Of a DNA stretch of 45,260 bases, positions 1 through 45,260 are shown piece after piece. Numbering within the stretch: the stretch's first letter is position 1; every line of letters starts with the position of its first letter. The translations under genes were made by a program, and so were the position numbers. Location: assembly GCA_021108035.1 (NCBI GenBank), contig JAIORQ010000087.1, forward strand, positions 1 to 45,260. The letters run 5' to 3'. Below the pieces are notes generated by a model. It worked only from the letters and a program-made list of their open reading frames with translations. It was not told the DNA's origin and ran no database searches. Source of the DNA: Bacteroidales bacterium. Its GTDB lineage: Bacteria; Bacteroidota; Bacteroidia; Bacteroidales; JAADGE01.

Positions 1-1109
1 AACTTCAACCTTACTTGTCTGAAGAAGAGTTTGATAAATTTCTGAAAGAAAAAAAACTAACAGGTGCAAATATTAAGATTGATGAAGACGGTAAACTTTA
101 TTATGAAAAAGACGGAGAAGTTAAAGAAATAAATTTCAGAAACGAAGAAGTATCCGGCATTCAAGAAGACGGGAAATATTATTTTTCCGGAACATACGGC
201 CCGAATTTGTTAAATGAAGTTTATAATTATGCTCGTGTAGCTGCAGTAATTGCCCAAAAAAATGATTTTGATATTATTCATGCACACGATTGGTTAGCAA
301 ATGCTGCCGGTATTGCTGCTAAAGAAGTATCGGGAAAACCTTTGGTTATACATGTTCATGCCACAGAGTTCGACAGAGGCGGAGCAGATAATATTGACAC
401 AAGAGTATTTGCACTTGAACAGGCAGGTATGCAAGCAGCTGATAAAATTATCACTGTCAGCAATTTAACAAAAAATACAGTTATAAATCATTACGGTATT
501 AATCCCGAAAAAGTTCAAACAGTATATAATGCTGTTGAACCGCAAGAGGCTGAAAAAATAGTTTACAAAAAGAACGTCAAAGAAAAGGTTGTTACATTCC
601 TCGGCAGGATTACTTATCAAAAAGGTCCGGCTTATTTTGTAAATGCCGCAAAAAAAGTTCTGGATAAAACAGATAATGTACGTTTTGTAATGGCAGGAAG
701 CGGAGATATGACACGCCAAATGATAAGATATGCCGCAAAACTCGGAATAACAGATAAGTTTCATTTTACCGATTTTCTGAAAGGAGATGAAGTAACAAAA
801 ATGTTCTCAATCAGTGATGTTTATGTGATGCCTTCTGTTTCAGAACCTTTTGGAATATCACCTTTGGAAGCAATGCGTTCAAATGTTCCGGTTATTATCT
901 CAAAACAATCAGGCGTTGCGGAAGTTATTCAAAATGCAATAAAAATTGATTACTGGGATGATGATGCTTTAGCAGATGCCATATACGGTTTAATTAAATA
1001 TAACGGTTTATCGAAAATGTTTATCAAACAATCAAAAAAAGAAGTTGAAAGTATGAAATGGGATAAACCTGCAAAAGAAGTTAAAGAAATTTATGATACT
1101 TTGGTTTAA
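1..1109 (+). CDS. GT4-family glycosyltransferase, glycogen-synthase-like (5' end outside window)
   Basis: The reading frame is open from the left edge (codons in phase from base 3), so the N-terminal Rossmann half is partly missing. The visible part contains DIIHAHDWLANAAG, typical of the glycogen/starch synthase and GT4 N-terminal domain. A second Rossmann domain follows (VVTFLGRITYQKGP, then VMAGSGD) and the nucleotide-sugar-binding motif SEPFGISPLEAMRSNVPVI (E-x7-E type). The family transfers glucose from a nucleotide sugar to an alpha-glucan in the cytoplasm. In Bacteroidota a GT4 gene of this kind normally sits directly before a GH57 amylase, and a GH57 gene does follow here, after an intervening toxin-antitoxin pair. 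Glycogen synthase is the likeliest role. Another hexosyltransferase specificity cannot be excluded from the truncated sequence. Confidence 0.85.
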   Translation, partial: LQPYLSEEEFDKFLKEKKLTGANIKIDEDGKLYYEKDGEVKEINFRNEEVSGIQEDGKYYFSGTYGPNLLNEVYNYARVAAVIAQKNDFDIIHAHDWLANAAGIAAKEVSGKPLVIHVHATEFDRGGADNIDTRVFALEQAGMQAADKIITVSNLTKNTVINHYGINPEKVQTVYNAVEPQEAEKIVYKKNVKEKVVTFLGRITYQKGPAYFVNAAKKVLDKTDNVRFVMAGSGDMTRQMIRYAAKLGITDKFHFTDFLKGDEVTKMFSISDVYVMPSVSEPFGISPLEAMRSNVPVIISKQSGVAEVIQNAIKIDYWDDDALADAIYGLIKYNGLSKMFIKQSKKEVESMKWDKPAKEVKEIYDTLV

Positions 1110-1125
1110 ATTTAAAAGTAAAAAA

Positions 1126-1359
1126 ATGAATATACAAGCTGAAAAATTAGGATTAATTGAATGGATTATTAGTTTAAAAGATGTATCTGTAATTGAAAAA
1201 CTAAAAAAAATCCACATTCAAGATGAAACTACAAATGATTGGCACAATGAAATTTCAATTGAAGAAAAACTCTCAATAGAAAGAGGTTTAAAAAATATAG
1301 AAGAAGGAAAAGTAAACTCTCATAAAGAAGCAAAAAGCATTTATGAAAAATACTTATAA
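1126..1359 (+). CDS. Antitoxin of RelE/ParE-type TA module
   Basis: Small acidic protein of 77 residues. The ATG at 1126 is chosen because the upstream in-frame start would overlap the end of the glycosyltransferase gene. The N-terminus (LIEWIISLKDVSVIEKLKKI) and the tail (SIEEKLSIERGLKNIEEGKVNSHKEAKSIYEKYL) match the Bacteroidota antitoxin type that pairs with ParE-like toxins: an N-terminal dimerisation/DNA-binding part and a helical C-terminus that wraps the toxin. The 3' end overlaps the start of the toxin gene by 17 bp, so the two are translationally coupled. By family, it should neutralise the toxin and repress the pair's promoter; both roles are inferred. Confidence 0.75.
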   Translation: MNIQAEKLGLIEWIISLKDVSVIEKLKKIHIQDETTNDWHNEISIEEKLSIERGLKNIEEGKVNSHKEAKSIYEKYL

Positions 1360-1639
1360 GTTTATTTGGACAGATGAAGCAATTGCAGGATTAAAAGAAA
1401 TTATTTTATATCTTGAAGATAACTTTGCAGAAAAAGAAGTCAAAAAATTTGCTGAAATATTTGAAAAACATCTTAATTTAATTCAAGCAAATCCAAAAAC
1501 TTTTTCATTCTATGAAAAATCAAAGAATATCAGGAGGGCTGTTATTGCTAAATTAACTTCAATCTATTATATATTTGACAAGGAAACAATAACAATAATA
1601 TCTGTTTTTAATAACAGAAAAAAACCGCGAATTTTTTAA
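1343..1639 (+). CDS. RelE/ParE-family toxin
   Basis: A 98-residue basic protein with the RelE/ParE pattern: an N-terminal strand and helix (YKFIWTDEAIAGLKEIILYLEDNFAEKEVKKFAEIFEKHLNLI), a conserved NP (QANPKTF), then RRAVIAKLTSIYYIFDKETITIISVFNNRKKPR at the C-terminus. The final R/K-rich strand holds the usual catalytic or target-binding positions. ParE members poison gyrase and RelE members cut mRNA on the ribosome; the sequence does not settle which applies. The start overlaps the antitoxin gene by 17 bp. It ends 19 bp before the GH57 gene, so it lies inside an otherwise typical glycogen locus. The reading frame and C-terminal strand are intact. Confidence 0.8.
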   Translation: MKNTYKFIWTDEAIAGLKEIILYLEDNFAEKEVKKFAEIFEKHLNLIQANPKTFSFYEKSKNIRRAVIAKLTSIYYIFDKETITIISVFNNRKKPRIF

Positions 1640-1658
1640 ATTCTTAAACATAAAAAAT

Positions 1659-3215
1659 ATGCAACACATTTGCCTATACTTTCAAGTACATCAACCATAC
1701 AGGTTAAAAAGGTATCGTTTTTTCAACATCGGAGAAGACCGACATTATTTTGACGATTATGAAAATAAATTTCATATGCAAAGAATTGCAAATGACAGTT
1801 ATCTTTATACCAACAAGATTCTTCTTGACTTAATAAAAAAACATAAAAAGAAATTTAAAGTAAGTTTTTCAATAACAGGTCTCGCTTTAGAACAGTTTAA
1901 ACAATATGCTCCTGAAGTATTGGAAAGTTTTAAAGAACTTGCAAAAACAGGATGTGTTGAATTTTTGGCTGAAACATATTCTCATTCATTAATTTCAATG
2001 TTCAATAAAGAGGATTTTAAATCTCAAATTAATGAACATACACAAACAATTAAAAAGTATTTCGGGCAAACTCCAAAGGTATTCAGAAATACAGAACTTA
2101 TCTATAATAATGTAATCGGAGAAACTGTTGCCGAAATGGGATTTAAGGCAATGATAACCGAAGGTGCAAAACATATTTTAGGATGGAAAAGCCCGAATGT
2201 GCTTTATTACAATGTATTGAAACCCGAATTAAAACTTATCCTAAAAAATTATAAATTAAGCGATGATATTGCATTCAGATTTTCGAATAAAGCGTGGGAA
2301 GAATTTCCATTAACTGCTGAAAAATATGCTTCTTGGTTATCAAATCAAGACGACAAACAAGAAGTTGTAAACATATTTATGGATTATGAAACTTTCGGTG
2401 AGCATCAAAAAGCTCATACCGGTATATTCAAATTCTTAAAAAAATTACCGGAAGAAGTTATAAAGCAAACCAACCTGCATTTTGCAACACCCTCTGAAAT
2501 TGCTCAAAAACATCAACCTGTAGCATCATTAAATGTACCTTATGCAATATCATGGGCTGATGAAGAAAGAGATTTAACTGCTTGGTTAGGAAATGAAATG
2601 CAAAAAGAAGCTTTTGAAAAATTATACGCATTATCAGATAAGCTTAAACTAATCAAAAAACCTGAACTTATTAAAGCGTGGAGATATTTACAAGCCAGTG
2701 ACCATTTCTATTATATGAGCACAAAAATCCTGTCAGACGGTATGGTACATGATTATTTTAATCCGTATAATTCACCTTATGATGCATTTATTAATTATAT
2801 GAATGTATTAAGTGACTTTCAATTGAGAGTAAATGAAGCATATGAACAAATTATTCCGAAAGAACCGGAAGATATACTGATAAAAATCAAAGATTATGAG
2901 ACAAAAATTCAGAACTTATACCAAGAACTGAATAAGCCGATAATGATAGAAAAAGTTAAACCGATTTTTGCAGCTATAGAAAAAACAAAAAAAGAATATC
3001 TAATTATTTCAGGAACAAAAAAACCGGCAAAAGCACTGCCAAAAAAAGCAACAACAGCAAAAAAGAAACCGGCGATTGCAAAGAAACCAACAACTGCTAA
3101 AAAGAAATCGGCAACAGTAAAGAAAACAACTGCTAAAAAAACAACAAGCAAAAAAACTGCCGCAACACCGGCAAAAAAGAAACCGCCAACAAAGAAAAAA
3201 CAGGACAAAAAATAA
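1659..3215 (+). CDS. GH57 alpha-amylase/glucanotransferase with lysine-rich tail
   Basis: A 518-residue cytoplasmic glycoside hydrolase family 57 protein. Conserved GH57 regions are visible in order: HQP at residues 11-13, ITGLALEQF near 72-80, FRNTELIY with the putative nucleophile Glu146, and FMDYETFGEHQ with the putative acid Asp242. These enzymes act on alpha-1,4-glucans with retention. The partner glycosyltransferase lies just upstream, which suggests glycogen or maltodextrin turnover. Residues ~448-518 are a low-complexity tail of Lys, Ala, Thr and Pro (AKKKPA/TTAKK-type repeats), like histone H1-type tails and not part of the GH57 fold. There is no signal peptide. A strong terminator follows 19 bp after the stop. 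Whether it is an amylase, branching enzyme or 4-alpha-glucanotransferase is uncertain. Confidence 0.88.
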   Translation: MQHICLYFQVHQPYRLKRYRFFNIGEDRHYFDDYENKFHMQRIANDSYLYTNKILLDLIKKHKKKFKVSFSITGLALEQFKQYAPEVLESFKELAKTGCVEFLAETYSHSLISMFNKEDFKSQINEHTQTIKKYFGQTPKVFRNTELIYNNVIGETVAEMGFKAMITEGAKHILGWKSPNVLYYNVLKPELKLILKNYKLSDDIAFRFSNKAWEEFPLTAEKYASWLSNQDDKQEVVNIFMDYETFGEHQKAHTGIFKFLKKLPEEVIKQTNLHFATPSEIAQKHQPVASLNVPYAISWADEERDLTAWLGNEMQKEAFEKLYALSDKLKLIKKPELIKAWRYLQASDHFYYMSTKILSDGMVHDYFNPYNSPYDAFINYMNVLSDFQLRVNEAYEQIIPKEPEDILIKIKDYETKIQNLYQELNKPIMIEKVKPIFAAIEKTKKEYLIISGTKKPAKALPKKATTAKKKPAIAKKPTTAKKKSATVKKTTAKKTTSKKTAATPAKKKPPTKKKQDKK

Positions 3216-3233
3216 AAATCAAATAGAAACAGT

Positions 3234-3259
3234 AAAAAAGGGCATATATGCCCTTTTTT
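3234..3259 (+). terminator. Rho-independent terminator after GH57 gene
   Basis: A perfect palindrome with A6 on one side, GGGCATATATGCCC as the core, and T6 on the other. It begins 19 bp after the GH57 stop codon. The symmetry means it could terminate from either strand, but the only adjacent gene end is on the + strand. Confidence 0.85.
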
Positions 3260-3577
3260 AATTTATCAATTATGATTACATTTGTTGATGTTTTAAATAA
3301 ATTCCACCATAGAGCACCGACTTACAGAACTCACTTAAATTACTAATTTGGATAAAATCAATTGCATTTAAAATGATTACTTTTCAGCATATTATTACAC
3401 ATTTCAAGTTTTAAATAACATGCAACTCGCAATTTTGCAGTAAATTTGTAATAAAATATGCCCCGATTTTGTTCAATTATTTTTTTGCAATTGTTTATTA
3501 TGAAGAATACTTTTTTGTGAATTCTGTTCTTAATATCAGTAGACTTGTTATCCATATTGTCATTAAAATTATAACTT
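3260..3577. other. 318-bp non-coding stretch before the XRE gene
   Basis: AT-rich, with no convincing coding region; the minus-strand frame across it has no recognisable features and overlaps the XRE start. A possible promoter for the XRE gene is TTTG at 3514-3517 and TAGACTTG at 3540-3547, a 7-of-8 match to TAnnTTTG with 22-bp spacing, slightly long. No RNA gene or repeat is visible. Confidence 0.5.
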
Positions 3578-3835
3578 ATGTCAATTGAAGAAGAAAAGAA
3601 AAAAAGTTTGTTGCTCACAATCGGTGAAAATATCAGAAGAATAAGAAAGTCAAAAGATTTAACTCAAGCAGATTTAGCTTTCAAATTGAATGCAGATACC
3701 AGTAAAATTGGCAGGACAGAAAGAGGTGAATATGATTTTAAAATTTCTTCATTATTAGCCATTGCAAAAGGATTAGATGTTAATATTTGTGATCTAATTA
3801 TCTTAAAAAGCTCAAATAATGCCTTGAAACCATAA
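3578..3835 (+). CDS. XRE/Cro-family HTH regulator
   Basis: An 85-residue protein that is essentially one lambda-repressor-like helix-turn-helix: IGENIRRIRKSKDLTQADLAFKLNADTSKIGRTERGEYDFKISSLLAIAKGLDVNICDL, where TQADLAFKLNADTSKIGRTERG is the HTH core. Small XRE proteins of this kind are very common in Bacteroidota. The gene is followed after 28 bp by a single-domain response regulator on the same strand, so the two may be co-transcribed. No extra sensing domain is present, and the target is unknown. Confidence 0.88.
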   Translation: MSIEEEKKKSLLLTIGENIRRIRKSKDLTQADLAFKLNADTSKIGRTERGEYDFKISSLLAIAKGLDVNICDLIILKSSNNALKP

Positions 3836-3863
3836 TTCTTGTTACCGAATATAAATACTCTTA

Positions 3864-4250
3864 ATGAAAAAGCATTTAAACAATAATATTACTATTCTTG
3901 TTGCAGAAGATGATATTTTCAGTTATGTCTTAATTAAAGAGTTTTTAAACGAAACCGTATCTATAATCCTACATGCCGAAAACGGGAAACAAGCCATAGA
4001 AATATTTAAAGAAAATGTATCAGTAGACTTGGTATTAATGGATATTAAACTTCCTGTAATAAATGGATTAGAGGCAATCAGAGAAATTAAAAAGATTCGA
4101 AATAATATACCGATTATCATTCAATCAGCATATATATTATCAAAAGAACAGAAATCTATTCTCAATTCAGACAGAATTGACTACCTGTCAAAACCTTTTA
4201 ACAAAACAGAACTTCTTGACAAAATCAATAATTACTTACCGCTTTCCTGA
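3864..4250 (+). CDS. Single-domain response regulator (receiver only)
   Basis: A 128-residue CheY-like protein. The acidic pair is in VAEDD (residues 14-17), the phosphoacceptor Asp60 is in DLVLMDIKLPVING, and Lys110 is in YLSKPF. No output domain follows. Its sequence resembles the C-terminal receivers of the two hybrid kinases at 10.4-15.7 kb (same DLVLMD(I/L)K(L/M)P(V/I)(I/M)NG signature), so a related kinase is a plausible phosphodonor, though this is inference. The 3' end overlaps the convergent GldH-like gene by 19 bp. Confidence 0.9.
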   Translation: MKKHLNNNITILVAEDDIFSYVLIKEFLNETVSIILHAENGKQAIEIFKENVSVDLVLMDIKLPVINGLEAIREIKKIRNNIPIIIQSAYILSKEQKSILNSDRIDYLSKPFNKTELLDKINNYLPLS

Positions 4251-4714
4251 TTAGACTTAATAATCAAACCAATATCAATAACCAAAATTACCGGGTCAGA
4301 ATTCATATTATGACTAATCTTAAAAGTGTATTTTCCTTTTTCAAGAGGTGTTTTTTCAGAAAACATTTCTTCAATATCCCACAATTGACCTGTAACTTCA
4401 CCAATGTATTGTCCTTTCTCATCGGCTACCGAAAATTCAACATCTTTGATAAATTCTTCACCTTCGGGAGTAATTTGTGTTATAGATATTTTAATTGAAG
4501 TAAAAGGGTATCCCGTTGAATGCCTCATTGCAAAACAAAGGTCATAATTTCCGTCTTCAGGTATATCAACTTCAAAAGTTTTAACATCTGTCTTATGCCA
4601 TTTCATATCCTTAACTTTTTGAAAGTCGCGATATGTATTGGAGCAAGATGAAAGAAAAATAATAAATAAAATGACTGTCAGTCCTTTGATAATATGATAA
4701 GTAAATGTATTCAT
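4232..4714 (-). CDS. gldH: GldH-like gliding-motility lipoprotein
   Basis: A 160-residue exported lipoprotein. Its hydrophobic signal (GLTVILFIIFLSSC) ends in a lipobox with Cys24. The mature part follows the GldH pattern: a conserved W (KWHKTDVKTFEVDIPEDGNYDLCFAMRHSTGYPFTSI), then IKDVEFSVADEKGQYIGEVTG, and a C-terminal GKYTFKISHNM...DIGLIIKS. GldH is a cell-envelope lipoprotein of the Bacteroidota gliding/type IX secretion machinery. The assignment rests on the overall pattern and length rather than a catalytic motif, so a general outer-membrane lipoprotein is the alternative. It converges with and overlaps the receiver gene by 19 bp, and it starts right after the broken HEPN gene. Confidence 0.6.
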   Translation of the reverse strand: MNTFTYHIIKGLTVILFIIFLSSCSNTYRDFQKVKDMKWHKTDVKTFEVDIPEDGNYDLCFAMRHSTGYPFTSIKISITQITPEGEEFIKDVEFSVADEKGQYIGEVTGQLWDIEEMFSEKTPLEKGKYTFKISHNMNSDPVILVIDIGLIIKSNQESGK

Positions 4715-4716
4715 TA

Positions 4717-4852
4717 TTAAATATTTTTTATCATTTCTTTTAAATCATTTGAGTTCTTTAAAATCCATTCCTTCGATATATTCTTCAATTCTCAGCATTG
4801 AAGTCAACATATCTTCAAGATAAAACTTATATTCTCTGTTTTTTGGAGTCAT
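4717..4852 (-). pseudogene. Remnant of HEPN-domain (HepT/DUF86) toxin gene
   Basis: The ATG at 4852 overlaps the MNT stop codon (ATGA), the usual coupling of MNT/HEPN pairs. It encodes 35 residues (MTPKNREYKFYLEDMLTSML...YIEGMDFKELK) before a TGA at 4747-4745. These match the first helix of HepT/DUF86 proteins. In the next frame the DNA continues as NSNDLKEMIKNI and then TAA at 4719-4717, resembling a short later piece of the family. The normal ~110-residue protein with its RX4-6H active site is therefore missing. An internal deletion plus frameshift is the simplest reading. Confidence 0.7.
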
Positions 4853-5139
4853 ATGTATATAACAATGTTTAAAATTATTTGTCTTAATTGTTCCTTTAAT
4901 GCTTTTTCTGAAACCAAATCAACTTTTATTTCTAATTCCTTTTCAAGCAATTCATGCAAGTCAAAGAATTCCCAACCAATCGGTTTTCTGAAATATACCA
5001 AAATATCAATATCTGAATCTTCATTTTGTTCATTACGAGCATATGAACCGAAATATCCAATTTTATAAACAAAATATTGCTTATTCAACAAAGGTTTTAA
5101 TTTTCGTAATTTATTTTCTATTTCAATATGAGTATTCAT
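4849..5139 (-). CDS. MNT-type minimal nucleotidyltransferase (antitoxin of HEPN/MNT module)
   Basis: A 96-residue protein with the nucleotidyltransferase signature GYFGSYARNEQNEDSDIDILVYF (GSxAR...SDxD; metal-binding Asp pair in DSDID) and a C-terminal ALKEQLRQIILNIVIYI, typical of MNT-domain proteins. In active modules the MNT enzyme adds AMP to a Tyr of the HEPN toxin and silences it. Here the catalytic motif is intact but the coupled HEPN gene is broken, leaving an orphan. There is no other HEPN partner in the window. Confidence 0.85.
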   Translation of the reverse strand: MNTHIEIENKLRKLKPLLNKQYFVYKIGYFGSYARNEQNEDSDIDILVYFRKPIGWEFFDLHELLEKELEIKVDLVSEKALKEQLRQIILNIVIYI

Positions 5140-5261
5140 ATTCTAATTTTATAACTTTTAAAGCTTCTTAGGAAAACAATAATCTTGAATTAATTTAAAA
5201 AACCTGCTATTGCTACAATTCTAATTATCATAGATTTATTTTAAAATAATTGTAAAGATAC

Positions 5262-5294
5262 AAAAAAAAGCAGCCGAACTGATATGACTGCTTC
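5262..5294 (-). terminator. Terminator of the sdhCAB operon
   Basis: On the minus strand, AAGCAG...CTGCTT forms a stem followed by a run of eight T. It lies 53 bp beyond the sdhB stop. A second small stem, AGGAGTT/AACTCCT (5325-5348), overlaps the stop codon itself. Confidence 0.7.
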
Positions 5295-5346
5295 AAATAT
5301 AATAATTTTTAAGATAGTTAACTAAGGAGTTGTAAAACAATAACTC

Positions 5347-6090
5347 CTAAGATTTAATATTAGCTTTCAAAAATTCTCTGTTCAATCTTGCAATATGGGA
5401 TAGAGAAATACCCTTAGGGCATTCTGCTTCGCAGGCTCCGGTATTTGAACAGTTGCCGAAGCCGAGTTCATCCATAACAGCTACCATTCTTTTTGCTCTT
5501 TTACTTGCTTCAACTTTGCCTTGCGGCAATAATGCAAGTTGTGATACTTTCGCAGCAATAAAAAGCATGGCAGAACTGTTTTTACAAACAGCGGCACAAG
5601 CACCACATCCGATACATGAAGCTGCATCCATTGCTTCATCGGCATGCTCTTTGGATATTAGAACAGCATTAGAATCCGGAGTACCTCCGATATTTACGGA
5701 TACAAAACCGCCGGCTTCCATAATTTTATCATAAGCATTTCTGTCTGTTACCAAATCTTTAATAATTGGAAACCCTCCTGCTCGCCAAGGTTCAATTACT
5801 ATTGTTTCACCATCTTTAAATAATCTCATGTGCAACTGACATGTAGCAATTTGTTCTCCGGGCCCGTGCGGACGGCCGTTAATAAACAGACCGCAAGTAC
5901 CGCATATTCCTTCACGACAATCATTTTCAAAGGCAACAGGATTTTCTCCTTCTTTTATTAATTTAGAATTTAAAGCATCTAACATTTCAAGAAAGGACAT
6001 TTCGTCCTGAATATCATCCAATTCATAATTTTTAAATTGTCCTTTTGCTTTGGCATTGGCTTGTCGCCATATTTTAAGTTTTACTTTCAT
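5347..6090 (-). CDS. sdhB: Succinate dehydrogenase/fumarate reductase iron-sulfur subunit
   Basis: A 247-residue electron-transfer subunit. A plant-type [2Fe-2S] site is seen at Cys58, Cys63, Cys66 and Cys84 ([19 protein letters not shown]...CQLHM). [15 protein letters not shown] (around 160-172) binds [4Fe-4S], and [15 protein letters not shown] binds [3Fe-4S] with the shared Cys. It passes electrons between the flavin of SdhA and the heme/quinone of SdhC on the cytoplasmic face of the membrane. It is the last gene of sdhC-sdhA-sdhB, 216 bp after sdhA; that gap holds two copies of a short dispersed repeat. Length and cluster pattern are normal for the Bacteroidota/epsilonproteobacterial-type enzyme. 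The direction of catalysis cannot be told from sequence. Confidence 0.95.
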
Positions 6091-6167
6091 TTTATTATTT
6101 TATTATAAAAGTTAGTTCTACTGTTATTTTAATTGAAATATCTTTTTATATATGTAGTTATCTGACT

Positions 6168-6217
6168 GACTTAAATGCTTAAATGCTACAATGATTTAAT
6201 GCTTAAATAATTAAAAC
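6168..6217 (+). repeat. Short dispersed AATGCTTAAATG-type repeat, copy 1
   Basis: Contains TTAAATGCTTAAATGCTACA followed by ATGATTTAATGCTTAAAT in the sdhA-sdhB gap. It is closely similar to the copy at 15740-15779. The function is unknown. Confidence 0.5.
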
Positions 6218-6270
6218 ACAGATAGTTTAATCAATAATATCAAGATATAGTTTTATAATTATGATTTTTT

Positions 6271-6309
6271 TTATTATAGCATTTAAGCATTACAGCATTT
6301 GTCAATTTA
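6271..6309 (-). repeat. Short dispersed AATGCTTAAATG-type repeat, copy 2
   Basis: The reverse complement reads GACAAATGCTGTAATGCTTA then AATGCTATAATAA. It lies between sdhA and sdhB and overlaps the last bases of sdhA, opposite in orientation to copy 1 about 50 bp away. It matches the copy upstream of pepP (9031-9069). Confidence 0.5.
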
Positions 6310-8226
6310 TTTATAACTTCTTTGTTTTACCTCAACAAATTCAAATTTCAATTCTTCTTTATGAAGTTTGGGTTCTTTATCCTCTCCTTGGTACTCCCAA
6401 GCAGAAACATACATATATTCTTCATCGTTTCTTTTAGCTTCTCCGTCTTCTGTTACGTATTCTTCGCGATAATGAGCACCGCAAGATTCTTTTCTGCTTA
6501 ATGCGTCTTTAATCAATAATTGACTTAATTCAAATGCAGAAGCTATTCTGACAGCTTTTTCAAGTTCTTGATTAAATTCGCCGGAAGTTTCGGGAACTTT
6601 AACATCTTTCCAAAATTCATTTTCTAAATCTTTTACCATAGTAAGGGCTTTTTTTAAACCCTCTTCATTTCTTACCATCCCTGCATAGTCCCACAAAATT
6701 TTTCCGAGGCGTTTATGGAAAGAACTTGCTGTTTGTGTTCCGTTTACATTTAATAATTTTTCAAGTCTTTCTTTTGCTTCTTTTTCTGCCTCATCAAATT
6801 CTTTCGTATCGGTTGCTACTTTTCCCGTTCTTATTTTATCAGAGAGGTAATTACTTATTGTATTCGGTATAATAAAATATCCGTCTGTTGCACCTTGCAT
6901 TAATGAACTTGCTCCGAGGCGATTTGCTCCGTGATCGGAAAAATTTGCCTCTCCGATTGCAAACAATCCGGGTATTGTTGTTTGCAGTTCATAATCTACC
7001 CAAAGCCCGCCCATTGTATAGTGTCCGGCCGGATAAATTCTCATAGGACGTTCATAAGGGCTTTCTCCGGTTATTGTTTCATACATTTCAAACAAATTAC
7101 CGTATTTATCTTCAATAACATCTTTGCCTTGTTTTTCAAGAGCATGTTTAAAATCTAAAAAAACAGCTTGTCCGGTATCTCCTATTCCATATCCGGCATC
7201 GCATCTTTCTTTTGCTGCTCTTGAAGCAACATCTCTCGGAACAAGGTTCCCGAATGCAGGATAACGTCTTTCAAGATAATAATCTCTTTCATCTTCAGGA
7301 ATATCGTTTCCGGGACGTTTATCGTCTTTTTCTTTCGGAACCCAAATTCTTCCGTCATTTCTTAAAGATTCTGACATTAAGGTTAATTTAGATTGGTAAT
7401 CATTTAACTGCGGAATACAAGTAGGATGTATTTGAATAAAACTCGGATTAGCAAAAAAAGCTCCTTTTTTGTATGCCGACAACGCTGCTGAACCATTTGA
7501 ATTAATAGCAAGAGTTGATAAATAATAGATTGTTCCGTAGCCTCCTGTCGCTAATATTACTGCATGAGCCGAATGTCTTTCTGTTTCACCGGTAACCAAG
7601 TTTCTTGTAATAATTCCTCTTGCATGCCCGTCAACCGTAACGATTTCTAACATTTGACGACGTGCATACATTTTTACTTTTCCTTCGCTTATCATTCGTT
7701 TCAAAGCTGAATATGAACCAAGCAGAACTTGTTGTCCTGTTTGTCCTCGTGCATAAAAAGTTCTTGAGACTTGAACACCTCCAAACGAACGATTTGATAA
7801 TGTTCCGCCGTATTCACGAGCAAACGGCACACCTTGTGCAGTAAGTTGGTCAATAACTTCGTTGCTTACTTCTGCAGCTCTGTAAACATTACTTTCTCTT
7901 GCTCTGTAATCGCCGCCTTTTATCATATCATAAAACAAACGATAAATACTGTCTCCGTCATTCGGATAATTTTTAGCAGCATTAATTCCTCCTTGAGCTG
8001 CAACAGAATGAGCCCTTCTTGAACTATCCTGATAACAAAAAACTTTTACATTATATCCTAATTGTGCTAATGAAGCAGCTGCCGGTGCTCCGGCTATTCC
8101 TGTTCCGACTACTATAATATCTAATTTCTTTTTATTTGCAGGACTAACAAGATTCATTGAATTCAAATAATTAGTCCATTTATCTTTGAGATTTCCTTCC
8201 GGAATTTTTGAGTCTAATTTTGTCAT
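6307..8226 (-). CDS. sdhA: Succinate dehydrogenase/fumarate reductase flavoprotein subunit
   Basis: A 639-residue catalytic subunit that interconverts succinate and fumarate. The FAD-binding [17 protein letters not shown] (residues 41-57) is followed by [14 protein letters not shown] with His73 at the usual covalent-flavin position. [10 protein letters not shown] and the C-terminal [14 protein letters not shown] substrate-site region are also present. It is longer than the ~580-residue proteobacterial proteins, as is usual for the Bacteroidota type. sdhC ends 19 bp upstream, so sdhC and sdhA are one transcription unit. Together with SdhB and the b-type SdhC it couples to menaquinone, fitting the futalosine-pathway genes at 23-25 kb. 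Confidence 0.96.
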
Positions 8227-8245
8227 AACTTTTATAATATTAAAA

Positions 8246-8923
8246 TTATTTAATAAAAAGGAAATAAATTGGAATTACAGTAAATCCGACACTAATCAGT
8301 AAGGCATATAAGCTGCCAATTACACTTAATCGTTTTCTCCAAATATCATTACTCCAACCGATAGTTTGAAAAGCGGACCAAAAAGCATGATTCAAATGAA
8401 GTCCCAAGGCAACAAAACTAACAATATAAACACCGGAATAAACATAAGCTAATGTTCCGCCGGTAAATAAACCGACAACTAAATTATAGGCATCATGCAT
8501 TTCTTCTCCGTGAACGATTGTTGAACTCATTTCTCCGAATTTCATTACATAAAAGAAGTTAATGATATGGGTAAACAAGAAACCGAAAATAAAAATTCCC
8601 AACCAAATCATATTTCGGGAAGACCAAGAACTGCTTTCTTTTTGATATTTTTTTTTATACTTTACCGGTGTTGCTCTCCAATTTTGAAATTGGATAATAA
8701 GCGCATACAGAATATGAATAATAAATCCTAAGGCCAGAATCGGTTGTATGATCTGAATAATAGGATTTGTATCCATAAAATGTGTTGCGATATTAAAAGC
8801 ATCAGAACCACCCAACAAAAATAAATTTGCTGTTAAGTGTACTAATAAGAACATTATTAAAAATAGTCCCGATAAGCTTAAAATCACTTTCTTCCCGAGA
8901 GAAGATGTTATAAAATTGCTCAT
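8246..8923 (-). CDS. sdhC: Succinate dehydrogenase/fumarate reductase cytochrome b subunit
   Basis: A 225-residue membrane anchor with five predicted hydrophobic helices. Helix-borne His residues suited to heme ligation include [36 protein letters not shown] and [10 protein letters not shown]. The single five-helix subunit (no separate SdhD) is the di-heme fumarate-reductase/succinate-dehydrogenase type found in Bacteroidota. It exchanges electrons with the quinone pool. It is the first gene of the operon, and a good Bacteroidota promoter ends 47 bp before the start codon. Confidence 0.93.
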
Positions 8924-8970
8924 ATAATTTATAATTTATTAATATAATTTGAATATATTTGTAACACAGA

Positions 8971-9000
8971 CAAAGTTATATATATTTAATTTTTTTCAAA
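8971..9000 (-). promoter_or_regulatory. Promoter of sdhCAB
   Basis: On the minus strand, TTTG (9000-8997) and TAACTTTG (8978-8971) are separated by 18 bp. This fits the Bacteroidota consensus TTTG-N~19-TAnnTTTG; the second box is an exact TAnnTTTG match. Confidence 0.65.
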
Positions 9001-9030
9001 ATGTTTTTTTACATTGAATATATTAATATT

Positions 9031-9069
9031 TTTATTTTAGCATTAAAGCATTATCACATTTGACAATTT
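9031..9069 (-). repeat. Short dispersed AATGCTTAAATG-type repeat, copy 3
   Basis: The reverse complement reads TGTCAAATGTGATAATGCTT then TAATGCTAAAATAAA, matching 6271-6309. It lies between the divergent sdhC and pepP genes. Confidence 0.5.
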
Positions 9070-9106
9070 TCCGCTAAATTTATGACAGAACCAAAATTTT
9101 ATAAAT

Positions 9107-10393
9107 ATGAGATATAATAAGATACCTGAAAGTTTATTTATAAAAAACAGAAAAAAGATAAGCGGGAAAATTACAGGAAACTCTGTAGCCGTTATCAATT
9201 CCAACGATCAAATGCCGAGAAACGGTGATCAAACATTTGTGTACAGACAAAATTCAGATTTTTTTTATTTAACCGGTATAGAACAAGAAAAATCAATATT
9301 AATAATTTGTCCGAATGCCGAGAATAAAAAATTAAGAGAGATATTATTTCTTATTAAACCTGAAAAAGAACTTGAAATATGGGAAGGACATAAATTCACA
9401 AAAAAAGAAGCTCAAAATATCTCCGGTATCAAAACAGTAAAATGGTTAAGCGATTTTGATATCACTTTAAGAGAACTTTTGTTGAATAATAATGATATTT
9501 ATTTAAATATAAATGAATATTCAAAATTCACTACAGAAGTTCCTTACAAAGACATCAGATTTATAAATGAAATTAAAGAAAAATACCCTCTCCATAATTA
9601 CAAAAGACTTGCACCTGTTTTAACAGAAATGCGTCTTCAAAAAGAGCCGGAAGAAATTGAACTTTTACAAAAAGCATGTGATATCACTACCGGAGCATTT
9701 CACAGAATCCTGAAGTTTATTAAACCCGGAATTAAAGAATATGAAATTGAAGCTGAAATTACACATGAATTCATAAAAAACGGGGCAAAAGGACATGCTT
9801 ACGAACCAATCACAGCATCAGGAAAAAATAATTGTGTATTGCATTATGTTTCGAATGACCAAATTTGCAAAGACGGGGATCTTGTTTTAATGGACTTTGG
9901 TGCAGAATATGCCGGTTATGCTGCAGATACAACAAGAACAATTCCCGTTAACGGTAAATTTACCGGAAGGCAAAAAGAAGTTTATAATTCAGTATTAAAT
10001 GTTTTTAATAAAGCCGTGAAATTAATAAAACCCGGAGCCACCATAAATAACGTGAATAATAAAGTAAATAAGTTGATTGAAAAAGAATTAATACAACTTG
10101 GCCTTATGAAAAAAGAAGAACTTAATAAAAAAGAGAAAAAAGAAACTGTAAGGATGAAATATTTCATGCACGGAACATCTCATTTTATTGGTTTAGATGT
10201 TCATGATGTAGGCACAAAAGATACAGTTTTCAAGCCCGGAATGGTTTTAAGTTGTGAGCCGGCAATTTATATCGAAGAAGAAGGTTTCGGAATTCGTTTG
10301 GAAAATGATATATTAATCACGAAAGACGGACAAATTGATTTATTAGCTGACGAACCGATAGAACCTGATGAAATTGAAAAACTGATGAAATAG
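9107..10393 (+). CDS. pepP: Xaa-Pro aminopeptidase (M24B)
   Basis: A 428-residue cytosolic metallopeptidase that removes an N-terminal residue preceding proline. The N-terminal creatinase-like domain (to ~170) includes FVYRQNSDFFYLTGIEQ, the typical aminopeptidase P substrate-domain motif. The C-terminal pita-bread domain has all five metal ligands: Asp263 and Asp274 (LMDFGAEYAGYAADTTRT), His359 (HGTSHFIGLDVHD), Glu384 (CEPAIYIE) and Glu399 (RLEND). Length is normal. It is divergent from sdhC and convergent with the hybrid kinase gene, with only 7 bp between the two stops. Confidence 0.95.
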   Translation: MRYNKIPESLFIKNRKKISGKITGNSVAVINSNDQMPRNGDQTFVYRQNSDFFYLTGIEQEKSILIICPNAENKKLREILFLIKPEKELEIWEGHKFTKKEAQNISGIKTVKWLSDFDITLRELLLNNNDIYLNINEYSKFTTEVPYKDIRFINEIKEKYPLHNYKRLAPVLTEMRLQKEPEEIELLQKACDITTGAFHRILKFIKPGIKEYEIEAEITHEFIKNGAKGHAYEPITASGKNNCVLHYVSNDQICKDGDLVLMDFGAEYAGYAADTTRTIPVNGKFTGRQKEVYNSVLNVFNKAVKLIKPGATINNVNNKVNKLIEKELIQLGLMKKEELNKKEKKETVRMKYFMHGTSHFIGLDVHDVGTKDTVFKPGMVLSCEPAIYIEEEGFGIRLENDILITKDGQIDLLADEPIEPDEIEKLMK

Positions 10394-10400
10394 GTTTTTT

Positions 10401-12920
10401 TTAAATTGAAATATATTTATTAATAACTTCGTAAAAATCTTCTTCGCTTATTGGTTTTGAAATAAAATCATTACAACCTGCCGACATAGCTTTGTCAATT
10501 TCTTCTGTTGTTGAATATGCAGTTTGGGCAATTATGGGTAAATTTGGTCGAAATTCTTTTATCAATTTTGTTGCTTCGTAGCCGTTCATTATCGGCATCT
10601 TTAAATCCATAAGAACAAGGTCAATATGAGAATTATCTTTGCAAATTTCTACAGTTTCTTGCCCGTTTTTTGCATGAAGCATTTTGCATGTTAATTCTGA
10701 CTTGTCGATTAACAATGTTTCAAGATAAAAATAATTTACTTCTTCGTCTTCTGCAATTAAGATTATATATTCATCTTTTACTAACTTTTTCTGCTTCGTT
10801 TCAGATAACAGCTCTTTATCAGTTCCTTTATAAACAAGTTTATAAGGAATTGTAACAAAAAATGTTGAGCCTTTTCCTTTTTCTGATATTAGAGTTATTT
10901 TACCGCCTATTAATTTTGCATTTTCTTTTGATATTGCTAATCCGAGGCCAAGCCCGTCAATTTTTTCAGTTAATTTTGTTTCTTCTTGTGAAAATGGTTC
11001 AAAAATAATATTTTGTTTTTCGATTCTTATTCCTGTTCCGGTGTCTTTCACATATATTTCCAGTTGAGACAAGGCGTGTTTTGTTTGTACAAGCCGGTAT
11101 CCGAATTCAACAAACCCTTTGTTAGTAAATTTTATGGCATTATTCAATAAGTTGCTTAATACTTTATTCAATATTTTCGGATCCGTCAGAATAGTACTTT
11201 CTTTGTCAGAAAGTCCTTTTTTCAAATATAAAGGAATTTTGTTTTCTTTAGCTTTAATGTCGAAAAATGAAAACAGTTCTAATAATAAGTCATTTAAACA
11301 TACATTTTTTTCTGATGATTTTATTTGCTTTGATCCGAGTTTAGAAATTTCGAGAATATTATTTATAATATACAATAATTGGTTTCCGCTGTTTTGAATG
11401 ATATTAATATAGTGTTTTCGTTTTTCTTCTGCCAGTTCTCTTTTATACAGTAATTGAGAAAAGCCGAGAATACCGTTCATAGGTGTTCTTATCTCATGGG
11501 ACATATTGTTAATAAATTCGGTTTTTAAACGGTCGCTTTCTTCAGCTTTTTCTTTTGCTTTTATCAGTTCTTCGTTTTGTGTTTTATATTCTTCATTTAA
11601 AGAAGCAAATTCTTTGTTTTGTATAGTAAGTTGTTTTTCCGCCTTTTTACGTTCTGTGATATCGTAAACCCTCGCCTGAAGCACCTTCTTGCCGCCTAAT
11701 ACCATAACATCAAGCAGTACATCAGCGGGAAAATCAGTACCGTCTAAACGACGGTGTAAATGTTCAAACCGTTTGCTGCCTTCTTTCAAAGCAATTCTTA
11801 TGTTATTTTTGGCATAACTCATCGAATCGGTGCCGTCTTTTTGAGTCGGAGGTGAGAAGTCGGAAGGATGCTTGCTGCAGAATTGCTCCCGCTCGGTACA
11901 ACCGAAAAGTTGCAAGGTAGCATTATTGCAATCGAAAAAACCATTTTCATCAAGAAGCATAATTGCGTCACTTGATGAGTCATACAGAGTTCGTAATTTT
12001 TCTTCACTGTCCTGCAGTTTCTTTTTCTCTTGCTTACGTTCGGTAATATCATTAAAGTGCGATAAAAAATATTTCGATTGATTATTTTCGTCAAGAATAA
12101 TTGAGCTTATCATTTCTGCAGGAAAAATTGAACCGTTTTTTCGCTTTATGGTTATTTCGCCGTTCCATTGTCCGCATGATAAAAGCATTGGAATTATTTC
12201 TTCTTCAAGTTGTTTTGCCCCTTCTTTGTCAGTGAACAAAAAAATTGATTTGTTAATAATTTTAATATCATTGTCATAACCGCCTAAAGCAAGAAGCCCC
12301 GGATTAACATATTCTATTTTACCTTCCAAATCGGTAATAATAATTGCTTGGGAAGTAGTAGCAACAGCTTGTGATAATTTTCGTATTTCTTCTTCTGCCT
12401 GCATTTTCTTTGTAACATTTTCGGCAATTTTTACAATCCCTGTTATTCTGCCTTGATTATCCTTTATTGGGATACCAATATCATTCCAATAACTTTCGCC
12501 GACACCTGCTAAGGATTTTGCATGAACAATACCTTGCTCTATTTTACCTGTTTTTAATGCTTTAACTATCGGACAATTAGGGCATATAGTATTTCTGCCC
12601 GGCAGGGCTTTATAGCAGAGCTGTCCTATTGCATTGGGGTTAAGTTTAATCGTAGCTTCATTAGCCCATAGTATTTTTAAATTTGTATCAAGTTGCAGAA
12701 CAATATCAGGGATGCTGTTAAGAATAGCCAGCATTTTTTTTTCACTTCCTTCTGCTTTTTCTTTGGCAATAAGAAGTTCTTCGTTTTGGGATTTGTATTC
12801 TTCGCAGAGAGTTTCAAATTCGTTTTTTCTATCCCTTTTTTCTAATTCAATAACAATTTTACGTAATTCTTTCAATTCTTCTGTAAGCTGCTTTTTTGTT
12901 TTATTAATATCTTTCATCAA
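10401..12920 (-). CDS. Hybrid sensor histidine kinase, three PAS domains
   Basis: An 839-residue protein with no membrane segment. An N-terminal coiled coil (~1-60) precedes PAS1 ([16 protein letters not shown]), whose [17 protein letters not shown] stretch carries three closely spaced Cys. PAS2 starts at [26 protein letters not shown]3 at [21 protein letters not shown] short coiled coil leads to HisKA with phospho-His475 ([13 protein letters not shown]), HATPase_c ([26 protein letters not shown]) and a C-terminal receiver with Asp772 ([14 protein letters not shown]). It starts 9 bp after the stop of the next hybrid kinase upstream, so they share an operon. The last ~364 residues are about 91% identical to that neighbour by eye count. 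The ligand is unknown; the Cys cluster could suit metal or redox sensing (inference). Confidence 0.92.
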
Positions 12921-12929
12921 AAAATATTT

Positions 12930-15719
12930 TTAGCACTTAATAAATTTATTAATAACTTCGTTAAAGTCATCTTCGCTTATAGGCTTTGAAATAAAATCAT
13001 CACAACCTGCCGACATAGCTTTGTCTATATCTTCTGTTGTTGAATATGCTGTTTGTGCAACTATCGGCAAATCCGGACAGAATTCCTTTATTAGTTTTGT
13101 TGCTTCGTAACCGTTCATTATCGGCATCTTTAAATCCATAAGAACAAGGTCAATATGAGAATTATCTTTGCAAATTTCTACAGTTTCTTGTCCGTTTTTT
13201 GCATGAAGTATTTTGCAAGTTAATTCTGACTCATCGACTAACAATGTTTCAAGATACAAATAATTTACTTCTTCGTCTTCTGCTATTAAGATAGTATATT
13301 TTTCTTTTACTAACTTTTTCAGCTTTGTTGCAGATAACAGTTCTTTAATAGTTTCTTTATAAACAATTTTGTAAGGAATTGTAACAAAAAATGTTGAGCC
13401 TTTTCCTTTTTCTGATATTAGGGTAATTTTACCGCCAATTAATTTTGCATTTTCTTTTGATATTGCTAATCCGAGGCCAAGTCCGTCAATTTTTTCAGTT
13501 AATCTTGTTTCTTCTTGTGAAAATGGTTCAAAAATAATCTTTTGTTTTTCGGGTCTTATTCCTGTTCCTGTGTCTTTTACATATATTTCCAGTTGAGACA
13601 AAGCGTGCTTTGTTTGTACAAGCCGGTATCCGAATTCAACAAACCCGTTGTTAGTAAATTTTAAGGCATTATCCAATAAGTTGCTTAATACCTTTTTCAG
13701 TATTTTCGGGTCTGTCATAATAGTACTTTCTTTGTCGGAAAGTCCTTTTTTCAAATAAAAAGAAATTTTGTTTTCTTTAGCTTTAATGTCGAAAATTGAA
13801 AACAGTTCTAGTAATAAGTCATTTAAACAAACATTTTTATCTGATGATTTTATTTGCTTTGATCCGAGTTTAGAAATTTCGAGAATATTATTTATAATAT
13901 ACAATAATTGGTTTCCGCTGTTTTGAATGATATTAATATAGTGTTTTCGTTTTTCTTCTGCCAGTTCTCTTTTATACAGTAATTGAGAAAAGCCGAGAAT
14001 ACCGTTCATAGGTGTTCTTATCTCATGGGACATATTGTTAATAAATTCGGTTTTTAAACGGTCGCTTTCTTCAGCTTTTTCTTTTGCTTTTATCAGTTCT
14101 TCGTTTTGAATCAAATATTCTTCATTTAAAGAAGCGTATTCCTCATTTTGCCTTTTTAATTCTTGTTCTGCCTTCTTACGAGCACTTACATCACGATAAT
14201 TAACAACAATCCCATTTATTTTTGGAGAGTTTAGCAAATTTTTACCTGTTCCTTCAAGGTGTAGCCATGTACCGTCTTTATGAAGATACCTGAAATTAAC
14301 ATTTTCAAAATTTTTCGGGTTTTTAAGCAATTTTGTAAATTGAACCAATATGCGATCCCTATCATCAGGATGGACTAATTCAAAAGAATTTTTACCTGCC
14401 AATTCACCTTTTCTGTATCCGAGAACATATTTATGAGCAGGGCTTTCGTACATAATATTTCCTTTATTGTCTAATATTGAAATTACATCAGTACTGTTCT
14501 CAATTAAAGTTCTGAAATATTCTTCATTTTCTTTTAAAGCTTCTTCTGCTTTTTTTCTTGCTGTAATATCTTCTTTAATTGCAAGATAATTTACAATTTT
14601 TCCGGACTCATTTTTTATTGGTGTTATTGTTACTTGTTCCCAAAAATAATCGCCGTTTTTTTTCTCATTATATAATTTTCCTTTCCAGATATTCCCTTGT
14701 GTAATTGTCTGCCACAGTTCAACATAATGCTCTTTGGGTAATTTCCCTGCATTTATTATTCGAAAATTTTTTCCGAGAACTTCTTCAGCTGTATAACCTG
14801 TCAGTTTAGTAAATTCGGGGTTTGTATATTCAATATTTCCTTCTGTATCGGTAATTACAATTGTATTTGCACTTTGTTTAACTGCTGTTGAAAGTTTTCT
14901 GATAAGTACTTTTGTTTTTTCACGTTCAGTTAAATCTCTGAAAACCGCAATATAATTTTTATTGTCTAATCTTTTAGAGTTCATCTCAATAGGGATTTCA
15001 TTTCCTTTTTTCCCTTTAATTCTTCTTTCTTTAATAATTGTTTCACCTTTATCAAGCTCATCAAATTTAAGAGGTTCTTCTTCCAACATCTTTTTTGAGA
15101 ATATAAACCCAATATGTTTCCCTGTTAATTCTGATTTTGTATAGCCTGTAAGCTTACATATACTTTTATTAGCTGTAATAATATTTCCTTTCATATTACC
15201 TATAAGAATTCCGTCTCCTGCATTATCAATAACATCTCGAAATTTCTTTTCACTTTTTTGCAACTTTTTTTCTGCAATTATTTCTTTAGTTTTGTCTGTT
15301 GTCAGCAATACAAAACCTGATATATTTTTATTTTTATCCAAAATACATGACGCTTTTAATTTCAAGTGTCTGATGCCGTTTTCAGTTTTTTGATTAACAA
15401 GACATTCATAATTGCCTGTTTTTTTTATAATTTTAATTGCATTTTCTATTCTTGAAAACTTAACTTTTTCCATTGCATGGATTTCGGTTAAATTTTTACC
15501 GATAACTTCTGATGCTTTGTATCTGAAAATTTGTTCTGCTCTACGACTAAAAAAGATAACATTCAAATCAATATCAGTAGCAATAACTGACATTTTTGTT
15601 AACGAATGCATGATGTTATCTAATAACATTGCTTGTGCTGATTCAGACTTCTCGGTTAGTTGTAAACGAAGTCCTTTTACTTCATCATGTAATTCTTGCT
15701 TTGTAAAATTTTTATTCAT
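12930..15719 (-). CDS. Hybrid sensor histidine kinase, four PAS domains
   Basis: The ATG at 15719 (MNKNFTKQELHDE) is preferred over the ATG at 15743 because the coiled-coil N-terminus begins there. The longer form is 937 residues. Four PAS domains follow: MSVIATDIDLNVIFFSRRAE, NAGDGILIGNMKGNIITANK, QSANTIVITDTEGNIEYTNPEF, and NSTDVISILDNKGNIMYESP. Each is followed by a C-terminal PAC-like segment (ITARKKAE or similar). HisKA (His573, longer numbering), HATPase_c and a receiver (Asp870) come next. It is cytoplasmic. Its catalytic half is a near-duplicate of the downstream kinase, with a 269-bp stretch of identical DNA (13840-14108 versus 11311-11579). The PAS halves are unrelated in detail, so the two kinases share an output but sense different inputs. 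Confidence 0.92.
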   Translation of the reverse strand: MNKNFTKQELHDEVKGLRLQLTEKSESAQAMLLDNIMHSLTKMSVIATDIDLNVIFFSRRAEQIFRYKASEVIGKNLTEIHAMEKVKFSRIENAIKIIKKTGNYECLVNQKTENGIRHLKLKASCILDKNKNISGFVLLTTDKTKEIIAEKKLQKSEKKFRDVIDNAGDGILIGNMKGNIITANKSICKLTGYTKSELTGKHIGFIFSKKMLEEEPLKFDELDKGETIIKERRIKGKKGNEIPIEMNSKRLDNKNYIAVFRDLTEREKTKVLIRKLSTAVKQSANTIVITDTEGNIEYTNPEFTKLTGYTAEEVLGKNFRIINAGKLPKEHYVELWQTITQGNIWKGKLYNEKKNGDYFWEQVTITPIKNESGKIVNYLAIKEDITARKKAEEALKENEEYFRTLIENSTDVISILDNKGNIMYESPAHKYVLGYRKGELAGKNSFELVHPDDRDRILVQFTKLLKNPKNFENVNFRYLHKDGTWLHLEGTGKNLLNSPKINGIVVNYRDVSARKKAEQELKRQNEEYASLNEEYLIQNEELIKAKEKAEESDRLKTEFINNMSHEIRTPMNGILGFSQLLYKRELAEEKRKHYINIIQNSGNQLLYIINNILEISKLGSKQIKSSDKNVCLNDLLLELFSIFDIKAKENKISFYLKKGLSDKESTIMTDPKILKKVLSNLLDNALKFTNNGFVEFGYRLVQTKHALSQLEIYVKDTGTGIRPEKQKIIFEPFSQEETRLTEKIDGLGLGLAISKENAKLIGGKITLISEKGKGSTFFVTIPYKIVYKETIKELLSATKLKKLVKEKYTILIAEDEEVNYLYLETLLVDESELTCKILHAKNGQETVEICKDNSHIDLVLMDLKMPIMNGYEATKLIKEFCPDLPIVAQTAYSTTEDIDKAMSAGCDDFISKPISEDDFNEVINKFIKC

Positions 15720-15739
15720 GTTCAGAAGTTTTTTTAAGT

Positions 15740-15779
15740 GCAAATGTAATAATGCTTAAATACTCTAATGATTTAATAC
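15740..15779 (+). repeat. Short dispersed AATGCTTAAATG-type repeat, copy 4
   Basis: CAAATGTAATAATGCTTAAA followed by TACTCTAATGATTTAATAC in the gap between the 1801-residue kinase and the hybrid kinase. It matches 6168-6217. It overlaps the upstream alternative start of the hybrid kinase, another reason to prefer the start at 15719. Confidence 0.5.
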
Positions 15780-15788
15780 TGTATTGCT

Positions 15789-18700
15789 TCATAAAATCAT
15801 TGGTATTGTAAAAATAAACTCACTGCCTTTACCTTCTTCGCTTTCTACCCATATTTTACCGCCGTGTTTTTCAACAAATTCTTTACAGAGAATTAAGCCG
15901 AGACCTGTTCCGGTTTCATTGTCAGTTCCTTCTGTTGAAACATTTTCGGTTATTGTGAATAATTTGGCTTGTATATCGGATGCAATACCTATTCCGCTGT
16001 CTTTTACTGCAATTTTTATGTGTCTTTGTTTGTTATCTTCCTTTATTTCTTGGGCTTTTATAATAATTTCACCTCCTCTGTGTGTATATTTTATTGCATT
16101 TGAAATTAAATTTCGAATAACAGTTGAAATCATATTTTTATCAGCTTTAACAATAATATCTTCCGGGATTAGATTTTTTATAGTTATTGATTTTTTTTCA
16201 GCCGGCAGTTTTAAAAGTTTTATTGTTTTAGTATATAATAAATACAGGTTTCCTTTTTCAGGATTAAAATCAAGAACTCCTCTTTGTGAACGAGACCAAA
16301 GAAGTAAATTTTCCAGTAGTTTATCAATGTTTTGCACACTCTGAAATATTATACGAATGAATTTTTTTTGTTTTTGAATATCATATTCTTTTAAATTTTT
16401 AAGCAGTAGTTTTGAAAAACCAAGTACTGCGGCAATCGGGTTTTTCAGGTCGTGGGCAATTATTGAAAAAAATATATCTTTTGTGGCATTGAGTTCTTGT
16501 AATTGTTTTTCGTTTTCTATAAGGGATTGTTCTGCTTTTTTACGTTCTGTTATATCTCTTACAATGGATGTAATATATTTTGGTTTATTATTAATATCGG
16601 TTACAAGTGAGATATTAATTTCAACAGGGATTTTTTCTTTTTCTTTTGTCAGAAATATTTTTTCATACGGTGCAACTTTTCCCCCGGCGAGTAATTGTTT
16701 TTTCTTATCTTTGGTATCATTATGAAATTCAGGAATAATATTATCCTGTATCTGCATTTTTAAAAATTCATCTTTTGAGTAGCCTAAAAGTTTACATGCC
16801 TGTTTGCTCACATCTTTATAAGTATCATCTATATTTATTAAAAAAATAGCATCTCCTGCAGATTCAAAAAGAGACTGATAATCTTTTTTATATTCTTTCA
16901 TTGCTTTTTCTGTTTGTTTTCTTTCGGTAATATCGCGAGCAATAACGAGAACACCTGCCGGTTTGTTTTGTTCAATTATTAATGTGGTTTTTACTTCAAT
17001 AGAAATATTTTTACCTTTTTTATTAATAAATTCAGCTTCATACATAAATGAACTTTTTTCTCCTTTCTTTCGTTTTGCAAAACGTTCATTAAGGTCATGA
17101 ATTTGATCGGAAGGAAGAAGTTCCCTGATATTTTTTTGTAATAACTCTTTTTCACTGTATCCTGTAAATCTTATACCTTCATTATTTACATATTTGACAT
17201 TTCCTTCCAAATCAAGTAACAGTATAACATCTTTGGCTGTTTCTGCTAATTGGCGATATTTTTCTTCGCTTTCGCGTAATGCTTCTTCTGCAAATTTACG
17301 ATGAATAACATCCGAAGCCTGTTTGGTTATTGCTTCTATTGTTGCTTTATACCTGATAATTTCATCTTTTTTTAATAAAATAACAATACCGCCCTGTGCA
17401 ATCTTCCCAAATGAAATTCCCATTGAATAAATATGACTTATATTAAGCAGTATTTCAACAATTTTACATGCTTTTTCGGGAAGTTTTCCGAGTGATAATG
17501 AATGTAATCCGTTAGGTATTAATTTTAATTTACCGGCTGCAACCAGTTTTTCTTTTTTCTCTGTTATATCAGGCAAGAAACTCATCTTTCTCGGATCTTT
17601 TCCTAAAATATCCAATACGGATTTTATATGTTTTTCAAAACCAAAATATTCTTTTATGCTGATTGCTCCGTTTTCCCTGTCGGAAGATGTTACTATAACA
17701 TAAGAATTATCGGTAAGCTCATATATTTTTTGTCCTAATAACTTGTAAACTTCTTTCAGAGTGTTACATTTATTAAAAGCAGCAGCCGTTTCAGACATTA
17801 CAGTCAGTCTTTTAATATAATGCTTAGTGTTTTCTTCTGCTTCTATACGTTTTGTAATCTCACGTGCTTGTTGTATGTTTTGTAATCCGAGCAGAGAAAT
17901 ATCGCTGACAATTATTTCAAGAAATGATATTGCTTTACTGAATTGCTGTTCTGTCCCGATTTTTAATTTTCTTGATGCTTTAATAAGTTTATCTGCATCT
18001 GTACCGATTTTTACAGCATAACTACGCACTTCATCCTCGGAAAGTTCAGCAGTTAATTTTTGTCTGAAGCTCCATACAGCTACTTGTTTATCCCCGATAA
18101 AAATAGGAACCGCTCCGTCTGACAGTTCTTTAAAATTTTTACAGGAAGATATTACAGATAATCCCTTTTTCGTTTTAGAAATAAGATTAGCATCAGAAAT
18201 TTCACATTTTTCTAAACCCTTTTTTGTATTACGAATTATCTTACAAAAATCACTGAAATTACTTTGTTTAGTTATAGGGTTACCTTTTTCATCAAATATC
18301 TGAGAGGCAACTTCATAAGATTCGGCAAAACCATCCTGCAATTGCTGTAAAATATCAATATCAATAACATCAATGAGTTTTAAATCTTTTGTATTGCCGG
18401 CAGGTTGTGATAAAACAAGGAGCTTGTGTTTTAATGCTTGTTCTGCTTTTTTACGCTCGGTAATATCTGAAGCAAAAGTAATAACTACATCCTTGTTAAA
18501 ATAGATACCTTTTTTGGATCTTACAATTTTTGGAAATACTTCGCCGTTTTTCCTTATACCCCAGAAATCGTATTGACAGGGTTTATCGTTAAATGCATCT
18601 TCGACAAATCCGATAATTTTTTTCATGTCATTTTTTCCCGGGGCTGATAAAAACTCAGGTGTTTTCCCAATGAAAAATTCCTTCGGATACCCGTACATGT

Positions 18701-21194
18701 CAATAGCTCCCTGATTTATATCAAGAAAATGACCTTCCCTGTCTTGTATGTAAATAGCATCAGTTGCATTATTAAAAAATTCCCTGTAATTTTTTTCAGA
18801 TTGTATTAAGGCTTCTTCTGTTTTTTTACGCTCAGTAATATCGCGGGCTACGCCTACAGTCCCGGTAACATTTCCTGATTCAGTAAATATTGGCGATTTT
18901 ATTGTTTCAAGATAAATTGTATTTCCCTGCGCATCTTTTATACTTTCTTCAAGTATTATTTGTTTCTTGCTTTTTATTACCTTTCTGTCATCTTTTTTAA
19001 AATTCTCTGCTGCTTCTTTACCGAAGCATACCTCACAGGTTTGACTGATAAGGTATTGAGTATCCATTCCTACAGCGTCACCGAAAGCTTTATTGGCAAC
19101 AATAAAATTTGAGTCTTTGTCTTTGAGCCAAGCCATGTCGGGAATGTTATTTATGAATGAATTCAATTCTGTATTTTTTTGTTTCAGTTTTTCTTCTGCT
19201 TTTTTATGCTCTGTAATATCTCTTCCAAAACTGACAGTGCCGGAAATTTTATCTTTTTTATATACAGGTGCAGTATTTACCGATAAAATTAATACTTTAT
19301 TATTTTCTTTGAGAATCCTTACTGTATATTGTTGAGATTCTCCGGACAAAGTTTTAATAAATGCTGTATTTACTGTTTCAACATCATCAGGATGAATAAG
19401 AGGGGTATATTTTTTTTCATTCCAATCTTTGAATTTGCGTTCTGTAATAATTTCTGCTTGGCGGTTAAAAAAAGTAAAACGCCCTTGAGTATCCAATGTC
19501 CATATCATATCATTGGCATGTTCAACCATTGTTCTGAATTGTTCTTCGCTTTCTTTTAGTTTTATATCAGCTTCTTTACGTTTAGAAATATCTCGTGCCA
19601 CTCCGAGCCTGCCGATTATTTGCCCTTCGGCATTATACAAAGAACTCGGGTTTATTTCAAGAGGAAGTCTTTTACCGTCTTTTAAAAGAAATTCTATTTC
19701 AAAGGTTTGAGTTTTTTTACTGTCTAGTCCTTTGCGAAAAGAATTAACAGTTAATTCTAAATATTCGGGAGCAATAATTTCAGTAAAAGGCTTTCCGATA
19801 AATTGAACAACAGAATAGCCTGTAATTTTTTCAAAATTCGGACTGAAATAGGTGAATTTGCCTTCCAAATCTAAGGTGAAAATTACATCGGAAACAGTTT
19901 CGGCAAGTTTACGATATTTTTTTTCGCTTTGCTGTAATGCTTCCTTTACCCTAATGGCTGCAATAGTGTTTCCGATTTGTGAAGCTGTTGTTTCGAGAGC
20001 ATTGCGTGCAAAAACAGATACTTTATTTAGTGTATGCGAAGAAATATTAAGACAGGCAATAACTTTTCCTTCGTATTTTACAGGAATAACAGCAACAGCA
20101 AGCAGATTTTCGGTTTTTTGGTTTTCGTTTAGTTGGATACCAATTTCTTTATGTTTGCCGTATATGGGTTTTCCGGCTGTTACGAGACGTGCATTTTTTG
20201 TGTTTTTTTCAAATTTTAATACACTTTTAATAAAATTATCAGGTAAACCTTTATGACAAACAAGATTTAAGCTGCCTGTATCTTCATCAACAGAATAAAT
20301 ACCTCCGCAATCCATTTCCGAAATATTAATTGCAGCATCAAGGCAATAAGTAAACATTTCGTCTAATTCAATATTTTCACTGCATTTTACGGCAAGTTCG
20401 TGTTGGAAATGTTCTAATTTTTCTTTTTGTTTGCGTTCGGTAATATCATGAAATATTCCGAATCCGCCTTTATATTTTCCTGAATCATCAATTACAGGAT
20501 TGGAAGAAACCGAAATAATTCTTTTTTCCCCGTCTTTTCTGATTATAGTTAAATCATACCTGCTTATTTCACCGGTTTTTCTGATTGATGTTTGTTTAAG
20601 AATTTTTTTAAATTCTTCAGGTGTTGTAAATTCTTTCAGGTTTTTCCCTGTAAGTTCTTCTTTTGAATATCCGAATATTTTGGCTGCTGCTCTGTTCGCA
20701 AATATAAAATTTTCCTTTTCATCAAGATTTCCTATTCCTTCATCTATTCTCTCAACCAAAAAGCGGTATTTTTCCTCTGATTCCGTCAATGTTTTAACAG
20801 CTTGTTTACGTTCATCGTTATCAGTTCTTTTAATCGCCTTTTCCACTACATACCACAAATGAGCAAGTCTGTCTTTATAAACATAATCAGTTGCACCGGA
20901 TTTTATACATTCGCCGGCAATTTTTTCATTTATTGCATCCGAAACAATAATAAAAGGAATATCCGCCATAAGCCGGTTACGAATTTGTAAAGCTGTATTA
21001 CAACTGAAAGGAAGCAAGTTACAGCCTGCAAGTATAAGGTCAGGGTTTTTTACAAGTGCTTTTTTAAAGTCATCTTCTGTTTCAACCCTTGTACTGTTTA
21101 TTATAAATCCTTCCTTTTCGAGTGCCGTTACAATAAGCTCCGCATCAACAGGATTGTCTTCAAGTATTAGTAAATTTAATTGTTTGTTTTTCAT
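15789..21194 (-). CDS. Giant multi-sensor histidine kinase (REC-PAS-GAF-PAS4-PocR-GAF-PAS2-HK)
   Basis: An 1801-residue protein without membrane segments. Order by eye: receiver (1-125), PAS (~140-258), GAF (~265-415), PAS (~424-545), three more PAS, a PocR-type ligand domain (~940-1110; FCKIIRNTKKGLEKC...SVISSCKNF...AVPIFIGDKQVAVW), a second GAF, two more PAS, then HisKA (His1581, SIIAHDLKNPIAAVLGFSKLL) and HATPase_c (NLISNAIKYT, DSGIGI, GTGLGLILCKEF). There is no C-terminal receiver. The N-terminal receiver keeps its acidic pair (Glu12/Asp13) and Lys107, but the phosphoacceptor position is Gly57 (PDLILAGCNLLPFS), so it is probably not phosphorylated. It shares its catalytic core with the kinase just upstream (21362-22570). 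It may signal through the stand-alone receivers or hybrid neighbours; the targets are unknown. Confidence 0.92.
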   Translation of the reverse strand: MKNKQLNLLILEDNPVDAELIVTALEKEGFIINSTRVETEDDFKKALVKNPDLILAGCNLLPFSCNTALQIRNRLMADIPFIIVSDAINEKIAGECIKSGATDYVYKDRLAHLWYVVEKAIKRTDNDERKQAVKTLTESEEKYRFLVERIDEGIGNLDEKENFIFANRAAAKIFGYSKEELTGKNLKEFTTPEEFKKILKQTSIRKTGEISRYDLTIIRKDGEKRIISVSSNPVIDDSGKYKGGFGIFHDITERKQKEKLEHFQHELAVKCSENIELDEMFTYCLDAAINISEMDCGGIYSVDEDTGSLNLVCHKGLPDNFIKSVLKFEKNTKNARLVTAGKPIYGKHKEIGIQLNENQKTENLLAVAVIPVKYEGKVIACLNISSHTLNKVSVFARNALETTASQIGNTIAAIRVKEALQQSEKKYRKLAETVSDVIFTLDLEGKFTYFSPNFEKITGYSVVQFIGKPFTEIIAPEYLELTVNSFRKGLDSKKTQTFEIEFLLKDGKRLPLEINPSSLYNAEGQIIGRLGVARDISKRKEADIKLKESEEQFRTMVEHANDMIWTLDTQGRFTFFNRQAEIITERKFKDWNEKKYTPLIHPDDVETVNTAFIKTLSGESQQYTVRILKENNKVLILSVNTAPVYKKDKISGTVSFGRDITEHKKAEEKLKQKNTELNSFINNIPDMAWLKDKDSNFIVANKAFGDAVGMDTQYLISQTCEVCFGKEAAENFKKDDRKVIKSKKQIILEESIKDAQGNTIYLETIKSPIFTESGNVTGTVGVARDITERKKTEEALIQSEKNYREFFNNATDAIYIQDREGHFLDINQGAIDMYGYPKEFFIGKTPEFLSAPGKNDMKKIIGFVEDAFNDKPCQYDFWGIRKNGEVFPKIVRSKKGIYFNKDVVITFASDITERKKAEQALKHKLLVLSQPAGNTKDLKLIDVIDIDILQQLQDGFAESYEVASQIFDEKGNPITKQSNFSDFCKIIRNTKKGLEKCEISDANLISKTKKGLSVISSCKNFKELSDGAVPIFIGDKQVAVWSFRQKLTAELSEDEVRSYAVKIGTDADKLIKASRKLKIGTEQQFSKAISFLEIIVSDISLLGLQNIQQAREITKRIEAEENTKHYIKRLTVMSETAAAFNKCNTLKEVYKLLGQKIYELTDNSYVIVTSSDRENGAISIKEYFGFEKHIKSVLDILGKDPRKMSFLPDITEKKEKLVAAGKLKLIPNGLHSLSLGKLPEKACKIVEILLNISHIYSMGISFGKIAQGGIVILLKKDEIIRYKATIEAITKQASDVIHRKFAEEALRESEEKYRQLAETAKDVILLLDLEGNVKYVNNEGIRFTGYSEKELLQKNIRELLPSDQIHDLNERFAKRKKGEKSSFMYEAEFINKKGKNISIEVKTTLIIEQNKPAGVLVIARDITERKQTEKAMKEYKKDYQSLFESAGDAIFLINIDDTYKDVSKQACKLLGYSKDEFLKMQIQDNIIPEFHNDTKDKKKQLLAGGKVAPYEKIFLTKEKEKIPVEINISLVTDINNKPKYITSIVRDITERKKAEQSLIENEKQLQELNATKDIFFSIIAHDLKNPIAAVLGFSKLLLKNLKEYDIQKQKKFIRIIFQSVQNIDKLLENLLLWSRSQRGVLDFNPEKGNLYLLYTKTIKLLKLPAEKKSITIKNLIPEDIIVKADKNMISTVIRNLISNAIKYTHRGGEIIIKAQEIKEDNKQRHIKIAVKDSGIGIASDIQAKLFTITENVSTEGTDNETGTGLGLILCKEFVEKHGGKIWVESEEGKGSEFIFTIPMIL

Positions 21195-21278
21195 AATTGA
21201 AAAATATTATCTTCCTTATAAATCATTACTGAAAATTATAACATATTTGTTCCGATTTTCTTACTAGATTATTGTTAC

Positions 21279-21313
21279 ATTGCTAAATTGTTAAAAAACA
21301 ACAATGCAGCAAT
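21279..21313 (-). terminator. Inverted repeat after the membrane kinase, possible terminator
   Basis: ATTGCTaaATTGTT and AACAATgcAGCAAT face each other across a short A-rich loop, interrupted by one 2-bp mismatch. It lies 49 bp past the stop of the 402-residue kinase and before the 1801-residue kinase start. There is no strong T-run, so it may be a repeat rather than a true terminator. Confidence 0.35.
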
Positions 21314-21361
21314 TAAATTAATACTTTTGTCTGTCTGCTTTTAGCTTCTCTATACTAAAAT

Positions 21362-22570
21362 TTATAGTAAATAATCAAACTTGCCGTTGACCGGAATTGT
21401 AAAAATAAACTCGCTGCCTTTCCCGAGTTCGCTTTTTACCCAAATTTCACCGCCGTGTTTTTCAACAAATTCTTTGCAGAGAATTAAACCTAAGCCTGTT
21501 CCCTGTTCTTTTTCTGTTCCTTCTGTCGATATATTTTCTTCAATTTTAAACAATTTAGCTTGTAAATTGGGTAAAATACCGAGTCCATTATCTTTTACGG
21601 TTATTTCGGCAAAAAGTTGTTTATTTTTATCTTTAATTGTACGTGCTTTAACAATAATTTCTCCATCTTTATGTGTATATTTTATTGCATTTGAAATTAA
21701 ATTCCGCATAACAGTTAAAATCATATTTTTATCAGCTTTGACAACAACATCTTCCGGGATTTCATTTCTTAAAGATATTGATTTTTTTTCAGCAGGCAGT
21801 GTTAAAAATTTTATTGTTTCAGTATATAATAAATAAATGTTTTCCTTTTCAGGTTTATAATCAAGAATTCCTCTTTGCGAACGTGACCAAAGAAGTAAAT
21901 TCTCGAGCAGTTTAAGTGTATTTTTCACACTTTGATTTATTATATTAATAAAATGTTTTTGTTTTTGAATATCGTATTTTTCATAATTTTCATCTAATAA
22001 TCCCGAAAATCCAAGTATTGAATTAAACGGGCCTTTCAAATCATGTGCAATAATTGAAAAAAATTTATCTTTTGTTGCGTTGCTGTTTTTCAGTTTTTCG
22101 ACAGTATCTTTTAATTCGTTTGTTCTTAATTCGACCAGTGATTCAAGTTTTTTATTTATTTCTCCTAACTGTTTTTCTTTTCTTTGCAACTCAATATTTT
22201 GAGCTTTGTATTCTTTATTAAGCGTAACAAAATTTTTATTAGCTGTTTCAACTCTTTCATTAATAAGATAGAAAATAACCGAAACTAATATAACAGCAAA
22301 TGCTCTGTAAAAATCATACAGTGTATTTATATCCCTTAAATACATGTGACTAAAAACAAGCACTAATGCTAAAAACATTGAAACTAATAAGCCTTTTTTT
22401 CTAAACCAAAATACTGCAAGAATACTCGGAATATAAAAAAAATGAGTAATAACATTACCGGTTTTAATAAATTTGTGAAAATAAAATACACACGAAATTG
22501 ATATCACTAATAATAGGATTATGATGATTATCTTTATTTCTTTTTTGATATTTCTATTAAAATTTTTCAT
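21362..22570 (-). CDS. Membrane-anchored sensor histidine kinase
   Basis: A 402-residue protein. The N-terminal ~110 residues contain about three to four hydrophobic segments (IKIIIIILLLVISISCVFYF, THFFYIPSILAVFWF, GLLVSMFLALVLVFSHMYL, AFAVILVSVIFYLI) with little outside the membrane. A coiled coil (~115-160, EYKAQNIELQRKEKQLGEINKKLESL) leads to HisKA with His176 (SIIAHDLKGPFNSILGFSGLL) and HATPase_c (NLISNAIKYT, DNGLGI, GTGLGLILCKEFVEKHGG). The catalytic half closely resembles that of the 1801-residue kinase downstream, down to LENLLLWSRSQRG. It is first in the run of four same-strand kinases. Its start codon directly abuts a fragment of another kinase gene. The signal is unknown. Confidence 0.9.
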   Translation of the reverse strand: MKNFNRNIKKEIKIIIIILLLVISISCVFYFHKFIKTGNVITHFFYIPSILAVFWFRKKGLLVSMFLALVLVFSHMYLRDINTLYDFYRAFAVILVSVIFYLINERVETANKNFVTLNKEYKAQNIELQRKEKQLGEINKKLESLVELRTNELKDTVEKLKNSNATKDKFFSIIAHDLKGPFNSILGFSGLLDENYEKYDIQKQKHFINIINQSVKNTLKLLENLLLWSRSQRGILDYKPEKENIYLLYTETIKFLTLPAEKKSISLRNEIPEDVVVKADKNMILTVMRNLISNAIKYTHKDGEIIVKARTIKDKNKQLFAEITVKDNGLGILPNLQAKLFKIEENISTEGTEKEQGTGLGLILCKEFVEKHGGEIWVKSELGKGSEFIFTIPVNGKFDYLL

Positions 22571-22571
22571 A

Positions 22572-22660
22572 AATCATATTTTTATCAACTTTAACAATAA
22601 TATTTCCCGGTATTTAATTTCTTAAAGATATTAATTTTTTTTCAGAATGCAATATTTTTA
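22572..22660 (-). pseudogene. Fragment of a histidine kinase gene
   Basis: On the minus strand the DNA reads LHSEKKLISLRN, a TAA stop, then IPGNIIVKVDKNMI. This lines up with LPAEKKSISLRNEIPEDVVVKADKNMI of the adjacent kinase (~residues 258-284) and its 1801-residue relative. Only about 26 codons are recognisable. The fragment runs straight into the start codon of the 402-residue kinase, as expected for a partial tandem duplication that has decayed. Confidence 0.75.
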
Positions 22661-22793
22661 ATAATTCTTTATTGCTGTTCTTCAAGTAATTATATTTTCA
22701 ATTTTTAGATATTTATTTTTTATATCTTCTTTGAATTAAGTAAATTACAGGTGTTATTCCAAAATACGAATTTTAAAAAATCCGTAGGATTGT

Positions 22794-22961
22794 ACTCTTT
22801 GTAACACGGCACGGGAGTGCCGTGCATTAAGTTGAATTTGAATAAGTTCCGTAGGAACGATCTTAAACCGGTTTTAGTACGTTCCTACGGAACTTTGAAC
22901 AATTTCTGCAATATTCACGGCACTCCCGTGCCGTGTTACAAAGAGTCCGTCGCGATGCGAC
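22794..22961. repeat. Nested palindromic element (REP/BIME-like)
   Basis: The outer arms 22794-22824 and 22916-22946 are a perfect 31-bp inverted repeat, and each arm is itself hairpin-forming (CACGGCAC...GTGCCGTG). The inner arms 22845-22859 and 22880-22894 are a perfect 15-bp inverted repeat, each a small hairpin (GTTCC-GTA-GGAAC). AAACCGGTTT sits at the centre (22865-22874). A separate stem, GTCGC-GAT-GCGAC (22949-22961), follows and is trailed by six T. All nested arms share one centre near 22870. It resembles the extragenic palindromes mobilised by RAYT (Y1) transposases, but no such gene is in the window. Confidence 0.8.
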
Positions 22962-23353
22962 TTTTTTATACCTACATAAAAATAAATACATATTAAAATT
23001 GGAAATTTCAGCGTATTGCATTGTTATTCTGCATATTAATTTCTAAATTGAAGTGTTTAAAACAATTTTAACATCTCAAAATCAGACTGTTATAATGTGC
23101 GAAACATGAATTAAATCATTACACTTTCGAAAAGGATTTCTTTCTCACAAGCGCAGTGTGTAAATCCGAAAGAACGTCAATTAATTATGGAAAATTCAGG
23201 ATTTCCGATTCAAGATTATGGTTATCAGTTAGTTATTGGCGTTTATTCGTAAACAGGAATTGCCATATTTTGAATAACGAATAATGAAGTAAACAGGCTA
23301 AACGGCTGATTATTTTTAATAGCTTTTTCGTTATTTATTTAATTTCGTAACAG
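22962..23353. other. Non-coding stretch before mqnD
   Basis: AT-rich DNA of 392 bp with no supportable gene, RNA or promoter. Short frames near 23140-23270 have no recognisable family features. Since mqnD is on the minus strand, this is its downstream side. Confidence 0.4.
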
Positions 23354-24184
23354 TTACTGAATAAAAATATTCTTTTTTATTTCAGGTATTAAGCCTCTGT
23401 CAAAAGCTTCTTTATAAAGTCTTTGTATTGCATCTTTACCGGGCTGCCCCAAACCGAGTGAATATTCATTAACATACAAATCAATGTGTTTTCGCATAAT
23501 TTCGGCATCCATTTCTTGGGCATATTGTCGAATATAATTCAAACTTGAATCAGGATGTTTATATGCAAACTCTATACTTCTTTTTATAATATCACTGACT
23601 TTTTTTTGAGTTTCATTATTAATTCGCCTGTTGATCACAATTCCTCCGAGAGGTATGGGCAATTTAGTCAGTTCTTCCCAATATTCCCCCAGATCAATTA
23701 TCTTTTTTAAGCCCTTTTTTTGGTATGTGAATCTGCTTTCATGAATAATCAATCCGGCATCGACTTCATGATCTGAAACGGCATCTTCAATATCAGAAAA
23801 CAGATAGGGGATTTTATTTTTTGCTTCGGGAAATGCAATTCCGAGAAGTAAATTTGCCGTAGTAAATTTTCCCGGAACTGCAATCTTCAGCTCATTTACT
23901 TCATCAGGATAAATTTTGTGCTTTGAAATAAGCAAAGGACCGTTATTATTGCCCAATGCACTACCCGAATTTAACAATATATAATTTTCAGCAACATAGG
24001 CATAAGCATGATAACTTAATTTTGTTATATCAATCTTTCCTTCAAATGCTTTATTATTCAATTCCTCAACATCTCCGAGTATCACCTCAAAATCAATTCC
24101 TTGGGTGTCTATTTTTTTATGCACGGCAGCATCAAAAATGAAAGTATCATTTGGGCAAGTTGAGAATCCGAGAGTTAGTTTCAT
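23354..24184 (-). CDS. mqnD: 1,4-dihydroxy-6-naphthoate synthase (futalosine pathway)
   Basis: A 276-residue protein with the MqnD signature: LTLGFSTCPNDTFIFDAAVH at the N-terminus, DVEELNNKAFEGKIDITKLSYHAYAYV, GSALGNNNGPLLISK, and IHESRFTYQKKGLKKIIDLGEYWEELTKLPIPLGGIVINR. It converts cyclic dehypoxanthinyl futalosine to 1,4-dihydroxy-6-naphthoate in cytoplasmic menaquinone synthesis. The fold is a periplasmic-binding-protein-like bilobed enzyme without a signal peptide. mqnB lies upstream on the same strand (178-bp gap), so the two pathway genes probably form a unit. Length is normal. Confidence 0.93.
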   Translation of the reverse strand: MKLTLGFSTCPNDTFIFDAAVHKKIDTQGIDFEVILGDVEELNNKAFEGKIDITKLSYHAYAYVAENYILLNSGSALGNNNGPLLISKHKIYPDEVNELKIAVPGKFTTANLLLGIAFPEAKNKIPYLFSDIEDAVSDHEVDAGLIIHESRFTYQKKGLKKIIDLGEYWEELTKLPIPLGGIVINRRINNETQKKVSDIIKRSIEFAYKHPDSSLNYIRQYAQEMDAEIMRKHIDLYVNEYSLGLGQPGKDAIQRLYKEAFDRGLIPEIKKNIFIQ

Positions 24185-24220
24185 CTGTTTATTTTTTAAT
24201 TATTTTCAAAGATCAGATGC

Positions 24221-24341
24221 CTGCCTATCGGCAGACAGGTAACATCCACACCACGCAATGTTCATGTTATCTGCAACTTCAGCAGAATAATCATGTTCGT
24301 GTGTTTAGTATTAATCATAGCCTGCCCCGATTTTTTCGGGG
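24221..24341. repeat. Two short hairpins in the mqnB-mqnD gap
   Basis: CTGCC-TATC-GGCAG (24221-24234, within a CCTGCCTATCGGCAGACAGG block) and CCCCGA-TTTTT-TCGGGG (24325-24341) lie in the 178-bp gap. GC-rich for this genome, they look like small extragenic repeats. The intervening DNA has no gene. Confidence 0.5.
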
Positions 24342-24362
24342 GATGTTTCATTTGTTGTCAGT

Positions 24363-25064
24363 CTATTTAGGCTTGTTAATACCTGATAATATTTCAGCAA
24401 CAGATTCAGCCAACTTCTTAATTGCTGTCTCAATATCCCAATTTCCCTTATCCCTTGGCTCAACCATATTAGAAACTGTTCTGATTTGCAAAAAATTGAC
24501 ATTTTCAAACAAGCAAACATAGGTAACAGCAGCCCCTTCCATCGTTTCAATATCAGGATTATACTTTTCTTTTCGCATTTTTATCTGCTCTTCACTTCCG
24601 GATGTTGCATTAACTGTTATACCGGTAACTTTAGGTAAACGTGTATCAATACTTTTTTGAATAGAATTATATAACTTTCCGTTTTTGAAAGGTTTTGTAT
24701 TCATTTTCATTAATTCTTCTTCAAACAATGTATTAAAAGTACTGTCGGCCTTAGTTACACCAATATCAGCAAATTCATCAAGTATAACACTGACTGAATC
24801 CCCTATCGTGAGATCTTCATTGAAACTTCCGCATATTCCGATATTTATTACCAGATCGTAACTGTTCTGTAATAACCACTTAGTTGTTCGGTATATAACT
24901 TGAGGAATACCTATTCCGGTTATCAGAATATCAATATAAAGATCATCTAATTGATATGAATTTACATATATATTCGTAGATTTACGGACAATCAGCTTTT
25001 TTTCAAATTCTGAAACTTCAAGTTCTGTTGAAGCAATGATTAATATTTTCGAAGTTTTTTCCAA
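24363..25064 (-). CDS. mqnB: Futalosine hydrolase
   Basis: A 233-residue member of the nucleoside-phosphorylase fold. Visible signatures are the N-terminal ILIIASTELEVSEFE, the glycine-rich NIGICGSFNEDLTIGD, ETMEGAAVTYVC (purine-ribosyl-binding MEGAA motif) and RTVSNMVEPRDKGNWDI near the C-terminus, which separates MqnB from MTA/SAH nucleosidases. It releases hypoxanthine from futalosine, giving dehypoxanthine futalosine for the next step toward menaquinone. It is divergent from folE with 58 bp between starts. Together with mqnD it shows the organism uses the futalosine route, not the classical Men route. Confidence 0.92.
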   Translation of the reverse strand: MEKTSKILIIASTELEVSEFEKKLIVRKSTNIYVNSYQLDDLYIDILITGIGIPQVIYRTTKWLLQNSYDLVINIGICGSFNEDLTIGDSVSVILDEFADIGVTKADSTFNTLFEEELMKMNTKPFKNGKLYNSIQKSIDTRLPKVTGITVNATSGSEEQIKMRKEKYNPDIETMEGAAVTYVCLFENVNFLQIRTVSNMVEPRDKGNWDIETAIKKLAESVAEILSGINKPK

Positions 25065-25068
25065 TTTT

Positions 25069-25098
25069 TTTGAATGTGTTTTAAAAATTATAATTTTA
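25069..25098 (+). promoter_or_regulatory. Possible folE promoter
   Basis: TTTG (25069-25072) and TAATTTTA (25091-25098; seven of eight matches to TAnnTTTG) are 18 bp apart, the same spacing as the sdh promoter. The folE start codon is 24 bp further on. Confidence 0.4.
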
Positions 25099-25122
25099 CA
25101 AAAATATTAAGATTTTATTATT

Positions 25123-25758
25123 ATGAAAATAATTAGCGAAGGAACAGGAATTGATCCTGATTTCGGATATATCAGAGTTGATTCTTGGAATGACGAAACC
25201 ACCAAGAAAATTGCAGAACATTATAAAGCTATATTAAACTTAATAGGTGAAGATACAGAAAGAGAAGGTTTAATAAAATCACCTTGCAGAATAGCTAAAG
25301 CAATGCAATTTATGACTCAAGGTTACAACTCCGATCCGGCAAAAATTATCAAAAGTGCTATATTTAAAGAAGATTATAATGAGATGGTTATAGTTAAAGA
25401 TATAGATCTATATTCTATGTGTGAACATCATATGTTGCCGTTTTACGGAAAAGCACATGTTGCTTATATTCCTAACGGCTATATAACCGGATTAAGTAAA
25501 ATTGCCAGAGTGGTTGAAGCATACTCAAGACGATTGCAAGTTCAAGAACGCCTTACCATGCAAATAAGAGATATCGTAGAAGAAACATTGAAACCTCTGG
25601 GAGTTGCTGTAGTTATTGAGGCACAACATATGTGTATGCGAATAAGAGGTGTGCAAAAACAGAATTCAGTAACAACAACTTCTGCTTTTACGGGAGCTTT
25701 TTTAAAGTCTGCAACTCGAGATGAATTTATCCATTTAATTGGTTCGAAACTCACATAA
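25123..25758 (+). CDS. folE: GTP cyclohydrolase I
   Basis: A 211-residue enzyme that converts GTP to 7,8-dihydroneopterin triphosphate, the first step of folate/pterin synthesis. The Zn site is visible as Cys100 and the His pair in [36 protein letters not shown], with Cys171 in [47 protein letters not shown] is the usual N-terminal motif. Length and motifs are normal, so this is the Zn-dependent type I enzyme rather than FolE2. The aminotransferase gene follows after 63 bp; a short hairpin (GTCGTC...GGCGAC, 25765-25783) lies between. Confidence 0.97.
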
Positions 25759-25821
25759 ACGTAAGTCGTCTTTCCAAGGCGACAAAAGGAATTAAACGAT
25801 AAAATAAAAGCATAAAAAAAA

Positions 25822-26931
25822 ATGATGATTTCTAAAAGCGGTGCAAAATTTTCTGCAATAGTTAAAATTGGAGAGGATTTAAGAGAACAAAGCCGGATAA
25901 GCAGCGAAGAATACCTTTATCTCAACAGAGGAATTAATCAAGTTGTGAATATTGATCTGTCTGAAATAATTCCTATGATTGATTTTAATTCCGGAAGTGT
26001 GCAGTATTATGCTCATTCAAAAGGAATGCCCTCACTTCGAGAAGCAATTAACAATGAATTTTTTTCAGGAAACGCTTCCGGTGAAGATATATATATAACA
26101 AGCGGCGGAACGAATGCTCTTTCTCTTGTTTTTCAAACCTTAAACACAGGAAATGTATATACACATGCTTTTTATTGGGGGGCTTATACCAATATATTAA
26201 AAATTACCGGTAAGAAGCAACTTTTTTATAATGATTTTGATTCAATTATTTCAAACCCTGAAGCTTTTGATAATTCAGCATTAATTATTTGCGACCCGAA
26301 TAATCCTACCGGCAGCAAAACAGACGACAAAAAATTATTTCGAGTATTAGACATTTTAAAAGACCAAAACACTACTGTAATATGGGACGGGCCATACAGA
26401 AGATTGTTTTATAATAACAGTGATACATTATATCAAAAGTTGTTGAATTACGAAAATGTGATAATTACTGAAAGTTTCAGTAAATCAATAGGACTAAGCG
26501 GACAAAGAATCGGGTTTATGCATTGTAATAACAAAGAATTTAATGATGAATTTGCTGTTCGCTTACTTTATTCAGGAAACGGTATTAATGCTTTTGCCCA
26601 AATACTTGTAGAAAAGATACTAACTACTCCGGAAGGTAAAAAAGCAGCAAATGATTTTAAGACAAAAACTACAAGAGATATTGCCGAAAACATAATTCTA
26701 TTAAGAAAAAAAGGCATACTTGCCGATGTGTTTTACAACAATGTTACACCAAAAGGCATATTTGTTATTGTTAATAAATCTTTTGAAGAACTGAAAGCGA
26801 ACAAAATTGGTAGTGTTCCGTTAAATTATTTTACAAAAAAAACGAATATTGATCTTAGCAAATATTCAAGGATTTGCGTTTCTGCTCCGAAAGAAAAGTT
26901 TAAGGCGTTTTTTGAAAACTTACAGCAATAA
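25822..26931 (+). CDS. PLP-dependent class I/II aminotransferase
   Basis: A 369-residue fold-type I PLP enzyme. ITSGGTNAL (92-100) is the cofactor phosphate loop. DPNNPTG (158-164) and WDGPYRRLF (Asp189, Tyr192) contact the pyridine ring. SFSKSIGLSGQRIGFMH carries Schiff-base Lys221 and Arg229. It starts with two consecutive ATG codons (25822 or 25825). The substrate cannot be told; the overall pattern is that of aspartate/aromatic-type or MalY-like aminotransferases. It is 18 bp before the methyltransferase gene and so may share its transcript, although a functional link to the restriction-modification genes is not obvious. Confidence 0.88.
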   Translation: MMISKSGAKFSAIVKIGEDLREQSRISSEEYLYLNRGINQVVNIDLSEIIPMIDFNSGSVQYYAHSKGMPSLREAINNEFFSGNASGEDIYITSGGTNALSLVFQTLNTGNVYTHAFYWGAYTNILKITGKKQLFYNDFDSIISNPEAFDNSALIICDPNNPTGSKTDDKKLFRVLDILKDQNTTVIWDGPYRRLFYNNSDTLYQKLLNYENVIITESFSKSIGLSGQRIGFMHCNNKEFNDEFAVRLLYSGNGINAFAQILVEKILTTPEGKKAANDFKTKTTRDIAENIILLRKKGILADVFYNNVTPKGIFVIVNKSFEELKANKIGSVPLNYFTKKTNIDLSKYSRICVSAPKEKFKAFFENLQQ

Positions 26932-26949
26932 AATTTATAAAAAAGTATA

Positions 26950-28080
26950 ATGAATTACAAAAGCATAATTATTAAAGAGAATATTGAAACCCAAAAAGAA
27001 GTATTAAAAATAGTTACTGATTTTAATTTATATTTTTCAGAGAATGAAGTCCGTCTGAAACTTACAGACAATAATTTAACTTTACTGCTGAAAGAAATTG
27101 ATATTAATAAACTGAAAGAATACGCTGTCAGTTTTGAAAATGAAGAAGATACAAATCAATTACTGAAAACCGTAATTAATAAAACCGAAAGTATAAAAAG
27201 TTACGGATTAAACAGCGGAAAAAGAAATTATGTTGACTATAACAAAGAAAGAAAAGTAACAAACAGAAAAGATAAAGAAATTAAAAGAGGAATATATTAT
27301 TATGCACAAGACAATAATTTTTCTGAAAAAAACAATGAGTTACCAAAAAAACATGAAAATAAAATAATTTGTGGAGACAGTTTAAAAATCCTGAAAAAAA
27401 TACCTGATAATTGCATTGATTTAGTATTCACATCACCACCTTATAACTTTGGTTTAGAATATTCAGATAATGAAGACGACCGTAAATGGGAAAACTATTT
27501 TGAACATCTATTTGCAATTTTTGATGAAACAATAAGAGTTTTAAAATACGGAGGCAGAATAATTGTAAACTTGCAACCTTTATTTTCCGATTATATTCCG
27601 AGTCATCATATAATAAGCAACTATTTTCTCAACAGAAAAATGATTTGGAAAGGTGAAATATTATGGGAGAAAAATAATTACAATTGCAAATATACAGCTT
27701 GGGGATCATGGAAAAGTCCAAGCAGTCCTTATCTTAAATATACTTGGGAATTTCTCGAGATATTCAGCAAAGGAGATTTAAAGCATCCCGGAAAAAAAGA
27801 AGATATTGATATAACAGCTGAAGAATTTAAAAAATTTGTTGTTGCAAAATGGTCAATTGCTCCCGAAAGGAAGATGAAAGAATACGGACACCCTGCAATG
27901 TTTCCTGAAAAACTTGTTGAACGAGCTTTAAAACTATTTTCCTTTAAAAATGATATTATTTTAGACCCTTTTAACGGTGTCGGAACTACTACAGCAGTTG
28001 CCAAACGACTGAACAGGAGGTATCTCGGTATTGATATTTCAGAAAAGTATTGTGAAGTTGCTAATAAACGTTTAAGCTAA
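26950..28080 (+). CDS. Type II DNA methyltransferase, beta-class (N4-cytosine or N6-adenine)
   Basis: A 376-residue protein. Residues 1-130 are a lysine-rich region without a known motif. The catalytic domain follows: CGDSLKILKKIPDNCIDLVFTSPPYNFGLEYSD with motif IV TSPPYN at 161-166, then PERKMKEYGHPAMFPEKLVERALKLFS, then motif I DPFNGVGTTTAVAKRLNRRYLGIDISEKYC for SAM binding near the C-terminus. Motif IV before motif I is the beta-class order; TSPPY favours N4-cytosine but N6-adenine members use it too. The cognate nuclease gene appears to follow after 12 bp. The target sequence cannot be predicted from motifs. Confidence 0.9.
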   Translation: MNYKSIIIKENIETQKEVLKIVTDFNLYFSENEVRLKLTDNNLTLLLKEIDINKLKEYAVSFENEEDTNQLLKTVINKTESIKSYGLNSGKRNYVDYNKERKVTNRKDKEIKRGIYYYAQDNNFSEKNNELPKKHENKIICGDSLKILKKIPDNCIDLVFTSPPYNFGLEYSDNEDDRKWENYFEHLFAIFDETIRVLKYGGRIIVNLQPLFSDYIPSHHIISNYFLNRKMIWKGEILWEKNNYNCKYTAWGSWKSPSSPYLKYTWEFLEIFSKGDLKHPGKKEDIDITAEEFKKFVVAKWSIAPERKMKEYGHPAMFPEKLVERALKLFSFKNDIILDPFNGVGTTTAVAKRLNRRYLGIDISEKYCEVANKRLS

Positions 28081-28092
28081 ATTGTATCTGTT

Positions 28093-28641
28093 ATGTTCAA
28101 AATTAAAATAAAAAATGAAATTATTAAACATTGTAAAGAGCAGTTAAAAAGATATAATTTCGGACAAAGAGGTTATGCAGACGGAACACCGGAACAGCAA
28201 TTAACAGGAATAACAGGACAAACAGTAATATCAGAATTATTCGGCTTTGCATGGATAGACGGCGGAAGTGGTTTTGACGGCGGTATTGATTTAATCTATG
28301 AAGGATTATCAATTGACGTTAAAACAATGGGAAGAACTACAGATGTAAGACCTTACTACGTAAATAATTTTATTGCTTTACAAAAAAAATATGAAGTTGA
28401 TGTATATATTTTTGCTTCTTATAATAAAATAAATCACGAACTGACTGTTGTCGGGTGGCTACCAAAGAAAGAGTTGTTAAATAAAGCAAAATTTTATCCC
28501 AAAGGTACTGTCAGAAAAAGATCAGACGGTTCTTCTTTCAAAACATTTACAGATTTATTCGAAATTGAGAATAATAAGTTAAATAATGTTGATTCTTTTG
28601 ACGATTTAAAAAACAACTTGATAAATATCAGAACTCATTAA
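28093..28641 (+). CDS. Putative type II restriction endonuclease, PD-(D/E)XK fold
   Basis: A 182-residue protein with no family I recognise by overall sequence. Glu48 (TGQTVISELFG), Asp66 (FDGGIDLIYEG) and Asp75-Val-Lys77 (LSIDVKTMG) are arranged as in PD-(D/E)XK nucleases (E...D-x8-DxK). It directly follows a DNA methyltransferase with a 12-bp gap on the same strand, which strongly suggests the cleavage partner of a type II system. No helicase, ATPase or specificity subunit is nearby. It is convergent with the TonB receptor gene (23-bp gap). Confidence 0.72.
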   Translation: MFKIKIKNEIIKHCKEQLKRYNFGQRGYADGTPEQQLTGITGQTVISELFGFAWIDGGSGFDGGIDLIYEGLSIDVKTMGRTTDVRPYYVNNFIALQKKYEVDVYIFASYNKINHELTVVGWLPKKELLNKAKFYPKGTVRKRSDGSSFKTFTDLFEIENNKLNNVDSFDDLKNNLINIRTH

Positions 28642-28664
28642 AGAGATTATTTTTAAACGGTTCC

Positions 28665-31076
28665 TTAGTTTATTAAATCATCTTCTGATTTTCGTTTAAA
28701 CAATCCGAATTTATAATGTAAACTGAAATAAAAACTCATTCCGGGACCTCCCGGTATTGCAGGAATTCGTTTTCTTATATGTTCGGGATAGAAATATTCT
28801 TTATCAGTTAAGTTAATTCCTGTTATTTGAAAATAAAGTTTTTTATTGAAATTTAATTTCATTACACAATTTAAAATTCCGTAACCGTCAATATTTACTT
28901 CTTGTCCTTCTGTGTAAGCCGGGGCAACAACACTTCCTAAGTTACCTTTTTGATCTCCAATATAATAAAAATTAGGGCTTAATTCAATAAACTTTGCCGG
29001 TTTGAATGTTAATCCTCCGCTTGCAGTATAATTTATAAAGTAAGGTAAATTTTCATTAGTTTCTTCATCAATTCCTTCTTTATAAGAAAAATTAGCAAAG
29101 AAATTTAATTTTTTCCAAGGTCTTCCTTTTATTTCAAATTCTCCTCCGATTATTTGTTGAGCTCCGAAATTATCATATATCATACCTACATTATGTCCGA
29201 TAACAACTGTGTCAGATGAGCCGTCAACAGGCCTTCTTAAAATTAATTCATTTGCATTAATTAAAAAACCGTTTAATCTGATTGAAAATTTCTTAGCTAA
29301 CAGTATATCAAATGCTGCTTCGTAAGTTTTTATCCTTTCGGGTTCTAATGATCTGCCGGCTGCATCAGCTCCGTATGTAACAGCATTTACTAAAAAATAT
29401 TGTTCTTGAAATCCAGGACCTCTAAATGCTTCACCGTAAAGAATTTTTGCACTTGCATTATCAGTAATTCCGAAAACAAGGCCTCCTCTCGGAGTATAAT
29501 ATATATTATCAGGAATTCCGAGGTATGTGGCTCTAATTCCGGCAATATAACCGAGACGTTTAAATAAAGTTCCGTCAACTTGCAAATATCCTGCATAATC
29601 TATTACATCATTCGGCGGAAATTCAGATGCGCCTTCATGTGTCGGGATAACAGTTCCGCCTCTTTCCCCAAGCATTGTGTAAACATGATCACAATCACGA
29701 AGTTCTCCGTTAATTCCTCCGATAACAGAAATCTGTTCGTTTATGAAATAATTAAGAAGTAATTCTCCGTTGTATAATTGTCCTTTATAGAGTGAATAAT
29801 TCGGAGCTGCAAATGAAGGATCGATTTCAGTTAAATCAAGAGGATATGTAGAATCGTTTAAAAAATAATTCCGAAAATTTAAAGTGCCAAATTGTCCTAC
29901 ACCTGTTTCTTTGTCCATATAATCGTAATGCAATGCAACTTTTCCTGAAAAATTATTTGTAAAATTAAAGTCATAAACTGCATTAAGATATGCTTTTCTG
30001 TGTTCAGCCATACCTGCATCAGGCACTTGGTCAGAGCCGTATCTTATTGCAGTTGTCATACTGAATTTTGCAATATTCTGAAAATAATAACCTCCGCTTA
30101 ATGTTAAACCTTTATATTGATATTTAGCAAAAATATTTTGAATATCATTTTCATAGTTGAGATTAACATTTTCCTCTCCGGTCTCATCAAACTCTAATGT
30201 ATGATTGTATCCGTCATTGTCGGTATAAGTAGTACCTATTAAATAACTTCCGAATTTTAGAGAATCCCCGACAACAAATCCGGCACTTCTTGTATTAAAT
30301 GAACCGTATTTAACAAAAGAATTTATTCCTCTGAATGTATTTCCTGATTTTGTAATAATATTTATAACTGCGGAAAAAGCATTTGTTCCGTACAGGGTTG
30401 AACCCGGTCCTCGGATGATCTCAATTCTTTCAATAGCACTAACCGGCACAACATCAAGATAGTATTCCAATGTTACGGTTTCATAAGCCGGAATTCCGTC
30501 AATAAGCATTAATATTTTATCATTGTAAAGTGTCATTGCAACTCCTCGTGCAGTTACAATCGGACCTCGCCAATAAACACCCGAAACAGTAAAACCGGGA
30601 ATATATCTCATAAGTTCCGGTATTGTTTGAATACCGAGTTCATTTATTTCTTCTGCTGTTATTACACTTACAATAGCCGGTGCTTCACTGATTTTTTGTG
30701 TTTTTTTTGAAACAGTCGAAACTTCCACTTGCATCAACTCTTCAAGCGACATTTCGTAAAATTCTCCTTCTGCTTTGGGGTCTAATTCAATTATAATTTC
30801 TTCTTGCTCAACTACTTCTTTGCTTATCTTTACTTCTTTAGTTTGCATTCCTTCAGCACTGATAATTAAAATACAGTCTTCAGGAATAACAATTAAAAAA
30901 TACCCTGAATTATCAGAATACATTTTTACGTCCGAACCTTTAACACTTATTAACGCATTTTTAACATGTTTTCCTATAACTGAACTCTTAACTTCTCCTG
31001 ATAACAAAAAATCTTGGCAAAAACTCGTGTTGCCGAAGAAAAATAATGCAACGATAATTAATAATAATTTCTTCAT
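28665..31076 (-). CDS. TonB-dependent outer-membrane receptor with carboxypeptidase-regulatory-like domain
   Basis: The ATG at 31076 (MKKLLLIIVALFFFGNTSFCQ) is chosen because a signal peptide begins there; the ATG ten codons upstream adds MIIINRKLFN. The mature protein has a CarboxypepD_reg-like beta-sandwich (~25-105), then a segment MSLEELMQVEVSTVSKKTQKISEAPA linking to the plug (VSVITAEEINELGIQTIPELMRYIPGF...RIEIIRGPGSTLYGTNAFSAVINI) and a ~600-residue beta-barrel ending in an aromatic strand (GMSFYFSLHYKFGLF). It would import a large ligand or signal across the outer membrane using TonB energy. It lies 153 bp downstream of a YfiR-like gene on the same strand, a pairing common in Bacteroidota. 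There is no SusD-like partner. The ligand is unknown. Confidence 0.92.
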   Translation of the reverse strand: MKKLLLIIVALFFFGNTSFCQDFLLSGEVKSSVIGKHVKNALISVKGSDVKMYSDNSGYFLIVIPEDCILIISAEGMQTKEVKISKEVVEQEEIIIELDPKAEGEFYEMSLEELMQVEVSTVSKKTQKISEAPAIVSVITAEEINELGIQTIPELMRYIPGFTVSGVYWRGPIVTARGVAMTLYNDKILMLIDGIPAYETVTLEYYLDVVPVSAIERIEIIRGPGSTLYGTNAFSAVINIITKSGNTFRGINSFVKYGSFNTRSAGFVVGDSLKFGSYLIGTTYTDNDGYNHTLEFDETGEENVNLNYENDIQNIFAKYQYKGLTLSGGYYFQNIAKFSMTTAIRYGSDQVPDAGMAEHRKAYLNAVYDFNFTNNFSGKVALHYDYMDKETGVGQFGTLNFRNYFLNDSTYPLDLTEIDPSFAAPNYSLYKGQLYNGELLLNYFINEQISVIGGINGELRDCDHVYTMLGERGGTVIPTHEGASEFPPNDVIDYAGYLQVDGTLFKRLGYIAGIRATYLGIPDNIYYTPRGGLVFGITDNASAKILYGEAFRGPGFQEQYFLVNAVTYGADAAGRSLEPERIKTYEAAFDILLAKKFSIRLNGFLINANELILRRPVDGSSDTVVIGHNVGMIYDNFGAQQIIGGEFEIKGRPWKKLNFFANFSYKEGIDEETNENLPYFINYTASGGLTFKPAKFIELSPNFYYIGDQKGNLGSVVAPAYTEGQEVNIDGYGILNCVMKLNFNKKLYFQITGINLTDKEYFYPEHIRKRIPAIPGGPGMSFYFSLHYKFGLFKRKSEDDLIN

Positions 31077-31179
31077 ATTAAATAATTTACGGTTAATTAT
31101 TATCACTTTTGTAAAACTGTTTAACTCAAATATTTTATCCTGTTAAATGTATAATTATTAATAAGATTGGTGTTTATTG

Positions 31180-31195
31180 AAGCTCTTAAGAGCTT
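31180..31195. promoter_or_regulatory. 16-bp perfect palindrome between YfiR-like and receptor genes
   Basis: AAGCTCTTAAGAGCTT lies in the 123-153 bp gap, 34 bp beyond the YfiR-like stop. It could be an operator for the receptor gene or a weak transcription pause; no T-run follows on the minus strand. Confidence 0.3.
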
Positions 31196-31229
31196 ATTTT
31201 TGATTTAAATCAGTATTTATATCCTTATT

Positions 31230-31721
31230 TTATTTTACTATTCCGATTTCTAATAATTTTGAATCAATTTTAATATTCTTTTTTTCAATATTTTCGGGGT
31301 AAATTTCAAATTGTTGTTTCGAATCCACTATTATTAAATTAATTCCTATTTCTTCTGATATTTCATTTGCTTCTGATGTAATCAAAACTGTTGAATATTC
31401 TTCAATTTCCAACACAACATATCCAATTTCGGCATTTGCATTTTGAGAAACATATAAAATATTGCACTTTACAATATCCTCAACATTGTTAAATTCAAAA
31501 ACTTCTATATCTTTTCCTGATACTTTATAATTTAGTGCTATGATTTGTATTTCTGCTAAAAATTCAGGACTTCTAAAAACACCAATCTTAAAGACATCAT
31601 CATCAGTCCAAGTTAAATATTTCGTAAAATTGTAAGTCAATAGTGCTTGAATTTTATAATTTTGAGACTGAACAAATAAAAACGAAGAAATAAAAATTGC
31701 TGTAAGTATTATTTTTTTCAT
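31230..31721 (-). CDS. YfiR-family (DUF4154) periplasmic protein
   Basis: A 163-residue exported protein with a clear signal peptide (MKKIILTAIFISSFLFVQSQ). The mature part follows the YfiR/DUF4154 layout: IQALLTYNFTKYLTWTDDDVFKIGVF, then SGKDIEVFEFNNVEDIVKCNILYVS, VLITSEANE, a stretch ending in INLIIVDSKQQFEIYPENI, and KIDSKLLEIGIVK. YfiR proteins are periplasmic regulators, best known for restraining the diguanylate cyclase YfiN. In Bacteroidota they often accompany a TonB receptor and a sensor kinase. Here the receptor follows in the same direction and no YfiN-like GGDEF gene is present. Only one Cys (in KCNILYV) is visible, so the disulfides of the Pseudomonas protein are absent. Confidence 0.75.
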   Translation of the reverse strand: MKKIILTAIFISSFLFVQSQNYKIQALLTYNFTKYLTWTDDDVFKIGVFRSPEFLAEIQIIALNYKVSGKDIEVFEFNNVEDIVKCNILYVSQNANAEIGYVVLEIEEYSTVLITSEANEISEEIGINLIIVDSKQQFEIYPENIEKKNIKIDSKLLEIGIVK

Positions 31722-31943
31722 ATGATTATTATATTGTTAGTAACAGTAAGTTTTCTCTAAAAATTCAAAGTTCCTTGACTACCGTTAGGCAGGAAGTATT
31801 TACAATCTCTTAAAGCTTTGAGTTTAACGAAATTAAGATGTTCCAAATTTAAATATAATAATATGTATATAAGTATACGAAGAATAACTTAAAATGTTTC
31901 AAATTATTTGATGTTTTTTAGTATTGATAAACAATCGGCAATA

Positions 31944-34619
31944 TTAATTATCATCCTCCCCCGGCAATTCAATTCCTTCTTCTTTGCAAATCTTTTTGAA
32001 AGGATCAACAGACCAAGGTGCTGTATAATCATAAAAGAAACCGTAGGGTTTTTGGAGCATTTCAATCAGCTCTTTGGTTTCAGGTTCATGTACTTTGGAG
32101 AGACTTTCTTCAATTTTATTCCAATTTTCACAAGTTAATTTCAAAGTAATAAAGATTCCGGCTTTCCCTTTATTAATGATGATGCCTTCCAATCCGTGTT
32201 CCAATATCTTTGATTTTGCCCTACTTATGTTTCTTTCGCCTACATCATACAGAACATACATATATTTTTCAAATAAGATATACTCATTTAAAAGGAAAAC
32301 AATTTCTTTCGGATTAAAAGATTTCCAGAATTTTGTCGATTTCTTAATACAAATAAATCTCCCTAACATAAATGAACCCGCTTTAAAACCTTTTAAATCA
32401 TTTTTCAAACATTTATCGGTTACCTTTTTATAGAATGAAATTTGCCTGTCTGTTGTCAGCAATTTATATAATTTATGTTGATCTTGATGGGTTCCCAGCT
32501 CACTTTTCAAAATTTGTTTCACATAATAATCTGAATTAGTATCATACCAGTTGTTTACAAAATTTTCTGCTTTTTTTTGATCTTTTTCAAGGTCTGTTCT
32601 GATAAATTTTGTAAGGTCGTCAAGATTAGATATATCTGAATGATCCAATGAACTAACAATGGCATCATATTCTTTATATGCTTTTGCCATATTTTTGAAA
32701 ACAATTTCTTCTTTCGGCTCCATATCAAATTGCATACCGTCAATATATTTTCGGAATCTTGCCGGTGTAAAAGTTGCTTTACCAATAAAGACAGTTTTTT
32801 TCTTACTGCTGATAGTGATCCAATCGCCCTCTTTTATCTTAATATTTTGTGAATTTATTAAAGTATTGTTTTCTAATTTAATACCGTAATTTTCCAAATT
32901 TAAAAATGCCGGTATCCCGTAACCTCTGCAAGCTGTTACTACATGAATTGCAGCCGGATTTAAACTGATAATAGCATCAACTTCTTTCATAATAACTGTA
33001 TCTGAAGGCACAAAATGTTCTTTACAGTAACATACTTTTTCACCTCTTTTTTTGGCATCTAAAACTGTGTCAGCAGAAAAATATATTTTAACAGAACCGG
33101 CTGATCTCGGTAATACAGAAATTCCTTCCGAGAAGAAAATCAATTCCGATAAGGCTTTAGCATCAATAGTTTCTGAAAATATTTGCCGTAAATGATAAGG
33201 TTGAACTAAGTTAATTACATTGTCTTTACTAAGAATTCCTTTTTTGTACAGATCAATAGTTGATAATAAACATGCCCTGCCGGTCAATTCAGATTTGTTT
33301 AATTGTAACACTGCAAACAGATGTGTGTTTTCATAAGATTCAGCTGCAAATTCAATGGTAACCGGCGACTTTTTACTGATTTCCAGTTCTCTTAATACCG
33401 GTGAAAAATGATAAACTGCCGGATAACTTTCTTTGATTTCTTTTCTGTTAAAATATTCTGTATCAACAGCTTCAACATTCCCTGACATTATATCTTCACC
33501 GAATATATTCTTACAACTTTCAATTTGACTGCCTAAACCTGTTCTTGAATGCCTGCTGTATAAAATACCCGGATATGAGTTCTCATCTCTTATAGTCCAT
33601 ACCATTTTTTGCAGTATGAAGGACGGATATGTTTTCTTTTTAATGAGTGTATAAGGCAATTCCTTGTTTTTTTCAAAGAATTCACATGCTTTTTTCAATA
33701 AAAAACTGATCTGATAATACGGATCAAAAAGAAGTTCTTTATCAACTTGATAAATCAGATCGAAATAAGTTTGTATCTTTTTATATATATCACCGGTTGA
33801 AGAATAATATTGTTTTTCTTTCAATATCGGGATATTTTTATCATGATATAATAAAGAGTATAAAGTAAACAGATTATTAAGATATATTTTACCTGCCACA
33901 TTATTACCGTATAACTTTTTTAATGCTTCAACCGTATCCGGAACAACACCTGCATTAAGGTAAGTAGGCATTAAACCGGGAATGTATTGAGGCATTGCAC
34001 AACGAATAGCAAATACTAAAGGAGAATCAGTATTATTCAGTTTTTCGCTTGTCATTTGCTCAAGATTGCTGATTGCAATTCTCAAATTCTTTTCTTTTTC
34101 ATCATCATTTAAGGAGAACCAATCGGTTGTTAAGATAGAAAAATCGGGAACAGGATAACCTTCTTTTATAAGATCCAAAAGATTTGATCCTTTGTGGCTG
34201 ATGCGATAAATATCATAATCTTTGCTTGTTCCTGAATGAACAACATATTTATTTTCGATAAGATTAACATCTTTGTAATACCACTCTTTATCAGCAAGAT
34301 ATTGCTCTCTGTAATAATCAACTTTTGCTTTGGCTGATTCATCTCCTTTACGAGAGGCAATTAAGTACGATAAGTAATTCTTTCCGCGTATCTTGTCCTT
34401 TTGGCACAAATAGGGAATATCTGCAAATTCAGCATTGAATTTTTCCGGCACAGAGCTTTCTGTTTCTCTGTATTCTACTTCTGCAGGAATATAACCAATA
34501 CCCGATGTTTCCCTGTTCTTATTATTTCTGTTTTTAACAAAAAATTTAATATTATAATAATTCGGGTAATTCCCCCTTAATGTATAATCAAAAATAGCTT
34601 GAGAGTGTCCGGTATCCAT
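31944..34619 (-). CDS. Divergent PPDK-like phosphotransfer protein lacking the PEP/pyruvate barrel
   Basis: An 891-residue cytoplasmic protein. A TAA directly precedes the ATG, fixing the start. After a ~120-residue N-terminal extension, residues 124-450 follow the PPDK ATP-grasp: NKYVVHSG...HKGSNLLDLIKEGYPVPDFSILTT (Lys143), FAIRCAMPQYIPGLMPTYLNAG (Arg206), LQKMVWT...GILYSRHSRTG, GEDIMSG and TIEF...VLQLN. Residues ~500-615 match the swivelling phosphohistidine domain (GSVKIYFSADTVLDAKKRGEKV, NPAAIHVVTACRGYGIPAF, EGDWITISSKKKTVFIGKA), with His559 aligning to the catalytic His. Residues 620-891 are not the expected TIM barrel and I do not recognise them. The Arg of the usual LQTR motif appears to be Asn441. 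It stands alone. It may transfer phosphate to an unknown acceptor, or be a regulator. Confidence 0.7.
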   Translation of the reverse strand: MDTGHSQAIFDYTLRGNYPNYYNIKFFVKNRNNKNRETSGIGYIPAEVEYRETESSVPEKFNAEFADIPYLCQKDKIRGKNYLSYLIASRKGDESAKAKVDYYREQYLADKEWYYKDVNLIENKYVVHSGTSKDYDIYRISHKGSNLLDLIKEGYPVPDFSILTTDWFSLNDDEKEKNLRIAISNLEQMTSEKLNNTDSPLVFAIRCAMPQYIPGLMPTYLNAGVVPDTVEALKKLYGNNVAGKIYLNNLFTLYSLLYHDKNIPILKEKQYYSSTGDIYKKIQTYFDLIYQVDKELLFDPYYQISFLLKKACEFFEKNKELPYTLIKKKTYPSFILQKMVWTIRDENSYPGILYSRHSRTGLGSQIESCKNIFGEDIMSGNVEAVDTEYFNRKEIKESYPAVYHFSPVLRELEISKKSPVTIEFAAESYENTHLFAVLQLNKSELTGRACLLSTIDLYKKGILSKDNVINLVQPYHLRQIFSETIDAKALSELIFFSEGISVLPRSAGSVKIYFSADTVLDAKKRGEKVCYCKEHFVPSDTVIMKEVDAIISLNPAAIHVVTACRGYGIPAFLNLENYGIKLENNTLINSQNIKIKEGDWITISSKKKTVFIGKATFTPARFRKYIDGMQFDMEPKEEIVFKNMAKAYKEYDAIVSSLDHSDISNLDDLTKFIRTDLEKDQKKAENFVNNWYDTNSDYYVKQILKSELGTHQDQHKLYKLLTTDRQISFYKKVTDKCLKNDLKGFKAGSFMLGRFICIKKSTKFWKSFNPKEIVFLLNEYILFEKYMYVLYDVGERNISRAKSKILEHGLEGIIINKGKAGIFITLKLTCENWNKIEESLSKVHEPETKELIEMLQKPYGFFYDYTAPWSVDPFKKICKEEGIELPGEDDN

Positions 34620-34632
34620 TTATTTATTTTTT

Positions 34633-34793
34633 ATACCAAATTAACACCAAAACACCCGATAAATTCTTTATCTTTTTCCGTTTTACTTCACTGAAAATTT
34701 TAACCGTAGCTATGGCTATGCTGAAAATTTGAAGATTGTAAAACAAAAAAATATTTTAAATTTATATCGGTCATTTTGATGTCAAATTGGTAT
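34633..34793. repeat. Miniature-element-like repeat with imperfect terminal inverted repeats
   Basis: A 161-bp segment begins ATACCAAATTAACACCAAAA and ends with the inverse of ATACCAATTTGACATCAAAA (17 of 20 bases match). The interior contains a smaller inverted repeat, CTGAAAATTTT...CTGAAAATTTG around AACCGTAGCTATGGCTATG. It starts 14 bp upstream of the PPDK-like start codon, so that gene's promoter must lie in or beyond it. No clear target duplication is seen. Confidence 0.55.
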
Positions 34794-34842
34794 TAGTTTT
34801 TCAGGAATAAAAGTATAATTTTTTTATTAATCAGAATGATAT

Positions 34843-35104
34843 GGTAACCTCTAATAATTAATTTCTTTCAAGAAACAAAAATAATGAATAAGATGCGAGG
34901 CATAAATTTTATGTAATAGCCGTAGCTATTTCAAAAAATTTTAACGAAGTCAGATTGTTTATTATATTTGTTCCCAAAGGGTTTTCAGAGTTTTCCATAT
35001 ACTTCTTGAAATTTTCTTGCATTATCCCGATAGTGCTTCATAAATTTCAATCGTCTATAAAAAACTCTGAAAATCTTGATGCAAATTAATTATTAGAGGT
35101 TACC
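34843..35104. mobile_element. MITE, copy A (262 bp)
   Basis: The ends are perfect 22-bp inverted repeats starting GGTAACCTCTAATAATTAAT. The flanks are ATAT on both sides (34839-34842 and 35105-35108), a 4-bp target duplication. There is no coding capacity. The interior carries a second inverted pair, TTTTCAGAGTTTT (34982-34994) and AAAACTCTGAAAA (35061-35073). A second full copy of the same length lies inverted at 40089-40350. The NTAN-type duplication would suit an IS5-group-like transposase acting in trans (inference). Confidence 0.85.
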
Positions 35105-35216
35105 ATATATTTATCGGTTTTAAAACATAATTATAAAAAGCTGCAATAATGTCAGTTTTTGGAATTATGCACAATTATTGTCTGATAAACAGCAATTCTT
35201 AATTCAAAAAAACTTT

Positions 35217-35678
35217 ATGATACGAAAATCAATAAAATCTCTTCTGATAATTCTTATTACAACTGTTACAACTTATTTCGGATTTGCCGGCACTGTTGAT
35301 CCTGCTGTTGTTTTAAGTTATACTGACTTGGCAAAAGATGAAATAATCAGTGAAATTGAGAACGATGATTATGAAAAGATATATTTAAAAGCCGGAAACG
35401 AAAAATTTGGTTTTAGTCATATTTTAAAAAGACATTCCGGCAATTATTTTGCGGATGTCGTTCAAAAAGGAAATCTTTTTCCGACAGGTACAACAGGCAA
35501 ACAAATCATCAAAGGCATTGAAACAGCATATAAAAACGGGGAACAAGACCCTAAAGCATACGGTAATAAAAAAGTTTTGCTTCACGAACTGAATTTGAAC
35601 GGTGAAAAAGGAAAATACAGACTTGTTATAAATGAAGATAAAGATGTGATTACTTTTTTCAGGCTGAAGAAGTCATAA
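35217..35678 (+). CDS. Small secreted protein, possible BECR-fold ribonuclease-like domain
   Basis: The start is taken at ATG 35217 (MIRKSIKSLLIILITTVTTYFGFAG), where a signal peptide begins; a TTG 13 codons upstream extends the frame without adding a feature. The ~130-residue mature part contains EKFGFSHILKRHSGNYFADV, a spaced TGTTGKQIIKGIETAYKNGEQD, then GKYRLVINEDKDVITFFRL. This HI-x2-RH ... K/R ... beta-hairpin layout resembles BECR-type (barnase/EndoU/RelE-like) nuclease domains found in polymorphic toxins. It has no immunity neighbour and no large carrier. A secreted housekeeping nuclease, a remnant toxin cartridge, or an unrelated protein all remain possible. It lies downstream of MITE copy A. 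Confidence 0.45.
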   Translation: MIRKSIKSLLIILITTVTTYFGFAGTVDPAVVLSYTDLAKDEIISEIENDDYEKIYLKAGNEKFGFSHILKRHSGNYFADVVQKGNLFPTGTTGKQIIKGIETAYKNGEQDPKAYGNKKVLLHELNLNGEKGKYRLVINEDKDVITFFRLKKS

Positions 35679-36154
35679 TTATTAGCGCAGCTTCACTGCA
35701 AACAAAAAAAACAGGACGCAGATTTCATATGATTATTATGATTTGACTGATTAACACTGATTTTTAAATCATAATATATCTTACAGTAAACAAAAAAAAT
35801 AAAAAACAACTAAACAAAAAGATTGTTTATCCCTTCAAATTTGTTTGCATGGGACAAAAAAAGCATCCTGCAAGAATACAGGATGCCCAAAATCTATGAA
35901 AAAAAACTACACAAATTACTGTAAACTGATTGCAGTAATTTTATTTTGAATGAATTATTATAGTGTTATGGTTTTATAGTGTTATAGTATTAAAGTATAG
36001 GTTTTTTGAAAGTTTCCAAAAAATTCGACAAAGTCGGGAATAATTAAGATAATCAGCCTGCAGTCCACAGTAGGCAGTCAGCAAATACCGGACTGTGTAT
36101 AACACTAATTCCCTAAAATAACTATTACACTATATTACTGTCACACAAAACTAT
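35679..36154. other. 476-bp non-coding stretch between the secreted protein and surface protein genes
   Basis: No gene is supportable. It holds a tract reading ACGCAGATTTCATATGATT (35715-35733) of the kind often seen between Bacteroidota genes, the terminator described separately, a tandem TTATAGTGTTAT-type repeat (35956-35998) and a repetitive TGCAGTCCACAGTAGGCAG stretch near 36058-36077. Confidence 0.5.
35855..35886 (-). terminator. Terminator downstream of the 831-residue surface protein
   Basis: On the minus strand, GCATCCTG-TATTCTTG-CAGGATGC is followed by T7. The ~100-bp block 35855-35956 is repeated at 41648-41749 behind the second surface-protein gene, so the 3' flank was duplicated with the gene. 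Confidence 0.85.
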
Positions 36155-38650
36155 TTATTTTTGAATTAAAATTTTTAATTCTTGTATTTGTTTTTTAAGT
36201 TCTTCGATTTCCATTTCTTGTTTATTCAACTTTTCATTTTGTTCATTAATTTGTAATTGTTGCTCATAATTTGCTTTATAATTATAAGTTGTCATTTCAT
36301 CTGTTAGGATTGAAAATTCTTCAGTTAAATCTTTCGGTAAAGAATTCGGATCAAGTTCAATCAAACCACGGTCTGTTATATAATCAAACATTCCTTCTTT
36401 TTTAGGTTTTGGCGGATATTTTATTAGTTCTTCTGTTACACTTCTGTCAGTAAAAGCAGCTGCACCCTGATTGTACAGATCATCATAATAAATATTATCC
36501 CAAGCTCGACCGTTTTCTCCCAGATCGCAATCTTTGTGAGTTCTGGAACAGAAACTCCCGTTTCTCATTAGAAACCGAGATGTTTCATTATAACCAATAT
36601 AGAGATCTGTTCCGTTATTCAAAAAGTCCCAAGTATTTGTGTTGGCTGATGCTTCAAGTGCAAAATGAGCACTACTCCAACTTGTTCCGCCCATTTTTAC
36701 AACAAGTCTTTCATCCGGGACTACTCCTATACCTACATTACCGGAGAAATAACCTTCCCCTCTGCCATAAAATGCATATTCATGACCTGATGTTGAACCT
36801 CCGTCAGCATCTGCAAGAATTGCATAAGAATTTGACGAACCATTAGCATAAGAATAACTTAAAATACCGTATGCAGAGCCTGAAGTACTTCCGCCATAGC
36901 TTCTAAAATAACCTGCACGCGATATTGATGTAGTTGTAGCTGCGGGTTCATAAACATATAATCTATATGATGATGAAGGTGCAATATTAACCCCAACTTT
37001 AGCATTAAACCTCAAATGATCAGTACTGAAATTTCCCCAAATTAATGCACCTGTATTGGTTGCATTAGTATTTTCAATATATAATCTGTCAGAAGCTATT
37101 TCGTTATAACCGGCATAATAACCTAAAAAAACATTTCCGTCTCCGGCCACATTTGAATAACCTGCTTGATAACCAAGGGCTGTATTATTATCTCCGGAAA
37201 TATATACTGAAGGCGTTGATCCCGGAATTCCACCTCCATGTCCAGCCGCTGTTCCAACAAAAGTATTTCTATGTCCTGTTTGCAGATTTTCCCCTGTATG
37301 TGAACCTAAACATGTATTAAAATTTCCCGAGGAATTATAAAACCCACAATCAGCCCCACTAAAAGTATTATAACTTCCGGAATTTACAATTCCACTATGG
37401 TATCCAAAAAATGAATTATATCCGCCGGTTGTATTAACATATCCACACATATTACCAACAAAAGTGTTTTTACTGCCGGATGAATTATTTGTTCCGCTTT
37501 GATAACCAATAAATACATTTTTATATCCTGTAATATTATCATAACCACTTTGATATCCTACAAAAATATTATTTGATCCTTCCCACTCTCCGGGGTAAAC
37601 TTCTACTCCTCCTGTAGTTTTAAAACCTGTTTCATATCCAAAAAATGTATTATATTGTCCATTAGTAAGTTGCTGTCCTGATTTATGACCAATTAAATAG
37701 TTTTCTTCTGTCATTTGCATATAAGTACTTCCTCCTTTTGCAGCACCGTATCTTCCTACTGCAAAACCGCCGGATACTCCTTTTGTTCCGTTGCCGTCAG
37801 TATAAACTCTTGTGCTGTCAATATTTGTAAAAAAGAACAGGCTGTCTGCTTCTCCTTTTGCAGCACCGTATCTTCCTACGGCAAAACCGCCGGATACTCC
37901 GGTTGATCCGTTTCTTGAATATACCCTTGTGCTGTCTTCATTTGTTGTGAAAAACGTTGTTGTAGGACCTTTGGCTGCACCATACCTGCCTACGGCAAAA
38001 CCGCCGGATACCCCGGTTGATCCCTTTCTTGAAAAAACTCTGGTACTGTCGGGTGTTACCATAAAATAAGTTGTATCGGGCATTCCTTTTGCTGCTCCGT
38101 ATCTGCCTACGGCAAAACCACCGGATACGCCTTTTGCTGTATATTCTTTTACATATAATCTTGCTCCTTCGGATGTTACTACAAATATTGGTTTACCGTC
38201 TTTATCCTGTATCTCAAAAAGAGCATCTTCGTCAGCTTGTGAGGCATCTGCTTTTACAACAAATTTACCGGAAGGAGTTGTTGTTCCTATTCCGACATTG
38301 TAAGTGGTATTTGTTAAATAAACATTTGAAGATGATTGAGACCAAATTTCTGCCGACATTGATAAATCTGTCCATTTGCCGTTTCCGAATATAAAAAATG
38401 CATCCTCATCTGTATCAAAAACGAGTAATCCTTCAGCAGGGTAACCGGTTCCATTATCAATTTTTTCTCTGTCAGAAGTTGTCATTCTCGGTATTAATAA
38501 TCCTTGTGTTGTTGATTGTATCTCAAGCATTGCAGAAGCATCCGGTGTTCCTCCGGTTGAATTAATCAGAACTTGAGATTCTCCTTTATTTATTATCAGA
38601 ATTGAAATAATAAAAAGGATAAGAATTTTGTAAAAGTATAACTTTTTCAT
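36155..38650 (-). CDS. YadA-head-like repeat surface protein with C-terminal coiled coil
   Basis: An 831-residue exported protein (signal peptide MKKLYFYKILILFIISILIINKGESQ). An N-terminal module of a common Bacteroidota surface/tail-fibre type (GGTPDASAMLEIQSTTQGLLIPRMTTSDRE, then NVGIGTTTPSGKFVVKA) precedes four copies of a GVSGGFAVGRYGAAKG block spaced ~38 residues apart (DNA period 114-120 bp). Ten YadA-head-like repeats follow (core N-x-F-x-G-x-x-x-G, e.g. KNVFIGYQSG). The end has GRAWDNIYYDDLYNQGAAAFTDRSV, similar in position to endosialidase-chaperone-type tails but not canonical, and a coiled coil (NEKLNKQEMEIEELKKQIQELK). No type IX sorting domain is evident. A small PH-like gene lies 11 bp upstream. 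A fibrous adhesin-like role is likely. Confidence 0.8.
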   Translation of the reverse strand: MKKLYFYKILILFIISILIINKGESQVLINSTGGTPDASAMLEIQSTTQGLLIPRMTTSDREKIDNGTGYPAEGLLVFDTDEDAFFIFGNGKWTDLSMSAEIWSQSSSNVYLTNTTYNVGIGTTTPSGKFVVKADASQADEDALFEIQDKDGKPIFVVTSEGARLYVKEYTAKGVSGGFAVGRYGAAKGMPDTTYFMVTPDSTRVFSRKGSTGVSGGFAVGRYGAAKGPTTTFFTTNEDSTRVYSRNGSTGVSGGFAVGRYGAAKGEADSLFFFTNIDSTRVYTDGNGTKGVSGGFAVGRYGAAKGGSTYMQMTEENYLIGHKSGQQLTNGQYNTFFGYETGFKTTGGVEVYPGEWEGSNNIFVGYQSGYDNITGYKNVFIGYQSGTNNSSGSKNTFVGNMCGYVNTTGGYNSFFGYHSGIVNSGSYNTFSGADCGFYNSSGNFNTCLGSHTGENLQTGHRNTFVGTAAGHGGGIPGSTPSVYISGDNNTALGYQAGYSNVAGDGNVFLGYYAGYNEIASDRLYIENTNATNTGALIWGNFSTDHLRFNAKVGVNIAPSSSYRLYVYEPAATTTSISRAGYFRSYGGSTSGSAYGILSYSYANGSSNSYAILADADGGSTSGHEYAFYGRGEGYFSGNVGIGVVPDERLVVKMGGTSWSSAHFALEASANTNTWDFLNNGTDLYIGYNETSRFLMRNGSFCSRTHKDCDLGENGRAWDNIYYDDLYNQGAAAFTDRSVTEELIKYPPKPKKEGMFDYITDRGLIELDPNSLPKDLTEEFSILTDEMTTYNYKANYEQQLQINEQNEKLNKQEMEIEELKKQIQELKILIQK

Positions 38651-38661
38651 AGTATTAATTA

Positions 38662-38928
38662 TTAGTTTTTTATAAAATTTATTATTTGTTTAATTAATTT
38701 ATTTTTAGTCTGAAAATTATGATTTTTTCCGTTGACCCGAATTGAAATATTTTTTTTAAAGAAATTGTTTTTAATTTTAAAAGAACTTATATCTTCTTTA
38801 TCTAATTTTGTAATTATTTCATCTTCATTATTAAAAATCAGATATCCTCCGGATAATGTTATAAATCCTTTATATTTATACCCCGAAGAAGTCATATATT
38901 TTGCTGAAGAAGAATATTTATTATTCAT
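38662..38928 (-). CDS. Small PH/GRAM-like domain protein
   Basis: An 88-residue cytoplasmic protein with no known name. Its central part (GYKYKGFITLSGGYLIFNNEDEIITKLDKEDISSFKIKNNFFKKNISIRVNGKNHNFQT) has the beta-rich pattern of bacterial PH/GRAM-like domains, ending in a lysine-rich helix. It ends 11 bp before the surface-protein start on the same strand, so they are probably co-transcribed. An exact TAnnTTTG box (TATTTTTG, 38955-38948) sits 19 bp upstream of the start. The role is unknown. Confidence 0.55.
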   Translation of the reverse strand: MNNKYSSSAKYMTSSGYKYKGFITLSGGYLIFNNEDEIITKLDKEDISSFKIKNNFFKKNISIRVNGKNHNFQTKNKLIKQIINFIKN

Positions 38929-39157
38929 AATTAAATATTAAAAAATTCAAAAATAATAATACGAAAAATATTTGTTTTTCAGACTGAATAAATGGTAAGA
39001 TGTAATAATAAAACGGTAAGAAGCAAACATTTACAGGTAACACGCAACACGCTGATTGTAAGGGGGGGTAAGATGCCGGCAGTTTGCAGTTCAAAAATTA
39101 ACTTTAAGAAGGGAAGATTGATTATACCCTCACTGAAAATTGTATTACAGGGGACTC

Positions 39158-39892
39158 CTACAATAAATTCAACCTATCCATAAGTTCCTTTTTATATTTT
39201 CTGCTGATGATTAAATATATCTTATCAATAAAAATCAGATTATCTTCAATTTTAGTAATTTTATCCAACGCAACAGCATGTGATTTATGAATCCTGAAAA
39301 AATTTCTTGAATTCAATTTTGCCAAAACATCTTTTAAAAATGAATTTACTATATGTTTTTCTTTAAGTATATGAACAATTGTATAGTTATCCATAGCTTC
39401 CAACCAAAGAATTTCTTTTTTATTAATACGCAAAATTTGTCCTTTGTCTTTTATAAAAACAAAATTATCTGTTGTATTAATTTCGATATTTGTTTGCCGG
39501 CTTATATTATCATTTTGTTTAATTTCTTTATAGCGCTGTAATGCTAATTTTATTCCGTGATCAAGGTCTTCATCTTTAAAAGGTTTAATAATAAATCCCA
39601 TTGGATTTGCTGCTTGTGCTTTTTTAAATGTAGCATCGTCAGAATAGGCTGATAAAAATATTACCGGAATATCAAATTTCTTATGAATTAATTCAGCTAA
39701 ATCAATTCCCGATTTTCCGTCGCCGAGATTAATGTCCAATAATACAATATCCGGGTTTTTATTGAATAATATCGGCAAAGCTTTATCATACCCGGCAGCA
39801 ATACCTGCTACGGAAAATTTCATTTGCTTTAAGCGTTCTTCAATATCTAAAGCAATAGTATATTCGTCTTCAACAATTAATACATTTATCAT
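39158..39892 (-). CDS. LytTR-family response regulator
   Basis: A 244-residue protein. Receiver at residues 1-125 with acidic residues in IVEDE, phosphoacceptor Asp53 (IVLLDINLGDGKSGID), and Lys in FIIKPF. After a short linker, a LytTR DNA-binding domain fills ~145-244 (FVFIKDKGQILRINKKEILWLEAMDNYTIVHI...FLKDVLAKLNSRNFFRIHKSHAVALDKITKI). It is divergent from a HisKA_2 sensor kinase 504 bp away; the region between them holds MITE copy B. The kinase and regulator are likely partners. Targets are unknown. Confidence 0.92.
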   Translation of the reverse strand: MINVLIVEDEYTIALDIEERLKQMKFSVAGIAAGYDKALPILFNKNPDIVLLDINLGDGKSGIDLAELIHKKFDIPVIFLSAYSDDATFKKAQAANPMGFIIKPFKDEDLDHGIKLALQRYKEIKQNDNISRQTNIEINTTDNFVFIKDKGQILRINKKEILWLEAMDNYTIVHILKEKHIVNSFLKDVLAKLNSRNFFRIHKSHAVALDKITKIEDNLIFIDKIYLIISRKYKKELMDRLNLL

Positions 39893-40396
39893 TTTACTTA
39901 TATAAACCTTAAGCTGATTAATTAATAAAATTCAGAATTATTTATAAAATCCTTGATAAATATTGCCTTTATAAAATCTCTATGCAATTTATCAAATTTT
40001 ATTCGGAAATCAAAATATATATTCAACAATAAACTTATCTGTTAAAATTATATTATCTTTGTTAATAAGACTATATGAGTTTATTTAAGGCAACCTCTAA
40101 TAATTAATTTGCATCAAGATTTTCAGAGTTTTTCATAGACGATTGAAATTTTTGAAGCACTATCGGGATAATGCAAGAAAATTTTAAGAAGTATATGAGA
40201 AACTCTGAAAACCCAAAAGGAACAAATATAATAAACAATCTGACTTCGTTAAAAATATTTGAAATAGCAAAGACTATTACAAAAATTTTGTGCCTCGCAT
40301 CTTGTCCATTATATTTGTTTCTTGAAAGAAATTAATTATTAGAGGTTGCCTTAATATTATTTTTATAGAATTTAAAAAATTATCCAAATATAAATT
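39893..40396. other. 504-bp divergent region between LytTR regulator and its kinase
   Basis: Contains MITE copy B (40089-40350), leaving 46 bp between the element and the kinase start and 196 bp on the regulator side. No gene or RNA is visible. Confidence 0.6.
40089..40350. mobile_element. MITE, copy B (262 bp, inverted relative to copy A)
   Basis: The 22-bp perfect terminal repeats start GGCAACCTCTAATAATTAAT, differing from copy A only at base 3 of each end. The flanks are TTAA on both sides (40085-40088 and 40351-40354). Same length as copy A and no coding capacity. It sits in the promoter region of the HisKA_2 kinase. Confidence 0.87.
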
Positions 40397-41626
40397 TTGA
40401 AAAAAATAATTAATAAATTAATCGGTGATTCTTCAAAAACACCTTTGAGACACAGAATGACTAATACTGCCTTGCTTATTAATATTTTATACGGTTTTAT
40501 TACTATTCCTGCAAATTACTTTATTAAACTCCCGTTTTATTCTTTTCTTACATTAATATTTACAGTGTTGCTTTTTTCGGTTTTATATTACTTTTCAAGA
40601 TTAAAAAAAAAAGCGGAAATATGTGTTTATATTGCAATATCTTATACATTTTTAGTATTTACACCTGTAATGTGGTTTTCTAATAATGGTCTTGAAGGAG
40701 GTTTTCTGTTTTATATTTTTTTATTCGGAGCCTTTACACTTGCCGTTGTTGAAGGGAAAAAACTTTTGTTCTTTCTTTTAATGCTGTTCACAGTATCAAT
40801 AAGTTTAATTATTATCGGATATATTTATCCGGAATTAGTTACACAATATCCAACAAAAACTGATAAATTTATTGATCTGTTTATAAGCTTTATATTGGTT
40901 TTTATCGGTATTCTTTTCCTGATGTACTATTATACCAAACAATTTTACAAGTACAATAAAAAATTAAATGATACCAATGTTAAATTAGAAGGAGTAAATA
41001 TTCAATTATCTGACAGAATTAAAGAAAGAGAGGTTCTTTTACATGAAGTTCACCACAGGGTAAAAAACAACTTACAGATGGTTTCCGGTTTATTAAGATT
41101 GCAATGTAACGCAAGCAATAACAGCGACTTATGCAAATTATTGCAAATCAGTCAGGAAAGAATTAACACCATTTCGAGTGTTCATGAATTGCTTTACAGA
41201 TCAGATAATCTAAAATCAATTGATATTAACGAATATATTAACAGTTTGGTCAATAACATTAAAATATCTTCTTATACCGATAAAAGAAATATCATTATTA
41301 ATACTGATTTACATAATTCAATTATTGAGATTAATAAAATAATTCCTTGCGGATTAATAATAAACGAATTATTGTCTAACAGTATTAAACATGCTTTTGA
41401 CACTAACGGCGGCATTATTAATATTAAAGGGCAAAGTAAAAACAAAGAATATATCGTTTATATAAGCGACAACGGAAATGGCTTATCTGAAAATTTTGAG
41501 ATTAAAAAGTTAAATTCTTTGGGATTCAAGTTAATACTTGGTTTAACAGATCAGATAAACGGCGATTTTAAATTTAACAGATTAGAAAAAGGTGTTGAAT
41601 TTATATTAAAATTTAAGGCAAGCTGA
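40397..41626 (+). CDS. Membrane sensor histidine kinase, HisKA_2 type
   Basis: A 409-residue protein. The start is a TTG at 40397; it is preferred over ATG 40457 because the N-terminal KKIINKLIG...RHRMTN resembles the family's usual start, though this is not certain. About six hydrophobic segments fill residues 22-180 with no large external loop. A short coiled coil precedes HisKA_2 with LLHEVHHRVKNNLQMVSGLLRLQ (phospho-His around 219) and a HATPase (LIINELLSNSIKHAF, YISDNGNGLSE). Kinases of this type commonly act on LytTR regulators, and one lies divergently upstream. MITE copy B ends 46 bp before the start. Confidence 0.88.
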   Translation: MKKIINKLIGDSSKTPLRHRMTNTALLINILYGFITIPANYFIKLPFYSFLTLIFTVLLFSVLYYFSRLKKKAEICVYIAISYTFLVFTPVMWFSNNGLEGGFLFYIFLFGAFTLAVVEGKKLLFFLLMLFTVSISLIIIGYIYPELVTQYPTKTDKFIDLFISFILVFIGILFLMYYYTKQFYKYNKKLNDTNVKLEGVNIQLSDRIKEREVLLHEVHHRVKNNLQMVSGLLRLQCNASNNSDLCKLLQISQERINTISSVHELLYRSDNLKSIDINEYINSLVNNIKISSYTDKRNIIINTDLHNSIIEINKIIPCGLIINELLSNSIKHAFDTNGGIINIKGQSKNKEYIVYISDNGNGLSENFEIKKLNSLGFKLILGLTDQINGDFKFNRLEKGVEFILKFKAS

Positions 41627-41647
41627 ATTATTCTGAAATTCGCAATA

Positions 41648-41678
41648 CAAAAAAGCACCCTGCAAGAATACAGGATGC
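41648..41678 (-). terminator. Terminator downstream of the second surface-protein gene
   Basis: On the minus strand GCATCCTG...CAGGGTGC (one mismatched pair) with a T6 tail. It is the paralogue of 35855-35886. It lies 22 bp past the stop of the convergent sensor kinase. Confidence 0.75.
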
Positions 41679-41761
41679 ACAAAATATAGAAAAAAAAAAC
41701 TACACAAATTACTGTAAACTTAATTACAATAATTTTATTTTAAATAAATTTTTGCCGGTAA

Positions 41762-41789
41762 ACCGTGCCACGCTGTGGCGTGGCACGGT
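41762..41789. repeat. Strong hairpin, REP-like
   Basis: A 12-bp perfect stem, ACCGTGCCACGC and GCGTGGCACGGT, with a TGTG loop. Very GC-rich for this DNA. It resembles the palindromic arms at 22794-22946 (shared GTGCC/GGCAC character). It lies 22 bp beyond the second surface-protein stop. Confidence 0.7.
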
Positions 41790-41811
41790 ATTAAAGCTGT
41801 CTCTGCGGGGT

Positions 41812-44800
41812 TTATTTTTTTATCATTTCATAATCAATTCCTTTTTCTTTTGGTTGATTATATACATCGGGATGAAGATATTTACCTCTGTCATTTGCAT
41901 CTTTATCAACCTCAACCTTAATTCTGTTTTTCTCTGCAAAGGGATCATGTCTTATACCTGTTACTTGCCATGAAACTTTCATACCTGCTGTACCACCGGC
42001 TATTTTAAATGTATTACCTGATATTTCTTTTGCAATATATAAATTCGGTCCGGGAGCACCGATTGCAGTCAATTGATAACGAAATTCCATATTAAGAACT
42101 TCAAACCAATCCGGCATTGTTACAACTGCTTCACCGCTTCCGTCTAAAATAATATTACCGTTATAGATATTCATCATATCAGGGCTTTCAACAAATGAGT
42201 GGTAGAGATATTTATTTTCGGGATCTAGGGGGTGATCTATTTTAAAAGAACCGCCAGCTTTTGAGAGGGTTCCATTTACATGGACATTACTTACAAAATA
42301 ACCAGACCAAGCTGTTGCACCACCTGAAGCAGTAGCATATATTCCATATCTTGTACCAGTCCCAGTTCCTGAAGCTGCTGCATACACACCAAAAGCATTA
42401 GTGCCGGCTCCTCCTGTTATTGAACCCTCTGCTCTAACACCAATTGGATATCCTGATGCTGAAGTTGCAATACCATGAACGCCCAAATGTCTACTAAAAC
42501 CTTTAACACCTACTCCATATTCAGCTGTAACATCATGGACTCCATATATTGCAGGATCATCATTTGAGGCAGTATTATCAACAACATGCATTCTATATCC
42601 CGGATTTGTTGTTCCAATACCAACATCTCCACCATTTTCAACCGTTAAAACTTCAACTGCACCATCAAATAAGTTTAAAATATCTTCCGTTCCTGAATTT
42701 CTGACTTCCAGTTTTGCAACAGGTGCAGAATTTCCTATACCTACACTTCCGTTAAAATGTGCCGTATTATCAACGTATAACTGACCGTTATATGTAAGAC
42801 TCATTGCTCCTTCTGATTGCAGGTCATTTGCATCTCTCCATACCCACCCATATCCGGCAGATTCAGCCATTGTGAAAGTTGTAGCAAAACTACTCACATA
42901 ACCCAATGTCATTGCACTATGCATACCTATCGTATAGTATTGATGTCCCCAAACCCTTAATTTATCATAATCACTCACTGATTGTGTAATTAATTTATCT
43001 ACATCAATAATATCATTTGCATTCATATCTAAATCTTGAGTTGCAGAATGATTTCCGAGATTATCTCCGGTAACAATTGTATTCACATCAGCCCATGAAA
43101 TATTTCCGCCGCCGTCGGTTACCATTACTTCGTCTGCTCCTCCGTCAGCAGTCGGGAAAGAATAATTTCCAGCAATATTTAATGTACTGTTTATTTGCAG
43201 ATAATTATTATTAAATTCACCGTATATTAAAGGTGTTGCCGTATTTGAATTATCAATATATAATTTGTTTGAACCTGTTTCTTCACGTCCGGCTTTATGT
43301 CCTAAAAAAACGTTTCCTGTACTTGTTGTGCTTGTTAATTTGTATCCTGCTTCTGTACCAATAATTACATTATTTGTACCAACACCTTCAAAGGCTGCGG
43401 CAAACCCAATAACAACATTACTGTTTAATGAATTTGATCCCCCTGTACTGTTATAATTATTAGCTGCACTTTTTCCGATAAAAACATTCATTTCCCCGTC
43501 TTCTGTTTTTGATCCTGCACCATTACCTATTATTACATTATGGCTACCCGTTCTTTTGGACATCGCAGATTGGGCTCCTATAATAACATTCATTTCACCG
43601 GTTGTATCATTTTGTGCTGCATATTGACCGATAAGAACATTGCTTTCTCCTTCATTATTCTTTCCGGCTTCTTGCCCTATATAAACATTGCCGTATCCGT
43701 CTTCATTTTCATAACCGGCTTCGTTACCGATATATACATTATTTTCGCCTTTATACGAACCAATCCCTGTATTGGAATAACCGGCATTGTTTCCGAGAAA
43801 CACATTGTTTACTCCTATTGTATTATTATATCCTGATCGGTAACCTAAAAATACATTTTGTTCTCCTGATGTATTATTATTACCTGTTTCATTACCGAGA
43901 AAAACATTCCGTTGACCTGAAGTTAAGTGATTTCCGGCTTGTTCACCGATAATTACATTAAAATCTCCCGTTACCGAATCGGATACAGAACCCTCACCTG
44001 CTTTATGGCCTATAAAAACATTGTCAATTGCATTATCCATAAAAGTTCCTGCATTTGCTCCGAAAATAACATTCCTTTCATTTGTGCCGGTATAGGTATC
44101 TTTGCCTGCACCTGCTGAGTTTCCGAAATAAACATTATCATTTCCTGTATGATGATATTGCCCGGCTGAAACTCCCATAAAAATATTATTATCTCCACCT
44201 TCAGCATTAAATCCGGCAAATCCTCCGATAAAAATATTATTATGATGATCAGCAATATCAAATCCTGCACCGTTTCCTATAAATACATTAGTATTCCCGC
44301 CGGCATTGGAATATCCGGAATTATTTCCGAGAAATACATTATTTAATCCTTCTGTTGTTTGCCATCCTGCCAGCGTACCTACAGCAACATTATTTGAACC
44401 GGTAGTATTCGTGTTCCCGGAGTTTTGTCCTATAAAAACATTTGATACACCGGTTGTAATACTTTCACCAGTTTCCGTTCCGATAAATATATTATCAACA
44501 CCTCTCCCACCTTCAGGTACAACAAGGGTATCAGGACCTACACCGGAGTTAAATCCCATATATATATTATTTACACCGGTTTTATGATATAATCCTGAAA
44601 ATTCGCCAATGAAAATATTGTGAATTGATGTATCATTTGAATAACCGGCTTTTGACCCAATGCAAATATTACTTCCGGCAGTAGTATTTTTATATCCTGC
44701 CAGCCATCCTATCATTACATTATCCGCACCGCTTGTATTATTATATCCGGCTTCAAAACCGAGAAAAACATTTCGGGAGCCGGCAAAACCTCCTCCTCCT

Positions 44801-45260
44801 CCAATATTACTGTATCCGGCTTTATTTCCCATAAAAACATTATCTCTTCCGAATTCATTACTGTATCCTGTTTTATGACCTACAAAAGTATTTTGAAATC
44901 CTTTTGAATTTAAATAGGCACTTTGGTATCCGAAAAATAAATTATATTTTCCTGAATCACCAAGAGCTGTGGGGTCAGTATTTAAACCTGCTTGATGTCC
45001 GATAAAATAATTTTCTTCGGTCATATGCATATAGGTATTTGCTCCCCCTTTCGCAGCACCGTATCTCCCCACTGCAAAACCGCCTGATACGCCTTTTGAT
45101 CCGCTGCCGTCGGTATAAACCCTTGTACTGTCAATATTTGTAAAAAAGAACAGGCTGTCTGCTTCTCCTTTTGCAGCACCGTATCTTCCTACGGCAAAAC
45201 CGCCGGATACTCCGGTTGATCCGTTTCTTGAATATACCCTTGTGCTGTCTTCATTTGTTG
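41812..45260 (-). CDS. YadA-head-like repeat surface protein (5' end outside window)
   Basis: The frame is open to the right edge, so the N-terminus and signal peptide are missing; more than 1140 residues are visible. Two GVSGGFAVGRYGAAKG blocks come first, then about 31 head repeats with core NNVFIGxxAG, versus 10 in its paralogue. A SFPTADGGADEVMVTDGGGNISW linker, two NSAPVAKLEV/GIGTTNPGYRMHVV-type modules and a C-terminal domain (SFKIDHPLDPENKYLYHSFV, then LNMEFRYQLTAIGAPGPNLYIAKEI, FKIAGG...VSWQVTGIRHD) follow, a domain found in bacterial surface and phage tail proteins. At least 133 bp at the right edge are identical to 37815-37947. A long trimeric or beta-roll fibre is the likely form; no type IX sorting domain is evident. 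Confidence 0.8.
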   Translation of the reverse strand, partial: TNEDSTRVYSRNGSTGVSGGFAVGRYGAAKGEADSLFFFTNIDSTRVYTDGSGSKGVSGGFAVGRYGAAKGGANTYMHMTEENYFIGHQAGLNTDPTALGDSGKYNLFFGYQSAYLNSKGFQNTFVGHKTGYSNEFGRDNVFMGNKAGYSNIGGGGGFAGSRNVFLGFEAGYNNTSGADNVMIGWLAGYKNTTAGSNICIGSKAGYSNDTSIHNIFIGEFSGLYHKTGVNNIYMGFNSGVGPDTLVVPEGGRGVDNIFIGTETGESITTGVSNVFIGQNSGNTNTTGSNNVAVGTLAGWQTTEGLNNVFLGNNSGYSNAGGNTNVFIGNGAGFDIADHHNNIFIGGFAGFNAEGGDNNIFMGVSAGQYHHTGNDNVYFGNSAGAGKDTYTGTNERNVIFGANAGTFMDNAIDNVFIGHKAGEGSVSDSVTGDFNVIIGEQAGNHLTSGQRNVFLGNETGNNNTSGEQNVFLGYRSGYNNTIGVNNVFLGNNAGYSNTGIGSYKGENNVYIGNEAGYENEDGYGNVYIGQEAGKNNEGESNVLIGQYAAQNDTTGEMNVIIGAQSAMSKRTGSHNVIIGNGAGSKTEDGEMNVFIGKSAANNYNSTGGSNSLNSNVVIGFAAAFEGVGTNNVIIGTEAGYKLTSTTSTGNVFLGHKAGREETGSNKLYIDNSNTATPLIYGEFNNNYLQINSTLNIAGNYSFPTADGGADEVMVTDGGGNISWADVNTIVTGDNLGNHSATQDLDMNANDIIDVDKLITQSVSDYDKLRVWGHQYYTIGMHSAMTLGYVSSFATTFTMAESAGYGWVWRDANDLQSEGAMSLTYNGQLYVDNTAHFNGSVGIGNSAPVAKLEVRNSGTEDILNLFDGAVEVLTVENGGDVGIGTTNPGYRMHVVDNTASNDDPAIYGVHDVTAEYGVGVKGFSRHLGVHGIATSASGYPIGVRAEGSITGGAGTNAFGVYAAASGTGTGTRYGIYATASGGATAWSGYFVSNVHVNGTLSKAGGSFKIDHPLDPENKYLYHSFVESPDMMNIYNGNIILDGSGEAVVTMPDWFEVLNMEFRYQLTAIGAPGPNLYIAKEISGNTFKIAGGTAGMKVSWQVTGIRHDPFAEKNRIKVEVDKDANDRGKYLHPDVYNQPKEKGIDYEMIKK

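What the first reader, a model, noticed from the sequence alone, without database searches (positions are those of the whole stretch)
31944..34619. PPDK-like protein keeps the ATP-grasp and phosphohistidine domain but has no PEP/pyruvate barrel
Seen: motifs of the PPDK nucleotide-binding half, the swivelling domain with His559 in AAIHVVTACRGYGIPAF, and EGDWITI...GKA after it. The C-terminal ~270 residues carry none of the TIM-barrel motifs, and there is a new ~120-residue N-terminal extension. Normal PPDK phosphorylates pyruvate through this His. Without the barrel, the phosphate would have to go to another acceptor, or the protein would be regulatory. The apparent Asn441 in place of the LQTR Arg suggests altered chemistry. 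This is the strongest candidate for an undescribed function.
Basis: partly seen in the sequence, partly recalled or inferred. Interest (0 to 1): 0.75.

Follow-up and report, generated by a model that had tools for sequence, protein, structure and literature searches.

The report
PPDK relative missing its pyruvate barrel
This bacterial protein keeps the ATP-using and phosphate-carrying halves of a well-known sugar-pathway enzyme but has swapped the part that handles pyruvate for an unknown helical domain, so it probably passes phosphate to something not yet identified; in some bacteria its gene sits beside that of an unusual rearranged enolase.

Summary
The 891-aa protein aligns with pyruvate phosphate dikinase (PPDK) only over residues 137-616. 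The carrier histidine (His559 = PPDK His455) is invariant in 62 of 62 non-redundant homologues; Asn441 replaces PPDK Arg337 in 60 of 62. Residues 617-891 are not a PEP/pyruvate barrel: no sequence match, profile-profile probability 0.1%, confident all-helical model, no PDB or viral fold match at E<=0.001.

It is a real, monophyletic family in records labelled as seven or more phylum-level groups. In 20 of 20 family genomes checked a canonical PPDK is also present (three partial or in pieces).

The same 6 of 200 Terriglobia and the same 2 of 178 Elusimicrobiota genomes carry both, neighbouring. Elsewhere that enolase type is fused in one frame to a different barrel-less PPDK half. But 20 of 25 family genomes tested, this one included, lack the partner.

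Best reading: an ATP-driven phosphohistidine transferase with a non-pyruvate acceptor; acceptor unknown, activity untested. The closest precedent, VadK, is truncated, not re-domained.

The parts
31944..34619 (-). PPDK-like, barrel-less protein, 891 aa
   Evidence: homologues at full length
34212..34619 (-). N-terminal extension, residues 1-136, small alpha/beta part; Arg15 and Asn20 conserved in 95-96% of 62 homologues
   Evidence: model; conservation; no PPDK match
33126..34211 (-). ATP-grasp (PPDK nucleotide-binding) half, about residues 137-498
   Evidence: boundary to the swivel domain approximate
34191..34193 (-). Lys143 (= PPDK Lys22), invariant 62/62
34002..34004 (-). Arg206 (= PPDK Arg92), invariant 62/62
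33351..33353 (-). Glu423 (= PPDK Glu323), invariant 62/62
33303..33305 (-). Gln439 (= PPDK Gln335), invariant 62/62
33297..33299 (-). Asn441 in place of PPDK Arg337; Asn 60/62, Asp 2/62
32772..33125 (-). phosphohistidine swivel domain, about residues 499-616
   Evidence: 2fm4 (PPDK phosphoryl carrier domain) superposes at 2.3 A, TMt 0.82
32943..32945 (-). His559 (= PPDK His455), invariant 62/62, in S-L-N-P-A-A-I-H-V-V-T-A-C
31947..32771 (-). C-terminal all-helical domain, residues 617-891, in place of the PEP/pyruvate barrel; invariant in 62: Trp691, Gly709, His711, Gly744, Ala747, Gly748, Phe750, Met751, Gly753, Arg754, Phe755, Trp765, Glu779, Lys785, Tyr786, Gly794
   Evidence: model (pLDDT 88.1, pTM 0.80); conservation; no fold match at E<=0.001

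Best explanation
A PPDK-derived, barrel-less phosphohistidine transferase. ATP binds the retained ATP-grasp half; phosphate passes to His559 on the swivel domain; the swivel domain then delivers it not to pyruvate but to an acceptor bound by, or docked on, the new helical C-terminal domain (perhaps with the N-terminal extension). Shown by sequence and model: the domain order, the absence of the barrel, invariance of the residues that align with PPDK Lys22, Arg92, Glu323 and Gln335 and of the carrier His, and the conserved novel C-terminal domain. Inferred: that His559 is phosphorylated, from which phosphate of ATP, and that the C-terminal domain is the acceptor site. In the Terriglobia / Elusimicrobiota / deltaproteobacterial clade the pairing with a permuted enolase suggests, but does not show, that the acceptor or product lies near the 2-phosphoglycerate / PEP node (glycerate, or the enolase protein itself).
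For: [quoted passage not shown] K143, R206, E423, Q439 and H559 invariant in 62/62 although the best segments are only 20-30% identical to PPDKs; a decayed copy would not be expected to keep all five. 62 non-redundant members at 38-72% identity to the window protein; 28 of them tested in a tree form one clade against 31 PPDK-type sequences, support 1.0. New C-terminal domain conserved and confidently modelled. Enolase pairing: same 6/200 Terriglobia, same 2/178 Elusimicrobiota, the only two genes shared by all 8 pair loci compared, co-divergence Mantel r 0.96, p 1e-4, n = 9 pairs of which two are near-identical. Precedent that a PPDK half without barrel autophosphorylates on His: VadK (PMC13400623, passages). 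Precedent that such halves serve other acceptors: RPH (PMC4844700, passages) and HpeHI (PMC12167813, abstract and sections 8-9).
Against: Arg337 (Asn here), Asp321 (Thr here) and the Gly-rich loop T/SxxGGxxxH, described as conserved in the swivel domains of PEPS, PPDK, PtsI, RPH and phenolic kinases (PMC12167813 section 8), are all altered, so phosphorylation of His559 by the PPDK route cannot be taken for granted. No neighbour shared across lineages in the Bacteroidetes and Cloacimonadota loci. The permuted enolase is absent from 20 of 25 family genomes tested, the window's own included, and in the phylum of G713 the family occurs in G711 without it, while three genomes have the enolase without this family. 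No activity data exist.
Confidence: 0.45

Rival explanations
1. A regulatory phosphohistidine switch like VadK: it autophosphorylates on His559 and acts by binding metabolic enzymes (for example the canonical PPDK or enolase), the helical C-terminal domain being a protein-docking module and no small molecule being phosphorylated.
For: VadK is a barrel-less PPDK derivative that autophosphorylates His422 and interacts with methylcitrate-cycle enzymes (PMC13400623, abstract and passages). A canonical PPDK is present in 20 of 20 family genomes checked and in the window's own. All-helical C-terminal domain. No shared operon partner in most lineages.
Against: Canonical PPDK is common in relatives anyway, so its presence says little. 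The C-terminal domain carries invariant polar residues (His711, Arg754, Glu779, Lys785) that would suit an active site. The enolase partner of one clade keeps an intact active site, which suggests metabolism.
Confidence: 0.28
2. An ATP-binding sensor or pseudo-dikinase: it binds nucleotide but does not transfer phosphate, because Arg337, Asp321 and the Gly-rich loop are gone; His559 is kept for structure or metal binding with the conserved Cys530, Cys532 and Cys564.
For: R337->N in 60/62, D321->T in 61/62, loop change. Cys530 98%, Cys532 96%, Cys564 100% conserved in the swivel domain. PPDK R337A and K22A were made and crystallised as mutants (titles of 2dik and 1jde).
Against: K143, R206, E423, Q439 and H559 all invariant in 62/62. 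How far R337A impairs PPDK is recalled, not read here (paper not held).
Confidence: 0.17
3. A split dikinase: the missing barrel is supplied by another protein, in one clade the TIM barrel of the neighbouring permuted enolase, elsewhere an unlinked protein, so that phosphate moves between His559 and a metabolite bound on the partner.
For: Tail-to-tail pairing and co-divergence with the permuted enolase. Single-frame fusion of the same kind of enolase with a barrel-less PPDK half in L210. Split dikinases exist (HpeHI, abstract).
Against: The fused PPDK half is a different subfamily (best segment 160 bits with a PPDK profile, 10 bits with this family's profile). 20 of 25 family genomes tested have no such partner. 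Whether an enolase barrel could stand in for the PPDK barrel was not tested.
Confidence: 0.08

Closest known systems
Pyruvate phosphate dikinase (PPDK, TIGR01828, EC 2.7.9.1)
   Same: ATP-grasp and swivel halves align over 137-616; carrier His and four nucleotide-site residues kept
   Different: No PEP/pyruvate barrel, Arg337->Asn, Asp321->Thr, changed His loop, new N- and C-terminal parts
VadK (Rv1127c, PPDK-derived histidine kinase of mycobacteria)
   Same: PPDK half without the barrel, carrier His kept (PMC13400623, abstract and passages)
   Different: VadK is described as truncated, with an ATP-binding and a His domain; this family adds about 135 residues before and 275 after. NCBIfam NF004531 (534 aa, named pyruvate phosphate dikinase; that it covers VadK is recalled) gives 85 bits against a cut-off of 456
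Rifampin phosphotransferase (RPH) and HpeHI / CreHI / phenylphosphate synthase
   Same: ATP-grasp plus phosphohistidine swivel domain with a non-pyruvate acceptor; weak fold matches of the full model (5hv3 E 4.1e-6, 9goj E 3.5e-5)
   Different: Domain order differs (His at the C-terminal region in RPH); the C-terminal domain alone has no PDB match at E<=0.001 and none of the 50 rows shown is RPH
Enolase (the partner, not the window protein)
   Same: Partner P0002 keeps GGxH, QE, EGG, D, E, GDD, K, SHRS and K of the enolase active site (their roles recalled)
   Different: Domain order is C-part then N-part, behind an M50-like HExxH part; the five genomes with it also hold an ordinary enolase

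Membership tests
PPDK | ATP-grasp nucleotide-binding half | tested here: met
PPDK | swivel domain with carrier His | tested here: met
   H559 = H455, 62/62; 2fm4 rmsd 2.3 A
PPDK | GG-x-T-S-H loop and Arg337 | tested here: not met
   PAA/SAA[IV]H; Asn or Asp at 337
PPDK | PEP/pyruvate-binding TIM barrel | tested here: not met
VadK | PPDK-derived, no barrel, ends after the His domain | tested here: not met
   no barrel (met), but a conserved 275-residue domain follows
VadK | Mg-ATP-dependent autophosphorylation of the His | not testable with these tools
   needs a purified protein
RPH / HpeHI type small-molecule dikinase | carrier His domain at the C-terminal end (RPH order) | tested here: not met
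   His559 is central, the helical domain is last; RPH order from PMC4844700
RPH / HpeHI type small-molecule dikinase | phosphorylates a small molecule | not testable with these tools
   needs a purified protein
Enolase (for the partner P0002) | catalytic and metal residues of enolase | tested here: met
   alignment after putting the two parts back in enolase order in a script; roles of the residues recalled
Enolase (for the partner P0002) | N-terminal part before the barrel; equivalog score | tested here: not met
   order reversed; TIGR01060 245 bits against cut-off 300

The most novel reading that the evidence does not exclude
A new class of dikinase: PPDK's ATP engine re-domained with an unknown helical acceptor domain, working at the phosphoglycerate/PEP node. 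In several phyla it forms a two-gene module with a circularly permuted enolase that carries an M50-like, probably membrane-bound part (for example glycerate plus ATP to 2-phosphoglycerate, then to PEP). The partnership was invented twice, since another lineage fuses the same kind of enolase to a different barrel-less PPDK half.
Probability: 0.15. Interest if true: 0.8.

Novelty: new variant of a known kind. Interest (0 to 1): 0.6.

Why it matters
PPDK-type phosphotransfer is textbook chemistry in which the swivelling His serves a fixed PEP/pyruvate barrel. A widespread family that keeps the engine and replaces the barrel shows that the engine is portable, as VadK and RPH do, and gives a defined domain of unmatched fold to solve. 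The natural Arg337->Asn and loop changes make the catalytic role of those residues testable in a protein that evolution kept. The permuted-enolase partner of one clade is a concrete handle on the substrate.

Tried and rejected
Barrel hidden by divergence: rejected by hhalign (probability 0.1 of 100), by the all-alpha model and by no PDB sequence hit better than E 0.49. Pseudogene or truncated PPDK: rejected by full-length conservation across differently labelled phyla. Conserved operon partner in Bacteroidetes: none found; shared neighbours follow lineage only. The C-terminal domain in other architectures: none seen; 16 of 295 genomes of the order match, 15 of them in frames of 887-921 aa and one (G610) in a 481-aa frame that I did not follow. 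Plasmids: the C-terminal part has no match. Phages: 27 records match, none covering 80% of the query; the 20 listed match only residues 138-627. A first Mantel test was wrong because a motif filter lost three of nine proteins; it was redone with all nine.

Papers. I saw search listings (titles, starts of abstracts) only, unless a paper is named in the report: 5 of 5 listed; 15 of 569; 12 of 12; 'circularly permuted enolase', 0 hits; 15 of 99; 16 of 16; 0 hits; 10 of 320, 'circularly permuted' in none of the ten. Nothing on this family or on a permuted enolase in those rows. The held library is open-access only. In PMC5507339 I saw two passages, not used in the argument.

Full report
Observation. 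The minus-strand ORF 31944-34619 codes for 891 aa. By phmmer, residues 141-613 match Clostridium symbiosum PPDK (1dik, E 2.6e-20). With a profile of 62 family members, residues 137-616 match PPDK at E 2.2e-36 and no hit reaches beyond 616. NCBIfam TIGR01828 matches 140-627 at 124 bits, far below its cut-off of 843. Pfam sees only a sub-threshold PEP-utilizers match. In ten further members it sees PPDK_N or PEP-utilizers weakly in nine, one of these (L069) above the cut-off, and nothing in one. The genome also holds a canonical 909-aa PPDK, so the window protein is a paralogue.

Residues. From the alignment printed, PPDK Lys22, Arg92, Glu323, Gln335 and His455 correspond to Lys143, Arg206, Glu423, Gln439 and His559. 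Arg337 corresponds to Asn441 and Asp321 to Thr421. PPDK Met452 is deleted, so GGMTSH becomes PAAIH. Among homologues, 84 loci were examined (some are the same record reached twice). Four gave partial frames and were dropped (L025, L042, L048, L064); the rest plus the window protein gave 81 sequences, 62 of them non-redundant at 90%. In these 62, K143, R206, E423, Q439, H559 and C564 are invariant; position 441 is Asn in 60 and Asp in 2; position 421 is Thr in 61 and Ala in 1. The chain 2dik, titled 'R337A mutant', carries an experimental change at the position where this family naturally has Asn. How strongly R337A affects PPDK I only recall; the paper was not held. A published description of swivel domains gives T/SxxGGxxxH as conserved across PEPS, PPDK, PtsI, RPH and phenolic kinases (PMC12167813, section 8); this family departs from it.

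New domains. The full model (62-sequence alignment, no templates) has mean pLDDT 88.5 and pTM 0.81; the part 610-891 alone has pLDDT 88.1 and pTM 0.80 and is all-alpha. Foldseek of that model finds no PDB chain and no viral model at E<=0.001 (best PDB E 0.057). Profile-profile comparison of the C-terminal part with the PPDK barrel gives probability 0.1 of 100; the full profile with the PPDK N-half gives 99.9. The full model matches PPDK structures (1kbl E 6.2e-31) and the isolated PPDK carrier domain 2fm4 at 2.3 A. The library of a second structural aligner was not available, and predicted structures of cellular proteins were not held, so 'unmatched fold' means PDB and BFVD only.

Distribution. 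One scan of the collection of 84,980 species' genomes found 170 relatives (ordinary PPDKs may be among them), of which the best 80 were kept. Their titles are mostly Bacteroidales/Bacteroidetes, with Saprospiraceae, Chlorobiota, Cloacimonadota, Deltaproteobacteria, Krumholzibacteriia, Terriglobia, Aminicenantes and Elusimicrobia. The titles are submitters' names and some may be wrong. The family is patchy: 16 of 295 genomes of the window's order, 1 of 395 in a draw across its phylum (five-row profile). In a tree of 28 members and 31 PPDK-type sequences the family is one clade with support 1.0 and a long stem. All 20 family genomes checked also match a canonical PPDK; in three (G702, G709, G718) it is partial or in pieces, and in one (G703) the match holds a stop. 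This is weak evidence, since PPDK is common there.

Neighbourhood. In 62 loci compared (the window and 61 others; the family gene was recognised in 59), the shared neighbours I looked at follow lineage. The exception is a protein of about 815 aa near the family gene in L067, L069, L076 and L098. In the three scanned, Pfam finds Enolase_C, then Enolase_N (reversed order), and weakly, below cut-off, Peptidase_M50 at the N-terminus. In two of them, aligned in enolase order, the catalytic and metal-binding residues are kept (their roles recalled). In 200 genomes of the class of G714 (titled Terriglobia) exactly the same six carry both genes. In 178 genomes of the phylum of G717 (titled Elusimicrobia) it is exactly the same two. 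These counts use strict limits (E 1e-60 to 1e-100), so remote copies would be missed. In all ten pairs with coordinates the two genes point tail to tail. Gaps between matches are 13-565 bases in eight of the nine measured. The ninth, G717, has 2149 bases, with a 463-aa frame called between them that I did not test. The tenth, G718, has 46 bases. Among eight pair loci the two genes are the only ones shared by all eight; the other clusters that large overlap them in other frames, and further genes are shared by two or three Terriglobia loci (two of the contigs are short). Distances of the two proteins correlate (Mantel r 0.96, p 1e-4, n = 9; G714 and G718 are 99-100% identical, so effectively eight). 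The genomes are related, so none of these numbers counts independent events. Against the link: only 5 of 25 family genomes tested have the permuted enolase. In 188 genomes of the phylum of G713 the enolase occurs in four and the family in two, overlapping in one.

Fusion. In one of those genomes (L210) a single 2331-aa frame joins an HExxH part resembling the M50-like one, the permuted enolase (47% identical to P0002), a long middle, and a PPDK ATP-grasp plus swivel domain after which the frame ends without a barrel. This half keeps LQTR and GGSTSH; its best segment scores 160 bits with a PPDK profile but 10 with this family's profile, so it is a different PPDK derivative. Two further loci (L206, L211) are cut by contig ends before that point, so whether they carry the half is unknown. 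A permuted enolase thus meets a barrel-less PPDK half in two different ways; the second rests on one genome.

Mechanism. The invariant nucleotide-site residues and carrier His argue that ATP-driven phosphorylation of His559 persists; the conserved C-terminal domain most simply replaces the barrel as acceptor or docking site. VadK shows that a barrel-less PPDK half can autophosphorylate on its His and regulate metabolism (PMC13400623, abstract, passages and section 17). RPH and HpeHI show that such halves serve other acceptors (PMC4844700 passages; PMC12167813 abstract and sections 8-9). The altered Arg337 and His loop leave room for a sensor or for different ATP chemistry. The enolase link points to the phosphoglycerate/PEP node in one clade, without showing it.

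Verdict. The functional claim is plausible and unproven. I file it as a new variant of a known kind: it looks like a PPDK-type phosphohistidine enzyme up to the swivel domain, but it is not a PPDK, and not a VadK, RPH or HpeHI by the features tested.

Noticed in passing
L067:10705-13137, L069:4531-6981, L076:3624-6185, L098:12796-15243 (minus strand): Circularly permuted enolase behind an M50-like HExxH part, with enolase active-site residues kept in the two aligned; no paper seen on it.
   Followed up: yes
L210:3541-10536 (minus strand): 2331-aa single frame: M50-like part, permuted enolase, long middle, PPDK ATP-grasp plus swivel domain without barrel.
   Followed up: partly
L142 (minus strand): Another barrel-less PPDK derivative (frame over 1000 aa, LQTR and GGATSH kept) in a genome that also has the window family (G704).
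   Followed up: no
window 34822-34873 and 35074-35125: 52-nt imperfect inverted repeat (79%) with 200 nt between the arms, just upstream of the gene; perhaps a small mobile or repeat element.
   Followed up: no
window 36155-38650 (minus strand): 831-aa protein with repeated GVSGGFAVGRYGAAKG units; the C-terminal part looks like a tail-fibre protein to me; no credible Pfam match.
   Followed up: no
window 28665-31721 (minus strand): TonB-dependent receptor and YfiR/HmsC-like protein downstream of the gene on the same strand; the window also holds several histidine kinases.
   Followed up: no
window 35178-35678 (plus strand): Small protein with a weak, sub-threshold match to the bacterial EndoU family (E 0.089).
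   Followed up: no
L111 (G610): Family C-terminal domain in a frame of only 481 aa; possibly a split or damaged copy.
   Followed up: no
phage hits H7-H10: Vibrio phages carry PPDK-like kinases matching the ATP-grasp and swivel halves.
   Followed up: no
L059: Record titled Ruminococcus flavefaciens holds a family member that groups with a Bacteroidales record (L054) in the tree; perhaps a mislabelled metagenome bin.
   Followed up: no
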